Below are positions 1 through 47,428 of a DNA stretch of 47,428 nucleotides, one piece after another. The notes below the pieces were generated by a model. That model was not told the DNA's origin. It ran no database searches and worked only from the letters and a program-made list of their open reading frames with translations. Positions within the stretch are counted from its first letter, which is position 1. Every line of letters starts with the position of its first letter. Source of the DNA: Candidatus Omnitrophota bacterium (GTDB taxonomy: Bacteria; Omnitrophota; Gorgyraeia; Aquiviventales; Aquiviventaceae); contig JACPTX010000016.1 in NCBI GenBank assembly GCA_016192545.1, forward strand, positions 1-47,428, written 5' to 3'. Both the position numbers and the translations under genes were made by a program.

Positions 1-40
1 GGTGTTATACTACCGGCAACCTTCCGACGGTGCATCACGC

Positions 41-796
41 ATGGCTGGGCATTCCAAGTGGGCGGGCATCAAGCATAAGAAGGCGGTGGTCGATGCCCAG
101 AAAGGCAAAGCCTTCAGCAAGGCCGCCCGCGAGATGATGGCGGCCGCCAAGCTGGGCGGCGGCAACCCGGACGCCAACCCCCGGCTTCGCCTGGCGATGG
201 CCAAGGCCCGCGAAGTCAACATGCCCAAGGACAAGATCGAGCAGGCCATCAAGAAGGGCACCGGCGAGCTGCCCGGCGTCATGTACGAGGAGATGGTCAT
301 CGAGGGGTATGGACCGGGCGGCGTGGCGATTCTGGTGCAGGCGCTGAGCGATAACAAGAACCGCACGACCTCGGAGCTGCGCAACATCTTCGACAAGCAC
401 AGCGGCAACGTCGCCGGGGCCGGCAGCGTCTCGTGGCAGTTCCAGAAGAAGGGCGTCATCATCGTGAGCGCGAAGCTCATCGATGAGGACCGCCTCATGA
501 ACCTCGTCCTGGACGCCGGCGCCGAGGATCTCAAGCTGGACGGCGACACGTACACCGTCACAGCCTCGCCGCAGGACCTGGAGCACGTCAAGCAGGCGCT
601 GTCCTCCAGGAATCTGTCGTGGGAATCGGCTGAGCTGATGCTGGTGGCGTCGTCCTCCGTGCGGGTGGACAACCCGTCGCAGGCCAGGCAGCTGCTGGGC
701 CTGCTGGACGCGCTCGAAGACCACGACGACACCCAGCACGTCTTTGCGAATTTCGACATCCCCGACGCGATTCTCGCGGAGCATACGACAGCGTGA
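41..796 (+). CDS. yebC: YebC/PmpR-family translation/transcription factor
   Basis: The protein is 251 aa, the usual YebC length. It begins MAGHSKWAGIKHKK, the family's signature N-terminus, so the ATG at 41 is chosen over upstream in-frame codons. The GAGSVSWQF block and acidic C-terminal half also fit. Family members were first described as regulators of quorum sensing or of ruvC; recent work links them to relief of ribosome stalling. It heads a run leading into ruvCAB, an order common across bacteria. The gene is intact, and which of these functions applies here cannot be read from sequence. Confidence 0.95.
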   Translation: MAGHSKWAGIKHKKAVVDAQKGKAFSKAAREMMAAAKLGGGNPDANPRLRLAMAKAREVNMPKDKIEQAIKKGTGELPGVMYEEMVIEGYGPGGVAILVQALSDNKNRTTSELRNIFDKHSGNVAGAGSVSWQFQKKGVIIVSAKLIDEDRLMNLVLDAGAEDLKLDGDTYTVTASPQDLEHVKQALSSRNLSWESAELMLVASSSVRVDNPSQARQLLGLLDALEDHDDTQHVFANFDIPDAILAEHTTA

Positions 797-812
797 CATC
801 CGCGATGACCCG

Positions 813-870
813 TTCGACGCGGCCTTCGGCCTTGCTCAGGGTCATGGTGAGCGAGCGAGAGCGAGTCGAA
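813..870. repeat. Imperfect palindrome between yebC and ruvC
   Basis: TTCGAC/GTCGAA (813-818, 865-870) and GCTCA/TGAGC (834-838, 848-852) form an imperfect stem. An overlapping arm CATGGT/ACCATG (843-848, 870-875) places the ruvC start codon in a stem. The right half, GAGCGAGCGAGAGCGAGTCG, resembles the repeat found inside pgeF near 26670. It lies exactly in the yebC-ruvC gap and has no visible ORF. Confidence 0.7.
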
Positions 871-872
871 CC

Positions 873-1460
873 ATGAGAATCCTGGGCATCGACCCCGGCC
901 TGAACACCACCGGCTACGGGGTGATCGCCAGCGAGCCCGACCGCCTGCGGCTGGTGGCGGCCGGCACCGTCTGTCCTTCTGCTGCTCATCCCCTGTCCAC
1001 GCGGCTGGGGCGCCTGTATGACGGCGTGAATCACGTCATCGGCACCCAGCATCCGACGCTGGTGGTCCTCGAGGCGCTCTACACCCACCATCACTACCTG
1101 ACCACGGCCGCGCTCATGGCCCACGCGCGCGGCGTCATCTGTCTGCTCAGCGCGCAGCATCACCTGCCGCTCGTCGAGTATCTCCCGACCCGCATCAAGA
1201 AGGCCTTGACCGGCTACGGGTCCGCCTCCAAGGACCAGGTCTCGCGGGCGGTCGGCCGGTGGCTAGGCGTCGAGACGCAGGCATGGGCCTCCGACGTGAC
1301 CGATGCGCTCGCCCTCGCGATCGCCCATGCGCAGATCAGCCGCACCGACGGCATCCTGGGCGGCGTGACGCGCCGCCGGCGCCGCATCGCGGTGTCTGAC
1401 ACCAGGCGCACGATTTCTCCATTGTTACGCTTGGTGTCTGACACCGAGACTGTCAAATGA
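873..1460 (+). CDS. ruvC: Holliday junction endonuclease RuvC
   Basis: RuvC resolves Holliday junctions together with RuvAB. The 195-aa protein starts MRILGIDPGLNTTGYG, whose Asp in GIDPG is the first catalytic acid; VLEAL (second acid) and the SDVTDALALAIAH block (last acids) follow. The start at 873 follows from the family N-terminus; no good ribosome-binding site is visible and the ATG lies at the edge of a palindrome. The last roughly 25 residues, after RRRRR, are not typical of RuvC and are encoded by two copies of a GGTGTCTGACACC palindrome. The stop overlaps the ruvA start (ATGA). Confidence 0.95.
   Translation: MRILGIDPGLNTTGYGVIASEPDRLRLVAAGTVCPSAAHPLSTRLGRLYDGVNHVIGTQHPTLVVLEALYTHHHYLTTAALMAHARGVICLLSAQHHLPLVEYLPTRIKKALTGYGSASKDQVSRAVGRWLGVETQAWASDVTDALALAIAHAQISRTDGILGGVTRRRRRIAVSDTRRTISPLLRLVSDTETVK
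1391..1445. repeat. Paired GGTGTCTGACACC palindromes in ruvC 3' end
   Basis: The 13-bp palindrome GGTGTCTGACACC occurs at 1391-1403 and 1433-1445, 29 bp apart. Both copies are inside the ruvC reading frame and add a short non-family tail. The motif has the same form as GGGGTCAGACCCC repeats near 22960, 24475 and 25428. Confidence 0.85.
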
Positions 1461-2098
1461 TCTGCCGGTTGCGCGGCATCATCCGGGAACAGAACGAGAC
1501 GAGCCTGATCGTCGAGGTGAGCGGGGTGTCGTATCAGGTGTTCGTGCCGCCGTCCATCATGCAGCGGATCGCCGAGAAGACCCTGCCGACCGGGGAAATC
1601 GAGCTGGTCACCTATCACTACCAGCAGCTGGAGGTCGGCAAGGGCTTTCCGGTGCTCATCGGCTTCACCAGCGAGGTGGAGCGGGAATTTTTCGAGCGCT
1701 TCATCACCGTCTCCGGGGTCGGGCCGAAGGCCGCGCTCAAGGCGCTGACGGTCCCGATTCCGGCGATTGCGCGCGCGATCGACGAGGGGGATCTCGCGCT
1801 GCTGAAGTCCCTGCCGGGCATCGGCGACCAGCGCGCGAAAGAGGTCGTCGCCAAGCTGCAGGGCAAGGTCGGGAAGTTCGCGCTGATTCAGGGCAAGGCG
1901 GAGGCGGAGCTGCCCGTCAGCGAGGCCCGGCAGGGGCTTGAGGAAGAGGCCATCGCGGTGCTCCTGCAGCTGGAATACAAGCGGCAGGAAGCCAAGGAGA
2001 TGGTCAAGGCGGCGCTGTCCAGGAACCCGAAGCTCAAGACGGTTGAGGAGCTGCTGAACGAAGTGTATCACCAGCGCATGCAGGAGCAACCCGCATGA
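1457..2098 (+). CDS. ruvA: Holliday junction branch migration protein RuvA
   Basis: RuvA binds four-way junctions as a tetramer and loads the RuvB motor. This 213-aa protein begins [11 protein letters not shown] with the OB-fold domain. It carries the helix-hairpin-helix segments [13 protein letters not shown] and [13 protein letters not shown] at about residues 90-130, then a C-terminal RuvB-contact domain. Length is normal (about 200 aa). It overlaps ruvC and ruvB by four bases each (ATGA), so the three genes are probably translationally coupled. Confidence 0.96.
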
Positions 2099-3147
2099 CC
2101 GCCAAAAAAATTCTCCCCGAGCAGGCGCCGGCCGTCGTCCGTGAGGTCGCGGTCCGGGAAACCGACGAGGATCAAATTCTCAACCTCAGCCTGCGCCCCA
2201 AGCGCTTTGAGGAGTTCGTGGGGCAGCCGGCGGTGGTGGAGAATCTGCGGGTGGCGATCCAGGCCGCCAAGCGGCGCGGGGAGCCGCTGGAGCACATCCT
2301 GCTGGCCGGTCCGCCTGGATTGGGCAAGACCAGCATGGCGCACATCATCGCGCAGGAGATGGGGGCCAAAATCACCGCGACCAGCGGCCCGGCCATCGAG
2401 CGCGCCGGGGACCTCATCGGCGTGCTGACCAACCTGGGCCGCGGCGACGTCCTGTTCATCGACGAGGTCCACCGGCTCTCCAAGGTGGTCGAGGAGTTCC
2501 TGTATCCCGCGATGGAGAACTACGAAATCGACTTCGTCGTCGACAAAGGGCCCTACGCCAAGACGATCAAATTCCGCCTGAAGCGCTTCACGCTCATCGG
2601 CGCGACGACCCGCGCCGGCCTGCTGTCGAACCCGTTGCGCAGCCGGTTCGGCATGGTGTACCATCTGGAATTTTACCAGCCCACGGAGCTGGAGGAGATC
2701 GTGCGGCGCTCGGCCAAGATCCTCGGCATCGAGGTCAAGCCGGAGGCGTGCGCCGAAATCGCCCGGCGCTCGCGAGGGACCCCGCGGGTCGCCAACCGCC
2801 TGCTGCGCCGCGTGCGGGACTACGTGCAGGTGAAAGGCCAGGGCCCCATCACCACGGCGGTGGCCGAGGCGGCGCTGGCCGCGCAGGGCGTGGACGGCTT
2901 CGGGCTGGATCCGATTGACCGCAAGGTGCTGAAGACCATCATGGAGTTCTACGGCGGCGGGCCGGTCGGGATCGAGGCGCTGGCGGCGGTGCTGAATGAG
3001 GAGCGCGACACGATCGTGGACATCGTGGAGCCGTATCTGCTCTCCGCCGGGCTGTTGAAGCGGACCGCGCGGGGCAGGAAACTGACCCGCCTGGCGTATC
3101 AGCACCTGGCCGCCCTGAAGAACGAGCCGCTGGAGTTGTTCGCCTGA
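2095..3147 (+). CDS. ruvB: Holliday junction branch migration ATPase RuvB
   Basis: RuvB is the hexameric AAA+ motor that drives branch migration with RuvA. The 350-aa protein has Walker [10 protein letters not shown], Walker B FIDEVHR and a sensor/arginine-finger stretch [17 protein letters not shown]. The C-terminal winged helix contains [11 protein letters not shown]. It starts in an ATGA overlap with ruvA. All key motifs are present and nothing is unusual. Confidence 0.97.
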
Positions 3148-3155
3148 AACAGACC

Positions 3156-4367
3156 GTGCGATTCCTCGGTGTGCTCGTCGCGTGTGCCTGGTCCCATGCG
3201 CCTGTCGCCGCGGAGCCGGCGCTTGAGCCGGCCTGGATCCGGGTCGCGGTGGTCCAGAACCAGCCGGAAATCGACCTCGCGGTGCACGGCGCCTTCCGCA
3301 TCACGGCGTTGATGGACAACGACGCCCTCCGGGAAGGCTCGCGCCTTCAGAAAACCGCCATCCGCGCCGACCGGCAGGGCATCCTCGTCGGGAAGCAGCT
3401 CCTGCCGCTGGGCGGGGTGCGCGTGGAGCCGGCCCGCGACGCGACCATCGACCTGAACGGCCGGCGCCTGCGCGGCACGCTCGACATCCTCAAGCAGGCC
3501 GACCAGACGCTCCTGGTCATCAATCACGTCGAATTGGAAGATTACCTGCGGGGCGTGTTGAGCCGGGAGGTCCCGTTCTACTGGCCCGCGGAAGCCCTGC
3601 AGGCGCTGGCTATCGCCGCGCGCACCTACGCGCTCTTTCAGCGCCTGACCAACGCCGCCGTGGACTACGACGTGACCGGCGACATGTTGTCGCAGGTCTA
3701 CGGCGGCAAGTCCGCGGAACGCGGCTCAACGACGCGGGCGGTCCGCCGCACCGAAGGGCTGGTGCTGGTGTTCGACGGCCGAGTGTTCCCCACTTTTTAT
3801 CATTCGACCTGCGGCGGGCTGACTGAGGACGCGGCGGTCATGGGACCGTTCAATCTTGCGCCCCTGAAGGGCGGAGCCGCCTGCTCCTTCTGCGTGGCAT
3901 CGCCCTTCTACCGCTGGCAGCGGACGCTCTCGAACGAGGATGCGGCATGGGCCGTCAAGCAGAGCGGACGCGGCTCGGTCTGGCCGGTCGAGGATCTTCG
4001 GGTGGCGTCCTATTCGCCGACCGGGCGCGTGGAAAAGGTTCGCATCCGCGGCGGGGGCCGTTCGCTCGACCTGAGCGGCTACGAATTCCGGCAGCTCCTG
4101 GGGTTTGAACGCATCCGCTCCACCGCGTTTGCGGTCATTCGAGACGGCGGGCAGTTCATCCTGCAGGGAAGGGGCTGGGGCCACGGCGTCGGGCTCTGTC
4201 AGTGGGGAACCGCGGAGCTGGCCCGCCGCGGCCTGTCCGCGCGGGAAATCCTGGCCTATTACTACCCCGGCGCCACCCTGGTTCGGATCGGCGAGATCCC
4301 GTTGCAGGCGATTCCAGCGCGAGAAACACGCAAGACCAAACCGGCTCAACCAACGAGGAGGCCTTAG
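3156..4367 (+). CDS. SpoIID/LytB-domain cell-wall protein
   Basis: The 403-aa protein has an N-terminal signal peptide (MRFLGVLVACAWSHAPVAA) from a GTG start 9 bases after ruvB. The SpoIID domain is marked by SREVPFYWPAEALQALAIAA and, near the C-terminus, GRGWGHGVGLCQWG. Characterised SpoIID enzymes are lytic transglycosylases acting on denuded glycan strands. Homologues in non-sporulating bacteria usually act in envelope remodelling. A Pro/Thr-rich tail follows the domain. Placement between ruvB and yajC suggests housekeeping; the exact substrate is unknown. Confidence 0.88.
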   Translation: MRFLGVLVACAWSHAPVAAEPALEPAWIRVAVVQNQPEIDLAVHGAFRITALMDNDALREGSRLQKTAIRADRQGILVGKQLLPLGGVRVEPARDATIDLNGRRLRGTLDILKQADQTLLVINHVELEDYLRGVLSREVPFYWPAEALQALAIAARTYALFQRLTNAAVDYDVTGDMLSQVYGGKSAERGSTTRAVRRTEGLVLVFDGRVFPTFYHSTCGGLTEDAAVMGPFNLAPLKGGAACSFCVASPFYRWQRTLSNEDAAWAVKQSGRGSVWPVEDLRVASYSPTGRVEKVRIRGGGRSLDLSGYEFRQLLGFERIRSTAFAVIRDGGQFILQGRGWGHGVGLCQWGTAELARRGLSAREILAYYYPGATLVRIGEIPLQAIPARETRKTKPAQPTRRP

Positions 4368-4369
4368 AC

Positions 4370-4666
4370 ATGCCGCCATCCGCTGCACCCGGTCCCATGG
4401 CGATGCTGTTTCCGTTCGTCATGATGTTCGCGATCTTCTACCTGCTGGTATTCCGCCCGCAGGCCAAGGTCCGCAAGGCCCACGAGCAGATGCTCAAAAA
4501 TCTCAAGAAGCACGATGAGGTGGTCACGGGCGGCGGGATCTTCGGCACCGTCGTGAACATCAAGGAGCAGAGCGTGACGTTGCGGGTGGATGAGAACGTG
4601 CGCCTCGAGGTCGAGAAGAGCGCGATCACGCGCCTGGTGAAGGCCAGCCAAGGGGGTGCGGCGTGA
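4370..4666 (+). CDS. yajC: Preprotein translocase subunit YajC
   Basis: This small (98 aa) inner-membrane protein of the SecDF-YajC complex has one N-terminal membrane segment (AMLFPFVMMFAIFYLLVF), then the family signature RPQ and a soluble domain. A strong ribosome-binding site (CGAGGAGG) precedes the ATG. It lies directly upstream of secDF, separated only by the inverted-repeat element at 4666-4795. Confidence 0.95.
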   Translation: MPPSAAPGPMAMLFPFVMMFAIFYLLVFRPQAKVRKAHEQMLKNLKKHDEVVTGGGIFGTVVNIKEQSVTLRVDENVRLEVEKSAITRLVKASQGGAA

Positions 4667-4795
4667 TCCCACGCCCTGCGGCAGGCTGTCACCGACAGCC
4701 CCTGCAACTTGCGCGCATGACACCTATGGTTCCTACAGACAGGCATGGTCGTTGCAGTGCCACGCCAAAGGCGTGGCAGCCGCAGGGCGTGGGAT
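4666..4795. repeat. Outer-stem/two-hairpin intergenic element, copy A
   Basis: The 17-bp arms ATCCCACGCCCTGCGGC (4666-4682) and their exact inverse (4779-4795) enclose two hairpins. The first is GGCTGTC-ACC-GACAGCC (4684-4700); the second is TGCCACGCC-AAA-GGCGTGGCA (4758-4778), directly against the right arm. A further CTGCAAC/GTTGCAG pair (4702-4708, 4751-4757) closes the middle. The element fills the gap between the yajC stop and the secDF start. Its outer arm nearly matches the element at 32485-32596. Whether it acts as RNA or is a MITE/REP-like DNA element cannot be told here. Confidence 0.88.
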
Positions 4796-4796
4796 G

Positions 4797-6992
4797 ATGC
4801 CGGCCAGCATGAAGTGGCGGCTGCCGCTGGTCCTGGCGGCGATCGCCCTGTCCGCGTGGTACGCGTTTCCGCTCTCGACGCGCATCAGCCTCGGGCTCGA
4901 CCTGCAGGGCGGGATGCACCTGATCCTCAAGGTGGACACGGCCAAGATCCCGCCGGAGGCGAAGGGGCGCGACGTGACCGCCATCGCCCTGGAGGTCATC
5001 CGCAACCGGATCGACCAGTTCGGCGTGCGCGAGCCGCTCATCCAGCGGCAGGGCACCGACCACATCCTCGTGCAGCTGCCGGGCGTCACCGACCGCGACC
5101 GGGCGCTGAAGCTGATCGGCCGCACCGCCCTGCTGGAGTTCAAACTCGCGTCGGACAATCAGCGCCTGCTGGAGCGGGCGCTGAAAGGCGACGTCCCCGC
5201 GGGCCACGAGCTGGCGGAGGAAATCGACGGGACCCCGCTGCTGCTGGAAATAGAGGGCTCGCTGACCGGCGCGATTCTGTCGGACGCGTATGTGGACGCG
5301 GGCGAGTTCGGCTTGCCGGAGGTCAGCTTCCAGCTCAACAAGGACGGGGCAAGGGACTTCGCCCGGATGACCGGCGCGCACATCAACCGCCGGCTGGCCA
5401 TCGTGCTCGATGGAAAAGTGCAGTCGGCCCCGGTCATCCAGAGCCGGATTTCGGATGCCGGGCGCATCACCGGGCGGTTCACCAGGGAAGAAGCGCACGA
5501 CCTGGCGATCGTCCTGCGGGCCGGCGCCTTGCCCGCGCCCATCGTCGTCGAGGAGGAGCGCACCGTCGGCCCGACGCTCGGAAAGGATTCCATCCGCGCG
5601 GGGCTGCTGGCGACGGCGGTGGGCGGCCTGCTGGTCGTCGCCTTCATGGTGGGTTACTACTGGCTCGCCGGGATCGTGGCGATCATCGCGCTGACCTTGA
5701 ATCTCCTCATCATCCTCGGCTCGCTGGGCTACCTGCAGGCGACGCTCACCCTGCCCGGCATCGCCGGCATGATCCTCACGCTCGGGATGGCCGTGGATGC
5801 CAACGTCCTCATCTATGAGCGCATCCGAGAAGAGCTGAAGGGCGGGCGTCCGCTCAGTCTGGCGATTGACGCGGGATACGGGAAGGCGCTCTCCGCCATT
5901 GTGGATTCCAACGTGACGACGATCATCGCCGCCGTGTTCCTGTACTGGTTCGGGACCGGGCCGATCCGGGGGTTTGCGACGACGCTGACCGCCGGCATCC
6001 TGGCCAGCATGTTCACGGCGATCTTCGTCACGCGGGTCGTCTTCGACGTGCTGTTGTCCACCGGGCGGCTGAAGGCGCTGCGGATGGCGCATCTGATCCG
6101 GGAAACGAAGCTGGATTTCATCGGCAAACGCCGGCTCTGTTACGTCGCGTCCACCCTGGTGATCGCGGTCGGGGCGGCGGCGTTCATCCAGCGGGGGACA
6201 CAGCGCTATGGGATTGATTTCACCGGCGGGCTGCTGCAGGAATACCGGCTCGCCGAGCCGGTCGCCGCGGATACCCTGCGCGCCACGCTCGGCAAGGTGG
6301 GGTTGGGGGATGCGGTGATTCAGGAGTTCGGCTCGCCGACCGAATGGCTCATCCGCACGCCGGATGACGCCGAGGCGGAGATTGAGCGCACCATGGCGCT
6401 GACGCGGGAGGCCCTCTACGCGGATTTCGGCCGGGAGGCTACGCCGGAGCTGGCGCGCGTCGAGCGCGTGGGACCGACCGTCGGGTCCATCCTGCGGCAG
6501 AAAGCGTGGATGGCCATCGCCTGGTCCATGCTCGGCATCTTGCTCTACGTCGCCTTCAGGTTCCGGCACTTCGACTTCGGGCTGGCCGGCGTCATCGCGC
6601 TCATCCATGACGTCGTGGTGGCGACGGGCCTGCTGTGCCTGACGGGCCGCTCGATTGACCTGGTCGTCGTCGCCGCGCTCTTGACCATCGCCGGTTTCTC
6701 CGTCAACGACACGATCGTCATCTACGACCGCGTGCGGGAGAACATGCGCCTGGCCCGCAAGGTCGACCTGGCGCAGATCATCAACCTCAGCGTCAACCAG
6801 ACGCTCGGGCGCACGCTGCTGACATCGCTGACCGTGATTTTCGAAGTGCTCGCGCTCTACTTCTTCGGCGGGGAAGTCCTGCACGATTTCGCGTTCTGCC
6901 TCCTGGTCGGGTTCATCTCCGGTGTCTATTCGACGGTGTACATCGCCTCGGCGTTCGTCATCACGTGGAGAAGGCTCTTCAGGCCCGCCTAG
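4797..6992 (+). CDS. secDF: Fused SecD-SecF protein-export membrane protein
   Basis: SecD and SecF are joined in one chain (about 731 aa). The SecD half has an N-terminal membrane segment, LGLDLQGGMHLIL, the periplasmic P1 domain and a 6-TM block with GMAVDANVLIYERIREE. The SecF half begins near RRLCYVASTLVIAVG and carries GIDFTGGLLQEYR and SVNDTIVIYDRVREN. SecDF uses the proton gradient to pull exported proteins to completion. The ATG at 4797 follows the repeat arm; 4794 and 4809 are alternatives and none has a clear Shine-Dalgarno site. Confidence 0.93.
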   Translation: MPASMKWRLPLVLAAIALSAWYAFPLSTRISLGLDLQGGMHLILKVDTAKIPPEAKGRDVTAIALEVIRNRIDQFGVREPLIQRQGTDHILVQLPGVTDRDRALKLIGRTALLEFKLASDNQRLLERALKGDVPAGHELAEEIDGTPLLLEIEGSLTGAILSDAYVDAGEFGLPEVSFQLNKDGARDFARMTGAHINRRLAIVLDGKVQSAPVIQSRISDAGRITGRFTREEAHDLAIVLRAGALPAPIVVEEERTVGPTLGKDSIRAGLLATAVGGLLVVAFMVGYYWLAGIVAIIALTLNLLIILGSLGYLQATLTLPGIAGMILTLGMAVDANVLIYERIREELKGGRPLSLAIDAGYGKALSAIVDSNVTTIIAAVFLYWFGTGPIRGFATTLTAGILASMFTAIFVTRVVFDVLLSTGRLKALRMAHLIRETKLDFIGKRRLCYVASTLVIAVGAAAFIQRGTQRYGIDFTGGLLQEYRLAEPVAADTLRATLGKVGLGDAVIQEFGSPTEWLIRTPDDAEAEIERTMALTREALYADFGREATPELARVERVGPTVGSILRQKAWMAIAWSMLGILLYVAFRFRHFDFGLAGVIALIHDVVVATGLLCLTGRSIDLVVVAALLTIAGFSVNDTIVIYDRVRENMRLARKVDLAQIINLSVNQTLGRTLLTSLTVIFEVLALYFFGGEVLHDFAFCLLVGFISGVYSTVYIASAFVITWRRLFRPA

Positions 6993-8726
6993 ATGCCCTA
7001 CGCGTGGACGGTGCATCCGGCTGATCCGAAACGCGCCGAGGCGCTCGCGCGCCGCGTGGGCGTTGAGCCGCTCATCGGCCAGTTGCTGCTCAACCGGGGC
7101 CTGCGGGATCCTGCCGAGGCCGGGCGGTTCCTGGCCCCCAGCCTGTCAGGGCTTGGCGATCCGCTGGAGCTTCCGGAGATGGGAGAGGCGGTCGCCCGCA
7201 TCCATCGGGCCATCGCCGCGAAGGAGCCCATCCTGGTGTTCGGCGACGCCGATGTCGACGGCATCACCGCCTCGGCCATCGTGTATGAGCTGCTTCGGGC
7301 GCGCGGGGCGAAGGTCCTCACGCGCCTGTCGAACCGGCTGGAAGACGGCTATGGATTGCCCGCCGCGCTGATTCCGCGCATCGTCCGGCTGGGGATCCGG
7401 CTGGTCATCCTGGTGGATTGCGGCACGAACCAGCGGGACGAGATCCGCGCCCTCGCCCGGCAGGGGGTCGACACGGTCGTCCTCGACCACCATGTGCCGT
7501 CGGCCCAGCCGGCGAGGCCCCGCGCGTTGGTCAATCCGCATTGCGCCGATGCGAGCGGGCGGCCTCAGACTGCGTCTGTCGGCACTCCCGTCGCCCACCC
7601 CCGCCGTTTGGCTTCGCCAAACGAAGCCGCGGGGGTACCCGGGCTCGGTCGGGAGCTGTGCAGCGCAGGGTTGGCGTTCAAGCTGGCCCAGGCGATGTGC
7701 GGCGGGGATGCGCCGCGTCTGTCGTCCTGGCTGGAGCTGGCTGCGCTGGGGACGCTGGCTGACTGCGCGCCGTTACTCGGGGACAGCCGCATTCTCGTGG
7801 CCGAAGGGACCGCGCGCATTCTCTCGACGGCGCGTCCGGGCCTGGCGCGCGTGTGCGAGTCCGTGCGGCTGAGCCGTCCGACGCCTGAGCAGGTCCTTCA
7901 GCGCCTGGTGCCCCGCCTCAATGCGCCCGGCCGGCTCGGCAATCCCAGGCCGGTGCTCCGGCTGCTGCTTGAGCGGAACCCCCGCATCGTGGAGCGGCTG
8001 GCTGCCGAGGCGGCGGAGGCGCATCGGCAGACGAAAGCGCTGAGCCGGCGGATGATCGCCGAGGCGCACGAGCAGGTGAACCGGATTCATTTCCGGGATC
8101 AGTGGGTGGTGGTGGTCGGCCGGCGGGGCTGGCATCCGGGACTGGTGGGGCCGATCGCCGCGCAGCTTGCGGACCGGTACGACCGCCCGGCCATCGCGGT
8201 GGCCTTGGATGCGCGCGTCGGGGTGGGCTCGGGCCGCGCCCCCTCGGCCTTCAATCTCCTGGAGGCGTTGCGGGCCTGCGAAGAAATCCTGCTGCGCTAC
8301 GGCGGGCATCCGCAGGCCTGCGGGCTGACCATGCATCCGCAGCACCTGGAGCAGCTCCGCAAGCAGATCAACCGCCATGCGCAAGCATCGATGCCGCGCG
8401 AACGGCTGAACCGGACGCTGCGGATCGACGCCGAGGTGCGGCTGGACGAGCTGACCCCGCCGGTCGTGTCGAGATTGGAAGGTTTCAGGCCGTTCGGCCC
8501 TGGGAGCCCCAGGCCGCTGATGCTCCTGCGGGACGTCGGGCTCGAGACGGTTTCAGCAGCCGTGCGGTTGACGAGCGGGCGGACGGGGATCGCCGTGAAA
8601 GGCCGGCGGGCCGATGTGGAGAGCGGGGGACGGGTGGATGTCGTCGTCAGCGCCAGTTACGGCGACGAGGTGCAGGTGTCCATCTGCGACGTGCGCGCAG
8701 CGAACGCGCCGCGCGTGGCCGTCTAA
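6993..8726 (+). CDS. recJ: Single-stranded-DNA exonuclease RecJ
   Basis: RecJ degrades single-stranded DNA 5' to 3' in recombination and repair. The 577-aa protein shows the DHH-phosphoesterase motifs DADVDGITAS, VDCGTN and LDHHVP, and the DHHA1 motif GGHPQACGLTM with GSGRAPSAFN upstream. It starts at the ATG touching the secDF stop. Between VNPHCAD and GRELCSAGLAFKL the chain has about 30 extra residues (around residues 186-220) compared with the usual short linker. This insert contains the palindrome at 7597-7636 in frame, so the enzyme probably tolerates it as a surface loop. Confidence 0.93.
   Translation: MPYAWTVHPADPKRAEALARRVGVEPLIGQLLLNRGLRDPAEAGRFLAPSLSGLGDPLELPEMGEAVARIHRAIAAKEPILVFGDADVDGITASAIVYELLRARGAKVLTRLSNRLEDGYGLPAALIPRIVRLGIRLVILVDCGTNQRDEIRALARQGVDTVVLDHHVPSAQPARPRALVNPHCADASGRPQTASVGTPVAHPRRLASPNEAAGVPGLGRELCSAGLAFKLAQAMCGGDAPRLSSWLELAALGTLADCAPLLGDSRILVAEGTARILSTARPGLARVCESVRLSRPTPEQVLQRLVPRLNAPGRLGNPRPVLRLLLERNPRIVERLAAEAAEAHRQTKALSRRMIAEAHEQVNRIHFRDQWVVVVGRRGWHPGLVGPIAAQLADRYDRPAIAVALDARVGVGSGRAPSAFNLLEALRACEEILLRYGGHPQACGLTMHPQHLEQLRKQINRHAQASMPRERLNRTLRIDAEVRLDELTPPVVSRLEGFRPFGPGSPRPLMLLRDVGLETVSAAVRLTSGRTGIAVKGRRADVESGGRVDVVVSASYGDEVQVSICDVRAANAPRVAV
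7597..7636. repeat. 40-bp palindrome inserted in frame in recJ
   Basis: The outer arms are ACCCCCGC (7597-7604) and GCGGGGGT (7629-7636). The inner hairpin is GTTTGGC-TTC-GCCAAAC (7606-7622). Its reverse complement aligns without gaps over 40 bases with 20571-20610 in the cobalamin riboswitch, with paired changes that preserve the stems. Confidence 0.88.
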
Positions 8727-9001
8727 GTCGCGACGCGGACGCCCCGATGCCCCGACGGCTGTCGGGGTATCGGGGCCTTCAGGACGCGCCCGCTTTTCAG
8801 GCACGCCGTGCAGACCTTCACGCGCTTGACTGATCTGTTCAGCAGGATTCGCACGCGTTGGAGATTGGGGAGGAAGCGCCGCCGCGACTTCCGCACGGTC
8901 TTGCGCCCGACCCCGCCTTTGATCTTGAGCATCCCGCGGTGCGTATAGGTCCGTCCCGCGACCGCGCCTTTCCCGCAGATGACACACGCATTGCTCGACA
9001 T
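8723..9001 (-). CDS. rpmB: 50S ribosomal protein L28
   Basis: The 92-aa protein begins MSSNACVICGKGAVAGRTYT and includes RRRFLPNLQRVRI and VKVCTACLKSGRVLKA, all typical of L28; the two Cys pairs suggest a zinc-binding form. A GGAGG ribosome-binding site and a good promoter (9025-9053) precede the start. The last roughly 18 residues after VLKA are encoded by a 36-bp palindrome and are not typical of the family. The stop overlaps the end of recJ by four bases on the opposite strand. Confidence 0.95.
   Translation of the reverse strand: MSSNACVICGKGAVAGRTYTHRGMLKIKGGVGRKTVRKSRRRFLPNLQRVRILLNRSVKRVKVCTACLKSGRVLKAPIPRQPSGHRGVRVAT
8741..8776. repeat. 36-bp palindrome in rpmB 3' end
   Basis: GCCCCGATGCCCCGAC (8741-8756), loop GGCT, then GTCGGGGTATCGGGGC (8761-8776), with one mismatch in the 16-bp stem. 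It is translated as the C-terminal tail of L28. Lying between converging recJ and rpmB, it may also help end transcription from both sides, although no T tract follows. Confidence 0.85.
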
Positions 9002-11105
9002 GTCGGTTTCCTCCAGAACCGCCTATTATAGCCGATCCGTGCAGTATGTGAAAGGGGTCGGCCCGGCCCGCGCCGCGCAGTTGAAGCGGCTGGGGCTTGA
9101 GACGGTGGAGGATGTCCTGTGGGCGGCGCCGCGCCGCTATGAAGACCGCAGCCGGCTGCGGCGGATCACGGACCTGACGCCGGGGACCGCCGCCACGGTG
9201 CGGGCGCGCGTCGTGCGCGTGGCCCTGCGCCGCACGCAGCGGGGCCGGTCGCTCGTCGAGGCCGTGATGGGCGATGAGACCGGGACGATCTCCTGTCTCT
9301 GGTTTCATCAGCCCTACCTCATCCAGCAGGTCAAGCCGGATGCGGAGTTCATCGTCTACGGACGCCTGGAGCCCGGCCCGCCTGCGCGCCGCGCGCGGGC
9401 AGGCCGCCGCCTGCAGTTCATCCATCCGGAGCTGGAGCGGGTCGGTGGAGGAGAGCACGACGCCCAGGAAGCCGCCCTGCATACCGGGCGCATTGTCCCC
9501 ATCTATCCGCTGACGGAAGGGGTGGGGCAGCGCTGGTACCGGCGGGTCGTGCACACCGTGGTCAGCCGGTACGCCTCGACGGTGGCGGAGGCCCTGCCGG
9601 CCGACCTGCGGGACCGGCTGGCGCTGAAGCCGGTCGCCTGGGCGCTTCAGCAGATGCATTTTCCTGAGAGCTGGGAGGCCTTGGATGCCGCGAGGCGGCG
9701 GCTGGTCTTTGACGAGCTGTTCCTCATACAGATCCGCCTGGCCCTGCGGCGCAGCCGCCTGACCGCCCGGCGGAAGCCTCAGCGGTACCAGGCGTCCGGG
9801 CCGTTGACCGAGGCGTTGTTCCGCCGGCTGCCCTTCGCGTTGACCGCCAGCCAGCGCCGCGTCTTCGAGGAGCTGTGCCGCGACCTCTGCGAGACCCGGC
9901 CCATGCTGCGCCTGCTGCAGGGGGATGTGGGCTCCGGGAAAACGGTCGTCGCGGCCGCGCTCATGGCCGTCGCGGTGCAGAGCGGCTATCAGGTGGCGTT
10001 GATGGCGCCGACCGAGCTGCTGGCGGAGCAGCATGCGCGCGTCCTGCGCGGCTACTTCGAGCCGCTCGGGGTGCGGGTCGGCCTGCTCGCGCAGGGCGTG
10101 GCGCCGGCGGACCGGAAGCGGCTGATTCGCGGCGCGGCGGACGGGACGGTGCAGATGCTCGTCGGCACGCATGCCCTGATCGAATCCGCGGTCACCTTCA
10201 AGCAGCTCGCGCTGGTCGTGATCGACGAGCAGCACAAGTTCGGGGTGGCCCAGCGCAGCCGGCTGGTCCGCAAGGCCGGCACCCCCGACGTCCTGGTGAT
10301 GACCGCCACCCCCATCCCGCGCACCCTGGCGCTCTCCCTCTACGGGGACCTCGCCTGCTCGACGCTGACCGAGTTGCCGCCCGGGCGCGTGCCGATCCGC
10401 ACCCTCTGGTATCCGGAGTCGTCGCGGCCTGAGGTATACCGCCAGATCCGGGAGGAGCTGGCGGCCGGCCGCCAGGGGTACGTCGTGTATCCCCTGGTGG
10501 ACGTGAGCGACCGCCAGGCGCTTCGGGCCGCAACGCAGATGGCGGCAACGCTCAAGACGCAGGTGTTTCCGGAGTTCCGCGTGGAGCTCCTCCATGGGCA
10601 GATGCGGCCGCGCGCCAAAGAGTCCATCATGGGGGCTTTTGTGGAGGGGCGCGTCCAGCTCCTGGTCTCGACGGTGATTGTCGAGGTCGGGCTCGATGTC
10701 CCGAATGCGGCGGTGATGCTCATCGAGCATCCGGAACGGTTCGGGTTGGCCCAGCTGCATCAACTGCGCGGGCGCATCGGGCGGGGCACGCATCCCGCGA
10801 CCTGTTTCGCGCTGAGCGACACGACCGATGAGACGGCGCAGAAGCGCCTCGCCGCGTTCGCCGAGACCGCCGACGGGTTCCAGCTCGCCGAGCAGGACCT
10901 GGAGCTGCGGGGCCCCGGGGAGCTGTTGGGCCGGCGGCAGTCCGGATTCCTGCGGTTCCGGATGGCGGACCTCACCCGCGACCAGGCCCTGCTCGACCTC
11001 GCCAGGCAGGAGGCATTTGACCTCGTCGAGCGCGAGCCACAGCTCGGGCGTCCTGACCTCGCGCCGCTGCGCGAGCGCCTGAAGCGTGCCGGCCTGAGTA
11101 GCTGA
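9000..11105 (+). CDS. recG: ATP-dependent DNA helicase RecG
   Basis: RecG remodels stalled forks and branched DNA. The 701-aa protein starts with a helix-hairpin-helix-like VQYVKGVGPARAAQLKRLG. It has the OB-fold wedge domain, Walker A GDVGSGKTVV, the DExH-box variant VIDEQHKFGV, ATPIPRTLALS and the C-terminal QLRGRIGRG helicase motif. The ATG at 9000 overlaps the divergent rpmB start. A GTG at 9039 (VQYVKGVG) is an equally plausible start that avoids the overlap; neither has a clear ribosome-binding site. Confidence 0.94.
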   Translation: MSVSSRTAYYSRSVQYVKGVGPARAAQLKRLGLETVEDVLWAAPRRYEDRSRLRRITDLTPGTAATVRARVVRVALRRTQRGRSLVEAVMGDETGTISCLWFHQPYLIQQVKPDAEFIVYGRLEPGPPARRARAGRRLQFIHPELERVGGGEHDAQEAALHTGRIVPIYPLTEGVGQRWYRRVVHTVVSRYASTVAEALPADLRDRLALKPVAWALQQMHFPESWEALDAARRRLVFDELFLIQIRLALRRSRLTARRKPQRYQASGPLTEALFRRLPFALTASQRRVFEELCRDLCETRPMLRLLQGDVGSGKTVVAAALMAVAVQSGYQVALMAPTELLAEQHARVLRGYFEPLGVRVGLLAQGVAPADRKRLIRGAADGTVQMLVGTHALIESAVTFKQLALVVIDEQHKFGVAQRSRLVRKAGTPDVLVMTATPIPRTLALSLYGDLACSTLTELPPGRVPIRTLWYPESSRPEVYRQIREELAAGRQGYVVYPLVDVSDRQALRAATQMAATLKTQVFPEFRVELLHGQMRPRAKESIMGAFVEGRVQLLVSTVIVEVGLDVPNAAVMLIEHPERFGLAQLHQLRGRIGRGTHPATCFALSDTTDETAQKRLAAFAETADGFQLAEQDLELRGPGELLGRRQSGFLRFRMADLTRDQALLDLARQEAFDLVEREPQLGRPDLAPLRERLKRAGLSS
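9025..9053 (-). promoter_or_regulatory. Promoter of rpmB
   Basis: Read on the minus strand: -35 TTTCAC (9053-9048), 17-bp spacer, perfect -10 TATAAT (9030-9025). It is followed by CTGGAGGAAA before the rpmB ATG. The promoter lies within the 5' end of recG as annotated from 9000, supporting the later recG start at 9039. Confidence 0.75.
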
Positions 11106-11107
11106 GG

Positions 11108-11707
11108 ATGGTGCGCATCGCCGCGGGGACGCTGAAGGGCGCGGTCATCCGCGTCCCGCGCCATCTCCGGGCCACCGGAGACAAGGTCCGCCAGGCGCTC
11201 TTCAACATCCTGGGAGAGCAGGTCAGGGGGGCGCGGGTGCTGGACGGGTTTGCCGGGAGCGGGGCGCTGGGGATTGAGGCGTTGTCGCGCGGGGCAGCGC
11301 GCGTGGTGTTCCTGGAGTCGCACCCGGTCTGCGTGCGGGTCCTCCGCGAGAACCTGGCGCGCCTGCCCCGTGAGATAGGCGCAGCCGCCATCTCACGGGG
11401 CCTTCCCGTCGGCGCCGTCAACAGGCAATGGGAGGTGCTGGCCGGCCCGATCGGGCGAACCGCGCGGACGCTGGCCCGCCGCGGCGAAACCTTTGATCTG
11501 ATTCTCTTGGACCCGCCGTATCGGGGCGAGTGGGGGAGAAAGTCCTTGAAGGTCGTCGTGGAGTGTGCTATGCTGTCGCCCGTCGGCTGGGTGTGTCTTG
11601 AGCATGCCTGTCAGAGCCAGCCGCCTCCAGCAGTCGGTCCTCTCGGACTCGTGAAGCAGCACCGGTATGGTGAGACGGTGCTCTCTTTTTATGGGATGGC
11701 GCCATGA
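11108..11707 (+). CDS. rsmD: 16S rRNA (guanine966-N2)-methyltransferase RsmD
   Basis: RsmD methylates G966 of 16S rRNA using S-adenosylmethionine. The protein (199 aa) has the family start RIAAGTLKG, the SAM-binding VLDGFAGSGALGIEALSRG, and the catalytic LDPPY. After ENLARL it carries an unusual segment, PREIGAAAISRG, encoded by a perfect-arm palindrome (11366-11400). It sits where the chain normally continues to the next strand. Start 11108 lies two bases after recG, and the 3' end overlaps coaD (ATGATG). Confidence 0.93.
   Translation: MVRIAAGTLKGAVIRVPRHLRATGDKVRQALFNILGEQVRGARVLDGFAGSGALGIEALSRGAARVVFLESHPVCVRVLRENLARLPREIGAAAISRGLPVGAVNRQWEVLAGPIGRTARTLARRGETFDLILLDPPYRGEWGRKSLKVVVECAMLSPVGWVCLEHACQSQPPPAVGPLGLVKQHRYGETVLSFYGMAP
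11366..11400. repeat. 35-bp palindrome in frame inside rsmD
   Basis: CCCCGTGAGAT (11366-11376) and its exact inverse ATCTCACGGGG (11390-11400) flank the 13-base loop AGGCGCAGCCGCC. The sequence is translated in rsmD without breaking the frame. Confidence 0.87.
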
Positions 11708-12195
11708 TGCGGGCCCTCTATCCAGGCACCTTTGACCCGGTCACCTACGGCCACATTGACCTCATCACGCGGGCGTTGACCATCTTTGATGAGGTGCTGG
11801 TCGCCGTCGCCCACAACCCGGGCAAGCACCCGCTCTTCAGCGTGGCGGATCGCGTCAGCCTGCTCAAGCGGGCGACGCGGGGGCTGCGGGGGGTCCGCGT
11901 GGAGGACTTCAACTCCCTCGTGGTGGACTACGCCCGCCGGCAGGGCGCGCGGGTGGTGCTCCGGGGGCTGCGCATGCTGTCCGATTTCGAGTACGAGTTT
12001 CAGATGGCGCTCACGAACCGCAAGCTCTCGCGCCATGTGGAGACGATCTTCCTGATGCCCAGCGAGTCCCACGCCTATGTGTCCGCGCGGCTCATCAAGG
12101 AGGCCGCCGCCCTCGGGGCGGACCTCTCGGCGTTCGTGCCGGACTTCGTCGAGACCGCGCTCAAGCGCAGGCTCGCGAAAGGAGCCCGGCGGTGA
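11704..12195 (+). CDS. coaD: Phosphopantetheine adenylyltransferase
   Basis: CoaD transfers AMP to 4'-phosphopantetheine, the penultimate step of coenzyme A synthesis. The 163-aa protein has the nucleotidyltransferase motif YPGTFDPVTYGHIDL, then RGLRMLSDFEYEFQMALTNR and SHAYVSARLIKE. Length and motifs are those of the family. Translation overlaps the end of rsmD by four bases; the rsmD-coaD pairing is widespread in bacteria. Confidence 0.96.
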   Translation: MMRALYPGTFDPVTYGHIDLITRALTIFDEVLVAVAHNPGKHPLFSVADRVSLLKRATRGLRGVRVEDFNSLVVDYARRQGARVVLRGLRMLSDFEYEFQMALTNRKLSRHVETIFLMPSESHAYVSARLIKEAAALGADLSAFVPDFVETALKRRLAKGARR

Positions 12196-12218
12196 GCATG
12201 GTCGTGGAGGCCTCCATC

Positions 12219-12677
12219 ATGAAAATCCACGTGAACCGAATCCCATTTGAAGGCCTGCGTGAGGAGACGACGTACGATCCCGCCCTGCTGGATCTGAAGC
12301 GGCGGGATCTGCAGCTCCAGGAACCCATCGCCCTGTCCGCGTTCATCACGAAGGCGGAGGACGAGCTGGTGGTGCAGGCGGACATCGCCTGCCGGCTCCA
12401 TCTGTCCTGCGCCCGGTGCCTCGGGGCGTTCGACTCGCCCCTCCGGACCTCGGCGATGCTCACCTATCACGTCCGTCCCACCGACGTCGTGGATATCACC
12501 GAGGACCTCCGCCAGGAAATCATCCTGGCCTACCCGATGATCCCCCTGTGCCGCCGGACCTGCAAGGGGCTCTGCCCGGCGTGCGGGCAGAATCTGAATC
12601 TGCAGGCGTGTCCGCATCAGAAGGAGTCGCGCGATGGCCCTCCAGAAACGGAAACACAGTCAAGCCCGGCGCGATAA
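12219..12677 (+). CDS. yceD: DUF177/YceD-family protein
   Basis: This 152-aa member of the DUF177 family is almost always found next to rpmF; homologues are linked to 23S rRNA/ribosome biogenesis. The acidic C-terminal region has a Cys cluster, CRRTCKGLCPACGQNLN, typical of the family. The ATG at 12219 has a GGAGG site 8 bases upstream, so it is preferred to the GTG at 12192. The 3' end overlaps rpmF by 44 bases in another frame. Confidence 0.9.
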   Translation: MKIHVNRIPFEGLREETTYDPALLDLKRRDLQLQEPIALSAFITKAEDELVVQADIACRLHLSCARCLGAFDSPLRTSAMLTYHVRPTDVVDITEDLRQEIILAYPMIPLCRRTCKGLCPACGQNLNLQACPHQKESRDGPPETETQSSPAR

Positions 12678-12831
12678 GCGGCGCACGCATTGGAAGCTCT
12701 CCGTCGCGGCGTTGACGAAGTGCGCGCAGTGCGGCGGCGCCTTGCGCCCCCACTGCGTGTGTCCCCACTGCGGGTTCTACCGGGGGCGCCACGTGATTCA
12801 GATCGGGAAGGAAGCGCCGGCCGCATCGTGA
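12634..12831 (+). CDS. rpmF: 50S ribosomal protein L32
   Basis: The 65-aa L32 begins MALQKRKHSQARRDKRRTHW, with a zinc-ribbon pattern CAQCGG...CPHCGFYRG. GAAGGAG precedes the start. The gene starts inside the yceD 3' end (44-base overlap), a compact form of the usual yceD-rpmF-plsX-fabH-fabD cluster. Confidence 0.96.
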   Translation: MALQKRKHSQARRDKRRTHWKLSVAALTKCAQCGGALRPHCVCPHCGFYRGRHVIQIGKEAPAAS

Positions 12832-12832
12832 G

Positions 12833-13843
12833 ATGAAAATCGCGCTGGACGCGATGGGGGGCGACACCGCTCCGGAAACCGCCGTGGCGGGAGCCCTCCG
12901 CGCCGCCCGCGAGCTGCCGGTCGAGCTGCTCCTGATCGGCCGGCAAGACGCCGTTGAGCGGGAGCTCGCCCGCTATCAGGACCGCCCCGCCAATCTCTCC
13001 ATCCTCCACGCCTCGGAAGCCATCGGCATGGACGAGCCGCCCGTGTCCAGCGTCCGGAAAAAGAAAGACGCGTCCATCAACGTCGGCATGGCGGTCCTGC
13101 GGGAAGGGAAAGCGGATGCGTTCGTGTCCGCCGGCAACACCGGCGCCATGGTCTGCGCCGCGATGCTGAATCTCGGGCTGCTGTCCGGCGTGGAGCGCCC
13201 GGGCATCGCCCTGACGCTGCCGGGACTGCGGGGGGAAACGCTCCTCATCGACGTCGGCGCCAATATCGAGCCCAAACCGTCGCATCTGCTGCAGTACGCG
13301 CTGATGGGGGAGGCCTACGCGCGGTTTGTCCTGGAGCGCCAGCGCCCCCGCGTCGGCCTGCTCAACGTCGGGCAAGAGGAGAGCAAAGGCACCGACTTCC
13401 ACAAGGAAACCTACGGGCTGCTTGAGGCGGCCGGGATCAACTTCGTGGGCAACGTCGAGGGCCGGGATATTTTCCTGGGCGACTACGACGTGATCGTCTG
13501 CGACGGATTCGTCGGCAACGTCGCGCTCAAGACCGCCGAGAGCCTCGCCTACGCGATCAAGGAAGTCCTGAAGCGCTCCTACCGGATGAGCCCCATCACG
13601 CGCCTCGGCGCATGGCTGTCCCGCGACGCCTTCCTGGCCCTGCGCAAGGAGATCGACTATGCGGAGCACGGCGGGGCCCCCCTCCTGGGCGTCAACGGGG
13701 TCTGCATCATCGCGCACGGCGCCTCCTCGGCCAAGGCGATCAAGAACGCGATCCGCGTCGGGTATGAATCGGCGCGGCACGACGTCAACCGCCACCTCGT
13801 CGAGGAAGTCCAGCGCTACGCGCACGCCTCCCCCCGGTCATGA
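12833..13843 (+). CDS. plsX: Phosphate acyltransferase PlsX
   Basis: PlsX makes acyl-phosphate from acyl-ACP for phospholipid synthesis. The 336-aa protein starts MKIALDAMGGDTAPE and contains SAGNTGAMV, LNVGQEESKG and DGFVGNVALKT, the family's conserved blocks. It begins one base after the rpmF stop. The TGA stop (13841-13843) forms the left edge of the palindromic element that separates it from fabH. Confidence 0.96.
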   Translation: MKIALDAMGGDTAPETAVAGALRAARELPVELLLIGRQDAVERELARYQDRPANLSILHASEAIGMDEPPVSSVRKKKDASINVGMAVLREGKADAFVSAGNTGAMVCAAMLNLGLLSGVERPGIALTLPGLRGETLLIDVGANIEPKPSHLLQYALMGEAYARFVLERQRPRVGLLNVGQEESKGTDFHKETYGLLEAAGINFVGNVEGRDIFLGDYDVIVCDGFVGNVALKTAESLAYAIKEVLKRSYRMSPITRLGAWLSRDAFLALRKEIDYAEHGGAPLLGVNGVCIIAHGASSAKAIKNAIRVGYESARHDVNRHLVEEVQRYAHASPRS

Positions 13844-13930
13844 TCCCCCCACCTGTGTATTCGCCGCAGGCGAATCCAGTCATTGGTCAGCGTGTCGTTG
13901 GCCCTCCGGGCCAAACACAGGTGGGGGGAT
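13843..13930. repeat. Outer-stem/two-hairpin intergenic element, copy B
   Basis: The 16-bp arms ATCCCCCCACCTGTGT (13843-13858) and their perfect inverse (13915-13930) directly abut two hairpins: ATTCGCC-GCA-GGCGAAT (13859-13875) and TTGGCCC-TCC-GGGCCAA (13898-13914). A 22-base linker joins them. The left arm begins at the last base of the plsX stop; the right arm includes the first two bases of the fabH ATG. Architecture matches copies at 4666 and 32485, but the sequence differs. Confidence 0.9.
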
Positions 13931-14927
13931 GACCCGCGCCGCCTCGTCCGCCTCCCGCATCGGGATCGTCGGGCTGGGCATGCACGTGCCCAGCAAGGTG
14001 CTGACCAATTTCGACCTGGAGAAGATGGTCGAGACGTCGGATGAATGGATCCGCACGCGCACCGGCATCCGGGAGCGCCGGATCGCGGAGCCCGGCACGA
14101 CGACCAGCGACCTGGCCTGTGAGGCGGCGCGCCACGCGCTGAAGAACGCCGGCCTGAGCGCCAACGACATCGACCTCCTGATCGTGGCGACGACCTCGCC
14201 CGACATGCTGTTCCCCTCGACCGCCTGCCTCATCCAGTCCCGTCTGGGCGCGAAGGACGCGGTGTGCTTCGACGTCTCGGCCGCCTGCTCGGGCTCGGTC
14301 TTTGCGATGGTCACCGCCCAGCAGTATCTGGAAGCCGGGCGCTACAAGCGCGCCCTGGTGATCGGCGCGGAGATCCTCTCGAGCTTCATCGACTGGACCG
14401 ACCGCTCCACCTGTGTGCTGTTCGGGGACGGGGCCGGCGCCTGCGTGATGACGAAGGTGAGCCGCGGGGGCATCCTGGCGACCGACATGGGCTCGGACGG
14501 CTCTGCGGCGGAATTGCTCTACATGCCGGGCGGGGGCTCCAAGTACCCGCCGTCGCATGCCTCCGTCGACCAGCGGCTGCATTTTCTGCGGATGAACGGG
14601 ACGGAGATCTTCAAGCTCGCCGTGCGGCGGATGGCCGAATCGGCGCAGACGGTCGTCACGCGCGCCCGCCTGAAGCCGGAGGATGTGGACTGGTTCATCC
14701 CGCACCAGGCCAACATCCGGATCATCCAGGCGGTCGCGAAGCGGGCGGATATCCCCATGGAAAAAGTCTTCATCAACGTGGAACGCTACGGCAACACCTC
14801 CGCCGCCTCCAACCTGATCGCCCTCTACGAAGCGACCCAGAACGGCCCCGTCAAGCGCGGCGACCGCGTCGTGCTGGTCGCCTTCGGCGCCGGCCTGACC
14901 TGGGGCTCCGTCCTCCTCCAGTGGTAA
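13929..14927 (+). CDS. fabH: 3-oxoacyl-ACP synthase III
   Basis: FabH (KAS III) starts fatty acid synthesis by condensing acetyl-CoA with malonyl-ACP. The 332-aa chain has the catalytic Cys in SAACSGSVF, His in PHQANIRI and Asn in YGNTSAAS. Typical blocks TSDEWIRTRTGIRERRI and FGAGLTWGS are present. The ATG at 13929 follows the repeat arm. It lies in the conserved plsX-fabH-fabD order and overlaps fabD by seven bases. Confidence 0.97.
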   Translation: MTRAASSASRIGIVGLGMHVPSKVLTNFDLEKMVETSDEWIRTRTGIRERRIAEPGTTTSDLACEAARHALKNAGLSANDIDLLIVATTSPDMLFPSTACLIQSRLGAKDAVCFDVSAACSGSVFAMVTAQQYLEAGRYKRALVIGAEILSSFIDWTDRSTCVLFGDGAGACVMTKVSRGGILATDMGSDGSAAELLYMPGGGSKYPPSHASVDQRLHFLRMNGTEIFKLAVRRMAESAQTVVTRARLKPEDVDWFIPHQANIRIIQAVAKRADIPMEKVFINVERYGNTSAASNLIALYEATQNGPVKRGDRVVLVAFGAGLTWGSVLLQW

Positions 14928-15838
14928 GCGTCGCGTATTTGCTGCCGGGGCAGGGCGCGCAAGCGGTCGGCATGGGCAAGGCGTTCTACGACCGATTCGC
15001 CGAGTCCCGGGACATCTACACGCGCGCCAATGCCCATCTGGGTTTCGACGTGACCGCGCTCTGTTTCGAAGGGCCCCGGGACGCGCTGACAAAAACCGAG
15101 ACGTGCCAGCCGGCGCTGTTCGTGACCTCGGTGGCGGCCTTCGCCGCGTTCCGCACCCTGGCGGCGGCCGTCAAGCCGGTTGGCGCGGCGGGGTTGAGCC
15201 TGGGGGAATTGACCGCCCTGGCGGTCGCGGAGGCCTTCCAGTTCACGGACGGGCTGTATCTCGTGCAGGCCCGGGCGCAGGCGATGGCGGAGTGCGCCGC
15301 GCGCAACCCGGGGGCGATGCTGGCGGTCATGGGATTGGGGCAGGAGGCGGTGGCCGCCATCTGCCGGCAGGCCGGGGTGACCGCGGCGAATCTCAACGCC
15401 GCGGATCAGGTGGTGCTGTCAGGCCGGGTGCCGGCCATCGAGCAGGCGGAGGGTCTGGCGAAGGCCCAGGGCGCCAAGCGCGCGGTGCGCCTCGAGGTCG
15501 CGGGCGCGTTTCACTCCGAGCTGATGCAGCCGGCGGCCGCGCAATTCCGCCGCGCGCTGGACAAGGTGCGGATTGAGGAACCGACATTTCCCGTCATCAG
15601 CAACGTGACGGGCCGGCCGGTGCGCGGCCCGGAGGACATCCGGGAGCTTCTCGTCAAGCAGATCGTCAGCCCTGTCCTGTGGGAGGCGTCCATGAAGCGG
15701 CTGATTCAGGATGGGGCGCGGACCTTCGTGGAATTCCCGCCGGCCCGCGTGCTGACCGGGCTGCTGCGCCGCATCGATGGTTCCGTCAAGGGCCTCGCCG
15801 TTGACGAGCCCGCCGACTTTGACACGCTCTCCGGGTAG
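14921..15838 (+). CDS. fabD: Malonyl-CoA-ACP transacylase
   Basis: FabD loads malonyl groups onto acyl carrier protein. The 305-aa protein has the oxyanion loop LLPGQGAQ, the nucleophile elbow GLSLGE (GLSLG in place of the commoner GHSLG), catalytic His in AGAFHSELM, and PVISNVTGRPV. The GTG at 14921, overlapping fabH, is the only start near the family N-terminus. Its last 133 bases are also read on the other strand as the tail of nadA. No fabG or acpP follows in this window. Confidence 0.93.
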   Translation: MVSVAYLLPGQGAQAVGMGKAFYDRFAESRDIYTRANAHLGFDVTALCFEGPRDALTKTETCQPALFVTSVAAFAAFRTLAAAVKPVGAAGLSLGELTALAVAEAFQFTDGLYLVQARAQAMAECAARNPGAMLAVMGLGQEAVAAICRQAGVTAANLNAADQVVLSGRVPAIEQAEGLAKAQGAKRAVRLEVAGAFHSELMQPAAAQFRRALDKVRIEEPTFPVISNVTGRPVRGPEDIRELLVKQIVSPVLWEASMKRLIQDGARTFVEFPPARVLTGLLRRIDGSVKGLAVDEPADFDTLSG

Positions 15839-16818
15839 GAAATCGCGAGCATGCGCTCGATGGGCCGGAGCGCGCGCTCGGCGAGGGCGGGATCAACCCT
15901 GACCGGATACTGCAGCGTCACGAGCGAGCGGAACACCTTGTCCAGCGTGTTGCGCTGCATGTAGTGGCAGGAGGCGTAGTCGCTGGCGGGCAGGAACGTC
16001 TTCCCGGGGTTGTCCTTCCGCATCCGGTAGAGGATGCCCTGTTCGGTCGCGATGATGAACGTCTGCGCCGGCGACTCTTTCACGTACCGCACCATCCCCT
16101 CGGTCGAAAGAATCTGGTCCGCCAGGTCCATCTGCTTGGTGAGGCAGCCGCATTCCGGGTGCATGAGGAACTCCGCGTCCGGATGCGCCTCCCGCAGCGC
16201 GTCCACCCGCCCCGGCAGGATGACGGTATGCGCCGGGCAGTAGCCCTTCCAGAGGCGGATGTTCTCCCGCTTGGTCTTCGCCTTCACGTACGTCCCGAGG
16301 TAGTAATCCGGGACGAAGAGAATCTCATGATCCGCCGGCACGCTCTCCACCACCGCGACCGCGTTCGTCGAGGTGCAGCACAGGTCGGATTCCGCTTTGA
16401 CGGCGGCGGAGGTGTTGATGTAGCAGACGACCACGCCCTCCGGATGCTCGCGGCGCCAGCGGCGGATCTGCTCCGGGGCGACCATGTCCGCCAAGGCGCA
16501 GCCGGCCGCGAGGTCCGGCATGAGGACGAGCTTCGTCGGGTTGAGCATGGTGGCGGTCTCGGCCATGAAATGGACGCCGCAGAAGAGGATGATGTCGGCC
16601 TCCGTGGTCTGGGCATAGCGGGCGAGATTGAGCGAATCGCCGGTGAAGTCCGCGGCGTCCTGGATGGCGCCTTCCTGGTAGTTATGCGCGAGGATGACGG
16701 CGTGGCGCTCCTTCGCCAGCCGCCGGACCGCGTCTTTCAGCCGGGCGTAGTGCGCGGGCTCGTGGCCGTTGCGGCCGTTCATCGCATGGCCGTTGGTTCC
16801 GTTCGTCTGCATGCTCAT
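15706..16818 (-). CDS. nadA: Quinolinate synthase A
   Basis: NadA condenses iminoaspartate and dihydroxyacetone phosphate into quinolinate, the NAD precursor, using a 4Fe-4S cluster. Cluster ligands are visible in FCGVHFMAET, HPECGCLTKQ and SDYASCHYMQ. ILAHNYQEG lies near the N-terminus. The start at 16818 lies four bases after the Nudix regulator, so they form an operon. Family proteins normally end soon after PIERMLAIS. Here about 40 extra residues read on, antisense to the fabD 3' end, suggesting loss of the original stop codon. Confidence 0.94.
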   Translation of the reverse strand: MSMQTNGTNGHAMNGRNGHEPAHYARLKDAVRRLAKERHAVILAHNYQEGAIQDAADFTGDSLNLARYAQTTEADIILFCGVHFMAETATMLNPTKLVLMPDLAAGCALADMVAPEQIRRWRREHPEGVVVCYINTSAAVKAESDLCCTSTNAVAVVESVPADHEILFVPDYYLGTYVKAKTKRENIRLWKGYCPAHTVILPGRVDALREAHPDAEFLMHPECGCLTKQMDLADQILSTEGMVRYVKESPAQTFIIATEQGILYRMRKDNPGKTFLPASDYASCHYMQRNTLDKVFRSLVTLQYPVRVDPALAERALRPIERMLAISYPESVSKSAGSSTARPLTEPSMRRSSPVSTRAGGNSTKVRAPS

Positions 16819-16822
16819 CGCG

Positions 16823-17557
16823 TCAGAAGGGAACGATGATCCCTTTCTCCTGAAGCTTGATGACCCGCGTCTCGGCAAACGCGTAGAGGCGGGCCGGGCG
16901 CTGACGCCCCTCCACCTTCTGCTCCTTCGTGTTCCGCAGAATGCCGAGCTGCAGCATCTTCTTCCGGAAGTTCCGCTTGTCCACCCGCTGGCCGAGGATG
17001 ACCTCGTAGGCGCGCTGCAGCTCCGACAAGGTGAATTTCTTCGGCAGCAGCTGGAAGGCCACGCTCGTGTAGTTCACTTTATTGCGCAGCCGTTCCAACG
17101 CCAGGCTGACGATTTTCCGGTGGTCGAATGAGAGGTTCGGCAGGTGCGTGACGGCAAACCACCTGGCGCTCAGCCGCGCGGCCCTGGCCCTCAGCTGGAA
17201 CTGCCCCCAGTCCACCACCGCGTAGTAGCTCACGCTGATCACGTGCCCCCGCGGGTCGCGGTCCAGGTCGCCGAACGTGTAGAGCTGCTCCAGGTAGACG
17301 GTCGTGATGCCGGTCTCCTCCTGCAGCTCCCGCAGCGCGGCCTCATCCACCGACTCGTCTTTCCGGACGAACCCGCCGGGCAGGGACCACCAGCCCCGGA
17401 ACGGCGGGGTGGCGCGCTTGACGAGCAGCACCTTCAGCGACTCGTCCTGGATGGTGAACAAGACGACATCCGCCGCCACCGCGTGGTGGGGCTGCGGGGC
17501 CTGGGTGGAGGCGCCGCGCCGGCCGAGCCGATTGAACCCGTTGGGAGATTCCGTCAT
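16823..17557 (-). CDS. nrtR: NrtR-type Nudix transcriptional regulator of NAD synthesis
   Basis: An N-terminal Nudix domain has an intact Nudix box (GGFVRKDESVDEAA, then RELQEETGI), followed by a C-terminal winged-helix region (about residues 155-244, FTLSELQRAYEVILGQ, RNFRKKMLQLGIL). This domain pair is that of NrtR, which senses NAD-related metabolites and represses NAD genes. Position directly upstream of nadA and palindromes in its own promoter support autoregulation. ATG 17557 is chosen; a TTG at 17563 is possible. An intact Nudix box leaves open a hydrolase activity, for example on ADP-ribose. Confidence 0.88.
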   Translation of the reverse strand: MTESPNGFNRLGRRGASTQAPQPHHAVAADVVLFTIQDESLKVLLVKRATPPFRGWWSLPGGFVRKDESVDEAALRELQEETGITTVYLEQLYTFGDLDRDPRGHVISVSYYAVVDWGQFQLRARAARLSARWFAVTHLPNLSFDHRKIVSLALERLRNKVNYTSVAFQLLPKKFTLSELQRAYEVILGQRVDKRNFRKKMLQLGILRNTKEQKVEGRQRPARLYAFAETRVIKLQEKGIIVPF

Positions 17558-17562
17558 GAGCA

Positions 17563-17579
17563 AGTGTATCCTCTACACT
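17563..17579. promoter_or_regulatory. NrtR-type operator 1 (downstream of promoter)
   Basis: AGTGTATCCTCTACACT is a palindrome (AGTGTA-N5-TACACT) lying between the -10 box and the start codon of the regulator. Its half-sites match operator 2. Confidence 0.7.
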
Positions 17580-17584
17580 AATAA

Positions 17585-17613
17585 AAGATAGTGTATCCGA
17601 TACACCTTGTCAA
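17585..17613 (-). promoter_or_regulatory. nrtR-nadA promoter with operator 2 in the spacer
   Basis: On the minus strand: -35 TTGACA (17613-17608), 17-bp spacer, -10 TATCTT (17590-17585). The palindrome GTGTATCCGATACAC (17591-17605) occupies almost the whole spacer, an ideal site for repression by steric block. Together with operator 1 it suggests cooperative autorepression. Confidence 0.78.
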
Positions 17614-17629
17614 GGGAAAACGTACAATT

Positions 17630-17693
17630 CCGGAGGCGTTCTAACTGCGTGCCGCCCAGCAAAGCTGGACGGCACGATTTAGGACGCCTCCGG
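17630..17693. repeat. Compound palindrome between divergent promoters
   Basis: The outer stem is CCGGAGGCGTTCTAA (17630-17644) with its inverse at 17679-17693 (one G-T pair). The inner stems are CGTGCCG/CGGCACG (17648-17654, 17670-17676) and CCAGC-AAA-GCTGG (17656-17668). It lies between the nrtR promoter and the methyltransferase promoter. Confidence 0.85.
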
Positions 17694-17707
17694 ACGGTTC
17701 GACGGGA

Positions 17708-17736
17708 TTGACGGACGGCGGACGACGTCGTAAGAT
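17708..17736 (+). promoter_or_regulatory. Promoter of the methyltransferase at 17748
   Basis: TTGACG (17708-17713), 17-bp spacer, TAAGAT (17731-17736). The start codon is 11 bases past the -10 box, so the transcript would have a leader of only a few bases. Confidence 0.65.
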
Positions 17737-17747
17737 GGGCGTTCGAC

Positions 17748-18488
17748 ATGACCCAAGCGCAAGCCGACGCCAATCTGTGCGGGCTCATCCCTGAAGAGAA
17801 CGACCCGCGGTTCGTCGCCCAGCACCTCTCCGCCTACGCCTTCACGCGGCCCTATGCGGCGGGGAAGCGCGTGCTGGAGGTCGGCTTCGGGGAGGGCTAT
17901 GGAACGGCCTCCTTGGCTGAGGTGGCCCAGGAGGTCGTGGGGATCGAGCTGGCGCCAGGCAACATCCCCCGCGCGCAGGCGAAGTACCCGCGGCCGAACC
18001 TGCGCTTCCTGCAGATGGACGCGACCCGGCTGGAATTTGCGGACGGGTCGTTCGACGCGGCGTGCTCCTTCCAGGTCATCGAGCACATCCCGGAGCCGCA
18101 GCTCCTGACCTACGCCTCGGAGATCTTCCGCGTCCTGCGCCCGGCCGGCGTCTGCGTCATCTCCACGCTGAACCTCGCCCACAACATGAAGCCGGGCCAG
18201 CCCTATCAGAAGCTCATCTACCACGAAAAAGAATTCACCGCGCCGGACCTGCAGGTGCTGTTGAGCCAGGTGTTCCCGGTCGTGGAGCTGTACGGCCTCC
18301 ACCTGACCCCGAGGCACCGGCTGTACCAGCGGCTCAAGAAGTGGGGGCTGGACCGCCTGGGCCCTTCGCCGCTCAATCCCGTCGCCCGATTCTACGGCCG
18401 CGCCTCGGTCGCGGATTTCCGGGTGACCCGGAACGTGTCGCCTGCCGCGCTCGACCTCTACGCGCTCTGCCGCAAGTCCCCTCGTTAA
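17748..18488 (+). CDS. Class I SAM-dependent methyltransferase
   Basis: The 246-aa protein has a Methyltransf_11-type fold: SAM-binding motif I VLEVGFGEGYGTASLA, motif II-like GIELAP, FLQMDATRLEFADGSFD, then the catalytic-region CSFQVIEHIPEP and FRVLRPAGVCVIST. The substrate cannot be predicted; such enzymes act on small molecules, sugars or lipids. It has its own promoter 11 bases upstream and converges with the TonB receptor remnant, overlapping it by four bases. Confidence 0.85.
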   Translation: MTQAQADANLCGLIPEENDPRFVAQHLSAYAFTRPYAAGKRVLEVGFGEGYGTASLAEVAQEVVGIELAPGNIPRAQAKYPRPNLRFLQMDATRLEFADGSFDAACSFQVIEHIPEPQLLTYASEIFRVLRPAGVCVISTLNLAHNMKPGQPYQKLIYHEKEFTAPDLQVLLSQVFPVVELYGLHLTPRHRLYQRLKKWGLDRLGPSPLNPVARFYGRASVADFRVTRNVSPAALDLYALCRKSPR

Positions 18489-20391
18489 AAGGTCACGGTC
18501 ACCCCCACGATCAACCCGGTCGAGGGAGCGGGGTTCTCGCCGGCGCCGTTCATGTTGGACGCGTTGCTCGACTGAAACGCCGTGTACTCCTCGTTCGTGA
18601 GGTTGGTGATGGTGGCGAACGCCCGGAGGTTGCGCCATGCATACCGCACGCCGAGGTTCAGGACCCCGTAGTTGTCCGACGGCAGGATGTTGTTGAAGTC
18701 GTTGATGCGGTAGAAATCCTGCACGAGCTGCCAGTCCAGATTGACCCAGAACGATGTGAACGGTGAAACACCGATGCCCACGTTCACGAGGTGCTCCGGC
18801 GTGCCGGGGATCGTGCGCTCGCTGAACCGGCCCTTGTGGAACTCCGCGTCCACGAAGGTGTAGGTCGTGGAGACGCGGAGGAACTCCGGCAGCTCCAGGC
18901 GCGCGGCCAGCTCGGCGCCGATGCGGCGCGTGTGGAAGTTCTCATTCTGCCCGAACGCCCCGCTCAGGCGGTTGAACAGGATCTCGTCCTCGGTCCGGAT
19001 GTAGAAGACGGTCGCCTCCGCGCTGACCGGCGCGCGGGTGAACCGGGTGCCGACCTCATACGTATTGGCCTGCTGGGGTTGGAGGTCGATGTTGCCGACG
19101 AAGTCCGGCACGATGCCGGAGTAGTCGTCCACGTTCGGCGCCTTGAACGGGCGGCTGTAGGCCGCAAACACGTCGAGCACGTCCGGCAGCAGGGCATAGG
19201 TGAGGCCCGCTTTCGGGCTGAAGCCCTCAAACCGCAGCGTGCCCACGAACGCCGGGAAGCTGAGCGCCTCCGCGTAGCGGAACTTGTCGAACCGCAGCCC
19301 CCCGACGAGCGACAGGCGGTCCCACAGCGTCACCGTGTCTTCCAGATACAGCCCGTAGCCTTTCCGGTGCGATTCGTCCTCGGTGCCTGAGGCCCGCGTG
19401 CCGGTGGTGGCTTTGTCGTCCATCAATTCAATCCCGCCGACCAGCAGGTTGCGCGCCGCCTCGCCCTCCGCATCATGATTCAACCGGAGGCTCAGCCCCC
19501 GGGAGGGCGTGATGGTGAACAGGTTGGAGCGCAGGGAATCGGCGATGCGGTTGCGCCAGAAGGCGTTGAGGACCCCGGAAAACCCCTCCCAGGGCCCGGC
19601 GATCAGGTCCACAGAGACCTGGTCGGTCTCGTCGTCGAAGATGATGACGTTGGACTCCACCGCCTGCTGGCGCCTGGCCTCGGCCTGCGTCAGGGTCAGG
19701 CCGCCTGGTGTCGCCGTCGTGTCCTCGCTGTGGAGGACGTTCACGTTCGCGGTCAGGGTCTTCAGCAGCTCCACCCCGCCGTGCGCGGTGATCGTGGTAT
19801 TGCGCGACCAGGAGTCTTCCCGGTAGCCGTCCAGCAGGCGGCGCGTGTACGTGAGGCCGTAGGTGAGGGGATTGGCGCGCCCGCGGGCCGCGGCATGGTA
19901 CTTCTGATGACGCCGGCCAGCGCCCCCTCGCCGTAGACGAGCCCGCCGCCTCCCCGGATGATCTCGATGCGGTCGATCGCCTCCAGCGGGACGCTTTGCC
20001 AGTGCATCTCATCGCCGGTGAACCGGTTCTGCCGCACGCCGTCCATGAGAACCAGGGCGTTCGTGCGGGAGCTGTTGACGATGCCGCGCAGGTTCACCGT
20101 GCTGTCGGAATTCAGGCCGAAGCCCTGGGCGTCCTGGACAAAAACCCCCTCCGCGCGGCCCAAGACTTCTTGGATCGTCGCCGCGCCGCTGTGCGCGATG
20201 TCCTGCGCGGTGATCACCGTGGCATTGGCGGGGACGGTGCCTTCGTTCACAAACACCCCCGGGATGCGGCGGGGCGAGACGAGGACGGTCCCGACCTGGA
20301 CCGGTTCCTCTTGCGCGAGAGCCGGCAGGACTCCCGCAGCGGCGGCAAGAGCACACCCGAGGACCCCACGAGACACAGCCTGGCGAACCAT
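18485..20391 (-). pseudogene. TonB-dependent outer-membrane receptor, frameshifted (BtuB-like)
   Basis: The N-terminal part (from 20391, GAGGAGGTC ribosome-binding site, signal peptide ending PALAQ) encodes the plug domain: VTVIT-type TonB region, RTNALVLMDGVRQN, and RIEIIRGGGGLVYGEGALAGVI. Near 19900-19908 the frame breaks. The barrel continues in another frame (KYHAAARG, TYGLTYTRRLLDGYRED) to a C-terminal Phe ending VTVTF. Residues normally following GGVI are missing, so the break looks like a deletion of tens of bases rather than a single indel. Its cobalamin riboswitch implies B12 or corrinoid uptake. It is a real pseudogene or an assembly error. Confidence 0.82.
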
Positions 20392-20411
20392 GACCTCCTC
20401 CTTCCCCGGGC

Positions 20412-20443
20412 AATAAAAAATCCCCGACGGATACCGTCGGGGA
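20412..20443 (-). terminator. Intrinsic terminator below the cobalamin riboswitch
   Basis: On the minus strand TCCCCGACGG-TAT-CCGTCGGGGA is followed by TTTTTTATT. It sits between the aptamer and the receptor's ribosome-binding site, so it is the likely expression platform: ligand binding would favour termination. Confidence 0.85.
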
Positions 20444-20527
20444 AAAGTCCCGGTTTCCTTCACCCTCGACTCGCTCCACGGAGCGGATGGGGAAGGGCTC
20501 GCAACGCACGAGCGCCTTCGGACGATT

Positions 20528-20682
20528 GGCGGGCAGGTCTTCTGGCTTCCCCTCCTCCTCGCGCCTTCCCATCCCCGATGCTTCGCTTTGCGAAGCAAAG
20601 CGTTGGGGATAGTGGCCTTCAGCGAGGCCTTGCCGGGGTTACAGCGGCGGGTCCGCGCCCGATTTGCACGGGCTTCCCTTTT
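20528..20682 (-). promoter_or_regulatory. Cobalamin riboswitch
   Basis: Read on the minus strand, the element starts AAAAGGGAAGCCCGTGC. It continues with the aptamer core GCCGCTGTAACCCCGGC and GGCCACT, then GGGAAGGCGC, and ends with the B12 box GAAGCCAGAAGACCTGCCCG. Order and spacing are those of the adenosylcobalamin-class aptamer. A 40-base palindrome (20571-20610) replaces a peripheral stem between GGCCACT and GGGAAGG. The regulated gene is the TonB receptor. Confidence 0.92.
20571..20610. repeat. 40-bp palindrome inside the riboswitch
   Basis: The outer arms are ATCCCC/GGGGAT and the inner hairpin GCTTTGC-GAA-GCAAAGC (20585-20601). It aligns over all 40 bases with the recJ insertion at 7597-7636 (opposite strand, same sense in the two transcripts). 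Confidence 0.85.
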
Positions 20683-20683
20683 A

Positions 20684-20745
20684 GCTCCGCCGTTAGGCGG
20701 AGCACCCACCAACCTTTACCCCGCCCTTGCGTGCAAGGGCGGGGT
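20684..20745. terminator. Two hairpins downstream of the TIGR04073 gene
   Basis: ACCCCGCCCTTGC-GT-GCAAGGGCGGGGT (20718-20745) and GCTCCGCC-GTTA-GGCGGAGC (20684-20703) lie between the TIGR04073 stop and the riboswitch. The first may end transcription of the upstream gene, though no strong T tract follows on the minus strand; the second is next to the aptamer 5' end. The remaining bases to 20790 show nothing else. Confidence 0.55.
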
Positions 20746-20790
20746 TTACTGCAAATTGTGGAGACAGACTACGCGGGTGGAGAAACGTTG

Positions 20791-21243
20791 TCAAGGATTT
20801 TCGGGGGGATTTTCGGGGGGAGAGGTCTTGGAGGCCTGCGGGGGCGTGATGCCCATGCAGATGGGGCAATCGTCGGAGGGCTTGGGCGGGCCCTGCTGTT
20901 GTTTGGGGATCCAGCAGGTGAACAGCTCGCCGATGCCGATGCCGGTCCGTTGGAGCGAGCGTCCGAACCCTTTGGTGACGCCTTCGAAGACGTTCCCGCC
21001 GGACTTCACCTCTTCGGCAGGCTGGCTGAGCAGCTCGGTCCATCCGAAGGCCGTGTTCACCGCGCCGCGGACGAACCGCATGCCGGTCTTCCGGGGGTAG
21101 GGGGCGTCCTGGTCGTTCGCCGTGCGGCAGATGGGGCACATCCGGGAGCGGCGCGCTTCCTCCTGGCTCGCCTGCGCGGCGGGAACGGCGCCCAGGAGGG
21201 CCAGGAGGCACACACACAGGAAGCTGAGTCGGCGTTGGGGCAT
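20791..21243 (-). CDS. TIGR04073-like exosortase-associated exported protein
   Basis: The 150-aa protein has a signal peptide (MPQRRLSFLCVCLLALLGAVPAAQA). The core is KTGMRFVRGAVNTAFGWTEL...FEGVTKGFGRSLQRTGIGIGELFT, which matches my memory of TIGR04073, a family reported beside exosortase systems in PVC-type bacteria. Two CPIC motifs (CPICRTA, CPICMGI) flank the core and could bind a metal. The tail is a short PPENPPENP repeat. The start at 21243 is the last Met before the signal peptide. The role is unknown and no exosortase is in the window. Confidence 0.72.
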   Translation of the reverse strand: MPQRRLSFLCVCLLALLGAVPAAQASQEEARRSRMCPICRTANDQDAPYPRKTGMRFVRGAVNTAFGWTELLSQPAEEVKSGGNVFEGVTKGFGRSLQRTGIGIGELFTCWIPKQQQGPPKPSDDCPICMGITPPQASKTSPPENPPENP

Positions 21244-21320
21244 CAGGATGACGCGACGCGTGCAGCGTGTCACGAGCAACGGTATTCTACCGGAAGTCCG
21301 TCCGGTTCGCCACCGGTTTA

Positions 21321-21350
21321 TTGACAGCGTCCAAGAGGGCATGATAGCAT
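21321..21350 (+). promoter_or_regulatory. Promoter of the BFN-domain gene
   Basis: TTGACA (21321-21326), 18-bp spacer, and an extended -10 TGA-TAGCAT (TAGCAT 21345-21350). Transcription would begin at about 21357, i.e. at or a few bases before the start codon. Confidence 0.6.
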
Positions 21351-21359
21351 TGAATGATC

Positions 21360-21803
21360 ATGGGGGACACGCCTGACATCCCGTCGAACGACGGGCTCAT
21401 CCAAATGGAAGTGACCCGGATCCGCATCGACGAGCGGCGGGGCGAGCAGGTCATCGTGCTGAAGGAGCTCGGGGGCAACCGCCTGCTGCCGATCATCATC
21501 GGGATCTCCGAGGTGACCGCAATCAAGATGAAGATCAGCGGCATCCAGCCGCCGCGTCCGCTCACGCACGACCTGCTGCGCAACGCGATCACCCAGCTCG
21601 GCGCGTCGCTGGAACGGGTCGTCATCAGCAAGCTGGAGTTCAACACCTTCTTTGCGAAGCTCATCCTCAAGACCCGAGACGGCAAGCTTGAGGAGGTGGA
21701 CGCCCGTCCCTCCGACTCGATCGCGCTGGCCCTCCGGGCGGATGCGCCCATTTTCGTGGCCGACGACGTCCTCAATCAAGTCGCCTCGAGTTACGGCCTC
21801 TAG
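21360..21803 (+). CDS. Bifunctional nuclease (BFN/DUF151) family protein
   Basis: The 147-aa protein is made almost entirely of the DUF151 domain: VIVLKELGGNRLLPIIIGISE, then RPLTHDLL and DARPSDSIALALRADAPIFVADDVL. The plant homologue was reported with RNase and DNase activity; bacterial members are often beside tRNA or metabolic genes and poorly characterised. ATG 21360 is preferred because the promoter predicts a start site near 21357; ATG 21354 is the alternative. It overlaps the next gene (TAGTG). Confidence 0.9.
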   Translation: MGDTPDIPSNDGLIQMEVTRIRIDERRGEQVIVLKELGGNRLLPIIIGISEVTAIKMKISGIQPPRPLTHDLLRNAITQLGASLERVVISKLEFNTFFAKLILKTRDGKLEEVDARPSDSIALALRADAPIFVADDVLNQVASSYGL

Positions 21804-22411
21804 TGCGCTGCTACCTCATCCGTCACGTCCAGACCGACTGGAACCACCAGAACCGCCTGCAGGGCCACACCGACTCGCCGGTGAGCGTGCTCGGCGCCGA
21901 GCAGCTGGCGCGGTTGACGCGCTATTTCGCCGGGCGGCGGCTCAGCGCCGTGTACACGAGCGATCTGCCGCGCAGCCGCCGGACCGCTGAGGCGATCGCC
22001 GGCCACCACCGCCTGACGCCGACGGTCATCGCGGAGCTGGCCGAGATGCACCTGGGCGCGTGGGAAGGGTTGACCCCGGAGGAGATCAGCGCGCGGTTTG
22101 CGGACGCCTATCAGACGTGGCGCTGCCGCCCGTCAGGGGTCAGGATTCCGGGTGGGGAACCCGTGGAGGGGTTTCGTGTGCGGGTTCGTGAGGCTTTCCT
22201 GCGCATCATCGCGAATCATCAGGACGGCGAGGAAGTCGTGGTGGTGACGCACGGCGGGGTGATTGCATCGTGGCTGGCGGAGTGGATGGGGGCGGATTAC
22301 GATCAGCTCTTGCACCGGCTGGTGCTGGATAATGCCGGGGTGTCGGCGGTGGACTGTCGGAGGCAACCGCCCTGCGTCCTGTGGATCAACGGCACAGCCC
22401 ACCTGGCGTAG
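21803..22411 (+). CDS. Histidine phosphatase (phosphoglycerate mutase-like)
   Basis: The 202-aa protein starts at a GTG that shares its G with the preceding TAG stop. It has the catalytic RHVQTDWN motif (most members have RHGxT; Val replaces Gly here), YTSDLPRSRRTAE, a second catalytic region AEMHLGAWEGLT and THGGV. Family members dephosphorylate small molecules, for example alpha-ribazole phosphate (CobC), phosphosugars or 3-phosphoglycerate. Nearby B12 control makes a CobC-like role conceivable, but that is only inference. Confidence 0.87.
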   Translation: MRCYLIRHVQTDWNHQNRLQGHTDSPVSVLGAEQLARLTRYFAGRRLSAVYTSDLPRSRRTAEAIAGHHRLTPTVIAELAEMHLGAWEGLTPEEISARFADAYQTWRCRPSGVRIPGGEPVEGFRVRVREAFLRIIANHQDGEEVVVVTHGGVIASWLAEWMGADYDQLLHRLVLDNAGVSAVDCRRQPPCVLWINGTAHLA

Positions 22412-22416
22412 CGCGC

Positions 22417-22941
22417 CTACTTGCGCTTCTTGCTTTTCTTGCCCTTTTTGGTCTTCGCCGCGCGGACCTTGGCGACGTGCAGACCGAACGAACCCGCCTT
22501 CGGCTTGACCAGCTTCTCGAAATCGCGGTAGCGCAGCTTCAGCGTCTCGGCGTGCGTGCCGGCGTTGCAGACGATCTCCGCCGCTTCGGTCAGGCCCTTG
22601 TCGACGACGACCGGCACGTCGTAGAGGTTGCCGAAGACCGACATGGCGCCGATTTCGACGTCCGGGAAGAGCTTCCTAATGTCGGCTTCCTTGCCGATGG
22701 ACAGCTGCGTGGCCCGGAGCAGGCTCTTGAGCTTTTTGAGGTCCACGAGATGGATCGCGGGCAGGACCGCCAGATACGGCCCCTTGTTCGTGGTGACCAG
22801 CACGCACTTGGCGAGCTGCCTGCCGGGGATGTGCTCGGCGGCGGCGATTTCCTGGGCGGTGTAGGCGACCGGGTGCTTCTGGGTCTTGAATTTCACCTTC
22901 TTTTGAGCGAGGAACGTCTTGAGCCGGGCTGAAATGGCCAT
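22417..22941 (-). CDS. YbaK/ProX-like aminoacyl-tRNA deacylase domain protein
   Basis: The 174-aa protein matches the YbaK/EbsC fold: KHPVAYTAQEIAAAEHIPGR, KCVLVTTNKGPYLAVLPA, and DVEIGAMSVFGNLYDVPVVVD. Such proteins hydrolyse mischarged tRNAs (for example Cys-tRNAPro) in trans. A Lys-rich tail (KTKKGKKSKKRK) is additional and could bind RNA. A strong site AAGGAGG precedes the ATG. It converges with the phosphatase gene. Confidence 0.85.
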   Translation of the reverse strand: MAISARLKTFLAQKKVKFKTQKHPVAYTAQEIAAAEHIPGRQLAKCVLVTTNKGPYLAVLPAIHLVDLKKLKSLLRATQLSIGKEADIRKLFPDVEIGAMSVFGNLYDVPVVVDKGLTEAAEIVCNAGTHAETLKLRYRDFEKLVKPKAGSFGLHVAKVRAAKTKKGKKSKKRK

Positions 22942-22959
22942 CGCGCACCTCCTTCAGTG

Positions 22960-23013
22960 AAGGGGTCAGACCCCTCAAGAACTACGGCCTCAACTGACGG
23001 GGTCTGACCCCTT
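22960..23013. repeat. Inverted pair of GGGGTCAGACCCC palindromes
   Basis: AAGGGGTCAGACCCC (22960-22974) and GGGGTCTGACCCCTT (22999-23013) are exact inverses, 24 bases apart. Each is itself nearly palindromic. A partial third unit (AGGGGTCGGGG) follows. Confidence 0.88.
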
Positions 23014-23048
23014 TAGGGGTCGGGGTATGGTATCGAAAACTCCTCTTG

Positions 23049-23077
23049 TTGGCAAGCTGCGCGATGTCCGGTAGAAT
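23049..23077 (+). promoter_or_regulatory. Promoter of lpdA
   Basis: TTGGCA (23049-23054), 17-bp spacer, TAGAAT (23072-23077). The ATG is nine bases beyond the -10 box, predicting a leaderless or nearly leaderless mRNA. Confidence 0.6.
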
Positions 23078-23086
23078 GACCGCGAC

Positions 23087-24508
23087 ATGAGCCGTCGGTA
23101 TGAGGTGGCAGTGATCGGCAGCGGGCCGGGCGGCTACGTGGCCGCACTGGCCGCCGGCCGCCGCGGCCTGCGCGCCTGCCTCATCGAGCGCGAGGCCTGG
23201 GGCGGGGTCTGCCTGAACACGGGCTGCATCCCGACCAAGGCCCTCACGGCGGTCGCCCACGCGATGCGCACGATCAAGCAGGCATCGGCGCTCGGCATCC
23301 GCGTCGGGGAGGCGCGCGTGGACTTGCCGGCCGTGATGGCGCGCAACGCCCGCATCATCGCGACCCTCCAGCAGGGCCTGACGGGTCTGCTGCGGCAGCA
23401 GGGCATCGAGCTGATCGCCGGCGAGGCCTCCTTCGAGGACGCGCACACGTTGCGCCTCGCCTCCGGAGGGCGGACCGAGCTGCTCGCGGCCGAACGCGTC
23501 ATCATCGCAACCGGCGCCCAGCCCAGCTCCGGGCCGTGGACCTTTGATGGGGTTCGCCGGCTGTCCTACCGCCATCTCCTGGCGATGACCGAGCTGCCTG
23601 CGTCGCTCCTGATCATCGGCGGGGGCGTCATCGGCTGCGAGTTCGCCTCGTGCTTGGCGCACTTCGGCGTCGCCGTCACCATCGTGGAGCAGCAGCCGCA
23701 GATCCTGCCGGGCGAGGATCCTGAGGCGGTGCGTGTGCTCGCGCGCAGCCTCCAGGCCCAGGGCGTCGCGCTGCTCACCGGCACGACGGTACAGGAGCTC
23801 AACGACTCCTCGGAAGGCGTGCAGGCGCGGCTCACGTCGGGACAAGTGGTGAAAGCCCGGCGGTGCCTGATCGCCATCGGCCAGCGGCCGAACGTGCAGG
23901 GCCTGGGGCTGGAACGGCTCGGCATCAAGATCGACGGCGGGATCGAGGTGGATGCGCATCTGCTGACTTCCCAGCGGCACATCGCCGCGGTCGGAGATTG
24001 CCTGGCCGGGCATGGGCTGGCGCACCTGGCCAGCGCCGAGGGATGGCTGGCCGTGCGCAATCTCTGCGAGAAGACCCCGGACGCGTTGGATCGCACCCGC
24101 GTGCCCCGGTGCGTCTATGCGGATCCTGAGCTGGCGCACGTGGGGATGCTGGAATCCGAGGCGCCCGCCTCCTGCCGCGTGAGCCGGTTCTCGTTCGCCG
24201 CGCTGGGCAAGAGCCTGTGCGACGAGGAGCCGGAGGGGTTCGTGAAACTCGTCGTGGACGCGGCGACCGGCCGCGTGCTCGGCGCGACGATCGTCGGGTC
24301 GCAGGCCTCGTCGCTGATTCATCTGGCGGTTCTCGCGATCCACCAGGGACTCACGGCCCGGCAGCTCGCGCACACGGTCACGGCGCATCCGACGCTGCCG
24401 GAGGCGGTCAGCGAAGCGGCCGCGCAGATTTACGGGGAAGCCTTGACCACCTCCATCACGGCGCGGGCTCCCAGAAGGGGTCAGACCCCTCAACTGGAAG
24501 GGGTCTGA
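23087..24508 (+). CDS. lpdA: Dihydrolipoamide dehydrogenase (E3)
   Basis: The 473-aa protein is an FAD/NAD disulfide oxidoreductase: FAD motif VIGSGPGGYVAAL, redox-active Cys pair GGVCLNTGCIPTKAL, NAD motif IIGGGVIGCEFAS, AAVGDCL, and the His-Glu pair in TAHPTLPEAV. It reoxidises lipoamide on 2-oxoacid dehydrogenase or glycine cleavage complexes; no partner subunits are nearby. The last residues (RRGQTPQLEGV) and the stop codon come from a GGGGTCAGACCCC repeat (24475-24514), so the native C-terminus was altered by a repeat insertion. Confidence 0.94.
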   Translation: MSRRYEVAVIGSGPGGYVAALAAGRRGLRACLIEREAWGGVCLNTGCIPTKALTAVAHAMRTIKQASALGIRVGEARVDLPAVMARNARIIATLQQGLTGLLRQQGIELIAGEASFEDAHTLRLASGGRTELLAAERVIIATGAQPSSGPWTFDGVRRLSYRHLLAMTELPASLLIIGGGVIGCEFASCLAHFGVAVTIVEQQPQILPGEDPEAVRVLARSLQAQGVALLTGTTVQELNDSSEGVQARLTSGQVVKARRCLIAIGQRPNVQGLGLERLGIKIDGGIEVDAHLLTSQRHIAAVGDCLAGHGLAHLASAEGWLAVRNLCEKTPDALDRTRVPRCVYADPELAHVGMLESEAPASCRVSRFSFAALGKSLCDEEPEGFVKLVVDAATGRVLGATIVGSQASSLIHLAVLAIHQGLTARQLAHTVTAHPTLPEAVSEAAAQIYGEALTTSITARAPRRGQTPQLEGV

Positions 24509-24514
24509 CCCCTT
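24475..24514. repeat. GGGGTCAGACCCC pair at the lpdA 3' end
   Basis: AAGGGGTCAGACCCCT (24475-24490) and AAGGGGTCTGACCCCTT (24498-24514) are inverted copies. The second supplies the lpdA TGA stop at 24506-24508. Confidence 0.9.
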
Positions 24515-24521
24515 TCGCAGC

Positions 24522-25427
24522 ATGGCGATTGTTGTCGTTGGATCGGTGGCGCTGGACACGATCCGGACGGCTCGGGGCCGGTACCCGAATCTCCTCGGCG
24601 GCTCGGCGACGCATTTCTCGCTGGCGGCCCGGCGCTCGACCGAGGTCCGGATTGTCGCCGCGGTGGGGCGGGATTTCCCCGCGCGGCTGCTCTCGACCCT
24701 GCGGCATCCGCGGGTGGACCTCAGCGGCCTGGCGGTGCTCCCCGGCAAGACCTTCCGGTGGGAGGGGAAGTACAGCCGCGATTTTTCCAGCCGCGAAACG
24801 CTCGGGCTGTCGCTGGGCGTCTTCCAGACGTTCCGGCCGCATATCCCGCCGCAGCACCGGACCTCATCCACCGTGTTCCTGGCGAACATCGACCCGCATC
24901 TGCAGGGGGTGGTGCTCTCGCAGGTCACGCGCCCCCGGCTCATCGCCGTGGATACCATTGATCACTGGATCCGCCACGCGCGCGGCACCCTCCTGAAGCT
25001 CCTGCGCCGGACCGACATGATCTTCCTCAACGAGGAAGAGGCCCAGCTCCTGACCCAGCGGCGCTCCCATCGGGCGATGGGGGACTGGCTCAGGGCCCGC
25101 GGCCCGTCCATCGTCATCATCAAGCAGGGCTGGTACGGCGCGATCGGCTGGGTGGACCACGAAATGGTCTGGGTGCCGGCGTATCCGGTTGATGAGACGG
25201 TGGACCCCACCGGGGCCGGGGATTCCTTCGCGGGCGGGGTGCTGGGGGTGCTCGACCGCGCCCGGGCCGTGGACCGGGACGTCCTGCGGCAGGCGATGCT
25301 GTACGGCTCGGTCATCGGCTCGTTCTGCGTGGAGGGGATGGGGGTCTCGGGGCTGGCCCGGCTGGCGCCGGCGCGGTTCCATCAACGGCTGGAAAATCTG
25401 AAGCGCATCTCCGGCGTCCGAGGCTGA
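24522..25427 (+). CDS. PfkB-family carbohydrate/nucleoside kinase
   Basis: The 301-aa protein has the ribokinase-fold N-terminal GSVALDTI and GGSATHFSLAA, a conserved NEEEAQLLT, and the C-terminal signature DPTGAGDSFAGGVLG, whose Asp is the catalytic base. Substrate is uncertain (ribose, adenosine, fructose-6-P or an ADP-heptose precursor are possible). It starts 13 bases after lpdA, right after the repeat. The next repeat begins immediately after its stop. Confidence 0.9.
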   Translation: MAIVVVGSVALDTIRTARGRYPNLLGGSATHFSLAARRSTEVRIVAAVGRDFPARLLSTLRHPRVDLSGLAVLPGKTFRWEGKYSRDFSSRETLGLSLGVFQTFRPHIPPQHRTSSTVFLANIDPHLQGVVLSQVTRPRLIAVDTIDHWIRHARGTLLKLLRRTDMIFLNEEEAQLLTQRRSHRAMGDWLRARGPSIVIIKQGWYGAIGWVDHEMVWVPAYPVDETVDPTGAGDSFAGGVLGVLDRARAVDRDVLRQAMLYGSVIGSFCVEGMGVSGLARLAPARFHQRLENLKRISGVRG

Positions 25428-25443
25428 AAGGGGTCAGACCCCT
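25428..25443. repeat. Single GGGGTCAGACCCC palindrome
   Basis: AAGGGGTCAGACCCCT, one copy, directly after the stop codon of the PfkB kinase and before the M23 peptidase gene. Confidence 0.88.
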
Positions 25444-25477
25444 CAAGACTGGACTGTGGTACCATACGTGTAGGATC

Positions 25478-26026
25478 ATGAAGCCGAGACCGTTTCTGGT
25501 CGGCTTGACCTGCGGCACAGCGCTGGGAAGCGCGCTGCTGTGGCTGTGCTACGTGGACTGGTATCCGGTGTTCGCGCCGCTCGCGCAGGAGCCGCTCGTG
25601 ATCCGGGCCGATGCCAAGGGCGACGGGCGGTTCGGGGCGCCGCGCAGCGGCAACCGGCGCCACCAGGGCGTGGACATTCAGGCCCCGCTGGGCAGTCCGG
25701 TGCGGGCCATCCGCAGCGGCCGCGTCATGGCGGTGGGCAGGCACCGGGGGCTCGGCCGCTACCTGCAGGTGGAGCACGCCGGAGGCTTGCGCAGTCTCTA
25801 CGCGCATTTGGATGAGATGCAGGTTGATGTCGGCGCGCGGGTGCGGCAAGGGCAGGCAATCGGCACGGTGGGCAAGACCGGCAACGCCCGGCATCCGTGG
25901 ATTGCGCCTCATCTCCATTTGGAAGTGACGCGGGACGGTTCGGTGATTGATCCGCAGACATTGGGGTTGGCCTTGGTCGGGCCGACGGAGCGTGTCAGTG
26001 ATGCTGACGCAAGCGGCGGCGAATAA
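25478..26026 (+). CDS. M23 (LytM-type) metallopeptidase
   Basis: The 182-aa protein has an N-terminal membrane anchor or signal (FLVGLTCGTALGSALLWLC) and an M23 domain. Zinc ligands are in RRHQGVDIQA (His, Asp) and PHLHLEV (last His). Such enzymes cleave peptidoglycan cross-bridges, or act as cell-separation activators when ligands are missing; here the ligands are present. Its 3' end overlaps pgeF by 26 bases. Confidence 0.9.
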   Translation: MKPRPFLVGLTCGTALGSALLWLCYVDWYPVFAPLAQEPLVIRADAKGDGRFGAPRSGNRRHQGVDIQAPLGSPVRAIRSGRVMAVGRHRGLGRYLQVEHAGGLRSLYAHLDEMQVDVGARVRQGQAIGTVGKTGNARHPWIAPHLHLEVTRDGSVIDPQTLGLALVGPTERVSDADASGGE

Positions 26027-26774
26027 ATCCGCCCTCCTGCATCCGTGGCGGCCGGGCCTGTGGCGGATGCGGCTGCCGCAGGGCCGGGTCATGCTGGCCG
26101 GCGTCACCGACCGGATCGGCGGCTTCGACGCGCTGCGCGCGCAACTGCCCTCCATCCGCAGGTTCGTGCTGGCCGAACAGGTGCACGGGGCCGGCCTCAC
26201 CTCCATTGAGACGCCTCAGCCGCCCCTCGAGCGGATCCCCGGGTGCGATGCCCTGACGACAAGCCTGCCCGGCGCGGCCCTGGTGATTCAGACCGCCGAT
26301 TGCCTCCCGCTCTACGTCTGGGATCCGGGCCAACAGATTGCGGCCCTGGCGCATGTCGGCTGGCGAGGGCTGGCGGCGCAGCTGCCGGTCCGCCTGGTCA
26401 GCTTTCTCGGCACGCGCTATCAGAGCCGCCCCGAGCGTCTGCGGGCGGCGTGGGGTCCCGCCATCCGCGCCTGCTGTTACGAGGTCGGGCAGGAATTTGA
26501 CGCGCGCTTCCCTGCGTGGATCCGTCACGACGGAACCCGGCGGACGATGGACCTGATCGGCTGCGCCGCCGCGCAATTGCGGGCCGCCGGCATCCGGGCC
26601 GGGCGCATCACCGACGCCGGCGTGTGCACCGCGTGTGACTCCCCCGGTGAGAGGCGGGGAGTCATCCTGAGCGAGCGAAGCGAGTCGAAGGGCGACACCG
26701 CCCGGTGGCACTCGGTCAGGCGCGGCGCGCAACCTGAGGAGCGGCTGCTGTCCTTCATCGCGATACGCGCGTAA
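26001..26774 (+). CDS. pgeF: PgeF/YfiH-type multicopper polyphenol oxidase-like protein
   Basis: The 257-aa protein belongs to the laccase-domain family that corrects wrong amino acids in peptidoglycan precursors and also acts on purine nucleosides. Metal-ligand motifs are AEQVHGAG, QTADCLPLY, AHVGWRGL and RITDAGVCTACD. Beyond CTACDS about 20 residues (GERRGVILSERSESKGDTA) interrupt the usual link to the RWHSVRR...LSFIAI ending. They are encoded by a repeat unit, so this is an in-frame insertion. Position after the M23 peptidase fits a cell-wall role. Confidence 0.87.
   Translation: MLTQAAANKSALLHPWRPGLWRMRLPQGRVMLAGVTDRIGGFDALRAQLPSIRRFVLAEQVHGAGLTSIETPQPPLERIPGCDALTTSLPGAALVIQTADCLPLYVWDPGQQIAALAHVGWRGLAAQLPVRLVSFLGTRYQSRPERLRAAWGPAIRACCYEVGQEFDARFPAWIRHDGTRRTMDLIGCAAAQLRAAGIRAGRITDAGVCTACDSPGERRGVILSERSESKGDTARWHSVRRGAQPEERLLSFIAIRA
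26636..26692. repeat. Repeat unit inserted in frame in pgeF
   Basis: TGACTCCCC (26636-26644) and its inverse GGGGAGTCA (26656-26664) are followed by TCCTGAGCGAGCGAAGCGAG and TCGAAGGG (26665-26692). The second part is translated ILSERSESKG. Related units are at 813-870 and 36334-36376. Confidence 0.82.
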
Positions 26775-26776
26775 CG

Positions 26777-29113
26777 ATGCATCGCACCATCGGCTATCTC
26801 TCCAAGCGCCTGGTCCAGATCCGTTCCGGCGAGGGCCGGCGGGTGTTCCTGACCTTCCTCTATTTCTTCCTCGTCATCACCGCCTACTACGTCATCAAGC
26901 CGGTCAGCCGCTCGCTCGTGCTGGACGACCTCGGCTCGCGCCTCGTGCCGTATGTGGACCTCATCAGCGCGATCATGATGGGCCCGATGGTCACCCTGTT
27001 CGCGAAGCTGGTGGACCGGATGCCCAAGCACCGGCTGGTCAGCCTCACGTTCGCCTCGGTGACCGCCTCTCTGGTGGTGTTCTGGAAGCTCCTGCAGTGG
27101 CCGGACCGGTGGGTGCCGGCGGCGTTCTACGTGTGGGTGTCGATGTTCTCGGTGCTCGTCGTCACGCTGTTCTGGCTGGTGGCCAACGACCTGTATCACC
27201 CCCGCGAGGCCAAGCGGCTCTTCGGCTTCATCGGCTCCGGCGGGATCCTCGGCGGCCTCGTGGGCTCGGCCATCGCCGCAGCCAGCGCCCGCCTGGTCGG
27301 GACCGAGCAACTCTTGCTGCTGTCGGCGGCCATCCTGCTGGCGTGCTGGCTCGTCGTGAAGCAGCTCTGGCGCCACGCGCCCGCGGCGCCGGTGGGCGCT
27401 CCCGTCCATGCGGACACCCGCCCGTCGGGTTTCGGGAGCCTCGTGCGCCTGCTGCTGCGGTCCCGCTACCTGGTCCTGCTGGTCGGGTTGGTGGGGGTCG
27501 CCAAGATCGTCTCGACCCTGGTCTACTACCAGTTCAACCCCTTCATCGAGCAGATGTTCCCGGACCAGGACACGAAGACCGCCTTCACCGGCCTGTTCTT
27601 CGGCTGGATGAACGCCGCGTCGTTCTTCGTCCAATTTTTCTTCACGAGCTGGATCCTGCGCCGCATGGGGCTGCTCTGGGCCTTGCTGATCCTGCCGGCG
27701 GGGCTCGTGACCGGCTCCGCCGGCCTGCTGGTCATTCCGATGTTCTGGCTGGCGGCGACCACGGAGCTCTACGACGGCTCGATGAACTATTCGCTGCAGC
27801 AGACGACCAAGGAAGTGCTGTACCTGCCCATTGACCGCTCGATCCGCTACAAGGTCAAACCGTTCATCGACATGGTGGTGTTCCGGTTCGGGAAGGGGAT
27901 TGCCGCCATGATCGGGATTGTCTGGCTGGATGCGCTGCACTGGGAAGCCAGGTTCTTGAGCTATCTGACCCTCCCCCTCATCGCCGGCTGGATTCTCCTG
28001 GCCATCCAGCTTCGGCGCGACTACGTGAAGACGATCCGGGGGATTTTGCAGGCCCGCGCGGCATCCCGGCGCGGACATGACACGGGGGCCCTCATCGCGC
28101 AGCAACAGCGGGATCTGTTCGGTCGGCAGGATCGGCTTGAGGAGTGGTTGGAATCGTTGGCCCCCACTCCCTCCGTTCATCAGAAGCTGACGCTGGCCAG
28201 CCAGATGTTCGCGGCGCAGGGACGCAGGGTGTCAGGCATGGAACAGCTCCTGGAGGTTCTGGCGCAGTACGAGCAGCGGCCGGCTCCTGGTCAGGGGGAT
28301 GACGCCCAGGGGGCGTCGCTTGAGCAGCTCAAGGAATGCCTGCAGGACCGGCACGAGCCGATGGCCCGCCGGCGCACCGCGATCAAATGCCTCACCCAGC
28401 GGAACGGCCAAGAGGCGGTGGACTGCCTGCTGGGGCTCCTGATGGTGGAAGAAGACGCGGTGATGCGCCAGGAGCTCATCCGGGGGCTGACCAAGCTGCG
28501 CCTGCGGTATCTGCATGGGCATCGTTTGGAATTCCCCAAGCGCCTCATTCGCCGGCAGATCATCAAGGAGGTCCAGATCGCCAAGCGCATCGCCCGCGTG
28601 GCGGCGATGTATCGCCACGACCTCGTCCCGGCCCGCCAGGACGGCGAGCCGGTCCTGGGCATGCTGCGCCTCATCATGGAAGAAACCACCCAGCAGATCT
28701 TCCGGCTGTTGAGCCTGTTGTACCGGCCGGAAGACATTTACCTCATCTACAACCAGCTCCGGGAGCCGGACACGTATGTCCGGGCGGATGCCATCGAGCT
28801 GCTGGACAACCTGATTGATCCGCGCCTGCGGCGGCTCATCGTGCCGGTGCTGGATGAGGACGCGTTCCTGGAGTCCATCGAGGGCGTGCCCGAGGAACCG
28901 TCGCTGAGCTCCGGGGAGGCCTCGCGCCTGCTGCGGGAGGGCATTTGGGATCACAACCGCTGGTTGAGCCTCATCATCATGGCGCTGGTCGGGCGCATGC
29001 GCATCGAGCCGCTCCTGGCCGACCTGGACCTGGCCATCCAGAGCAGCGACCCGTTGCTCTCGCAGGCGGCCGCAGTCGCCCGCCGGCTCGCGGCACAATC
29101 CGCTTCAGCGTGA
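26777..29113 (+). CDS. ATP/ADP-translocase-like transporter with HEAT-like C-terminal domain
   Basis: The 778-aa protein has an N-terminal block of about 12 membrane helices (residues 20-430) resembling NTT/Npt nucleotide exchangers and MFS carriers: FFLVITAYYVIKPVSRSLVL near the start, GSGGILGGLVGS mid-way. A soluble C-terminal half (about 480-770) is rich in helical pairs, reading like HEAT repeats (ALKCLTQ, ELIRGLTKLRLRYL, ADAIELLDNLIDPRLRR). Characterised NTT proteins exchange ATP/ADP across membranes in intracellular bacteria and plastids, but free-living homologues of this fused type have no proven substrate. The stop overlaps the next start (GTGA). Confidence 0.72.
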   Translation: MHRTIGYLSKRLVQIRSGEGRRVFLTFLYFFLVITAYYVIKPVSRSLVLDDLGSRLVPYVDLISAIMMGPMVTLFAKLVDRMPKHRLVSLTFASVTASLVVFWKLLQWPDRWVPAAFYVWVSMFSVLVVTLFWLVANDLYHPREAKRLFGFIGSGGILGGLVGSAIAAASARLVGTEQLLLLSAAILLACWLVVKQLWRHAPAAPVGAPVHADTRPSGFGSLVRLLLRSRYLVLLVGLVGVAKIVSTLVYYQFNPFIEQMFPDQDTKTAFTGLFFGWMNAASFFVQFFFTSWILRRMGLLWALLILPAGLVTGSAGLLVIPMFWLAATTELYDGSMNYSLQQTTKEVLYLPIDRSIRYKVKPFIDMVVFRFGKGIAAMIGIVWLDALHWEARFLSYLTLPLIAGWILLAIQLRRDYVKTIRGILQARAASRRGHDTGALIAQQQRDLFGRQDRLEEWLESLAPTPSVHQKLTLASQMFAAQGRRVSGMEQLLEVLAQYEQRPAPGQGDDAQGASLEQLKECLQDRHEPMARRRTAIKCLTQRNGQEAVDCLLGLLMVEEDAVMRQELIRGLTKLRLRYLHGHRLEFPKRLIRRQIIKEVQIAKRIARVAAMYRHDLVPARQDGEPVLGMLRLIMEETTQQIFRLLSLLYRPEDIYLIYNQLREPDTYVRADAIELLDNLIDPRLRRLIVPVLDEDAFLESIEGVPEEPSLSSGEASRLLREGIWDHNRWLSLIIMALVGRMRIEPLLADLDLAIQSSDPLLSQAAAVARRLAAQSASA

Positions 29114-30324
29114 ACAGTCGTCCCATTGTTTGGGTGGTGGCCGCGTGCGTCTCCGGATGCGCCGCCGCCTCGCCGCGGACACCGCACGCCGGCCTGCTCG
29201 CCGGGACACCCGCCCCGCGCAAGCAATCCATCGGGTGGCATCTCTTCGACGTCACGGTGCTCTCGCAGGTCGAGCAGCTCTTCCATCTCGTCCGCGTCAC
29301 GCGGCGTCTGACCGGCTCGCCCCTCGCCGCGAAGAACCTGCGCGGCGGCCAGGTGCCGGACAGCAGCTTCTTCACCAACCGGGACATCGCGCGGGTCACG
29401 CCGGCTGAGGTCCGAGCGGGACCCACGCAGTCCTCCGAGCGCGCGACGCCCCCTTTTCTCATCACCAGGATCAAAGAGGAAGGGAAGACCGCCGGGTTTT
29501 TCGTGACCGACGCCGAGGGTCAGCGGTTCCTCTTCAAGCTGGATGCCGCCGGCTATCCCGAATTGGTGACGGGCGCGGAGGTGGCCGCCAGCAAGCTCTT
29601 GCATCTTCTGGGCTATTACGTGCCCAGCTATGAGATCGTCGAGGTCGCGGCGGACGACCTCTCCGTCAGCACGCAGGTGGATGACGGCGAGGAGGAGCTG
29701 CACGAGGCGCTGGAAGGGCGAATCCGAAACGGACGCCTGCGGGTGTCCGCCAGCCGGATCCTCGACGGGGAGATCCTGGGGCCGTTCCGCTTCAAGGACC
29801 ACCGCGACTGCGCCGAGATCCGGGCGCTGAAGATCGCCTATGCGTGGCTCAACAACACCGACGCGAAAGACCACAACACCCTGATGGTCCGGGCCGACAA
29901 CCGGGTGATCGGCTATCTCATCGACTTCGGGACGTCATTCGGCGCGGATGCGCAGCGCGGCGCCAAGCGGCCGTGCCAGGGGTGGCTCTACGACGTGGAC
30001 CTCATGAACGGGACGCTGGAGCTCCTGACCCTGGGGCTCTATGACCGGGGCTGCAAGACGGCTGAGGCGGCCGCGAGTCCGGCGCTCGGGACCTTTTCTG
30101 CGAGGTTCGATCCAAGGGGTTGGAAACCGTATGCGCCCAACCTTGCCTTTGAGGAGCTGACCGGCGCCGAAGCCCGATGGATGGCCGCCCGTCTGGCCCG
30201 GCTGTCTCACGAGCAGCTGGCCGCCGCAGTCGCCGCCGGGCAGTATCACGACCCTCAGGATGCCGCGCGGATTGTGGAAGTTCTGGAAGCCCGCCGGAAT
30301 GCGATTGTGGAGGTGTATCGATGA
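29110..30324 (+). CDS. Lipoprotein with kinase-like motifs
   Basis: From the GTG at 29110 the 404-aa protein has a lipoprotein signal (IVWVVAACVSGC, Cys17). Conserved blocks resemble an atypical kinase: RFLFKLD (Lys143), LVTGAEVAASKLLHLLGY, a catalytic-loop-like WLNNTDAKDHNTL (Asp251/Asn256) and YLIDFGTSFG (DFG, Asp272). I recall related uncharacterised proteins in Acidobacteria and others; the resemblance to HipA/FAM20-type kinases is inference. It is translationally coupled (GTGA) to the NTT-like transporter. Lipidation would place it outside the cytoplasm, where ATP is normally absent. Confidence 0.68.
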   Translation: MNSRPIVWVVAACVSGCAAASPRTPHAGLLAGTPAPRKQSIGWHLFDVTVLSQVEQLFHLVRVTRRLTGSPLAAKNLRGGQVPDSSFFTNRDIARVTPAEVRAGPTQSSERATPPFLITRIKEEGKTAGFFVTDAEGQRFLFKLDAAGYPELVTGAEVAASKLLHLLGYYVPSYEIVEVAADDLSVSTQVDDGEEELHEALEGRIRNGRLRVSASRILDGEILGPFRFKDHRDCAEIRALKIAYAWLNNTDAKDHNTLMVRADNRVIGYLIDFGTSFGADAQRGAKRPCQGWLYDVDLMNGTLELLTLGLYDRGCKTAEAAASPALGTFSARFDPRGWKPYAPNLAFEELTGAEARWMAARLARLSHEQLAAAVAAGQYHDPQDAARIVEVLEARRNAIVEVYR

Positions 30325-30869
30325 TTCTGTCGTATCAGCGGCATCATCCGCGGATCCACCCGACGGCGTTTGTGGCGCCGGGAGCCGCGGTGATCGGCCG
30401 GGTGACGGTGGGCAAAGAGGCGAGCGTGTGGTTCGGCTCGGTCGTGCGCGGCGACGTCAACCGCATCGTCATCGGCGAGGCGACCAACATCCAGGACGGC
30501 TCGATCCTGCACGTGGATGACGACCATCCCTGCCTGATCGCCGACCACGTGCATGTGGGGCACCACGCCAACCTGCACGGCTGCGTCGTGGGACGCGGGG
30601 CGATGATCGGCATCGGCGCGATCGTCCTCAGCGGCTCGCGGGTCGGCGCCGGGGCGATGATCGGCGCCGGCAGCGTGATCCTGGAGGGGATGCGGATTCC
30701 GCCGAGGATGCTCGCGGTCGGCGCGCCGGCGCGCGTGGTCCGGCGGGTGACCGCGCAGGACCTCGCCTATATCCGCCGGTGGGTCGCCAAATACGTCCGC
30801 CTCGCCAAGGCCTACCGCAAAAACAGGGACGTTTCTATTTTTCCTCAGACTGAGGAGGGAGAAAAATAG
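30321..30869 (+). CDS. Gamma-carbonic-anhydrase-like left-handed beta-helix protein
   Basis: The 182-aa protein has hexapeptide repeats and the gamma-CA/YrdA pattern RGDVNRIVIGEATNIQDGSILH, HVGHHANLHGC and GIGAIVLSGSRVGAGAMIGAGS, with three candidate metal-binding His residues. Family members are carbonic anhydrases or related metal-dependent proteins of uncertain activity. It overlaps the upstream gene (ATGA). The last residues (NRDVSIFPQTEEGEK) and the TAG stop are encoded by the palindromic repeat at 30825-30879. Confidence 0.88.
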   Translation: MILSYQRHHPRIHPTAFVAPGAAVIGRVTVGKEASVWFGSVVRGDVNRIVIGEATNIQDGSILHVDDDHPCLIADHVHVGHHANLHGCVVGRGAMIGIGAIVLSGSRVGAGAMIGAGSVILEGMRIPPRMLAVGAPARVVRRVTAQDLAYIRRWVAKYVRLAKAYRKNRDVSIFPQTEEGEK

Positions 30870-30879
30870 AAACGTCCCT
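30825..30879. repeat. AGGGACGTTTCTATTTTTC inverted repeat between convergent genes
   Basis: AGGGACGTTTCTATTTTTC (30825-30843) and its exact inverse (30861-30879) flank a small hairpin CCTCA-GAC-TGAGG (30843-30855). It supplies the stop codon of the gamma-CA gene (TAG 30867-30869), and the last two bases of its right arm form part of the YjbQ stop (30880-30878, minus strand). The T-rich arms could also terminate transcription from both sides. Confidence 0.92.
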
Positions 30880-31297
30880 AATTTCCGATGAGGTGGATCA
30901 GGTAGGAGCGGGCGCGCGGGCGGGTATCGAAATCCACCAGGACGATTTGCTGCCACGTCCCGAGCTGCAGCCGGCCGTCGACGATGGGCACGCTGAGCGA
31001 GGGGCCGATGAAGGCGGCCCGCAGGTGCGAAAAACCGTTGTCATCCCCGCCGGTGTCGTGGTGCGCATAGCGCAGCCCTTCCGGGAAGAGCCGCTGGAGC
31101 GCGTCCTTCAAATCCCGCACGAGCCCCGATTCGTACTCGATCGTCGTCACGCCCGCCGTTGAGCCGGTCACGAACACCGTCGCCAGGCCCTGCTGAATCT
31201 TCGCGCGCGCCACCGCCTCCTGCACCGTGTCGGTGAGATCCACGCAGTCATTGCGCCCCTGGGTCCGCAGCTCTTGAGTGATCGTCTTCACGAGCAT
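30878..31297 (-). CDS. YjbQ (UPF0047) family protein
   Basis: The 139-aa protein matches the YjbQ family throughout: TVFVTGSTAGVTTIEYE, HHDTGGDDNGFSHLRAAF and LGTWQQIVLVDFDTRPRARS. Members show weak thiamine-phosphate synthase activity and can complement thiE mutants when overexpressed; the true function is unsettled. The stop codon partly lies in the repeat shared with the gamma-CA gene. It has its own start close to tRNA-Leu and may be co-transcribed with it. Confidence 0.93.
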   Translation of the reverse strand: MLVKTITQELRTQGRNDCVDLTDTVQEAVARAKIQQGLATVFVTGSTAGVTTIEYESGLVRDLKDALQRLFPEGLRYAHHDTGGDDNGFSHLRAAFIGPSLSVPIVDGRLQLGTWQQIVLVDFDTRPRARSYLIHLIGN

Positions 31298-31320
31298 GAA
31301 CAGGAGTTAGGAGAAGAGAA

Positions 31321-31405
31321 TGGTGCGGAGGGGGGGAGTTGAACCCCCACGCCTTTCGGCACGGGCTTCTGAGACCCGCGTGTATACCAGTTCCACCACC
31401 TCCGC
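31321..31405 (-). tRNA. tRNA-Leu (anticodon CAG)
   Basis: On the minus strand the 5' acceptor GCGGAGG pairs with CCTCCGC, followed by ACCA, so the CCA end is encoded. The anticodon loop is CTCAGAA on stem CGGGT/GCCCG, giving CAG. The long variable arm (TGCCGAAAGGCGT region) is as in class II tRNAs. The T arm is GGGGGTTCAACTCCCCC. Confidence 0.95.
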
Positions 31406-31465
31406 ATACATAGGAATTCCAGTATACTGACGGGACCGGAGCCCGTCAAATCTCCGGCGATGCGC

Positions 31466-31471
31466 TATAAT
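31466..31471 (+). promoter_or_regulatory. -10 box just before the ATP-grasp gene
   Basis: A perfect TATAAT lies six bases before the ATG at 31478, so transcription would start at or next to the start codon. The -35 region is weak (best candidate CGTCAA, 31444-31449, 16-bp spacer). Confidence 0.55.
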
Positions 31472-31477
31472 ACTCCG

Positions 31478-32485
31478 ATGCACATTGGGTTGACCTACGA
31501 CGTGCAAACCGATCCGCGCGACGAGCGGCAGGCGGAGTGGGACCCGCCCCGCGTCCTTGACGCGCTCTGCCAGGCGCTCCAGACGCTGGGCCATGACGTC
31601 GTCCGCCTGGGCGACGCCTCGCGTCTGCTGGTCTCGCCTAACTGCCTGAAGGCGGTGGACCTGGTCTTCAACATCGCCGAGGGCGCGCGCGGACGCTGCC
31701 GCGAGGCCTGGGCGCCGAACCTGCTTGAGCTCGCCGGCGTGCCGTGCGTGGGGTCGGATGCGCTGGCGTTGTGCCTGGGGTTGGATAAGCTCGCGTCCAA
31801 GCGGCTGGCACGGGCGGAAGGCCTGCGCACGCCGGCATGGCTTGCCGTGAGCGACGCGGCGCAGATTCCAGAACGGATCCCGCCGGCGTTTCCGGTCATC
31901 GTCAAGCCCCGCTATGAGGGCTCCGGCATCGGCATTGATGAAGGCGCCGTCGTCCATGACCGCCAGGCGCTCCAGCGCCGCGCGGCCGCGATGCTCGAGC
32001 GCTGGCGCCAGCCGATGCTCATCGAGGAATTCATCCCCGACGGCGAGCTGACCGTCTGTCTGATCGGCAACAGCCCCCCGACCGCGTATCCCGCGGTTCA
32101 GCGCGCCATTGATCCGCGCACGCGGCTGTCCTGCCACGTGGCGCGCGCCTGTCTGCCGTCGCCGGACGGCGACAGGCAGGCGGCTCAGGGGGACTGGATC
32201 ACCCCGCTTGAGCTGACCGAGCCGCTGGAGCGCGAGGCGCAGCGGATCGCCCTGGTGATGTTCGAGACGCTCGGCTGCGCGGATATGGCCCGGGTTGACG
32301 TGCGGGTTGATGCGCAGGGCCGCGCCTGGTTTCTCGAGATTAACCCCCTGCCGTCGCTGGACCCGGAGGGCAGCTTCGGACTGCTGGCCGAATCAGCGGG
32401 GTTGAGCTACCCCCGGATGATCGGCCGCATCCTCGACGCCGCCTGCCAACGTCTTGGGCTGGTCGGAACGCCGGTGAAATCATGA
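31478..32485 (+). CDS. D-alanine-D-alanine-ligase-like ATP-grasp enzyme
   Basis: The 335-aa protein starts MHIGLTYDVQTDPRDERQAE. It contains the ligase-family blocks DLVFNIAEG, ELAGVPCVGSDALALCLGLDK, FPVIVKPRYEGSGIGI (ATP-binding) and FLEINPLPSLDPEGSF (metal-binding). ATP-grasp ligases of this group join amino acids; a Ddl role in peptidoglycan is possible, but the divergent N-terminus leaves other peptide ligase functions open. A perfect -10 box upstream implies a leaderless mRNA. Confidence 0.85.
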   Translation: MHIGLTYDVQTDPRDERQAEWDPPRVLDALCQALQTLGHDVVRLGDASRLLVSPNCLKAVDLVFNIAEGARGRCREAWAPNLLELAGVPCVGSDALALCLGLDKLASKRLARAEGLRTPAWLAVSDAAQIPERIPPAFPVIVKPRYEGSGIGIDEGAVVHDRQALQRRAAAMLERWRQPMLIEEFIPDGELTVCLIGNSPPTAYPAVQRAIDPRTRLSCHVARACLPSPDGDRQAAQGDWITPLELTEPLEREAQRIALVMFETLGCADMARVDVRVDAQGRAWFLEINPLPSLDPEGSFGLLAESAGLSYPRMIGRILDAACQRLGLVGTPVKS

Positions 32486-32596
32486 TCCCACGCCCTGCCT
32501 CTCAGCCTACGGCTGGCGCACTCGCGCCAAGCCGTATTGTCGCAACCCCAGCGAGTGCGCGGCCAGCTATGGGCTGGCCGAGGCAGGGCGTGGGAT
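32485..32596. repeat. Outer-stem/two-hairpin intergenic element, copy C
   Basis: The arms ATCCCACGCCCTGCCTC (32485-32501) and their perfect inverse (32580-32596) share 14 bases with copy A at 4666. Inside are CAGCC-TAC-GGCTG (32503-32515), a middle stem GCGCACTCGC/GCGAGTGCGC (32516-32525, 32551-32560), and GGCCAGC-TATGG-GCTGGCC (32561-32579) against the right arm. Again the element spans exactly from the upstream stop codon to the downstream ATG. Confidence 0.9.
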
Positions 32597-33398
32597 GAGC
32601 GTTCCGGAGCCGTCGCCCGCCGGCGTCTACGCCTACCCCCGCTACTACGCCATCGGCTATCAGTGGAACACCAAAGCCGAGTGCGATTTTCTCGAGGCGT
32701 GCATGCTGCAATTCGCCCGCCGCAAGGCCGCCGGGGTGCTGGATATCGGCTGCGGGGCCGGGCGCCATCTGCTGGAGCTGGCCGGCCGCGGCTACACAGC
32801 CAGCGGCTTCGACCTGCGCCCTGAGATGGTGCAGTTCGTCAAGGACGCGGCGAAGCAGGCCGGCCTTGCCGTGACGGTGTTCCAGGACGACCTGCGCACC
32901 GCCACGCTGAGCGGCCGCTTCGACCTGGCCTTCTGCCTGATGGACACGTTCCGGTTCCTGCTCACCAACGACGAGATCATCCGGCACCTGCGCGAGGTGG
33001 CCGAGCACTTGAACCCCGGCGGCCTGTACGTCACCGATTTCTGGATCCCGACCAAGTGGGATCAGATCGCCAACGAGATCTACCAGTGGGAGCAGACCGA
33101 AGGCGACACGACGGTGCGGGTGTTCTACGTGCAGCATCCCGACTCGGTCAACCCGGTGAGCCAGACCTTCGAGGACGAGCTGGTGTTCAAGGTGGAGGAG
33201 GGGGAGACGTCCAAAGAAATCCACGGGACCCGCACCCGCACCCGCCTGATCATGCCGCAGGAGTTCCAGGCGCTCGTCATGGCCTGCGGCGCCTTCGACC
33301 TCGCCGGCGCGTTCTCGGATTTCGACCTCATCAAGACCCTCGAACCCTCCTGTATCTCATGGCGCATGGTCAGCGTCCTCAAGAAGCGCGCCCCATAG
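32595..33398 (+). CDS. Class I SAM-dependent methyltransferase
   Basis: The 267-aa protein has a Rossmann-fold SAM site VLDIGCGAGRHLLELAGRGY, GFDLRPEMVQFV, LAFCLMDTFRFLLTNDE, and HLNPGGLYVTDFW. It resembles methyltransferases with a C-terminal beta insertion (YVQHPDSVNPVSQTF...LVFKVEEGE). No substrate can be assigned. The ATG sits on the end of the repeat element, with no separate ribosome-binding site. Confidence 0.86.
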   Translation: MSVPEPSPAGVYAYPRYYAIGYQWNTKAECDFLEACMLQFARRKAAGVLDIGCGAGRHLLELAGRGYTASGFDLRPEMVQFVKDAAKQAGLAVTVFQDDLRTATLSGRFDLAFCLMDTFRFLLTNDEIIRHLREVAEHLNPGGLYVTDFWIPTKWDQIANEIYQWEQTEGDTTVRVFYVQHPDSVNPVSQTFEDELVFKVEEGETSKEIHGTRTRTRLIMPQEFQALVMACGAFDLAGAFSDFDLIKTLEPSCISWRMVSVLKKRAP

Positions 33399-33430
33399 CC
33401 TGATTCCAACTTCCCCCGGCCAAGTTTCGG

Positions 33431-33473
33431 CGAAAATTGCTTGACTTGTTATTTTCGTTTATGTATATTTTCG
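33431..33473 (+). promoter_or_regulatory. Promoter and candidate operator of the Fic gene
   Basis: TTGACT (33441-33446), 17-bp spacer, TATATT (33464-33469); the ATG is ten bases further. CGAAAAT (33431-33437) and two copies of ATTTTCG (33450-33456, 33467-33473) overlap the promoter. Since the Fic protein ends in a winged helix, these may be its own operator. Confidence 0.68.
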
Positions 33474-33479
33474 ATAATA

Positions 33480-34634
33480 ATGAAAACCCCAGAGCAGCAT
33501 CCAGGCCGGCAAATCCGCACCCCGCAGGGCTACGCGGCGTTTGTGCCTGACCCTCTGCCGCCCAAGCTCACCTGGAGCCCTCTCCTCACCAGGGCGTTGT
33601 CGGACGCAGACCGGCTCATCGGCCAATTGGCCGGCGAGGGCGGCCGTCTGCCCAACCCCCATCTCCTGATCCGTCCCTTCGTGCGCCGGGAAGCGGTGCT
33701 GTCGAGCCGGATCGAAGGCACCCAGGCGACGCTCGGCGAGCTGCTCGCCGCCGAAGCGGGAGCGGTGGTGGATCGCAGCCCGGACGATTTGCAGGAGGTG
33801 GCCAACTATGTGGTGGCGCTGGAATACGGCATCAAGCGCCTGAAGACCTTGCCGTTGTCGCTGCGGCTGATGCGGGAACTGCATCAGCACCTCATGGCCG
33901 GCGTTCGAGGGGAGCGCGCCACACCCGGCGAATTCCGCCGGTCGCAGAATTGGATCGGCCCGCCAGGATGCACGCTGGCCAACGCCTCATATGTCCCGCC
34001 TCCGCCGGCAGAGATGGACGCGTGCCTCAAAGACTGGGAGCGGTTCCTGCATGACCGAGCCCTTCCGCCCCTGGTCCAGACGGCCTTGCTGCATTACCAG
34101 TTTGAGGCGATCCATCCCTTCCTGGACGGCAACGGCCGCGTCGGACGGCTGCTGATCACCCTGTTCTTGGTTGAGCGGGCGATTTTGCCGACTCCGCTGT
34201 TGTACCTCAGCGCGTTCTTTGAGGCGACGCGCTGGAGCTATTACGACCACTTGAGGGACGTCACGGAACGCGGGGAATGGGAAGCTTGGCTCCACTACTT
34301 CCTCAACGGCGTGGCCAGGCAGTCCGAAGACGCGCTGGGGCGTGCGGCGCGGATCAACCAGCAGGTCGCGGCGTGGAAGAAAGCGGCAAGCGGAAATGGG
34401 TCGAAGATCACCGTGCAACTGATCGAGGCGTTGGCCGCGAATCCCTACCTGACCATCCCCATGGCTGCCAAGCGCTTCCGTGTCGCGTTTACCACCGTCC
34501 AACGAGCAGTGGCGCGTCTGGAGCGTCTGAGGATCGTGCAAGAAGTCAGCGGGCGGCAACGACGCCGCACCTACTGTGCAACAGCTCTGTTGAAGATCCT
34601 TGAAGAGCCGGCACAGCTGGCCCCCCGTACCTGA
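33480..34634 (+). CDS. Fic-domain AMP-transferase with C-terminal winged helix
   Basis: The 384-aa protein has a Fic_N domain (about 15-95), the autoinhibitory motif SSRIEG (S/T-x-x-x-E-G type, acting in cis), a Fic core with the canonical HPFLDGNGRVGRLL, and a C-terminal winged-helix region (NPYLTIPMAAKRFRVAFTT). Fic proteins transfer AMP or other groups to hydroxyl side chains of proteins; the inhibitory Glu implies regulated activity. No antitoxin partner is adjacent, as expected for the intramolecular class. The ATG at 33480 follows a strong AT-rich promoter. Confidence 0.93.
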   Translation: MKTPEQHPGRQIRTPQGYAAFVPDPLPPKLTWSPLLTRALSDADRLIGQLAGEGGRLPNPHLLIRPFVRREAVLSSRIEGTQATLGELLAAEAGAVVDRSPDDLQEVANYVVALEYGIKRLKTLPLSLRLMRELHQHLMAGVRGERATPGEFRRSQNWIGPPGCTLANASYVPPPPAEMDACLKDWERFLHDRALPPLVQTALLHYQFEAIHPFLDGNGRVGRLLITLFLVERAILPTPLLYLSAFFEATRWSYYDHLRDVTERGEWEAWLHYFLNGVARQSEDALGRAARINQQVAAWKKAASGNGSKITVQLIEALAANPYLTIPMAAKRFRVAFTTVQRAVARLERLRIVQEVSGRQRRRTYCATALLKILEEPAQLAPRT

Positions 34635-34635
34635 C

Positions 34636-35349
34636 ATGCTCGCTCGTGCCCTTGTCCTGCTCGTGTTGGCGGCGCCGGCCGCGTGGGCGGCGGATACCTA
34701 CGAGGAGCTGCGTGGGCGGATGATACAGGAGCAGATCGCCTCCGGCGCCGACGGCCGGCTGCCGGTCCGCGACTCCCGGGTGCTGGCGGCGATGCGCCAG
34801 GTGCCGCGGCATCTGTTCGTGCCCGCCGAGGTCCGCCATCTCGCCTACACCGACCAGCCGCTGCCCATCGGGGAAGGGCAGACCATCTCCCAGCCCTATA
34901 TCGTCGCGCTCATGACGGAACTCGCCCAGCTTGAACCCGGCGAGAAAGCCCTGGAAATCGGCACCGGCTCCGGCTATCAGGCCGCGGTGCTGGCCGCGAT
35001 CACGGAGGAGGTCTACTCGATCGAGATCCTGGAGCCGCTGGCCCGGCGCGCCGAGCAGACCCTGCGCGACGCCGGCGTCACCTCGGTCCGCATCCGCGCC
35101 GGGGACGGCTACCTCGGCTGGCCTGAGGCCGCGCCCTTCGACGCCATCCTCGTCACGGCCGCGGCACCCCGCGTCCCTCAGCCGCTGGTGGATCAATTGG
35201 CCATGAACGGCCGGCTGGTCTTGCCCCTCGGCGAGCTGTTCCAGGAATTGATCGTCCTCACCAGGACGCCGGCCGGCGTGCAGGAGGAACGCGTCATCCC
35301 TGTGCGATTCGTGCCGATGGTGGGCCAGGTCCAGGAGCCGGCTCCCTGA
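34636..35349 (+). CDS. pcm: Exported protein-L-isoaspartate O-methyltransferase
   Basis: The 237-aa protein has the PCMT motifs AMRQVPRHLFVP, LPIGEGQTISQPYIVALM and LEIGTGSGYQAAVLA (SAM site). PCMT repairs damaged Asp/Asn residues. An N-terminal hydrophobic signal (MLARALVLLVLAAPAAWA) precedes the domain, so this version is likely periplasmic. The ATG at 34636 directly follows the Fic stop. The 3' end overlaps smpB (TGATG). Confidence 0.92.
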   Translation: MLARALVLLVLAAPAAWAADTYEELRGRMIQEQIASGADGRLPVRDSRVLAAMRQVPRHLFVPAEVRHLAYTDQPLPIGEGQTISQPYIVALMTELAQLEPGEKALEIGTGSGYQAAVLAAITEEVYSIEILEPLARRAEQTLRDAGVTSVRIRAGDGYLGWPEAAPFDAILVTAAAPRVPQPLVDQLAMNGRLVLPLGELFQELIVLTRTPAGVQEERVIPVRFVPMVGQVQEPAP

Positions 35350-35834
35350 TGGCCAAGAAGGCCGAGCCCGGTTCCTCCACCCTCGCCACCAACCGCAAGG
35401 CCCGCCGCGACTACCACATCTTCGACACGGTCGAGGCGGGCATCGTCCTGCTGGGGCCGGAGATCAAGTCCCTGCGCGCCCACCGGGCCTCGCTCGATGA
35501 CAGCTTCGCCCGGATTGATGAGGGCGAGGCGTTCCTGTATAATATGCATGTCAGCCCGTACGAACAGGGCGGGTGCTACAATCCCGGCGACCCGACGCGC
35601 GTTCGCAAGCTTCTCCTGCACCGTTCCCAGATCGAGCGGCTCATCGGACGCCTCAGTCAGCGGGGCCTGGCGCTCATCCCCTTGCGGCTCTACCTCAAGC
35701 ACGGGCTGGCCAAGGTCGAGCTGGCCCTGGGCAAGGGGAAGAAGCTCTATGAAAAGCGGGAGACGATCCGAACGCGCGAAACCGAACGCGAGATGCGTCG
35801 TCTCGTCCGAACCAGACAGAAACGGGGGCGATGA
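35349..35834 (+). CDS. smpB: SsrA-binding protein SmpB
   Basis: SmpB binds the tRNA-like part of tmRNA and places it in stalled ribosomes for trans-translation. The 161-aa protein has TNRKARRDYHIFDTVEAGIV, GPEIKSLRAH, FLYNMHVSPYEQGG and a basic tail needed to mimic an anticodon. It is followed immediately by its partner RNA; the last 11 bases of smpB are also the first 11 of ssrA. Confidence 0.96.
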   Translation: MAKKAEPGSSTLATNRKARRDYHIFDTVEAGIVLLGPEIKSLRAHRASLDDSFARIDEGEAFLYNMHVSPYEQGGCYNPGDPTRVRKLLLHRSQIERLIGRLSQRGLALIPLRLYLKHGLAKVELALGKGKKLYEKRETIRTRETEREMRRLVRTRQKRGR

Positions 35835-36267
35835 GAATCGATTCGGATTAGGAGCGCTGTGAGGGGCATGCCGAGGTGGTCAGGAGGCCTCGTGCCGAAA
35901 GGCACCCCCGAGGCTTGATTTGCACCGTAAGGGGCAAATCATCGGGGGGAAAACACCTGACGCCAATACAAGTGCCAACTACGACGCTGTAGCAGAAGCG
36001 GAAGCAATTCTGGCTTCTGAGGCACTCGTCGTCGCCTAACTAGGCGGCGCCGTCCGCCGGGCCGGCCTGCAGACCCGGATGGGCGTCTAGGGCAGGCTGG
36101 TCGTGACCTGCGCCGCTGAGGATCACGGCGAGGAGCAATCAGTGGCTCGGTTCCGCCAAGCTGGCTCTGCGAGCGGGGCGGGACGACGGCTCAATGCAGG
36201 GCTACGCATGTAGAGGGCTCACGCACTCGATCCGAAGACGCGGGTGCAATTCCCGCCGCCTCCACCA
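35824..36267 (+). ncRNA. ssrA: tmRNA
   Basis: The acceptor 5' strand GGGGGCG (35824-35830) pairs with CGCCTCC before ACCA (CCA end 36267). The T arm is GCGGG-TGCAATT-CCCGC; the loop has G where TTCRANN has the second T. GCATGCCGAGG (35867-35877) matches tmRNA pseudoknot 1. The tag frame ends at TAA 36037-36039. With the resume codon best placed at GCC 35974 the peptide starts ANYDAVAEAEA and ends ASEALVVA (21 residues). A resume codon at 35962 would add four residues. About 70 bases of extra hairpins lie within pseudoknot 1. Confidence 0.93.
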
Positions 36268-36294
36268 ATTTTCGGCCAAGGGGCCGAAAATTGG
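36265..36294 (+). terminator. Hairpin at the ssrA 3' end
   Basis: CCAATTTTCGGCC-AAGG-GGCCGAAAATTGG is a perfect 13-bp stem starting in the CCA end of tmRNA. It likely ends the transcript or guides 3' processing, but no T tract follows. Confidence 0.65.
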
Positions 36295-36333
36295 TGTCCT
36301 GAAGCCCGCAGGGCTGAAGGACTACTACTGTTC

Positions 36334-36376
36334 ATGGTGTCCTGAGCGACGCGAAGGACTTCCACAATGACACCAT
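36334..36376. repeat. Palindromic repeat downstream of ssrA
   Basis: The arms ATGGTGTC (36334-36341) and GACACCAT (36369-36376) enclose CCTGAGCGACGCGAAGGA, akin to the GAGCGAGCGAAGCGAG repeat in pgeF. GGTGTCCTGA also occurs 43 bases earlier (36293), so this is a partly duplicated unit. Confidence 0.6.
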
Positions 36377-36393
36377 AACGGAAAGGCGGCCGC

Positions 36394-36543
36394 ATGGCGC
36401 ACGTGAACTATCAATTTGAGAAGCGGAGGAGGGATTTGGAAAGGAAACAAAAGCAAGAAGCCAAACGCCAGCGCAAACTGGAACGAAAGAAACTCCAGGG
36501 CACCGAGCCGCCGGCGACACCCCCGCTAGCCCCGCCTATCTGA
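36394..36543 (+). CDS. Small highly basic helical protein (49 aa)
   Basis: ATG 36394 begins MAHVNYQFEKRRRDLERKQK and continues with dense Lys/Arg/Glu/Gln, a probable single charged helix, to about residue 34, then a Pro-rich end (TEPPATPPLAPPI). A weak purine-rich site (GGAAAGG) precedes it and a strong terminator follows. I recall similar short basic proteins in other bacteria with no known function; binding to nucleic acid or ribosomes is only a guess. Confidence 0.7.
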   Translation: MAHVNYQFEKRRRDLERKQKQEAKRQRKLERKKLQGTEPPATPPLAPPI

Positions 36544-36570
36544 TCCGGGCCGGCCCCGGTCCCTCACTTC

Positions 36571-36608
36571 ACACCCCTGCGCTCCCCCTGAGCGCAGGGG
36601 TGTTTTTG
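36571..36608. terminator. Bidirectional intrinsic terminator
   Basis: ACACCCCTGCGCT (36571-36583) pairs with AGCGCAGGGGTGT (36591-36603) and is followed by TTTTT. It separates the small basic protein gene from the convergent ATPase gene. Confidence 0.88.
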
Positions 36609-36619
36609 TGTCGGAACGC

Positions 36620-37774
36620 CTACACCGAAAGCGTACGGAGTTGGCGGAGAGGGACCACGGACACGCGCGGCGAAAGGTGGTAGGCCTTGTCCCCAGGATA
36701 GAGCACCCACAGGTGGGCCAGCGAAAGTTCCTCCAGCGCGGTGTGCATGCTCCTGGTCAGAGTGGGGGCATCGCCGTACTTGGCTTCGATGCCCCAAAGC
36801 TTGCCCTTGTGCGGGAAGACGAGATCCAGCTCGGGGCCCGTATGGACGGCCCAGAAGAAGGCGTCCTGCTCCCTGAGGTTCACATGCTGAATCGCCTGTT
36901 CCAGCGCAAACCCCTCCCAGGACGCGCCAAGCTTGGGGTGGCGAAGGACGTCATCACGGTCTTCCAGCCCCAGGAGCGCGTGCAGGAGGCCTGAGTCCCG
37001 GAAGTAGACTTTCGGCCGCTTGACGAGCCGCTTGCTCGTGTTGTACGACCAGGGTTGAAGTTGCCGGATGAGGAACGTCCCAGACAGGAGGTCGAGGTAG
37101 CGCCGAGCCGTGGCATCGGAAAACGAGAGACTGCGGCCGATCTCGGAGGCGTTGAAGAGCTGGCCGTGGTAATGGGCCAGCATCGTCCAGAACCGCCGCA
37201 GGGTCGGCGCCGGGATGCGCAAGCCCAGGTTCGGGATATCCCGTTCCAGAAAGGTCGTGACGAAGTCCTGCCGCCACTGAAACGACGCCGGCGCACTCCC
37301 TGCCAGATATGACCTGGGGAACCCGCCACGCACCCACAGCCGCTGGACCGCGTCCTCCGGGAGGATGTCCAGCGAAAAGCCGCCGAGTTCCAGATAGCTG
37401 ATCCGCCCGGCGAGCGACTCCGAGCTTTGCGCGATCAGGTCCCGTGAGGCGCTCCCCAGGATGAGGTATGTGGCGTGAGGCTGCTTGTCCGCCAGCACCC
37501 GGAGGATGGGAAACAGCTCCGGCCGACGCTGAATTTCATCGATCACCACGAGCCCGGTCAGCCCTTCCAGGGCCAGCAGGGGCTGCTCCAGCCGGGCAAG
37601 GTCCCGGGGATCCTCCAGATCGAAGCGATGCACCGGACCGCGGCCCTGTCGGCGCGCGAGTTGCTTCGCCAGGGTGGTCTTGCCGCACTGGCGAGGCCCC
37701 AGGATGGCCACCACCGGGGCCTCCTTGAGCCGGGCGTCGAGCAGCCGGAGTTCCTTGGTGCGCGGGATTTCCAT
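36620..37774 (-). CDS. AAA_14/DUF4143 ATPase
   Basis: The 384-aa protein has Walker A GPRQCGKTTLAKQ, Walker B LVVIDEIQRRPELF, an RRYLDLLSGTFLIRQLQPW segment typical of the C-terminal DUF4143 part, and a final region (ALEQAIQHVN, GIEAKYGDAPT) resembling a restriction-like fold. These proteins are widespread and variable; function is unknown, with links to mobile regions. A TATACT box nine bases before the ATG again gives a very short leader. Confidence 0.88.
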   Translation of the reverse strand: MEIPRTKELRLLDARLKEAPVVAILGPRQCGKTTLAKQLARRQGRGPVHRFDLEDPRDLARLEQPLLALEGLTGLVVIDEIQRRPELFPILRVLADKQPHATYLILGSASRDLIAQSSESLAGRISYLELGGFSLDILPEDAVQRLWVRGGFPRSYLAGSAPASFQWRQDFVTTFLERDIPNLGLRIPAPTLRRFWTMLAHYHGQLFNASEIGRSLSFSDATARRYLDLLSGTFLIRQLQPWSYNTSKRLVKRPKVYFRDSGLLHALLGLEDRDDVLRHPKLGASWEGFALEQAIQHVNLREQDAFFWAVHTGPELDLVFPHKGKLWGIEAKYGDAPTLTRSMHTALEELSLAHLWVLYPGDKAYHLSPRVSVVPLRQLRTLSV

Positions 37775-37783
37775 GGCGAAGGT

Positions 37784-37789
37784 AGTATA
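37784..37789 (-). promoter_or_regulatory. -10 box of the AAA_14 ATPase gene
   Basis: TATACT on the minus strand lies nine bases before the ATG (37774). The -35 region is not clear. Confidence 0.45.
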
Positions 37790-37936
37790 CCATGAAAAAC
37801 CAATATCCTATATCGAAATTTCATCACCCATCCTGCCTCACGCTTCCTGGCCCGGCTTCAAGCGAAGGGGGTTTATTTTTGCCCCCGCCGCATGTATACT
37901 GACGGCAACCCCCTCAAAATTACCTTACTTCTTTTG

Positions 37937-38290
37937 ATGCCATCAAACCAGATTCGGCGGTTGACAGAGAAAATAAAGCAGTTTCGCGACGAGCGAAATT
38001 GGTCGCAGTTCCACAATCACAAGGACATGGCTCTCTCACTTGTTTTAGAGGCCGCGGAAGTTCTTGAGCATTTTCAGTGGAAGAATTCTGAAGAAATTGA
38101 ACGACATGTGAAGGATCAAAAAGAGGAATTGGCTGATGAACTCGCAGATGTCGCCATGTTTCTTCTTGAGTTGGCAGACAACATAGGAGTTGACCTTGGG
38201 GAAGCCATCGAGAAGAAACTTGGGAAGAACGCTTTGAAGTATCCCATTGAAAGGGCGAAGGGAAAACACACAAAGTACACTCGCCTCTAA
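37937..38290 (+). CDS. MazG-like nucleotide pyrophosphohydrolase
   Basis: The 117-aa all-alpha NTP-pyrophosphatase has the MazG pattern SLVLEAAEVLEHFQW (first EExxE-like acids) and ADELADVAMFLLELAD (metal-binding ExxD). KYPIERAKGKHTKYTRL closes the protein. Such enzymes hydrolyse NTPs or dNTPs to monophosphates and often sit in stress or phage-related loci. ATG 37937 fits the domain start. It ends two bases before the large nuclease-ATPase gene, so both are probably one operon. The region is visibly more A+T-rich than upstream. Confidence 0.87.
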   Translation: MPSNQIRRLTEKIKQFRDERNWSQFHNHKDMALSLVLEAAEVLEHFQWKNSEEIERHVKDQKEELADELADVAMFLLELADNIGVDLGEAIEKKLGKNALKYPIERAKGKHTKYTRL

Positions 38291-38292
38291 GC

Positions 38293-40689
38293 ATGCGGCT
38301 CTACGAAGGTACCATCAAAGAGTTTAGCGATGATGTGACAAACAACCGGTTAGCCGATCGCATCAGACGTAATTACACAAGCCACTATCACAGAGACCCG
38401 CCCGAGTCCGAATACCGCGCGTGGCAGCAATCCTTAAACGTTTTAAACAACTCCTTCCTTTCCTCCTCACTTGTCGAAAACAGAATCATTGTTGAGTTCG
38501 AACTTCCTTACTCCTCCCGACGTATCGATGTGCTCCTCTTCGGGACAGGAGCGGATGATAAAGAAAACGTTGTGCTGATCGAATTGAAACAGTGGTCCAA
38601 TGAATACGTGGAGGATTGCGAGACAGAAGGGAATGTTATTGTGGATTATGGGAGCCGAAAAACGGAGGAAGCCCACCCGTCATTGCAGGTGCAGGGTTAT
38701 CACTTCGACTTAAAGGATTTTTTTGCAATATTCGAAGAGCAAAGTACGATGGGACTCAGCTCCTGCTCCTATTGTCACAATTACGCGAGAGGGGCTCCGG
38801 AAAACATTTTGTTTTATCCAAAGTTCTCCAAACTCATAAAAAGTTATCCGGTGTTTGCAAAAGAGGATGTCATTGAGCTTGGGCATTACTTAAGAGAACG
38901 TTTATCCAGAGGATCTGGCCTCGAGGTCTTTAACCGGTTTATAACAAGTCCCATCCGCCCATCTCGGAAGCTGCTGAATCACACCAGCGAAATGATCAAT
39001 CAACGGCAGATATTTAATCTCATTGACGACCAAATCGCCGCATATAACGCGATCATGCATCGAGTCAAAGGTCTCGCAAAAAGTGCTTCCAAGTCGATAG
39101 TCATTGTTAAGGGTGGGCCTGGAACAGGCAAATCAGTTATTGCGCTTGAGGTCATGGGTGAACTGATGCGTCAGGGGAAGGTTGTCTATCATGCGACGGG
39201 CTCATCGGCCTTCACCAACACCCTGCGCAAGATAGTAGGTCGTCGGGCCAGGAATTTGTTCGGGTTCTTCTTCAGTTTCACCAAACATAAGGACAATGAG
39301 ATCGATGTGCTTATCTGCGACGAGGCGCATCGAATACGAACTGACAGTAACGATTACGGCGTTCCTTCGAAGTACCGATCACGCAATCCGCAAATCATAG
39401 ATCTCATTCGGCCAGCAAAGCTCTCTATTTTCTTTATTGATGAGTGGCAAGTTGTGCGACCGAAGGAGATCGGTAGTATCCGGCTTATTCGGGAGGCGGC
39501 GACGAGGGCCGGCATCAGCGAGAACAATATAGCCGAATTCGAGTTGACAACCCAGTTCCGATGCTCTGGCTCCGACGCCTATCTTCAGTGGCTCGACAGA
39601 ATGCTAGGTGTGAGGGATTCCGAGATCGGCGCCTTCGACAACAGAATGGAGTTCAGGATTTTTGATGACCCAATGCAGCTTAAGTCGGCTATCGCCATGC
39701 GGAACCAGGAGAAGGCGAACTCTGCGAGGCTTGTGGCGGGTTTCTGTTGGCCCTGGAGCAAGCCAAGAGCGGACGGCTCATTGGTGAATGACGTTCGGAT
39801 TGGTACATTCGAGATGCCTTGGGAAAAAAAGGACAAGTTCTGGGAATGGGCTACGCATGAGGCCGGCATGGAGCAAGTGGGTACAGTTTACACGGCCCAA
39901 GGGTTTGAGTTTGACTATATTGGCGTGATTTTTGGCAATGATCTGGTATATGACGAACGGGAAGCGGGCTGGGTAAGTCGGCCCGAACGTTCACACGACT
40001 CTATGGTTAAGCGGAACAACGCAGACCTAACAAGGCACCTAAAGAACGTGTATCGGGTGCTCATGTCACGTGCCCACAAGGGTGTTTACGTGTATTTCAT
40101 GGACAAAGGGACGGAGAGATATTTCAGGCAGCAGTTAGCCCTTGGCGAATCCAAGGGAGAGGTAAGCGAGCGCTCAAGTGCGGAACAGGTTGATGATCTT
40201 CTCAAGAGCATTTTTTCGACCGATGATGAGATTCCAGAGGGGAAAAAGTATTCCGAGTATTTACCAGTCTATTCCCTGAAGGTTGCTGCTTCCGCTTTTC
40301 GGGAAGGGCAACACGCGGAGATATCTGGATGGAGGCGCTTGAGCGTTCCATCACGTCTGACAAAGGAGCATTTCATAGCAAAAGTGGTTGGAAAATCGAT
40401 GGAACCAACGATTCCTGACGGCAGCCATTGCGTCTTCCGAAAGGATAGGGGCGGCTCACGCAACGGTCTAGTTGTCTTAGTGGAATCCAAGCGCATTTCC
40501 GACCCAGAAAACGGGCAAGGGTATACCGTGAAACGGTATCATAGCGAAAAAGAATTTTTTACCGACGGTACCTGGCAACATAAAAAGATCATCCTTTCTC
40601 CGGATAACAAGAAGTTTGAAGACATTGTGTTAGAGGACGTCCCTCCAGGAGAATTCCACGTGGTGGCAGAATTTATTTGCTGTCTATAA
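38293..40689 (+). CDS. PD-(D/E)XK nuclease - DUF2075 ATPase - S24 peptidase fusion
   Basis: The 798-aa protein has three parts. Residues about 60-105 show a PD-(D/E)XK pattern, RRIDVLLF (Asp79) and VVLIELKQW (Glu97, Lys99). Residues 265-620 form a DUF2075-type helicase/ATPase with Walker A GGPGTGKSVIA (from 274), Walker B DVLICDEAHR, TTQFRCSGSD, GTVYTAQGFEFD and RVLMSRAHKGVYVY. Residues about 680-798 form an S24/LexA-like peptidase with Ser702 in VVGKSMEPTIPDG and Lys747 in YTVKRYH. The chain combines DNA cutting, ATP-driven remodelling and a possible self-cleaving sensor. Its role in phage defence is inference from context. Confidence 0.83.
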   Translation: MRLYEGTIKEFSDDVTNNRLADRIRRNYTSHYHRDPPESEYRAWQQSLNVLNNSFLSSSLVENRIIVEFELPYSSRRIDVLLFGTGADDKENVVLIELKQWSNEYVEDCETEGNVIVDYGSRKTEEAHPSLQVQGYHFDLKDFFAIFEEQSTMGLSSCSYCHNYARGAPENILFYPKFSKLIKSYPVFAKEDVIELGHYLRERLSRGSGLEVFNRFITSPIRPSRKLLNHTSEMINQRQIFNLIDDQIAAYNAIMHRVKGLAKSASKSIVIVKGGPGTGKSVIALEVMGELMRQGKVVYHATGSSAFTNTLRKIVGRRARNLFGFFFSFTKHKDNEIDVLICDEAHRIRTDSNDYGVPSKYRSRNPQIIDLIRPAKLSIFFIDEWQVVRPKEIGSIRLIREAATRAGISENNIAEFELTTQFRCSGSDAYLQWLDRMLGVRDSEIGAFDNRMEFRIFDDPMQLKSAIAMRNQEKANSARLVAGFCWPWSKPRADGSLVNDVRIGTFEMPWEKKDKFWEWATHEAGMEQVGTVYTAQGFEFDYIGVIFGNDLVYDEREAGWVSRPERSHDSMVKRNNADLTRHLKNVYRVLMSRAHKGVYVYFMDKGTERYFRQQLALGESKGEVSERSSAEQVDDLLKSIFSTDDEIPEGKKYSEYLPVYSLKVAASAFREGQHAEISGWRRLSVPSRLTKEHFIAKVVGKSMEPTIPDGSHCVFRKDRGGSRNGLVVLVESKRISDPENGQGYTVKRYHSEKEFFTDGTWQHKKIILSPDNKKFEDIVLEDVPPGEFHVVAEFICCL

Positions 40690-40762
40690 AACCTGGGGGG
40701 CAGGCTCAATTGCGCCGCTTGGCTAACGTTCAGCTGGCACAGTTGGAGTGCCGCACTTCTCT

Positions 40763-41671
40763 ATGAGTCTAGAGCCGTTGTCCGAGCAACGAATTCGTGC
40801 CGCTGCCTTCCAGTGGCTTGCTAACCAGTGCAGTCTGCGCGGTAGCGAGGTGCTCCCTATCGATGTTTTGCGAGTGGGGTTCACCATTGATGGGAGATTG
40901 GTTCCTCTCATGGGTCCTCAGGGAATTTTCAAACCCAGAGTACTGTCGCTACCCCTCTCAATTACGACCGCACCAGAAGGACCCTACGATGACGTGTTTG
41001 AGTCATCTGGACTGCTCCTATACCGTTACCGAGGAACCGACCCGCAGCATCGTGACAATGTCGGCCTGCGGACGGCCATGAAACAACAGGTTCCACTTAT
41101 TTATCTACACGGCGTTGCAAGAGGAAGGTATTTGGTTGCTTGGCCTGTGTTTATTGTTGGCGATAACCCAAAATCACTGACATTTACTGTTGCTGTTGAC
41201 TCGCCTGGCGAGCAATTGGATGACATTTCAGCGACTGCCGATGGTCGCAGGGCGTACATTACTGCAATGGTTAAGAAGCGAGTTCACCAGCAACGTTTTC
41301 GCGAACGTGTTTTGGCGGCTTATGAAGAACAATGTGCTTGTTGCAGGTTGAGACAGTTGGCCCTTCTCGAGGCAGCCCATATCATCCCGGATACTGAACC
41401 CACTGGAGAGCCCATCATCTCCAACGGCATCAGCTTGTGCTGTCTTCACCACGCTGCGTACGACGGTCTCATAATTGGGATATCCCCAGATTTTAGAATA
41501 ACTGTCGATCGTAGAGTACTTAAGGAGTCAGATGGACCAATGTTGCGCCATGGATTACAAGGCTTAAATGGACAGGGGCTCATCCTGCCTAAGAGGAAGG
41601 CACTCTGGCCGGATCGTAATCGGTTAGCCTATCGTTATCAACTATTCCAGGAAAATCTTGGACGGTTCTGA
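40763..41671 (+). CDS. HNH endonuclease with putative modified-DNA-sensing N-domain
   Basis: The 302-aa protein has a C-terminal HNH_2-type nuclease: CACCRLRQLALLEAAHIIPD (Cys pair, His), NGISLCCLHHAAYDG. The N-terminal part (FKPRVLSLPLSITTAPEGPYDD, YRYRGTDPQHRDNVGLRTAM, PVFIVGD) is shared by a group of putative restriction nucleases, and I infer a role in recognising DNA or a modification. ATG 40763 is chosen; a GTG at 40748 is possible. It sits between the fusion ATPase and the DpnI homologue. Confidence 0.85.
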   Translation: MSLEPLSEQRIRAAAFQWLANQCSLRGSEVLPIDVLRVGFTIDGRLVPLMGPQGIFKPRVLSLPLSITTAPEGPYDDVFESSGLLLYRYRGTDPQHRDNVGLRTAMKQQVPLIYLHGVARGRYLVAWPVFIVGDNPKSLTFTVAVDSPGEQLDDISATADGRRAYITAMVKKRVHQQRFRERVLAAYEEQCACCRLRQLALLEAAHIIPDTEPTGEPIISNGISLCCLHHAAYDGLIIGISPDFRITVDRRVLKESDGPMLRHGLQGLNGQGLILPKRKALWPDRNRLAYRYQLFQENLGRF

Positions 41672-41763
41672 TTGCCTGTGAGATTAGGGTTGGCCAGAAT
41701 AGCTCCGCGTAGCTGGTTTTGCCTAGCAGAGTTGGAGCGCCTTCTTAGGGAAGAAAGGAAAAA

Positions 41764-42537
41764 CTGGATCTCCATTTCGACCTTGGCATAGCTAGTGGCT
41801 ACAAAAGCCCTTCCCAAAAAGCAAGGGTTCTGACAGAAGACTGGGCAGAGAGAAATCTTTACTGCCCGGCTTGCCTAGACGCTCATCTGAAGCGTCGCCA
41901 AGATAACACCAAAATTTACGATTTCCTCTGTGCCAGATGCCAGGAATCCTTTCAGTTGAAAAGTCAGCAAAAACCCATCGGCACAAAGATCCTGGACTCC
42001 GCATATCGACCGATGGTGCAAGCTGTCAGAAAGAACCGCGCTCCGAACTTCTTCCTGCTCCACTATGACCCCTTGCGCTTATTCGTGCAAAATCTCCTCC
42101 TCATCCCGCGCTATTTCATTTCGGCCTCATGCATTGAAGCAAGACACCCCTTAAGCGTAACTGCCAGGCGGGCTGGTTATGTGGGTTGTCTGATTAACCT
42201 CAGCCAGGTCCCTGAACAGGGGCGTATTTTCCTGGTGCGAGAACGGACAATCCGGCCAGCCCGTGAGGTAGGAACCCGGTACCGGCGGTTCCAATTCTTG
42301 AATAACAGGGATTGGCGGTCGCGAGGTTGGACGGCGGATGTGCTGGCGTGTCTCGACAGGCTTGGGAAACCCCAATTTGCGCTGCATGATGTGTATGCCT
42401 TTGAGGACGAGTTGAAAGCCCTTCATCCAGGGAACTTCCACACTCGCGATAAAATCAGGCAACAACTTCAAGTACTGCGAGATCATGGGATGTTAACATT
42501 CCTTGGGGGCGGTCGTTATAAGCGACCCACTGTTTAG
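41764..42537 (+). CDS. dpnI: DpnI-family methyl-directed restriction endonuclease (CTG start)
   Basis: DpnI cuts GATC when adenine is methylated. The frame opens after a TAG at 41746 and contains no ATG before the conserved N-terminus; CTG 41764 aligns with DpnI Met1 (LHFDLGIASGYKS) and has AAGGA five bases upstream. Starting there gives 257 aa (DpnI 254, from memory). Zinc Cys are in YCPAC (34, 37) and CARC (56, 59). Catalytic positions fall at the remembered DpnI numbers: Asp53, Gln64, Lys66, where DpnI has Glu64. The C-terminal winged helix (KIRQQLQVLRDHGML) is intact. Confidence 0.9.
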   Translation: MDLHFDLGIASGYKSPSQKARVLTEDWAERNLYCPACLDAHLKRRQDNTKIYDFLCARCQESFQLKSQQKPIGTKILDSAYRPMVQAVRKNRAPNFFLLHYDPLRLFVQNLLLIPRYFISASCIEARHPLSVTARRAGYVGCLINLSQVPEQGRIFLVRERTIRPAREVGTRYRRFQFLNNRDWRSRGWTADVLACLDRLGKPQFALHDVYAFEDELKALHPGNFHTRDKIRQQLQVLRDHGMLTFLGGGRYKRPTV

Positions 42538-42558
42538 CGAACTGCGAAGGAGGGTGAT

Positions 42559-42756
42559 ATGAGTCCAGTACACAAAAGGTTCCCATCCTGCAGTTGCGCT
42601 CAGCACGATGACGTGATTCTGAAAAGGAAAGATGTTCAGAGAATTCTCACTTATCTGTTGCGGGATGAAGAAAAGCATTACGTAGAGTTAGAAAAACCGA
42701 GCCAACATATTTTCAGGACATTACGGAAAATTCAACAGGCCGTTGAGATCCAATGA
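42559..42756 (+). CDS. Small Cys-containing protein after dpnI
   Basis: The 65-aa protein has a strong Shine-Dalgarno site (GAAGGAGGGTG) eight bases before the ATG. It begins MSPVHKRFPSCSCAQHDDV (C-S-C) and is otherwise charged and helical (ILTYLLRDEEKHYVELEK). No family is recognised. Position 21 bases after the DpnI homologue suggests co-expression; a second small gene (dpnD) also follows dpnC in the pneumococcal DpnI locus, but no similarity is claimed. Confidence 0.72.
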   Translation: MSPVHKRFPSCSCAQHDDVILKRKDVQRILTYLLRDEEKHYVELEKPSQHIFRTLRKIQQAVEIQ

Positions 42757-42833
42757 GACTCATGGTCAAGGTCATGTCTTGGAAAATCGGGGACGGGTCT
42801 GATTGTTGAGGGGTGAAGGTGTAAGGAGGCATG

Positions 42834-43121
42834 ATGGCGACAACTCAAACGGATGCACGAATCAAGATCGAGCGACCGAGCGAGAAGAAGCTGAAGGCGC
42901 TGGGCGTCAAGCGCTGGCCGATCTGGACGAAGGAGCCGTCCACATTTGACTGGGAGTACGATGAGCAGGAGACCTGCTACTTTCTGGAAGGCGAGGTGAC
43001 GGTGAAGACCGACCAGGGCAGCGTGCGCCTCGGACCGGGAGATCTGGTGACGTTCCCGAAGGGGCTGGCCTGCACCTGGCACGTCGCCAAGCCGGTCCGC
43101 AAGCACTACCGCTTCGGCTGA
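42834..43121 (+). CDS. Small cupin-domain protein
   Basis: The 95-aa single-domain cupin reads KRWPIWTKEPSTFDWEYDEQETCYFLEGEVTV, GPGDLVTFPKGLACTWHV. It matches the EutQ/DUF861-type cupin group found in many genomes, with no certain reaction. AAGGAGG precedes two possible ATG codons (42831, 42834). Codon use and G+C are like the main chromosome again, so the right edge of the A+T-rich island lies just before it (about 42760-42830). Confidence 0.88.
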   Translation: MATTQTDARIKIERPSEKKLKALGVKRWPIWTKEPSTFDWEYDEQETCYFLEGEVTVKTDQGSVRLGPGDLVTFPKGLACTWHVAKPVRKHYRFG

Positions 43122-43126
43122 ACGTG

Positions 43127-43161
43127 ACGTCGTTCTCCCTGTAACGCCAGATGTTGCAGGG
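43127..43161. repeat. Direct repeat D, copy 1 (hairpin)
   Basis: ACGTCGTTCTCCCTGTAACG, then CCAGATGTTGCAGGG. CCCTG and CAGGG form a hairpin. The same unit (one base different) is at 44300-44334. This copy follows the cupin stop. Confidence 0.85.
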
Positions 43162-43180
43162 AAGTGAAAGAGCAAAGCGA

Positions 43181-43225
43181 AGACCGGGGACAGGCACCGC
43201 CTTCGGCGGAGCCAGTCCCCAGTCT
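43181..43225. repeat. Long hairpin upstream of the alpha/beta hydrolase
   Basis: A 21-bp stem with three mismatches (43181-43201 with 43205-43225) is closed by TTC: GGGGACAGGCACCGCC-TTC-GGCGGAGCCAGTCCCC in its core. It leads directly to the hydrolase gene. Confidence 0.85.
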
Positions 43226-43241
43226 GGAACGCGAGGCAAGC

Positions 43242-43988
43242 ATGGGCCTTGAGACGCAGACCATCGTGACGTCCGACCGCGTGCGGATCTCGCTGGCCCA
43301 CTCTCATCACGGAGCGCGCCAGACGGCCCTCATCATCTGCCCGGGGTTTTTTCAGAGCAAGGAGACCCCCACCTTCCGGCGCCTGGCTCAGGCGCTCGCC
43401 AGGGAGCATGACGTCATCGCCATGGACTTTCGAGGCCACGGCCGCTCGAGGGGGTGGTACACCTTTTCCGCCCGGGAGAGTCTGGATCTCGAGGCGGTGC
43501 TGCGGTGGGCTCGGCAGCGGTACGAGCGGATCGGGCTCATCGGGTTCTCCTTGGGCGCGGCGATTCTGATCGAGACCGTCAGCCGGGTTCGTGAGGGCGT
43601 GCAGAGCCTGATCGCCGTCAGTGCGCCGTGCGCCTTCGACGCGATTGCGATGCGATGGTGGACCCCGCAAGCCATGCGGACCGGCCTTCAAGGGCTTGAG
43701 CCTGGCTCCGGATGCCGCCCGGGCCCGCCGTGGCTGCCGAAACCCGCCCCGCTGGCCTGCGTGCCGCGCCTGGCCCCGATGCCGATTCTCTTCATCCACG
43801 GCGCCCGCGATGCGATCGTCGGGGTGGAGCACAGCCGGCGCCTCTACGCGGCGGCCGCGGAGCCCAAGCGGCTTGAGATTCTCGAGGGCGGCAGCCACGC
43901 CGAGGCGCTCTTCCGGGATGACGCGGAGGGGTTTTGTCGTCTCGTCAGCCGGTGGTGGGAGGAGACGTTTCGGATAGATAAATTCTAG
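43242..43988 (+). CDS. Alpha/beta hydrolase
   Basis: The 248-aa protein has the hydrolase triad: nucleophile in GFSLGAAI (Ser), acid in HGARDAIVG, and His in GGSHAEALF. DFRGHGRSRG is the usual oxyanion-side motif. Such enzymes are esterases, lipases or acyl-peptidases; the substrate is not predictable. ATG 43242 is used because upstream in-frame sequence is only the hairpin repeat. GCGAGGCAAG precedes it. Confidence 0.87.
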   Translation: MGLETQTIVTSDRVRISLAHSHHGARQTALIICPGFFQSKETPTFRRLAQALAREHDVIAMDFRGHGRSRGWYTFSARESLDLEAVLRWARQRYERIGLIGFSLGAAILIETVSRVREGVQSLIAVSAPCAFDAIAMRWWTPQAMRTGLQGLEPGSGCRPGPPWLPKPAPLACVPRLAPMPILFIHGARDAIVGVEHSRRLYAAAAEPKRLEILEGGSHAEALFRDDAEGFCRLVSRWWEETFRIDKF

Positions 43989-44014
43989 AAAACAGGTACC
44001 GGTTCTGGTTTTTC
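43988..44014. repeat. Repeat E (GAAAACAGGTACCGG), copy 1
   Basis: GAAAACAGGTACCGGTTCTG followed by GTTTTTC; identical core at 44337 and 44496. It begins at the last base of the hydrolase stop codon. Confidence 0.88.
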
Positions 44015-44059
44015 ACGCGCCAGGCGAGGTTAGAACGTCTTCGAACACAGGAGGGATGG

Positions 44060-44317
44060 ATGAGTGAGGAGCAAGAAACGGTGGCACCGCAGGGGGAGAC
44101 GAAGGAGCAGAAGTTCCAGCGGCTGGCGACCAAGCGCACGCAGGCGGCTCTGAAGAAGATCCAACTGCTGTGCAACCTGAGCGGCTCCAGCTACGCCTAC
44201 ACCCCGGAGCAGGCGGCCAAGATCGTGGGCGCCCTGCGGGCGGCGGTGGATGCGGTGGAGGCCAAGTTCAGCCGGGTCCGCGGCAGCAAGGCCGGCGAAA
44301 CGTCGTTCTCCCTGTAA
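44060..44317 (+). CDS. Small protein of unknown function (85 aa)
   Basis: A strong ribosome-binding site (AGGAGGGATGG) precedes the ATG. The sequence (MSEEQETVAPQGETKEQKFQ, KKIQLLCNLSGSSYAYTPEQ, ALRAAVDAVEAKFSRV) is mostly helical and hydrophilic. It resembles short proteins annotated only as hypothetical. The last three codons and stop are part of repeat D copy 2 (44300-44334). Confidence 0.7.
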   Translation: MSEEQETVAPQGETKEQKFQRLATKRTQAALKKIQLLCNLSGSSYAYTPEQAAKIVGALRAAVDAVEAKFSRVRGSKAGETSFSL

Positions 44318-44334
44318 CGCCAGATTTTGCAGGG
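44300..44334. repeat. Direct repeat D, copy 2
   Basis: ACGTCGTTCTCCCTGTAACG, then CCAGATTTTGCAGGG. It supplies the stop codon TAA (44315-44317) of the 85-aa protein and can form the CCCTG/CAGGG hairpin. Confidence 0.87.
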
Positions 44335-44336
44335 AA

Positions 44337-44366
44337 GGGAAAACAGGTACCGGTTCTGGTTTTTCC
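44337..44366. repeat. Repeat E, copy 2
   Basis: GGGAAAACAGGTACCGGTTC followed by TGGTTTTTCC. It is identical to copy 3 at 44496-44525 over 30 bases. Confidence 0.9.
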
Positions 44367-44374
44367 AAATGGTC

Positions 44375-44474
44375 CCCCCGCTGTTTTGCTGTGCCCCGTG
44401 AAATGCGAAGCATTTCCGGGACTCAGTCCTGGAAATCGCTCCGCGATTTCTCAGGGCAAAACAAGCCGCGGGGG
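44375..44474. repeat. Outer-stem/two-hairpin element, copy D
   Basis: Outer pairs CCCCCGC/GCGGGGG (44375-44381, 44468-44474) and GTTTTGC/GCAAAAC (44383-44389, 44456-44462). Inside are GAAATGC-GAA-GCATTTC (44400-44416) and GAAATCGC-TCC-GCGATTTC (44432-44450). Same layout as copies A-C but different sequence, and here not between two tightly spaced genes. Confidence 0.78.
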
Positions 44475-44495
44475 CTGTCGCCGCCGAGCTGAGCT

Positions 44496-44525
44496 GGGAA
44501 AACAGGTACCGGTTCTGGTTTTTCC
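44496..44525. repeat. Repeat E, copy 3
   Basis: GGGAAAACAGGTACCGGTTC then TGGTTTTTCC, followed by CAAATAGTCCCGCCTAG. A degenerate relative (GGTGCCGG, then AGTCCCACCTAG) is at 46331-46367. Confidence 0.9.
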
Positions 44526-44604
44526 AAATAGTCCCGCCTAGCTGAGCTGGGTTCTACGGCGCGGCCTGGGGTTCAACTGGCACAGTTGGAACGCGAGGCA
44601 AGAG

Positions 44605-44633
44605 TTGACAGTACATCAAAAATAGTGTATTCT
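44605..44633 (+). promoter_or_regulatory. Promoter of the solitary HTH gene
   Basis: TTGACA (44605-44610), 17-bp spacer, TATTCT (44628-44633). This is the best-matching sigma-70-type promoter in this part of the window. Confidence 0.72.
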
Positions 44634-44656
44634 TCGAGGGTAACAGGGTGGATGCG

Positions 44657-44941
44657 ATGGCGAACGCGCGGCGATTTCGTGACTATCTCAAGGAACAACT
44701 CAAGGATCCCGCCTTCCGGAAGGCCTACGAGGAAGAAGGTCTCTTTGTGGAGCTGGCCGTCCAGATCGCCCACCTCAGACAGCGCAAGGGCGTTACGCAG
44801 CGGCAGCTCGCCAAGCGGCTCCACACCTCCCAACAAACGATCTCACGTCTGGAAAGCCCTCGCAATGGGAGTCTGTCCCTGCGGACCCTCATCCGGATTG
44901 CCCACGCCCTCGGCAAAGAACTCAAGGTCCAGTTCGTCTAG
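44657..44941 (+). CDS. XRE-family helix-turn-helix protein (antitoxin-like)
   Basis: The 94-aa protein has an N-terminal helical part (RRFRDYLKEQLKDPAFRKAY) typical of antitoxins and a C-terminal HTH (RKGVTQRQLAKRLHTSQQTI, SLRTLIRIAHALGKEL). It resembles HigA2/RelB-associated XRE antitoxins, but no toxin gene is adjacent, so it may be an orphan antitoxin or a regulator. ATG 44657 is preferred to GTG 44648. Confidence 0.82.
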   Translation: MANARRFRDYLKEQLKDPAFRKAYEEEGLFVELAVQIAHLRQRKGVTQRQLAKRLHTSQQTISRLESPRNGSLSLRTLIRIAHALGKELKVQFV

Positions 44942-44989
44942 CGGCCATCTCCAGGTGTACCGTTACCCACCGAGCTCGCTGGGAAGACC

Positions 44990-45661
44990 GTGACCAAGCT
45001 CGCGAGGCAAGCCCTGCTGAGTTTACTGGCATCGAAGCCGTTCCAGAGACGGTTTGCCAGGTTCATCGTCCATCCTGTGAGTCTCCTGGCCATCGCGACG
45101 GTGTTCGCGACCATTGCCGGGGTGTGGCTGACGAACTACTACCAGGAGCGGGCCTGGGTCAGGGAGAAGCGGTTTGAGACGTTCCGGCAGGGGTACCGCG
45201 AGGCGCTTGAGCTGGTCGATGAGCTGTCCGAGCTCATGAGCCGGCGGTTCTTCGGGCTGAACCGCGTGGTGTGGGTGGCGAAGGGGACGGGGACCGGAGA
45301 GCTGGACCAGGTGTGGGACGAGTACTATGAGTCGGTGGTGGAATGGAACTCCAAGTTCCTGGTGTACAGGAGCCGGTTGACCCGCTCCATCGAGCCGGTG
45401 GCGGGGGTGGCGTTCGCCGCCTCCCCGGAGACTGCGCTGGATGGGGAGCCAGGGGGAGTGAAGAGCATCCATGGCTACTTCTTCACCACCCACCAGGATG
45501 TGAGGAAGCTGGTGGACTGCGTACGGCAGCGCTGTTCGGATGAGGACAAAGCGGCTGCGCTGAGCCAAGCGGAGCGCTCCCTGGAGGTTCTCGGGGTGGC
45601 GATTGAGAGCTTCATCGAAACCTGCCTGGACCGGATCCACGAGCACGCCAGCCAGTCCTGA
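44990..45661 (+). CDS. Hypothetical single-pass membrane protein
   Basis: The 223-aa protein has one membrane segment at about residues 26-48 (HPVSLLAIATVFATIAGVWL) followed by a soluble helical domain (residues 50-220) rich in charged residues. No family is recognised. The GTG start at 44990 gives a basic N-terminus before the membrane helix. It lies between an orphan HTH gene and a toxin-antitoxin pair, an accessory setting. Confidence 0.68.
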   Translation: MTKLARQALLSLLASKPFQRRFARFIVHPVSLLAIATVFATIAGVWLTNYYQERAWVREKRFETFRQGYREALELVDELSELMSRRFFGLNRVVWVAKGTGTGELDQVWDEYYESVVEWNSKFLVYRSRLTRSIEPVAGVAFAASPETALDGEPGGVKSIHGYFFTTHQDVRKLVDCVRQRCSDEDKAAALSQAERSLEVLGVAIESFIETCLDRIHEHASQS

Positions 45662-45701
45662 TTGGAACGCCTCCCCGGATGACCTCTTCGGCCTGACGCT
45701 C

Positions 45702-45730
45702 TTGCACAGTATACGTTCATATGGTAAAAT
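45702..45730 (+). promoter_or_regulatory. Promoter of the higBA-type operon
   Basis: TTGCAC (45702-45707), 17-bp spacer, TAAAAT (45725-45730). The ATG is 12 bases past the -10 box, so the leader is only about 5 bases. GTATAC and CATATG palindromes lie in the spacer and may be HigA operator parts. Confidence 0.7.
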
Positions 45731-45742
45731 TACCAGTAGCCG

Positions 45743-46033
45743 ATGATCCTTGAATTTGGTGACCAGGCGACGGCCGATATCTTCCACGGCGAGAATACGA
45801 AAGCCGCCCGACGCATTCCGCCGGTCATCTGGAGGGTGGCGAGTCGGAAGCTGGATCTGCTCAATGCCGCCCACGAACTCCATGATTTAATGGTGCCGCC
45901 AGGGAATTGCTTGGAAGCTTTACGCGGCAAGTTGGCCGGCTTTCACAGCATTCGGATCAACGATCAATTTCGGATCATGTTCATCTGGGTGGATGGCAAT
46001 GCCAAAGACGTGCAGATTACCGACTACCATTAA
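45743..46033 (+). CDS. higB: HigB/RelE-type toxin
   Basis: The 96-aa protein matches HigB-1 plasmid-maintenance killer proteins: ARRIPPVIWRVASRKLDLLN, LMVPPGNCLEALRGKLAGFH, and SIRINDQFRIMFIW near the C-terminus, with basic catalytic-type residues. These toxins cut mRNA in the ribosome. Order toxin then antitoxin, with 18 bases between, is the HigBA order (reverse of most type II systems). Confidence 0.92.
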   Translation: MILEFGDQATADIFHGENTKAARRIPPVIWRVASRKLDLLNAAHELHDLMVPPGNCLEALRGKLAGFHSIRINDQFRIMFIWVDGNAKDVQITDYH

Positions 46034-46051
46034 CTACGAAGGGAGGCGCCG

Positions 46052-46330
46052 ATGATTCCCGCGCATCGAAAACCCACGCATCCTGGCGAGATTCTGCTGG
46101 AGGAGTTTCTTGAACCGATGGGGCTGACGCAGTTGGAGCTGGCCCACCGCATGGGCGTGCCCGTGCAGCGTGTGAACACCCTGATCAACGGCAAGCGCGA
46201 CATGACGGCGGAGACGGCCATTCTCCTGGGCCGCGTCCTCAAGACGACGCCGGAACTCTGGATGAATCTTCAGGATGCTTGCGATCTGTATGATGCGAGG
46301 GCGCGCTTGGCACACGCCGGCAGCCGTTAG
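46052..46330 (+). CDS. higA: HigA-type antitoxin (XRE family)
   Basis: The 92-aa protein starts MIPAHRKPTHPGEILLEEFL, the HigA signature, with HTH MGLTQLELAHRMGVPVQRVN and NGKRDMTAETAILLGRVL. It neutralises HigB and represses the operon. GGGAGG precedes the ATG. Both genes look intact. Confidence 0.94.
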   Translation: MIPAHRKPTHPGEILLEEFLEPMGLTQLELAHRMGVPVQRVNTLINGKRDMTAETAILLGRVLKTTPELWMNLQDACDLYDARARLAHAGSR

Positions 46331-46395
46331 GGAAAAATCGGTGCCGGCCTAAGTAGTCCCACCTAGAGGGCCGCCTGTTAGAGGGGTTTGCCGTC

Positions 46396-46941
46396 GTGCT
46401 CTTGAACGCGCTGCGCGAACAGGCGACCCTCCGCTGGGAGCTGCAGCGCTGGAACCCGGAGAAGGAACTCGGCGAGACGGCATCACGGCGCCTCACCGGC
46501 TTGTTGGCAGTCAGTTACCTGCTGTTTCGGTTGTTCGGTCTGGAGCCGGAGCTGCAAGAGCGCGTACGAAAGCTGCTTGCCAAGTGCAAGGACGGGGAGG
46601 AAACCCTCAGGAGCCTTGAGCCGCAGTTCGCCGCATCAGCCTCCGTCGCCATGAATGGTCTGCGGCTTTCAACCGACCGGTTAAAGAGCACGTTTCGGAC
46701 GTATGCCGTTGGCGCGCCTGACAGGCGCGAGGACCAGGAGAAAACGCATGAGCTGGAGTTGGAGCTCCTGTTGTCCGAGCTCTTCACGCCTCGTCAAAAG
46801 GAGCTGCTAAGAAAGCGGGCGGAGCATGCGGAGATGACCAAGACGGAGAAGGCGTATTTCTACCGAACGGTCAGCAAGCGGCTGAAGGCGCTTGCCAATG
46901 AGGAGCTCCACGCCCTCGCGCGCCGGCTGATCGGAAAGTAG
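46396..46941 (+). CDS. Hypothetical charged helical protein
   Basis: The 181-aa protein from GTG 46396 is rich in Leu, Arg and Glu. The C-terminal part (TPRQKELLRKRAEHAEMTKT, KAYFYRTVSKRLKALANEEL) resembles a motif seen in hypothetical proteins of mobile regions. No function is known. It follows higA after a short gap with a degenerate copy of repeat E. Confidence 0.62.
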   Translation: MLLNALREQATLRWELQRWNPEKELGETASRRLTGLLAVSYLLFRLFGLEPELQERVRKLLAKCKDGEETLRSLEPQFAASASVAMNGLRLSTDRLKSTFRTYAVGAPDRREDQEKTHELELELLLSELFTPRQKELLRKRAEHAEMTKTEKAYFYRTVSKRLKALANEELHALARRLIGK

Positions 46942-47029
46942 CCGGTGATGGCGTTCAGGGCGGATTTTTGGTATAACGAAGGGTGATTATTCGGGTGCGG
47001 TGTCAGATTATCTGAAGTTGGTTGCGACG

Positions 47030-47428
47030 GTGAGACGTCATTCCCTCCTGAGTTGGGTTGTTGTCCTGCCTGTCGTTTGGGGCTGCGCCGCAGGCCCGCG
47101 CACACCGCTCAGCCGCCTGACCCCCGCACCGACGCTGGTCGCGCCCGGCGCCATGCCGGTGCGGACCATCGTGGTGGATGCCGGCCACGGGGGGCACGAC
47201 CCCGGGGCGGCGCATCACGGGCTGCGGGAAAAGGACCTGGCGCTCGACATCGCCCGCCGGCTCTCCGCCGAGCTGCAAGCGCGCGGGTTTTCCACGGTGA
47301 TGACGCGCGACCGCGATGAGTTCATCACCCTCAGCCGCCGGCCCGCGATCGCCAACCGGATTCCCGCCGACGTGTTCGTGAGCGTCCACATCAACGCCAA
47401 CCGCAGCCGCCGCGTGTCCGGCATCGAG
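47030..47428 (+). CDS. N-acetylmuramoyl-L-alanine amidase lipoprotein (partial)
   Basis: GTG 47030 begins MRRHSLLSWVVVLPVVWGCA, a lipoprotein signal with Cys19. After a Pro-rich linker comes the Amidase_3 domain: TIVVDAGHGGHDPGA (zinc His), LREKDLALDIARRLSAEL (zinc Glu) and VFVSVHINAN (zinc His). It cleaves the amide bond between peptidoglycan glycan and peptide. The gene runs off the end of the window, so its 3' part is missing. Confidence 0.88.
   Translation, partial: MRRHSLLSWVVVLPVVWGCAAGPRTPLSRLTPAPTLVAPGAMPVRTIVVDAGHGGHDPGAAHHGLREKDLALDIARRLSAELQARGFSTVMTRDRDEFITLSRRPAIANRIPADVFVSVHINANRSRRVSGIE

Follow-up and report, generated by a model that had tools for sequence, protein, structure and literature searches.

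The window, a 47,428-nt stretch of DNA from a Candidatus Omnitrophota bacterium, carried three strongly palindromic elements on the forward strand, each fitted exactly between two genes. Element A (4666-4795, +; 130 nt including the terminal AT/AT) lay between yajC and secD, element B (13843-13930, +; 88 nt) between plsX and fabH, and element C (32485-32596, +; 112 nt) between the open reading frames (ORFs) 31460-32485 and 32595-33398. In all three, the first base was the A of the upstream TGA and the last bases were the AT of the downstream ATG, confirming the stop-to-start placement proposed in an earlier sequence-only reading of this DNA, along with its perfect arms of 16-17 bp (17, 16 and 17 bp for A, B and C, respectively). 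These arms were the top long-range stems of the window, exceeded by one 19-bp REP-like stem, and the three elements folded 6.3-8.4 SD better than dinucleotide shuffles, with 0/200 shuffles equally stable. The outer stem did not enclose two inner hairpins, as that reading had it: A and C had three, B had two strong and one weak, and three hairpins with short loops were usual across the family to which they belong (108 of 140 folds). A supposed fourth copy (D, 44375-44474, no strand assigned) was strongly structured (z -7.2), but its termini differed and it lacked the stop/start placement, so that it is not a member; it was flanked by 43-nt direct repeats (44337-44379 and 44496-44538; GGGAAAACAGGTACCGGTTCTGGTTTTTCCAAAT..). 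An Rfam scan of the window matched no family at A-D and returned only a cobalamin riboswitch, tmRNA and tRNA, all elsewhere. The riboswitch (20515-20724, -) and the tmRNA (35824-36267, +) scored above the gathering score. REP-like stems with AGGGACGTTTCTATTTTTC and AAGGGGTCAGACCCC, unrelated to A-C, were present at 30825-30879, 22960-23013 and 24475-24514.

By their termini and folds, A-C are members of a mobile palindromic family of groundwater bacteria, mainly Omnitrophota. The 1.35 Mb draft genome to which the window belongs contained 19 exact TGATCCCACGCCCT termini and roughly 23 complete copies, and a pattern search of GTDB genomes with both termini found at least 108 loci, nearly all in Candidatus Omnitrophota, with some in Elusimicrobia and in single bins of other phyla. 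The conserved 12-nt inverted termini were ATCCCACGCCCT-like (consensus ATCCC[AC]C[ACG][AC]CCT) and the outer stem was mostly 16-17 bp, while inner sequences varied widely between copies. Element B had been thought to share only its ATCCC/GGGAT ends with the others; its terminus, ATCCCCCCACCT, is in fact common in the family (26/137 copies). Matches in Verrucomicrobiaceae (L084) and Nitrospira (L135) were dropped, as ends such as GTTCGAATCCC resembled, by eye, tRNA 3' ends. The pattern TGATCCC..GGGATGA alone, searched in other families of the class, returned unrelated sequence, and we suspect chance matches. A search of IMG/VR by pattern and by protein found no element in phage or viral contigs, and annotated phages gave two weak GIY-YIG matches only.

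Copies were flanked by TG..GA in 114/140 cases and by TA..AA in 14/140, and therefore by a 3-nt duplication, TGA or TAA, around TCCC...GGGA; TGA/TGA or TAA/TAA flanks together accounted for 128 of the 140 copies. At A, the left copy of the duplicated TGA (4664-4666, +) is also the yajC stop and the right copy lies at 4795-4797. The base preceding the duplication was A in most copies, giving ATRA as the target. The copies found were mostly at ATGA start codons, including the ATGA/GTGA overlaps of operons, a distribution that both insertion preference and purging would fit. Because the element duplicates a 3-nt target at start codons that read ATGA, most commonly where two operon genes overlap, A-C come to lie exactly between stop and start. 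Relatives of the same family supplied the corresponding empty sites at all three loci. Between yajC and secD, most relatives had an element-free TGATG overlap, and the junction was filled in our genome, G026 and G009 by three different elements. Between plsX and fabH, an element-free ATGA overlap was found in several relatives, such as G002, G026, G011, G016 and G013, and at junction C no element was found in any relative examined (G021 reads cgcaTGACTAA). A-C are therefore insertions at a precise position, and probably recent ones judging from these comparisons. Unrelated spacers in sister genomes, which the sequence-only reading would have counted against a family, are a misleading sign here: the elements are mobile, and most sister genomes therefore lack one at these positions. 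The start codon of nrdR was empty in five relatives, occupied by a full-length copy (see below) in G124 and by short copies in G163 and G130, at the same nucleotide in all. Two further observations concern the target. At L176 (220-463) two elements were in tandem, the second inserted exactly where the first ends (GGGATGATCCC), a junction implying that the target resembles joined element ends. TAA-type copies L073, L114, L128, L105 and L149 lay in TATAAT-like sequence and several read TATA|A..TAAT, which is suggestive of sites that are possibly -10 boxes regenerated by insertion.

Extending from unpaired ends in G124 and G171 gave copies of 322 and 331 nt, each consisting of one whole-length ORF with a GIY-YIG domain. 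The GIY-YIG nuclease family is known from homing endonucleases and DNA repair. Nine full-length copies of 319-336 nt were found in all, including those in G023, G011, G010 and G016, from the same family as the window's genome, and others elsewhere in the phylum; none was found in our own assembly (86% complete). The Pfam GIY-YIG model (PF01541) gave two full-length matches, with E = 9e-15 and 3e-13 (bit scores 55.3 and 50.5; cut-off 22.6), and the aligned copies kept YVY, Y(V/L)G, RR and RE/YE/RE..LK-type positions, from which we predict a nuclease. Their termini and flanks were of the same kind as those of the short copies, 7/9 had a length of 1 mod 3, and most encoded a protein beginning M-I-P-(P/R/S)-P at the host start codon and ending Q(V/G)(V/M)G on the duplicated TGA; two of the nine (G125 and G016) did not end on the overlapping TGA. 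At nrdR, the short copy aligned to both ends of the full-length copy. With dN/dS of 0.09-0.25 in unsaturated pairs, the full-length ORF is, by this codon-level measure, under purifying selection. Other small GIY-YIG genes of Omnitrophota (L344, L345, L349, L351, L352, L353, L354 and L355) sat between other palindromic ends (ACCCCGCACCTTCTT, ATCCCGCACCTTTT, CCCCCACACCAATT and similar; CCC..CACC palindromes), in elements of about 290-360 nt that seemingly have their own start codons. These are probably sister families.

We infer from co-occurrence, shared ends and purifying selection that the GIY-YIG protein is the mobiliser, although we know of no GIY-YIG enzymes that make 3-nt target duplications. 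Under a more conventional origin, A-C would be ordinary MITEs of a DDE insertion sequence and the GIY-YIG gene a passenger or a later capture. The layout seen here, with terminal inverted repeats, a 3-nt duplication and short copies that have lost their interior, is standard for MITEs, and a 3-nt TNA target duplication occurs in some IS5-family elements. We nevertheless consider this improbable, given that every longer copy detected with these termini encoded GIY-YIG and no transposase, and that no DDE transposase gene with ATCCCACCACCT/AGGTGGTGGGAT at its borders was seen in stretches near matches. The nuclease is also under purifying selection, its N- and C-terminus are the element's own ends, and other CCC..CACC palindromes enclose related GIY-YIG genes of the phylum, making the association broader than the A-C family. 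Repeated occupation of one nucleotide, at nrdR and at yajC-secD, is consistent with homing into an empty site.

The initial interpretation had been of a structured family under selection for shape that might tune translation of the downstream gene. Much of it stood: placement is precise, the family is present in related genomes, operons are left intact and the elements probably bear on downstream translation. The folds are very stable and their shape is conserved; arm positions 13-17 were perfectly complementary in 77/137 copies with 73 different 5-mers, whereas about four would be expected with shuffled partners. A standing cis-regulatory RNA family, selected to tune translation, would account for such complementarity but is very unlikely, since each site was filled in one or a few genomes and empty in relatives, and unrelated elements occupied the same junction. 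Copies also lay within genes such as nuoF and at intergenic sites, and the downstream genes were of no apparent common type. Empty sites at all three loci make RNA-based regulation very unlikely as the primary function, and the strongest constraint detected was on a through-going reading frame.

When TGA-site copies were oriented by their flanks, 92/114 had a length of 1 mod 3, and in 90 of those 92 the frame set by the left start codon (ATG ATC CCA ...) was open, compared with 62 and 57 stops in the other frames. Taking one copy per sequence cluster, 49/54 start-codon sites (ATGA) had a length of 1 mod 3, with 0, 40 and 26 interior stops by frame, frame 0 being that of the captured start codon; a further sample of start-codon copies fitted the phase rule in seven of nine cases. 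Rule-breakers made up 5/54 clusters; among these, a 2-mod-3 length would give the downstream protein an in-frame extension. Non-start sites, again one per cluster, had 14, 11 and 11 stops and no phase preference (Fisher P = 6e-8 against start-codon sites). TGA sites with a real downstream ORF were almost all 1 mod 3 and open in frame 0, while TAA and intergenic copies had mixed phase and stops in that frame, following no rule. Copies within genes were mostly in frame with a length of 2 mod 3, and the minority of copies having this length lay mainly inside genes, as in nuoF at KWSF|IP..GI|IPPKPHYLVVNADEGE and in pckA-like and pilin-like ORFs. In nuoF, two different in-frame elements lay at nearly the same place in two genomes (L002, at C8:32421-32504 of our own genome, and L113). 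An open frame could in principle be inherited from coding ancestors and unselected, with the phase reflecting a few successful subfamilies: the short copies do go back to an element with coding capacity, and certain subfamilies have one shared length (the largest cluster had 16 copies). Such inheritance is a poor explanation that we judge to have very little chance of being right, as the rule held with one copy per cluster (49/54; stops 0 against 40 and 26), while TAA and other non-start copies had stops and mixed phase and in-gene copies followed another phase.

A length of 1 mod 3 makes frame 0 close on T+GA, that is, on TGA, and together with the stop-free frame it therefore creates a mini-ORF running from the gene's old ATG to a TGA that overlaps the regenerated ATG. 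At A, the mini-ORF (4663-4797, +; GTG to TGA, 44 codons, VIPRP...QGVG*) spans the whole element, and its stop overlaps the regenerated secD ATG at 4794-4796, the native secD ATG being at 4797-4799. Those of B (13840-13932, +; ATG to TGA, 30 codons, MIPPP...QVGG*) and C (32482-32598, +; ATG to TGA, 38 codons, MIPRP...QGVG*) end on stops overlapping the regenerated fabH ATG at 13929-13931 and the regenerated ATG at 32595-32597, respectively. Directly 5' of the regenerated ATG, the 3' terminal arm of A (AGGGCGTGGGAT, 4784-4795, +) resembles a Shine-Dalgarno (SD) sequence, as do its equivalents in B (13919-13930) and C (32585-32596). Predicted anti-SD pairing was at or below -4.5 kcal/mol for all 96 start-codon right ends (mean -7.8), against a mean of -3.1 for random 16-mers.

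The reading that we regard as probable is that A-C are internally deleted, non-autonomous copies of a GIY-YIG-encoding palindromic element that captures start codons and is tolerated through translational coupling. Its full-length form, of about 320-330 nt, is one ORF that encodes a small GIY-YIG nuclease and lacks start signals of its own. The sequences show that the element inserts at ATRA with duplication of TRA and that, at ATGA start codons, its ORF starts at the host ATG and ends on the duplicated TGA, the host ATG being regenerated from the element's last A plus TG. In the short copies the nuclease core is gone, whereas the two coding ends, the outer stem, the 1-mod-3 phase and the stop-free frame remain. 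From phase, stop content and the SD-like arm we infer that the mini-ORFs are translated and coupled to the downstream gene. A ribosome entering at the captured start codon would translate the hairpin region, stop at the TGA that overlaps the new ATG and re-initiate there, aided by the SD-like 3' arm that translation would have freed from the outer stem. Deprived of such a through-ORF, the new start would remain buried in the GC-rich 17-bp stem, some 100 nt away from the native SD, and so only open, in-phase copies would be tolerated. If coupling of this kind operates, it would also make sense that only start-codon copies keep phase and openness, and that a stem which would otherwise hide the start is tolerated. 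A split SD joined by the folded stem is possible but unnecessary, because the element's own right arm is SD-like. The GIY-YIG protein would cut ATRA targets and mobilise full-length and short copies alike.

Several known systems resemble this family in part. Rickettsia palindromic elements (RPE) are palindromes of about 100-150 bp found in frame within protein genes with an open frame, and the available parts of the review that describes them name no autonomous partner (PMC10969869). The 2-mod-3 copies in nuoF, pckA-like and pilin-like genes are likewise palindromic and in frame. Set against RPE as outlined in those parts, most copies here lie at start codons under a 1-mod-3 rule that closes a mini-ORF on an overlapping stop/start, and the Omnitrophota family, compared by description, has its own termini, its own targets and full-length GIY-YIG members. 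The seg genes of T4-like phages are free-standing GIY-YIG homing endonucleases that have inserted between genes of the host; many overlap the ORF upstream, and some have hairpins near the start (PMC2988022). They share with the Omnitrophota element a small GIY-YIG ORF that moves as a unit and is placed at gene overlaps. The latter differs in having terminal inverted repeats, a 3-nt duplication, many unrelated loci and abundant deleted copies, and in borrowing its target's start codon and regenerating a downstream start. Free-standing homing endonucleases are not known to have terminal inverted repeats or target duplication; the Omnitrophota element has both. The short copies are like MITEs in being short and non-autonomous, with terminal inverted repeats, target duplication and high copy number, but their apparent parent is a GIY-YIG ORF and not a transposase gene, and copies at start codons retain a coding frame. 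REP/BIME sequences (RAYT) are also short, multi-copy DNA hairpins between genes; the long perfect outer stem, target duplication and ORF set the Omnitrophota element apart, and its ends and target duplication do not suggest REP/RAYT. As described, RPE, seg genes and MITEs each lack this combination of features, and we lean towards treating the family as a class of its own. A search of the open literature (most subscription journals lying outside its scope) found no description of the element, and nothing relevant was found on MITEs with translational coupling or on GIY-YIG with palindromes.

With somewhat better than even confidence, we propose a class of minimal autonomous elements, about 320 nt long, in which the whole transposon consists of a GIY-YIG ORF and its palindromic ends: lacking its own promoter, ribosome-binding site and start codon, it would capture those of its host and return a coupled start codon, and its MITE-like offspring in operons would obey the same frame rule. 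If so, these would possibly be among the smallest autonomous mobile elements known. The family connects GIY-YIG nucleases with a mobile element that is palindromic and duplicates its target, and it hints at the kind of autonomous partner that RPE-like palindromes may have. Selfish DNA can, it appears, settle in the start codon of a gene, with secD, fabH and nrdR as examples, and the gene seemingly survives; the recipe for survival would be that the frame is kept, an overlapping stop closes it and the start is regenerated. Many unannotated ORFs of 28-48 codons are predicted in Omnitrophota operons and, because phase and stop content depend on the type of site, the family would serve as a natural test of translational coupling.
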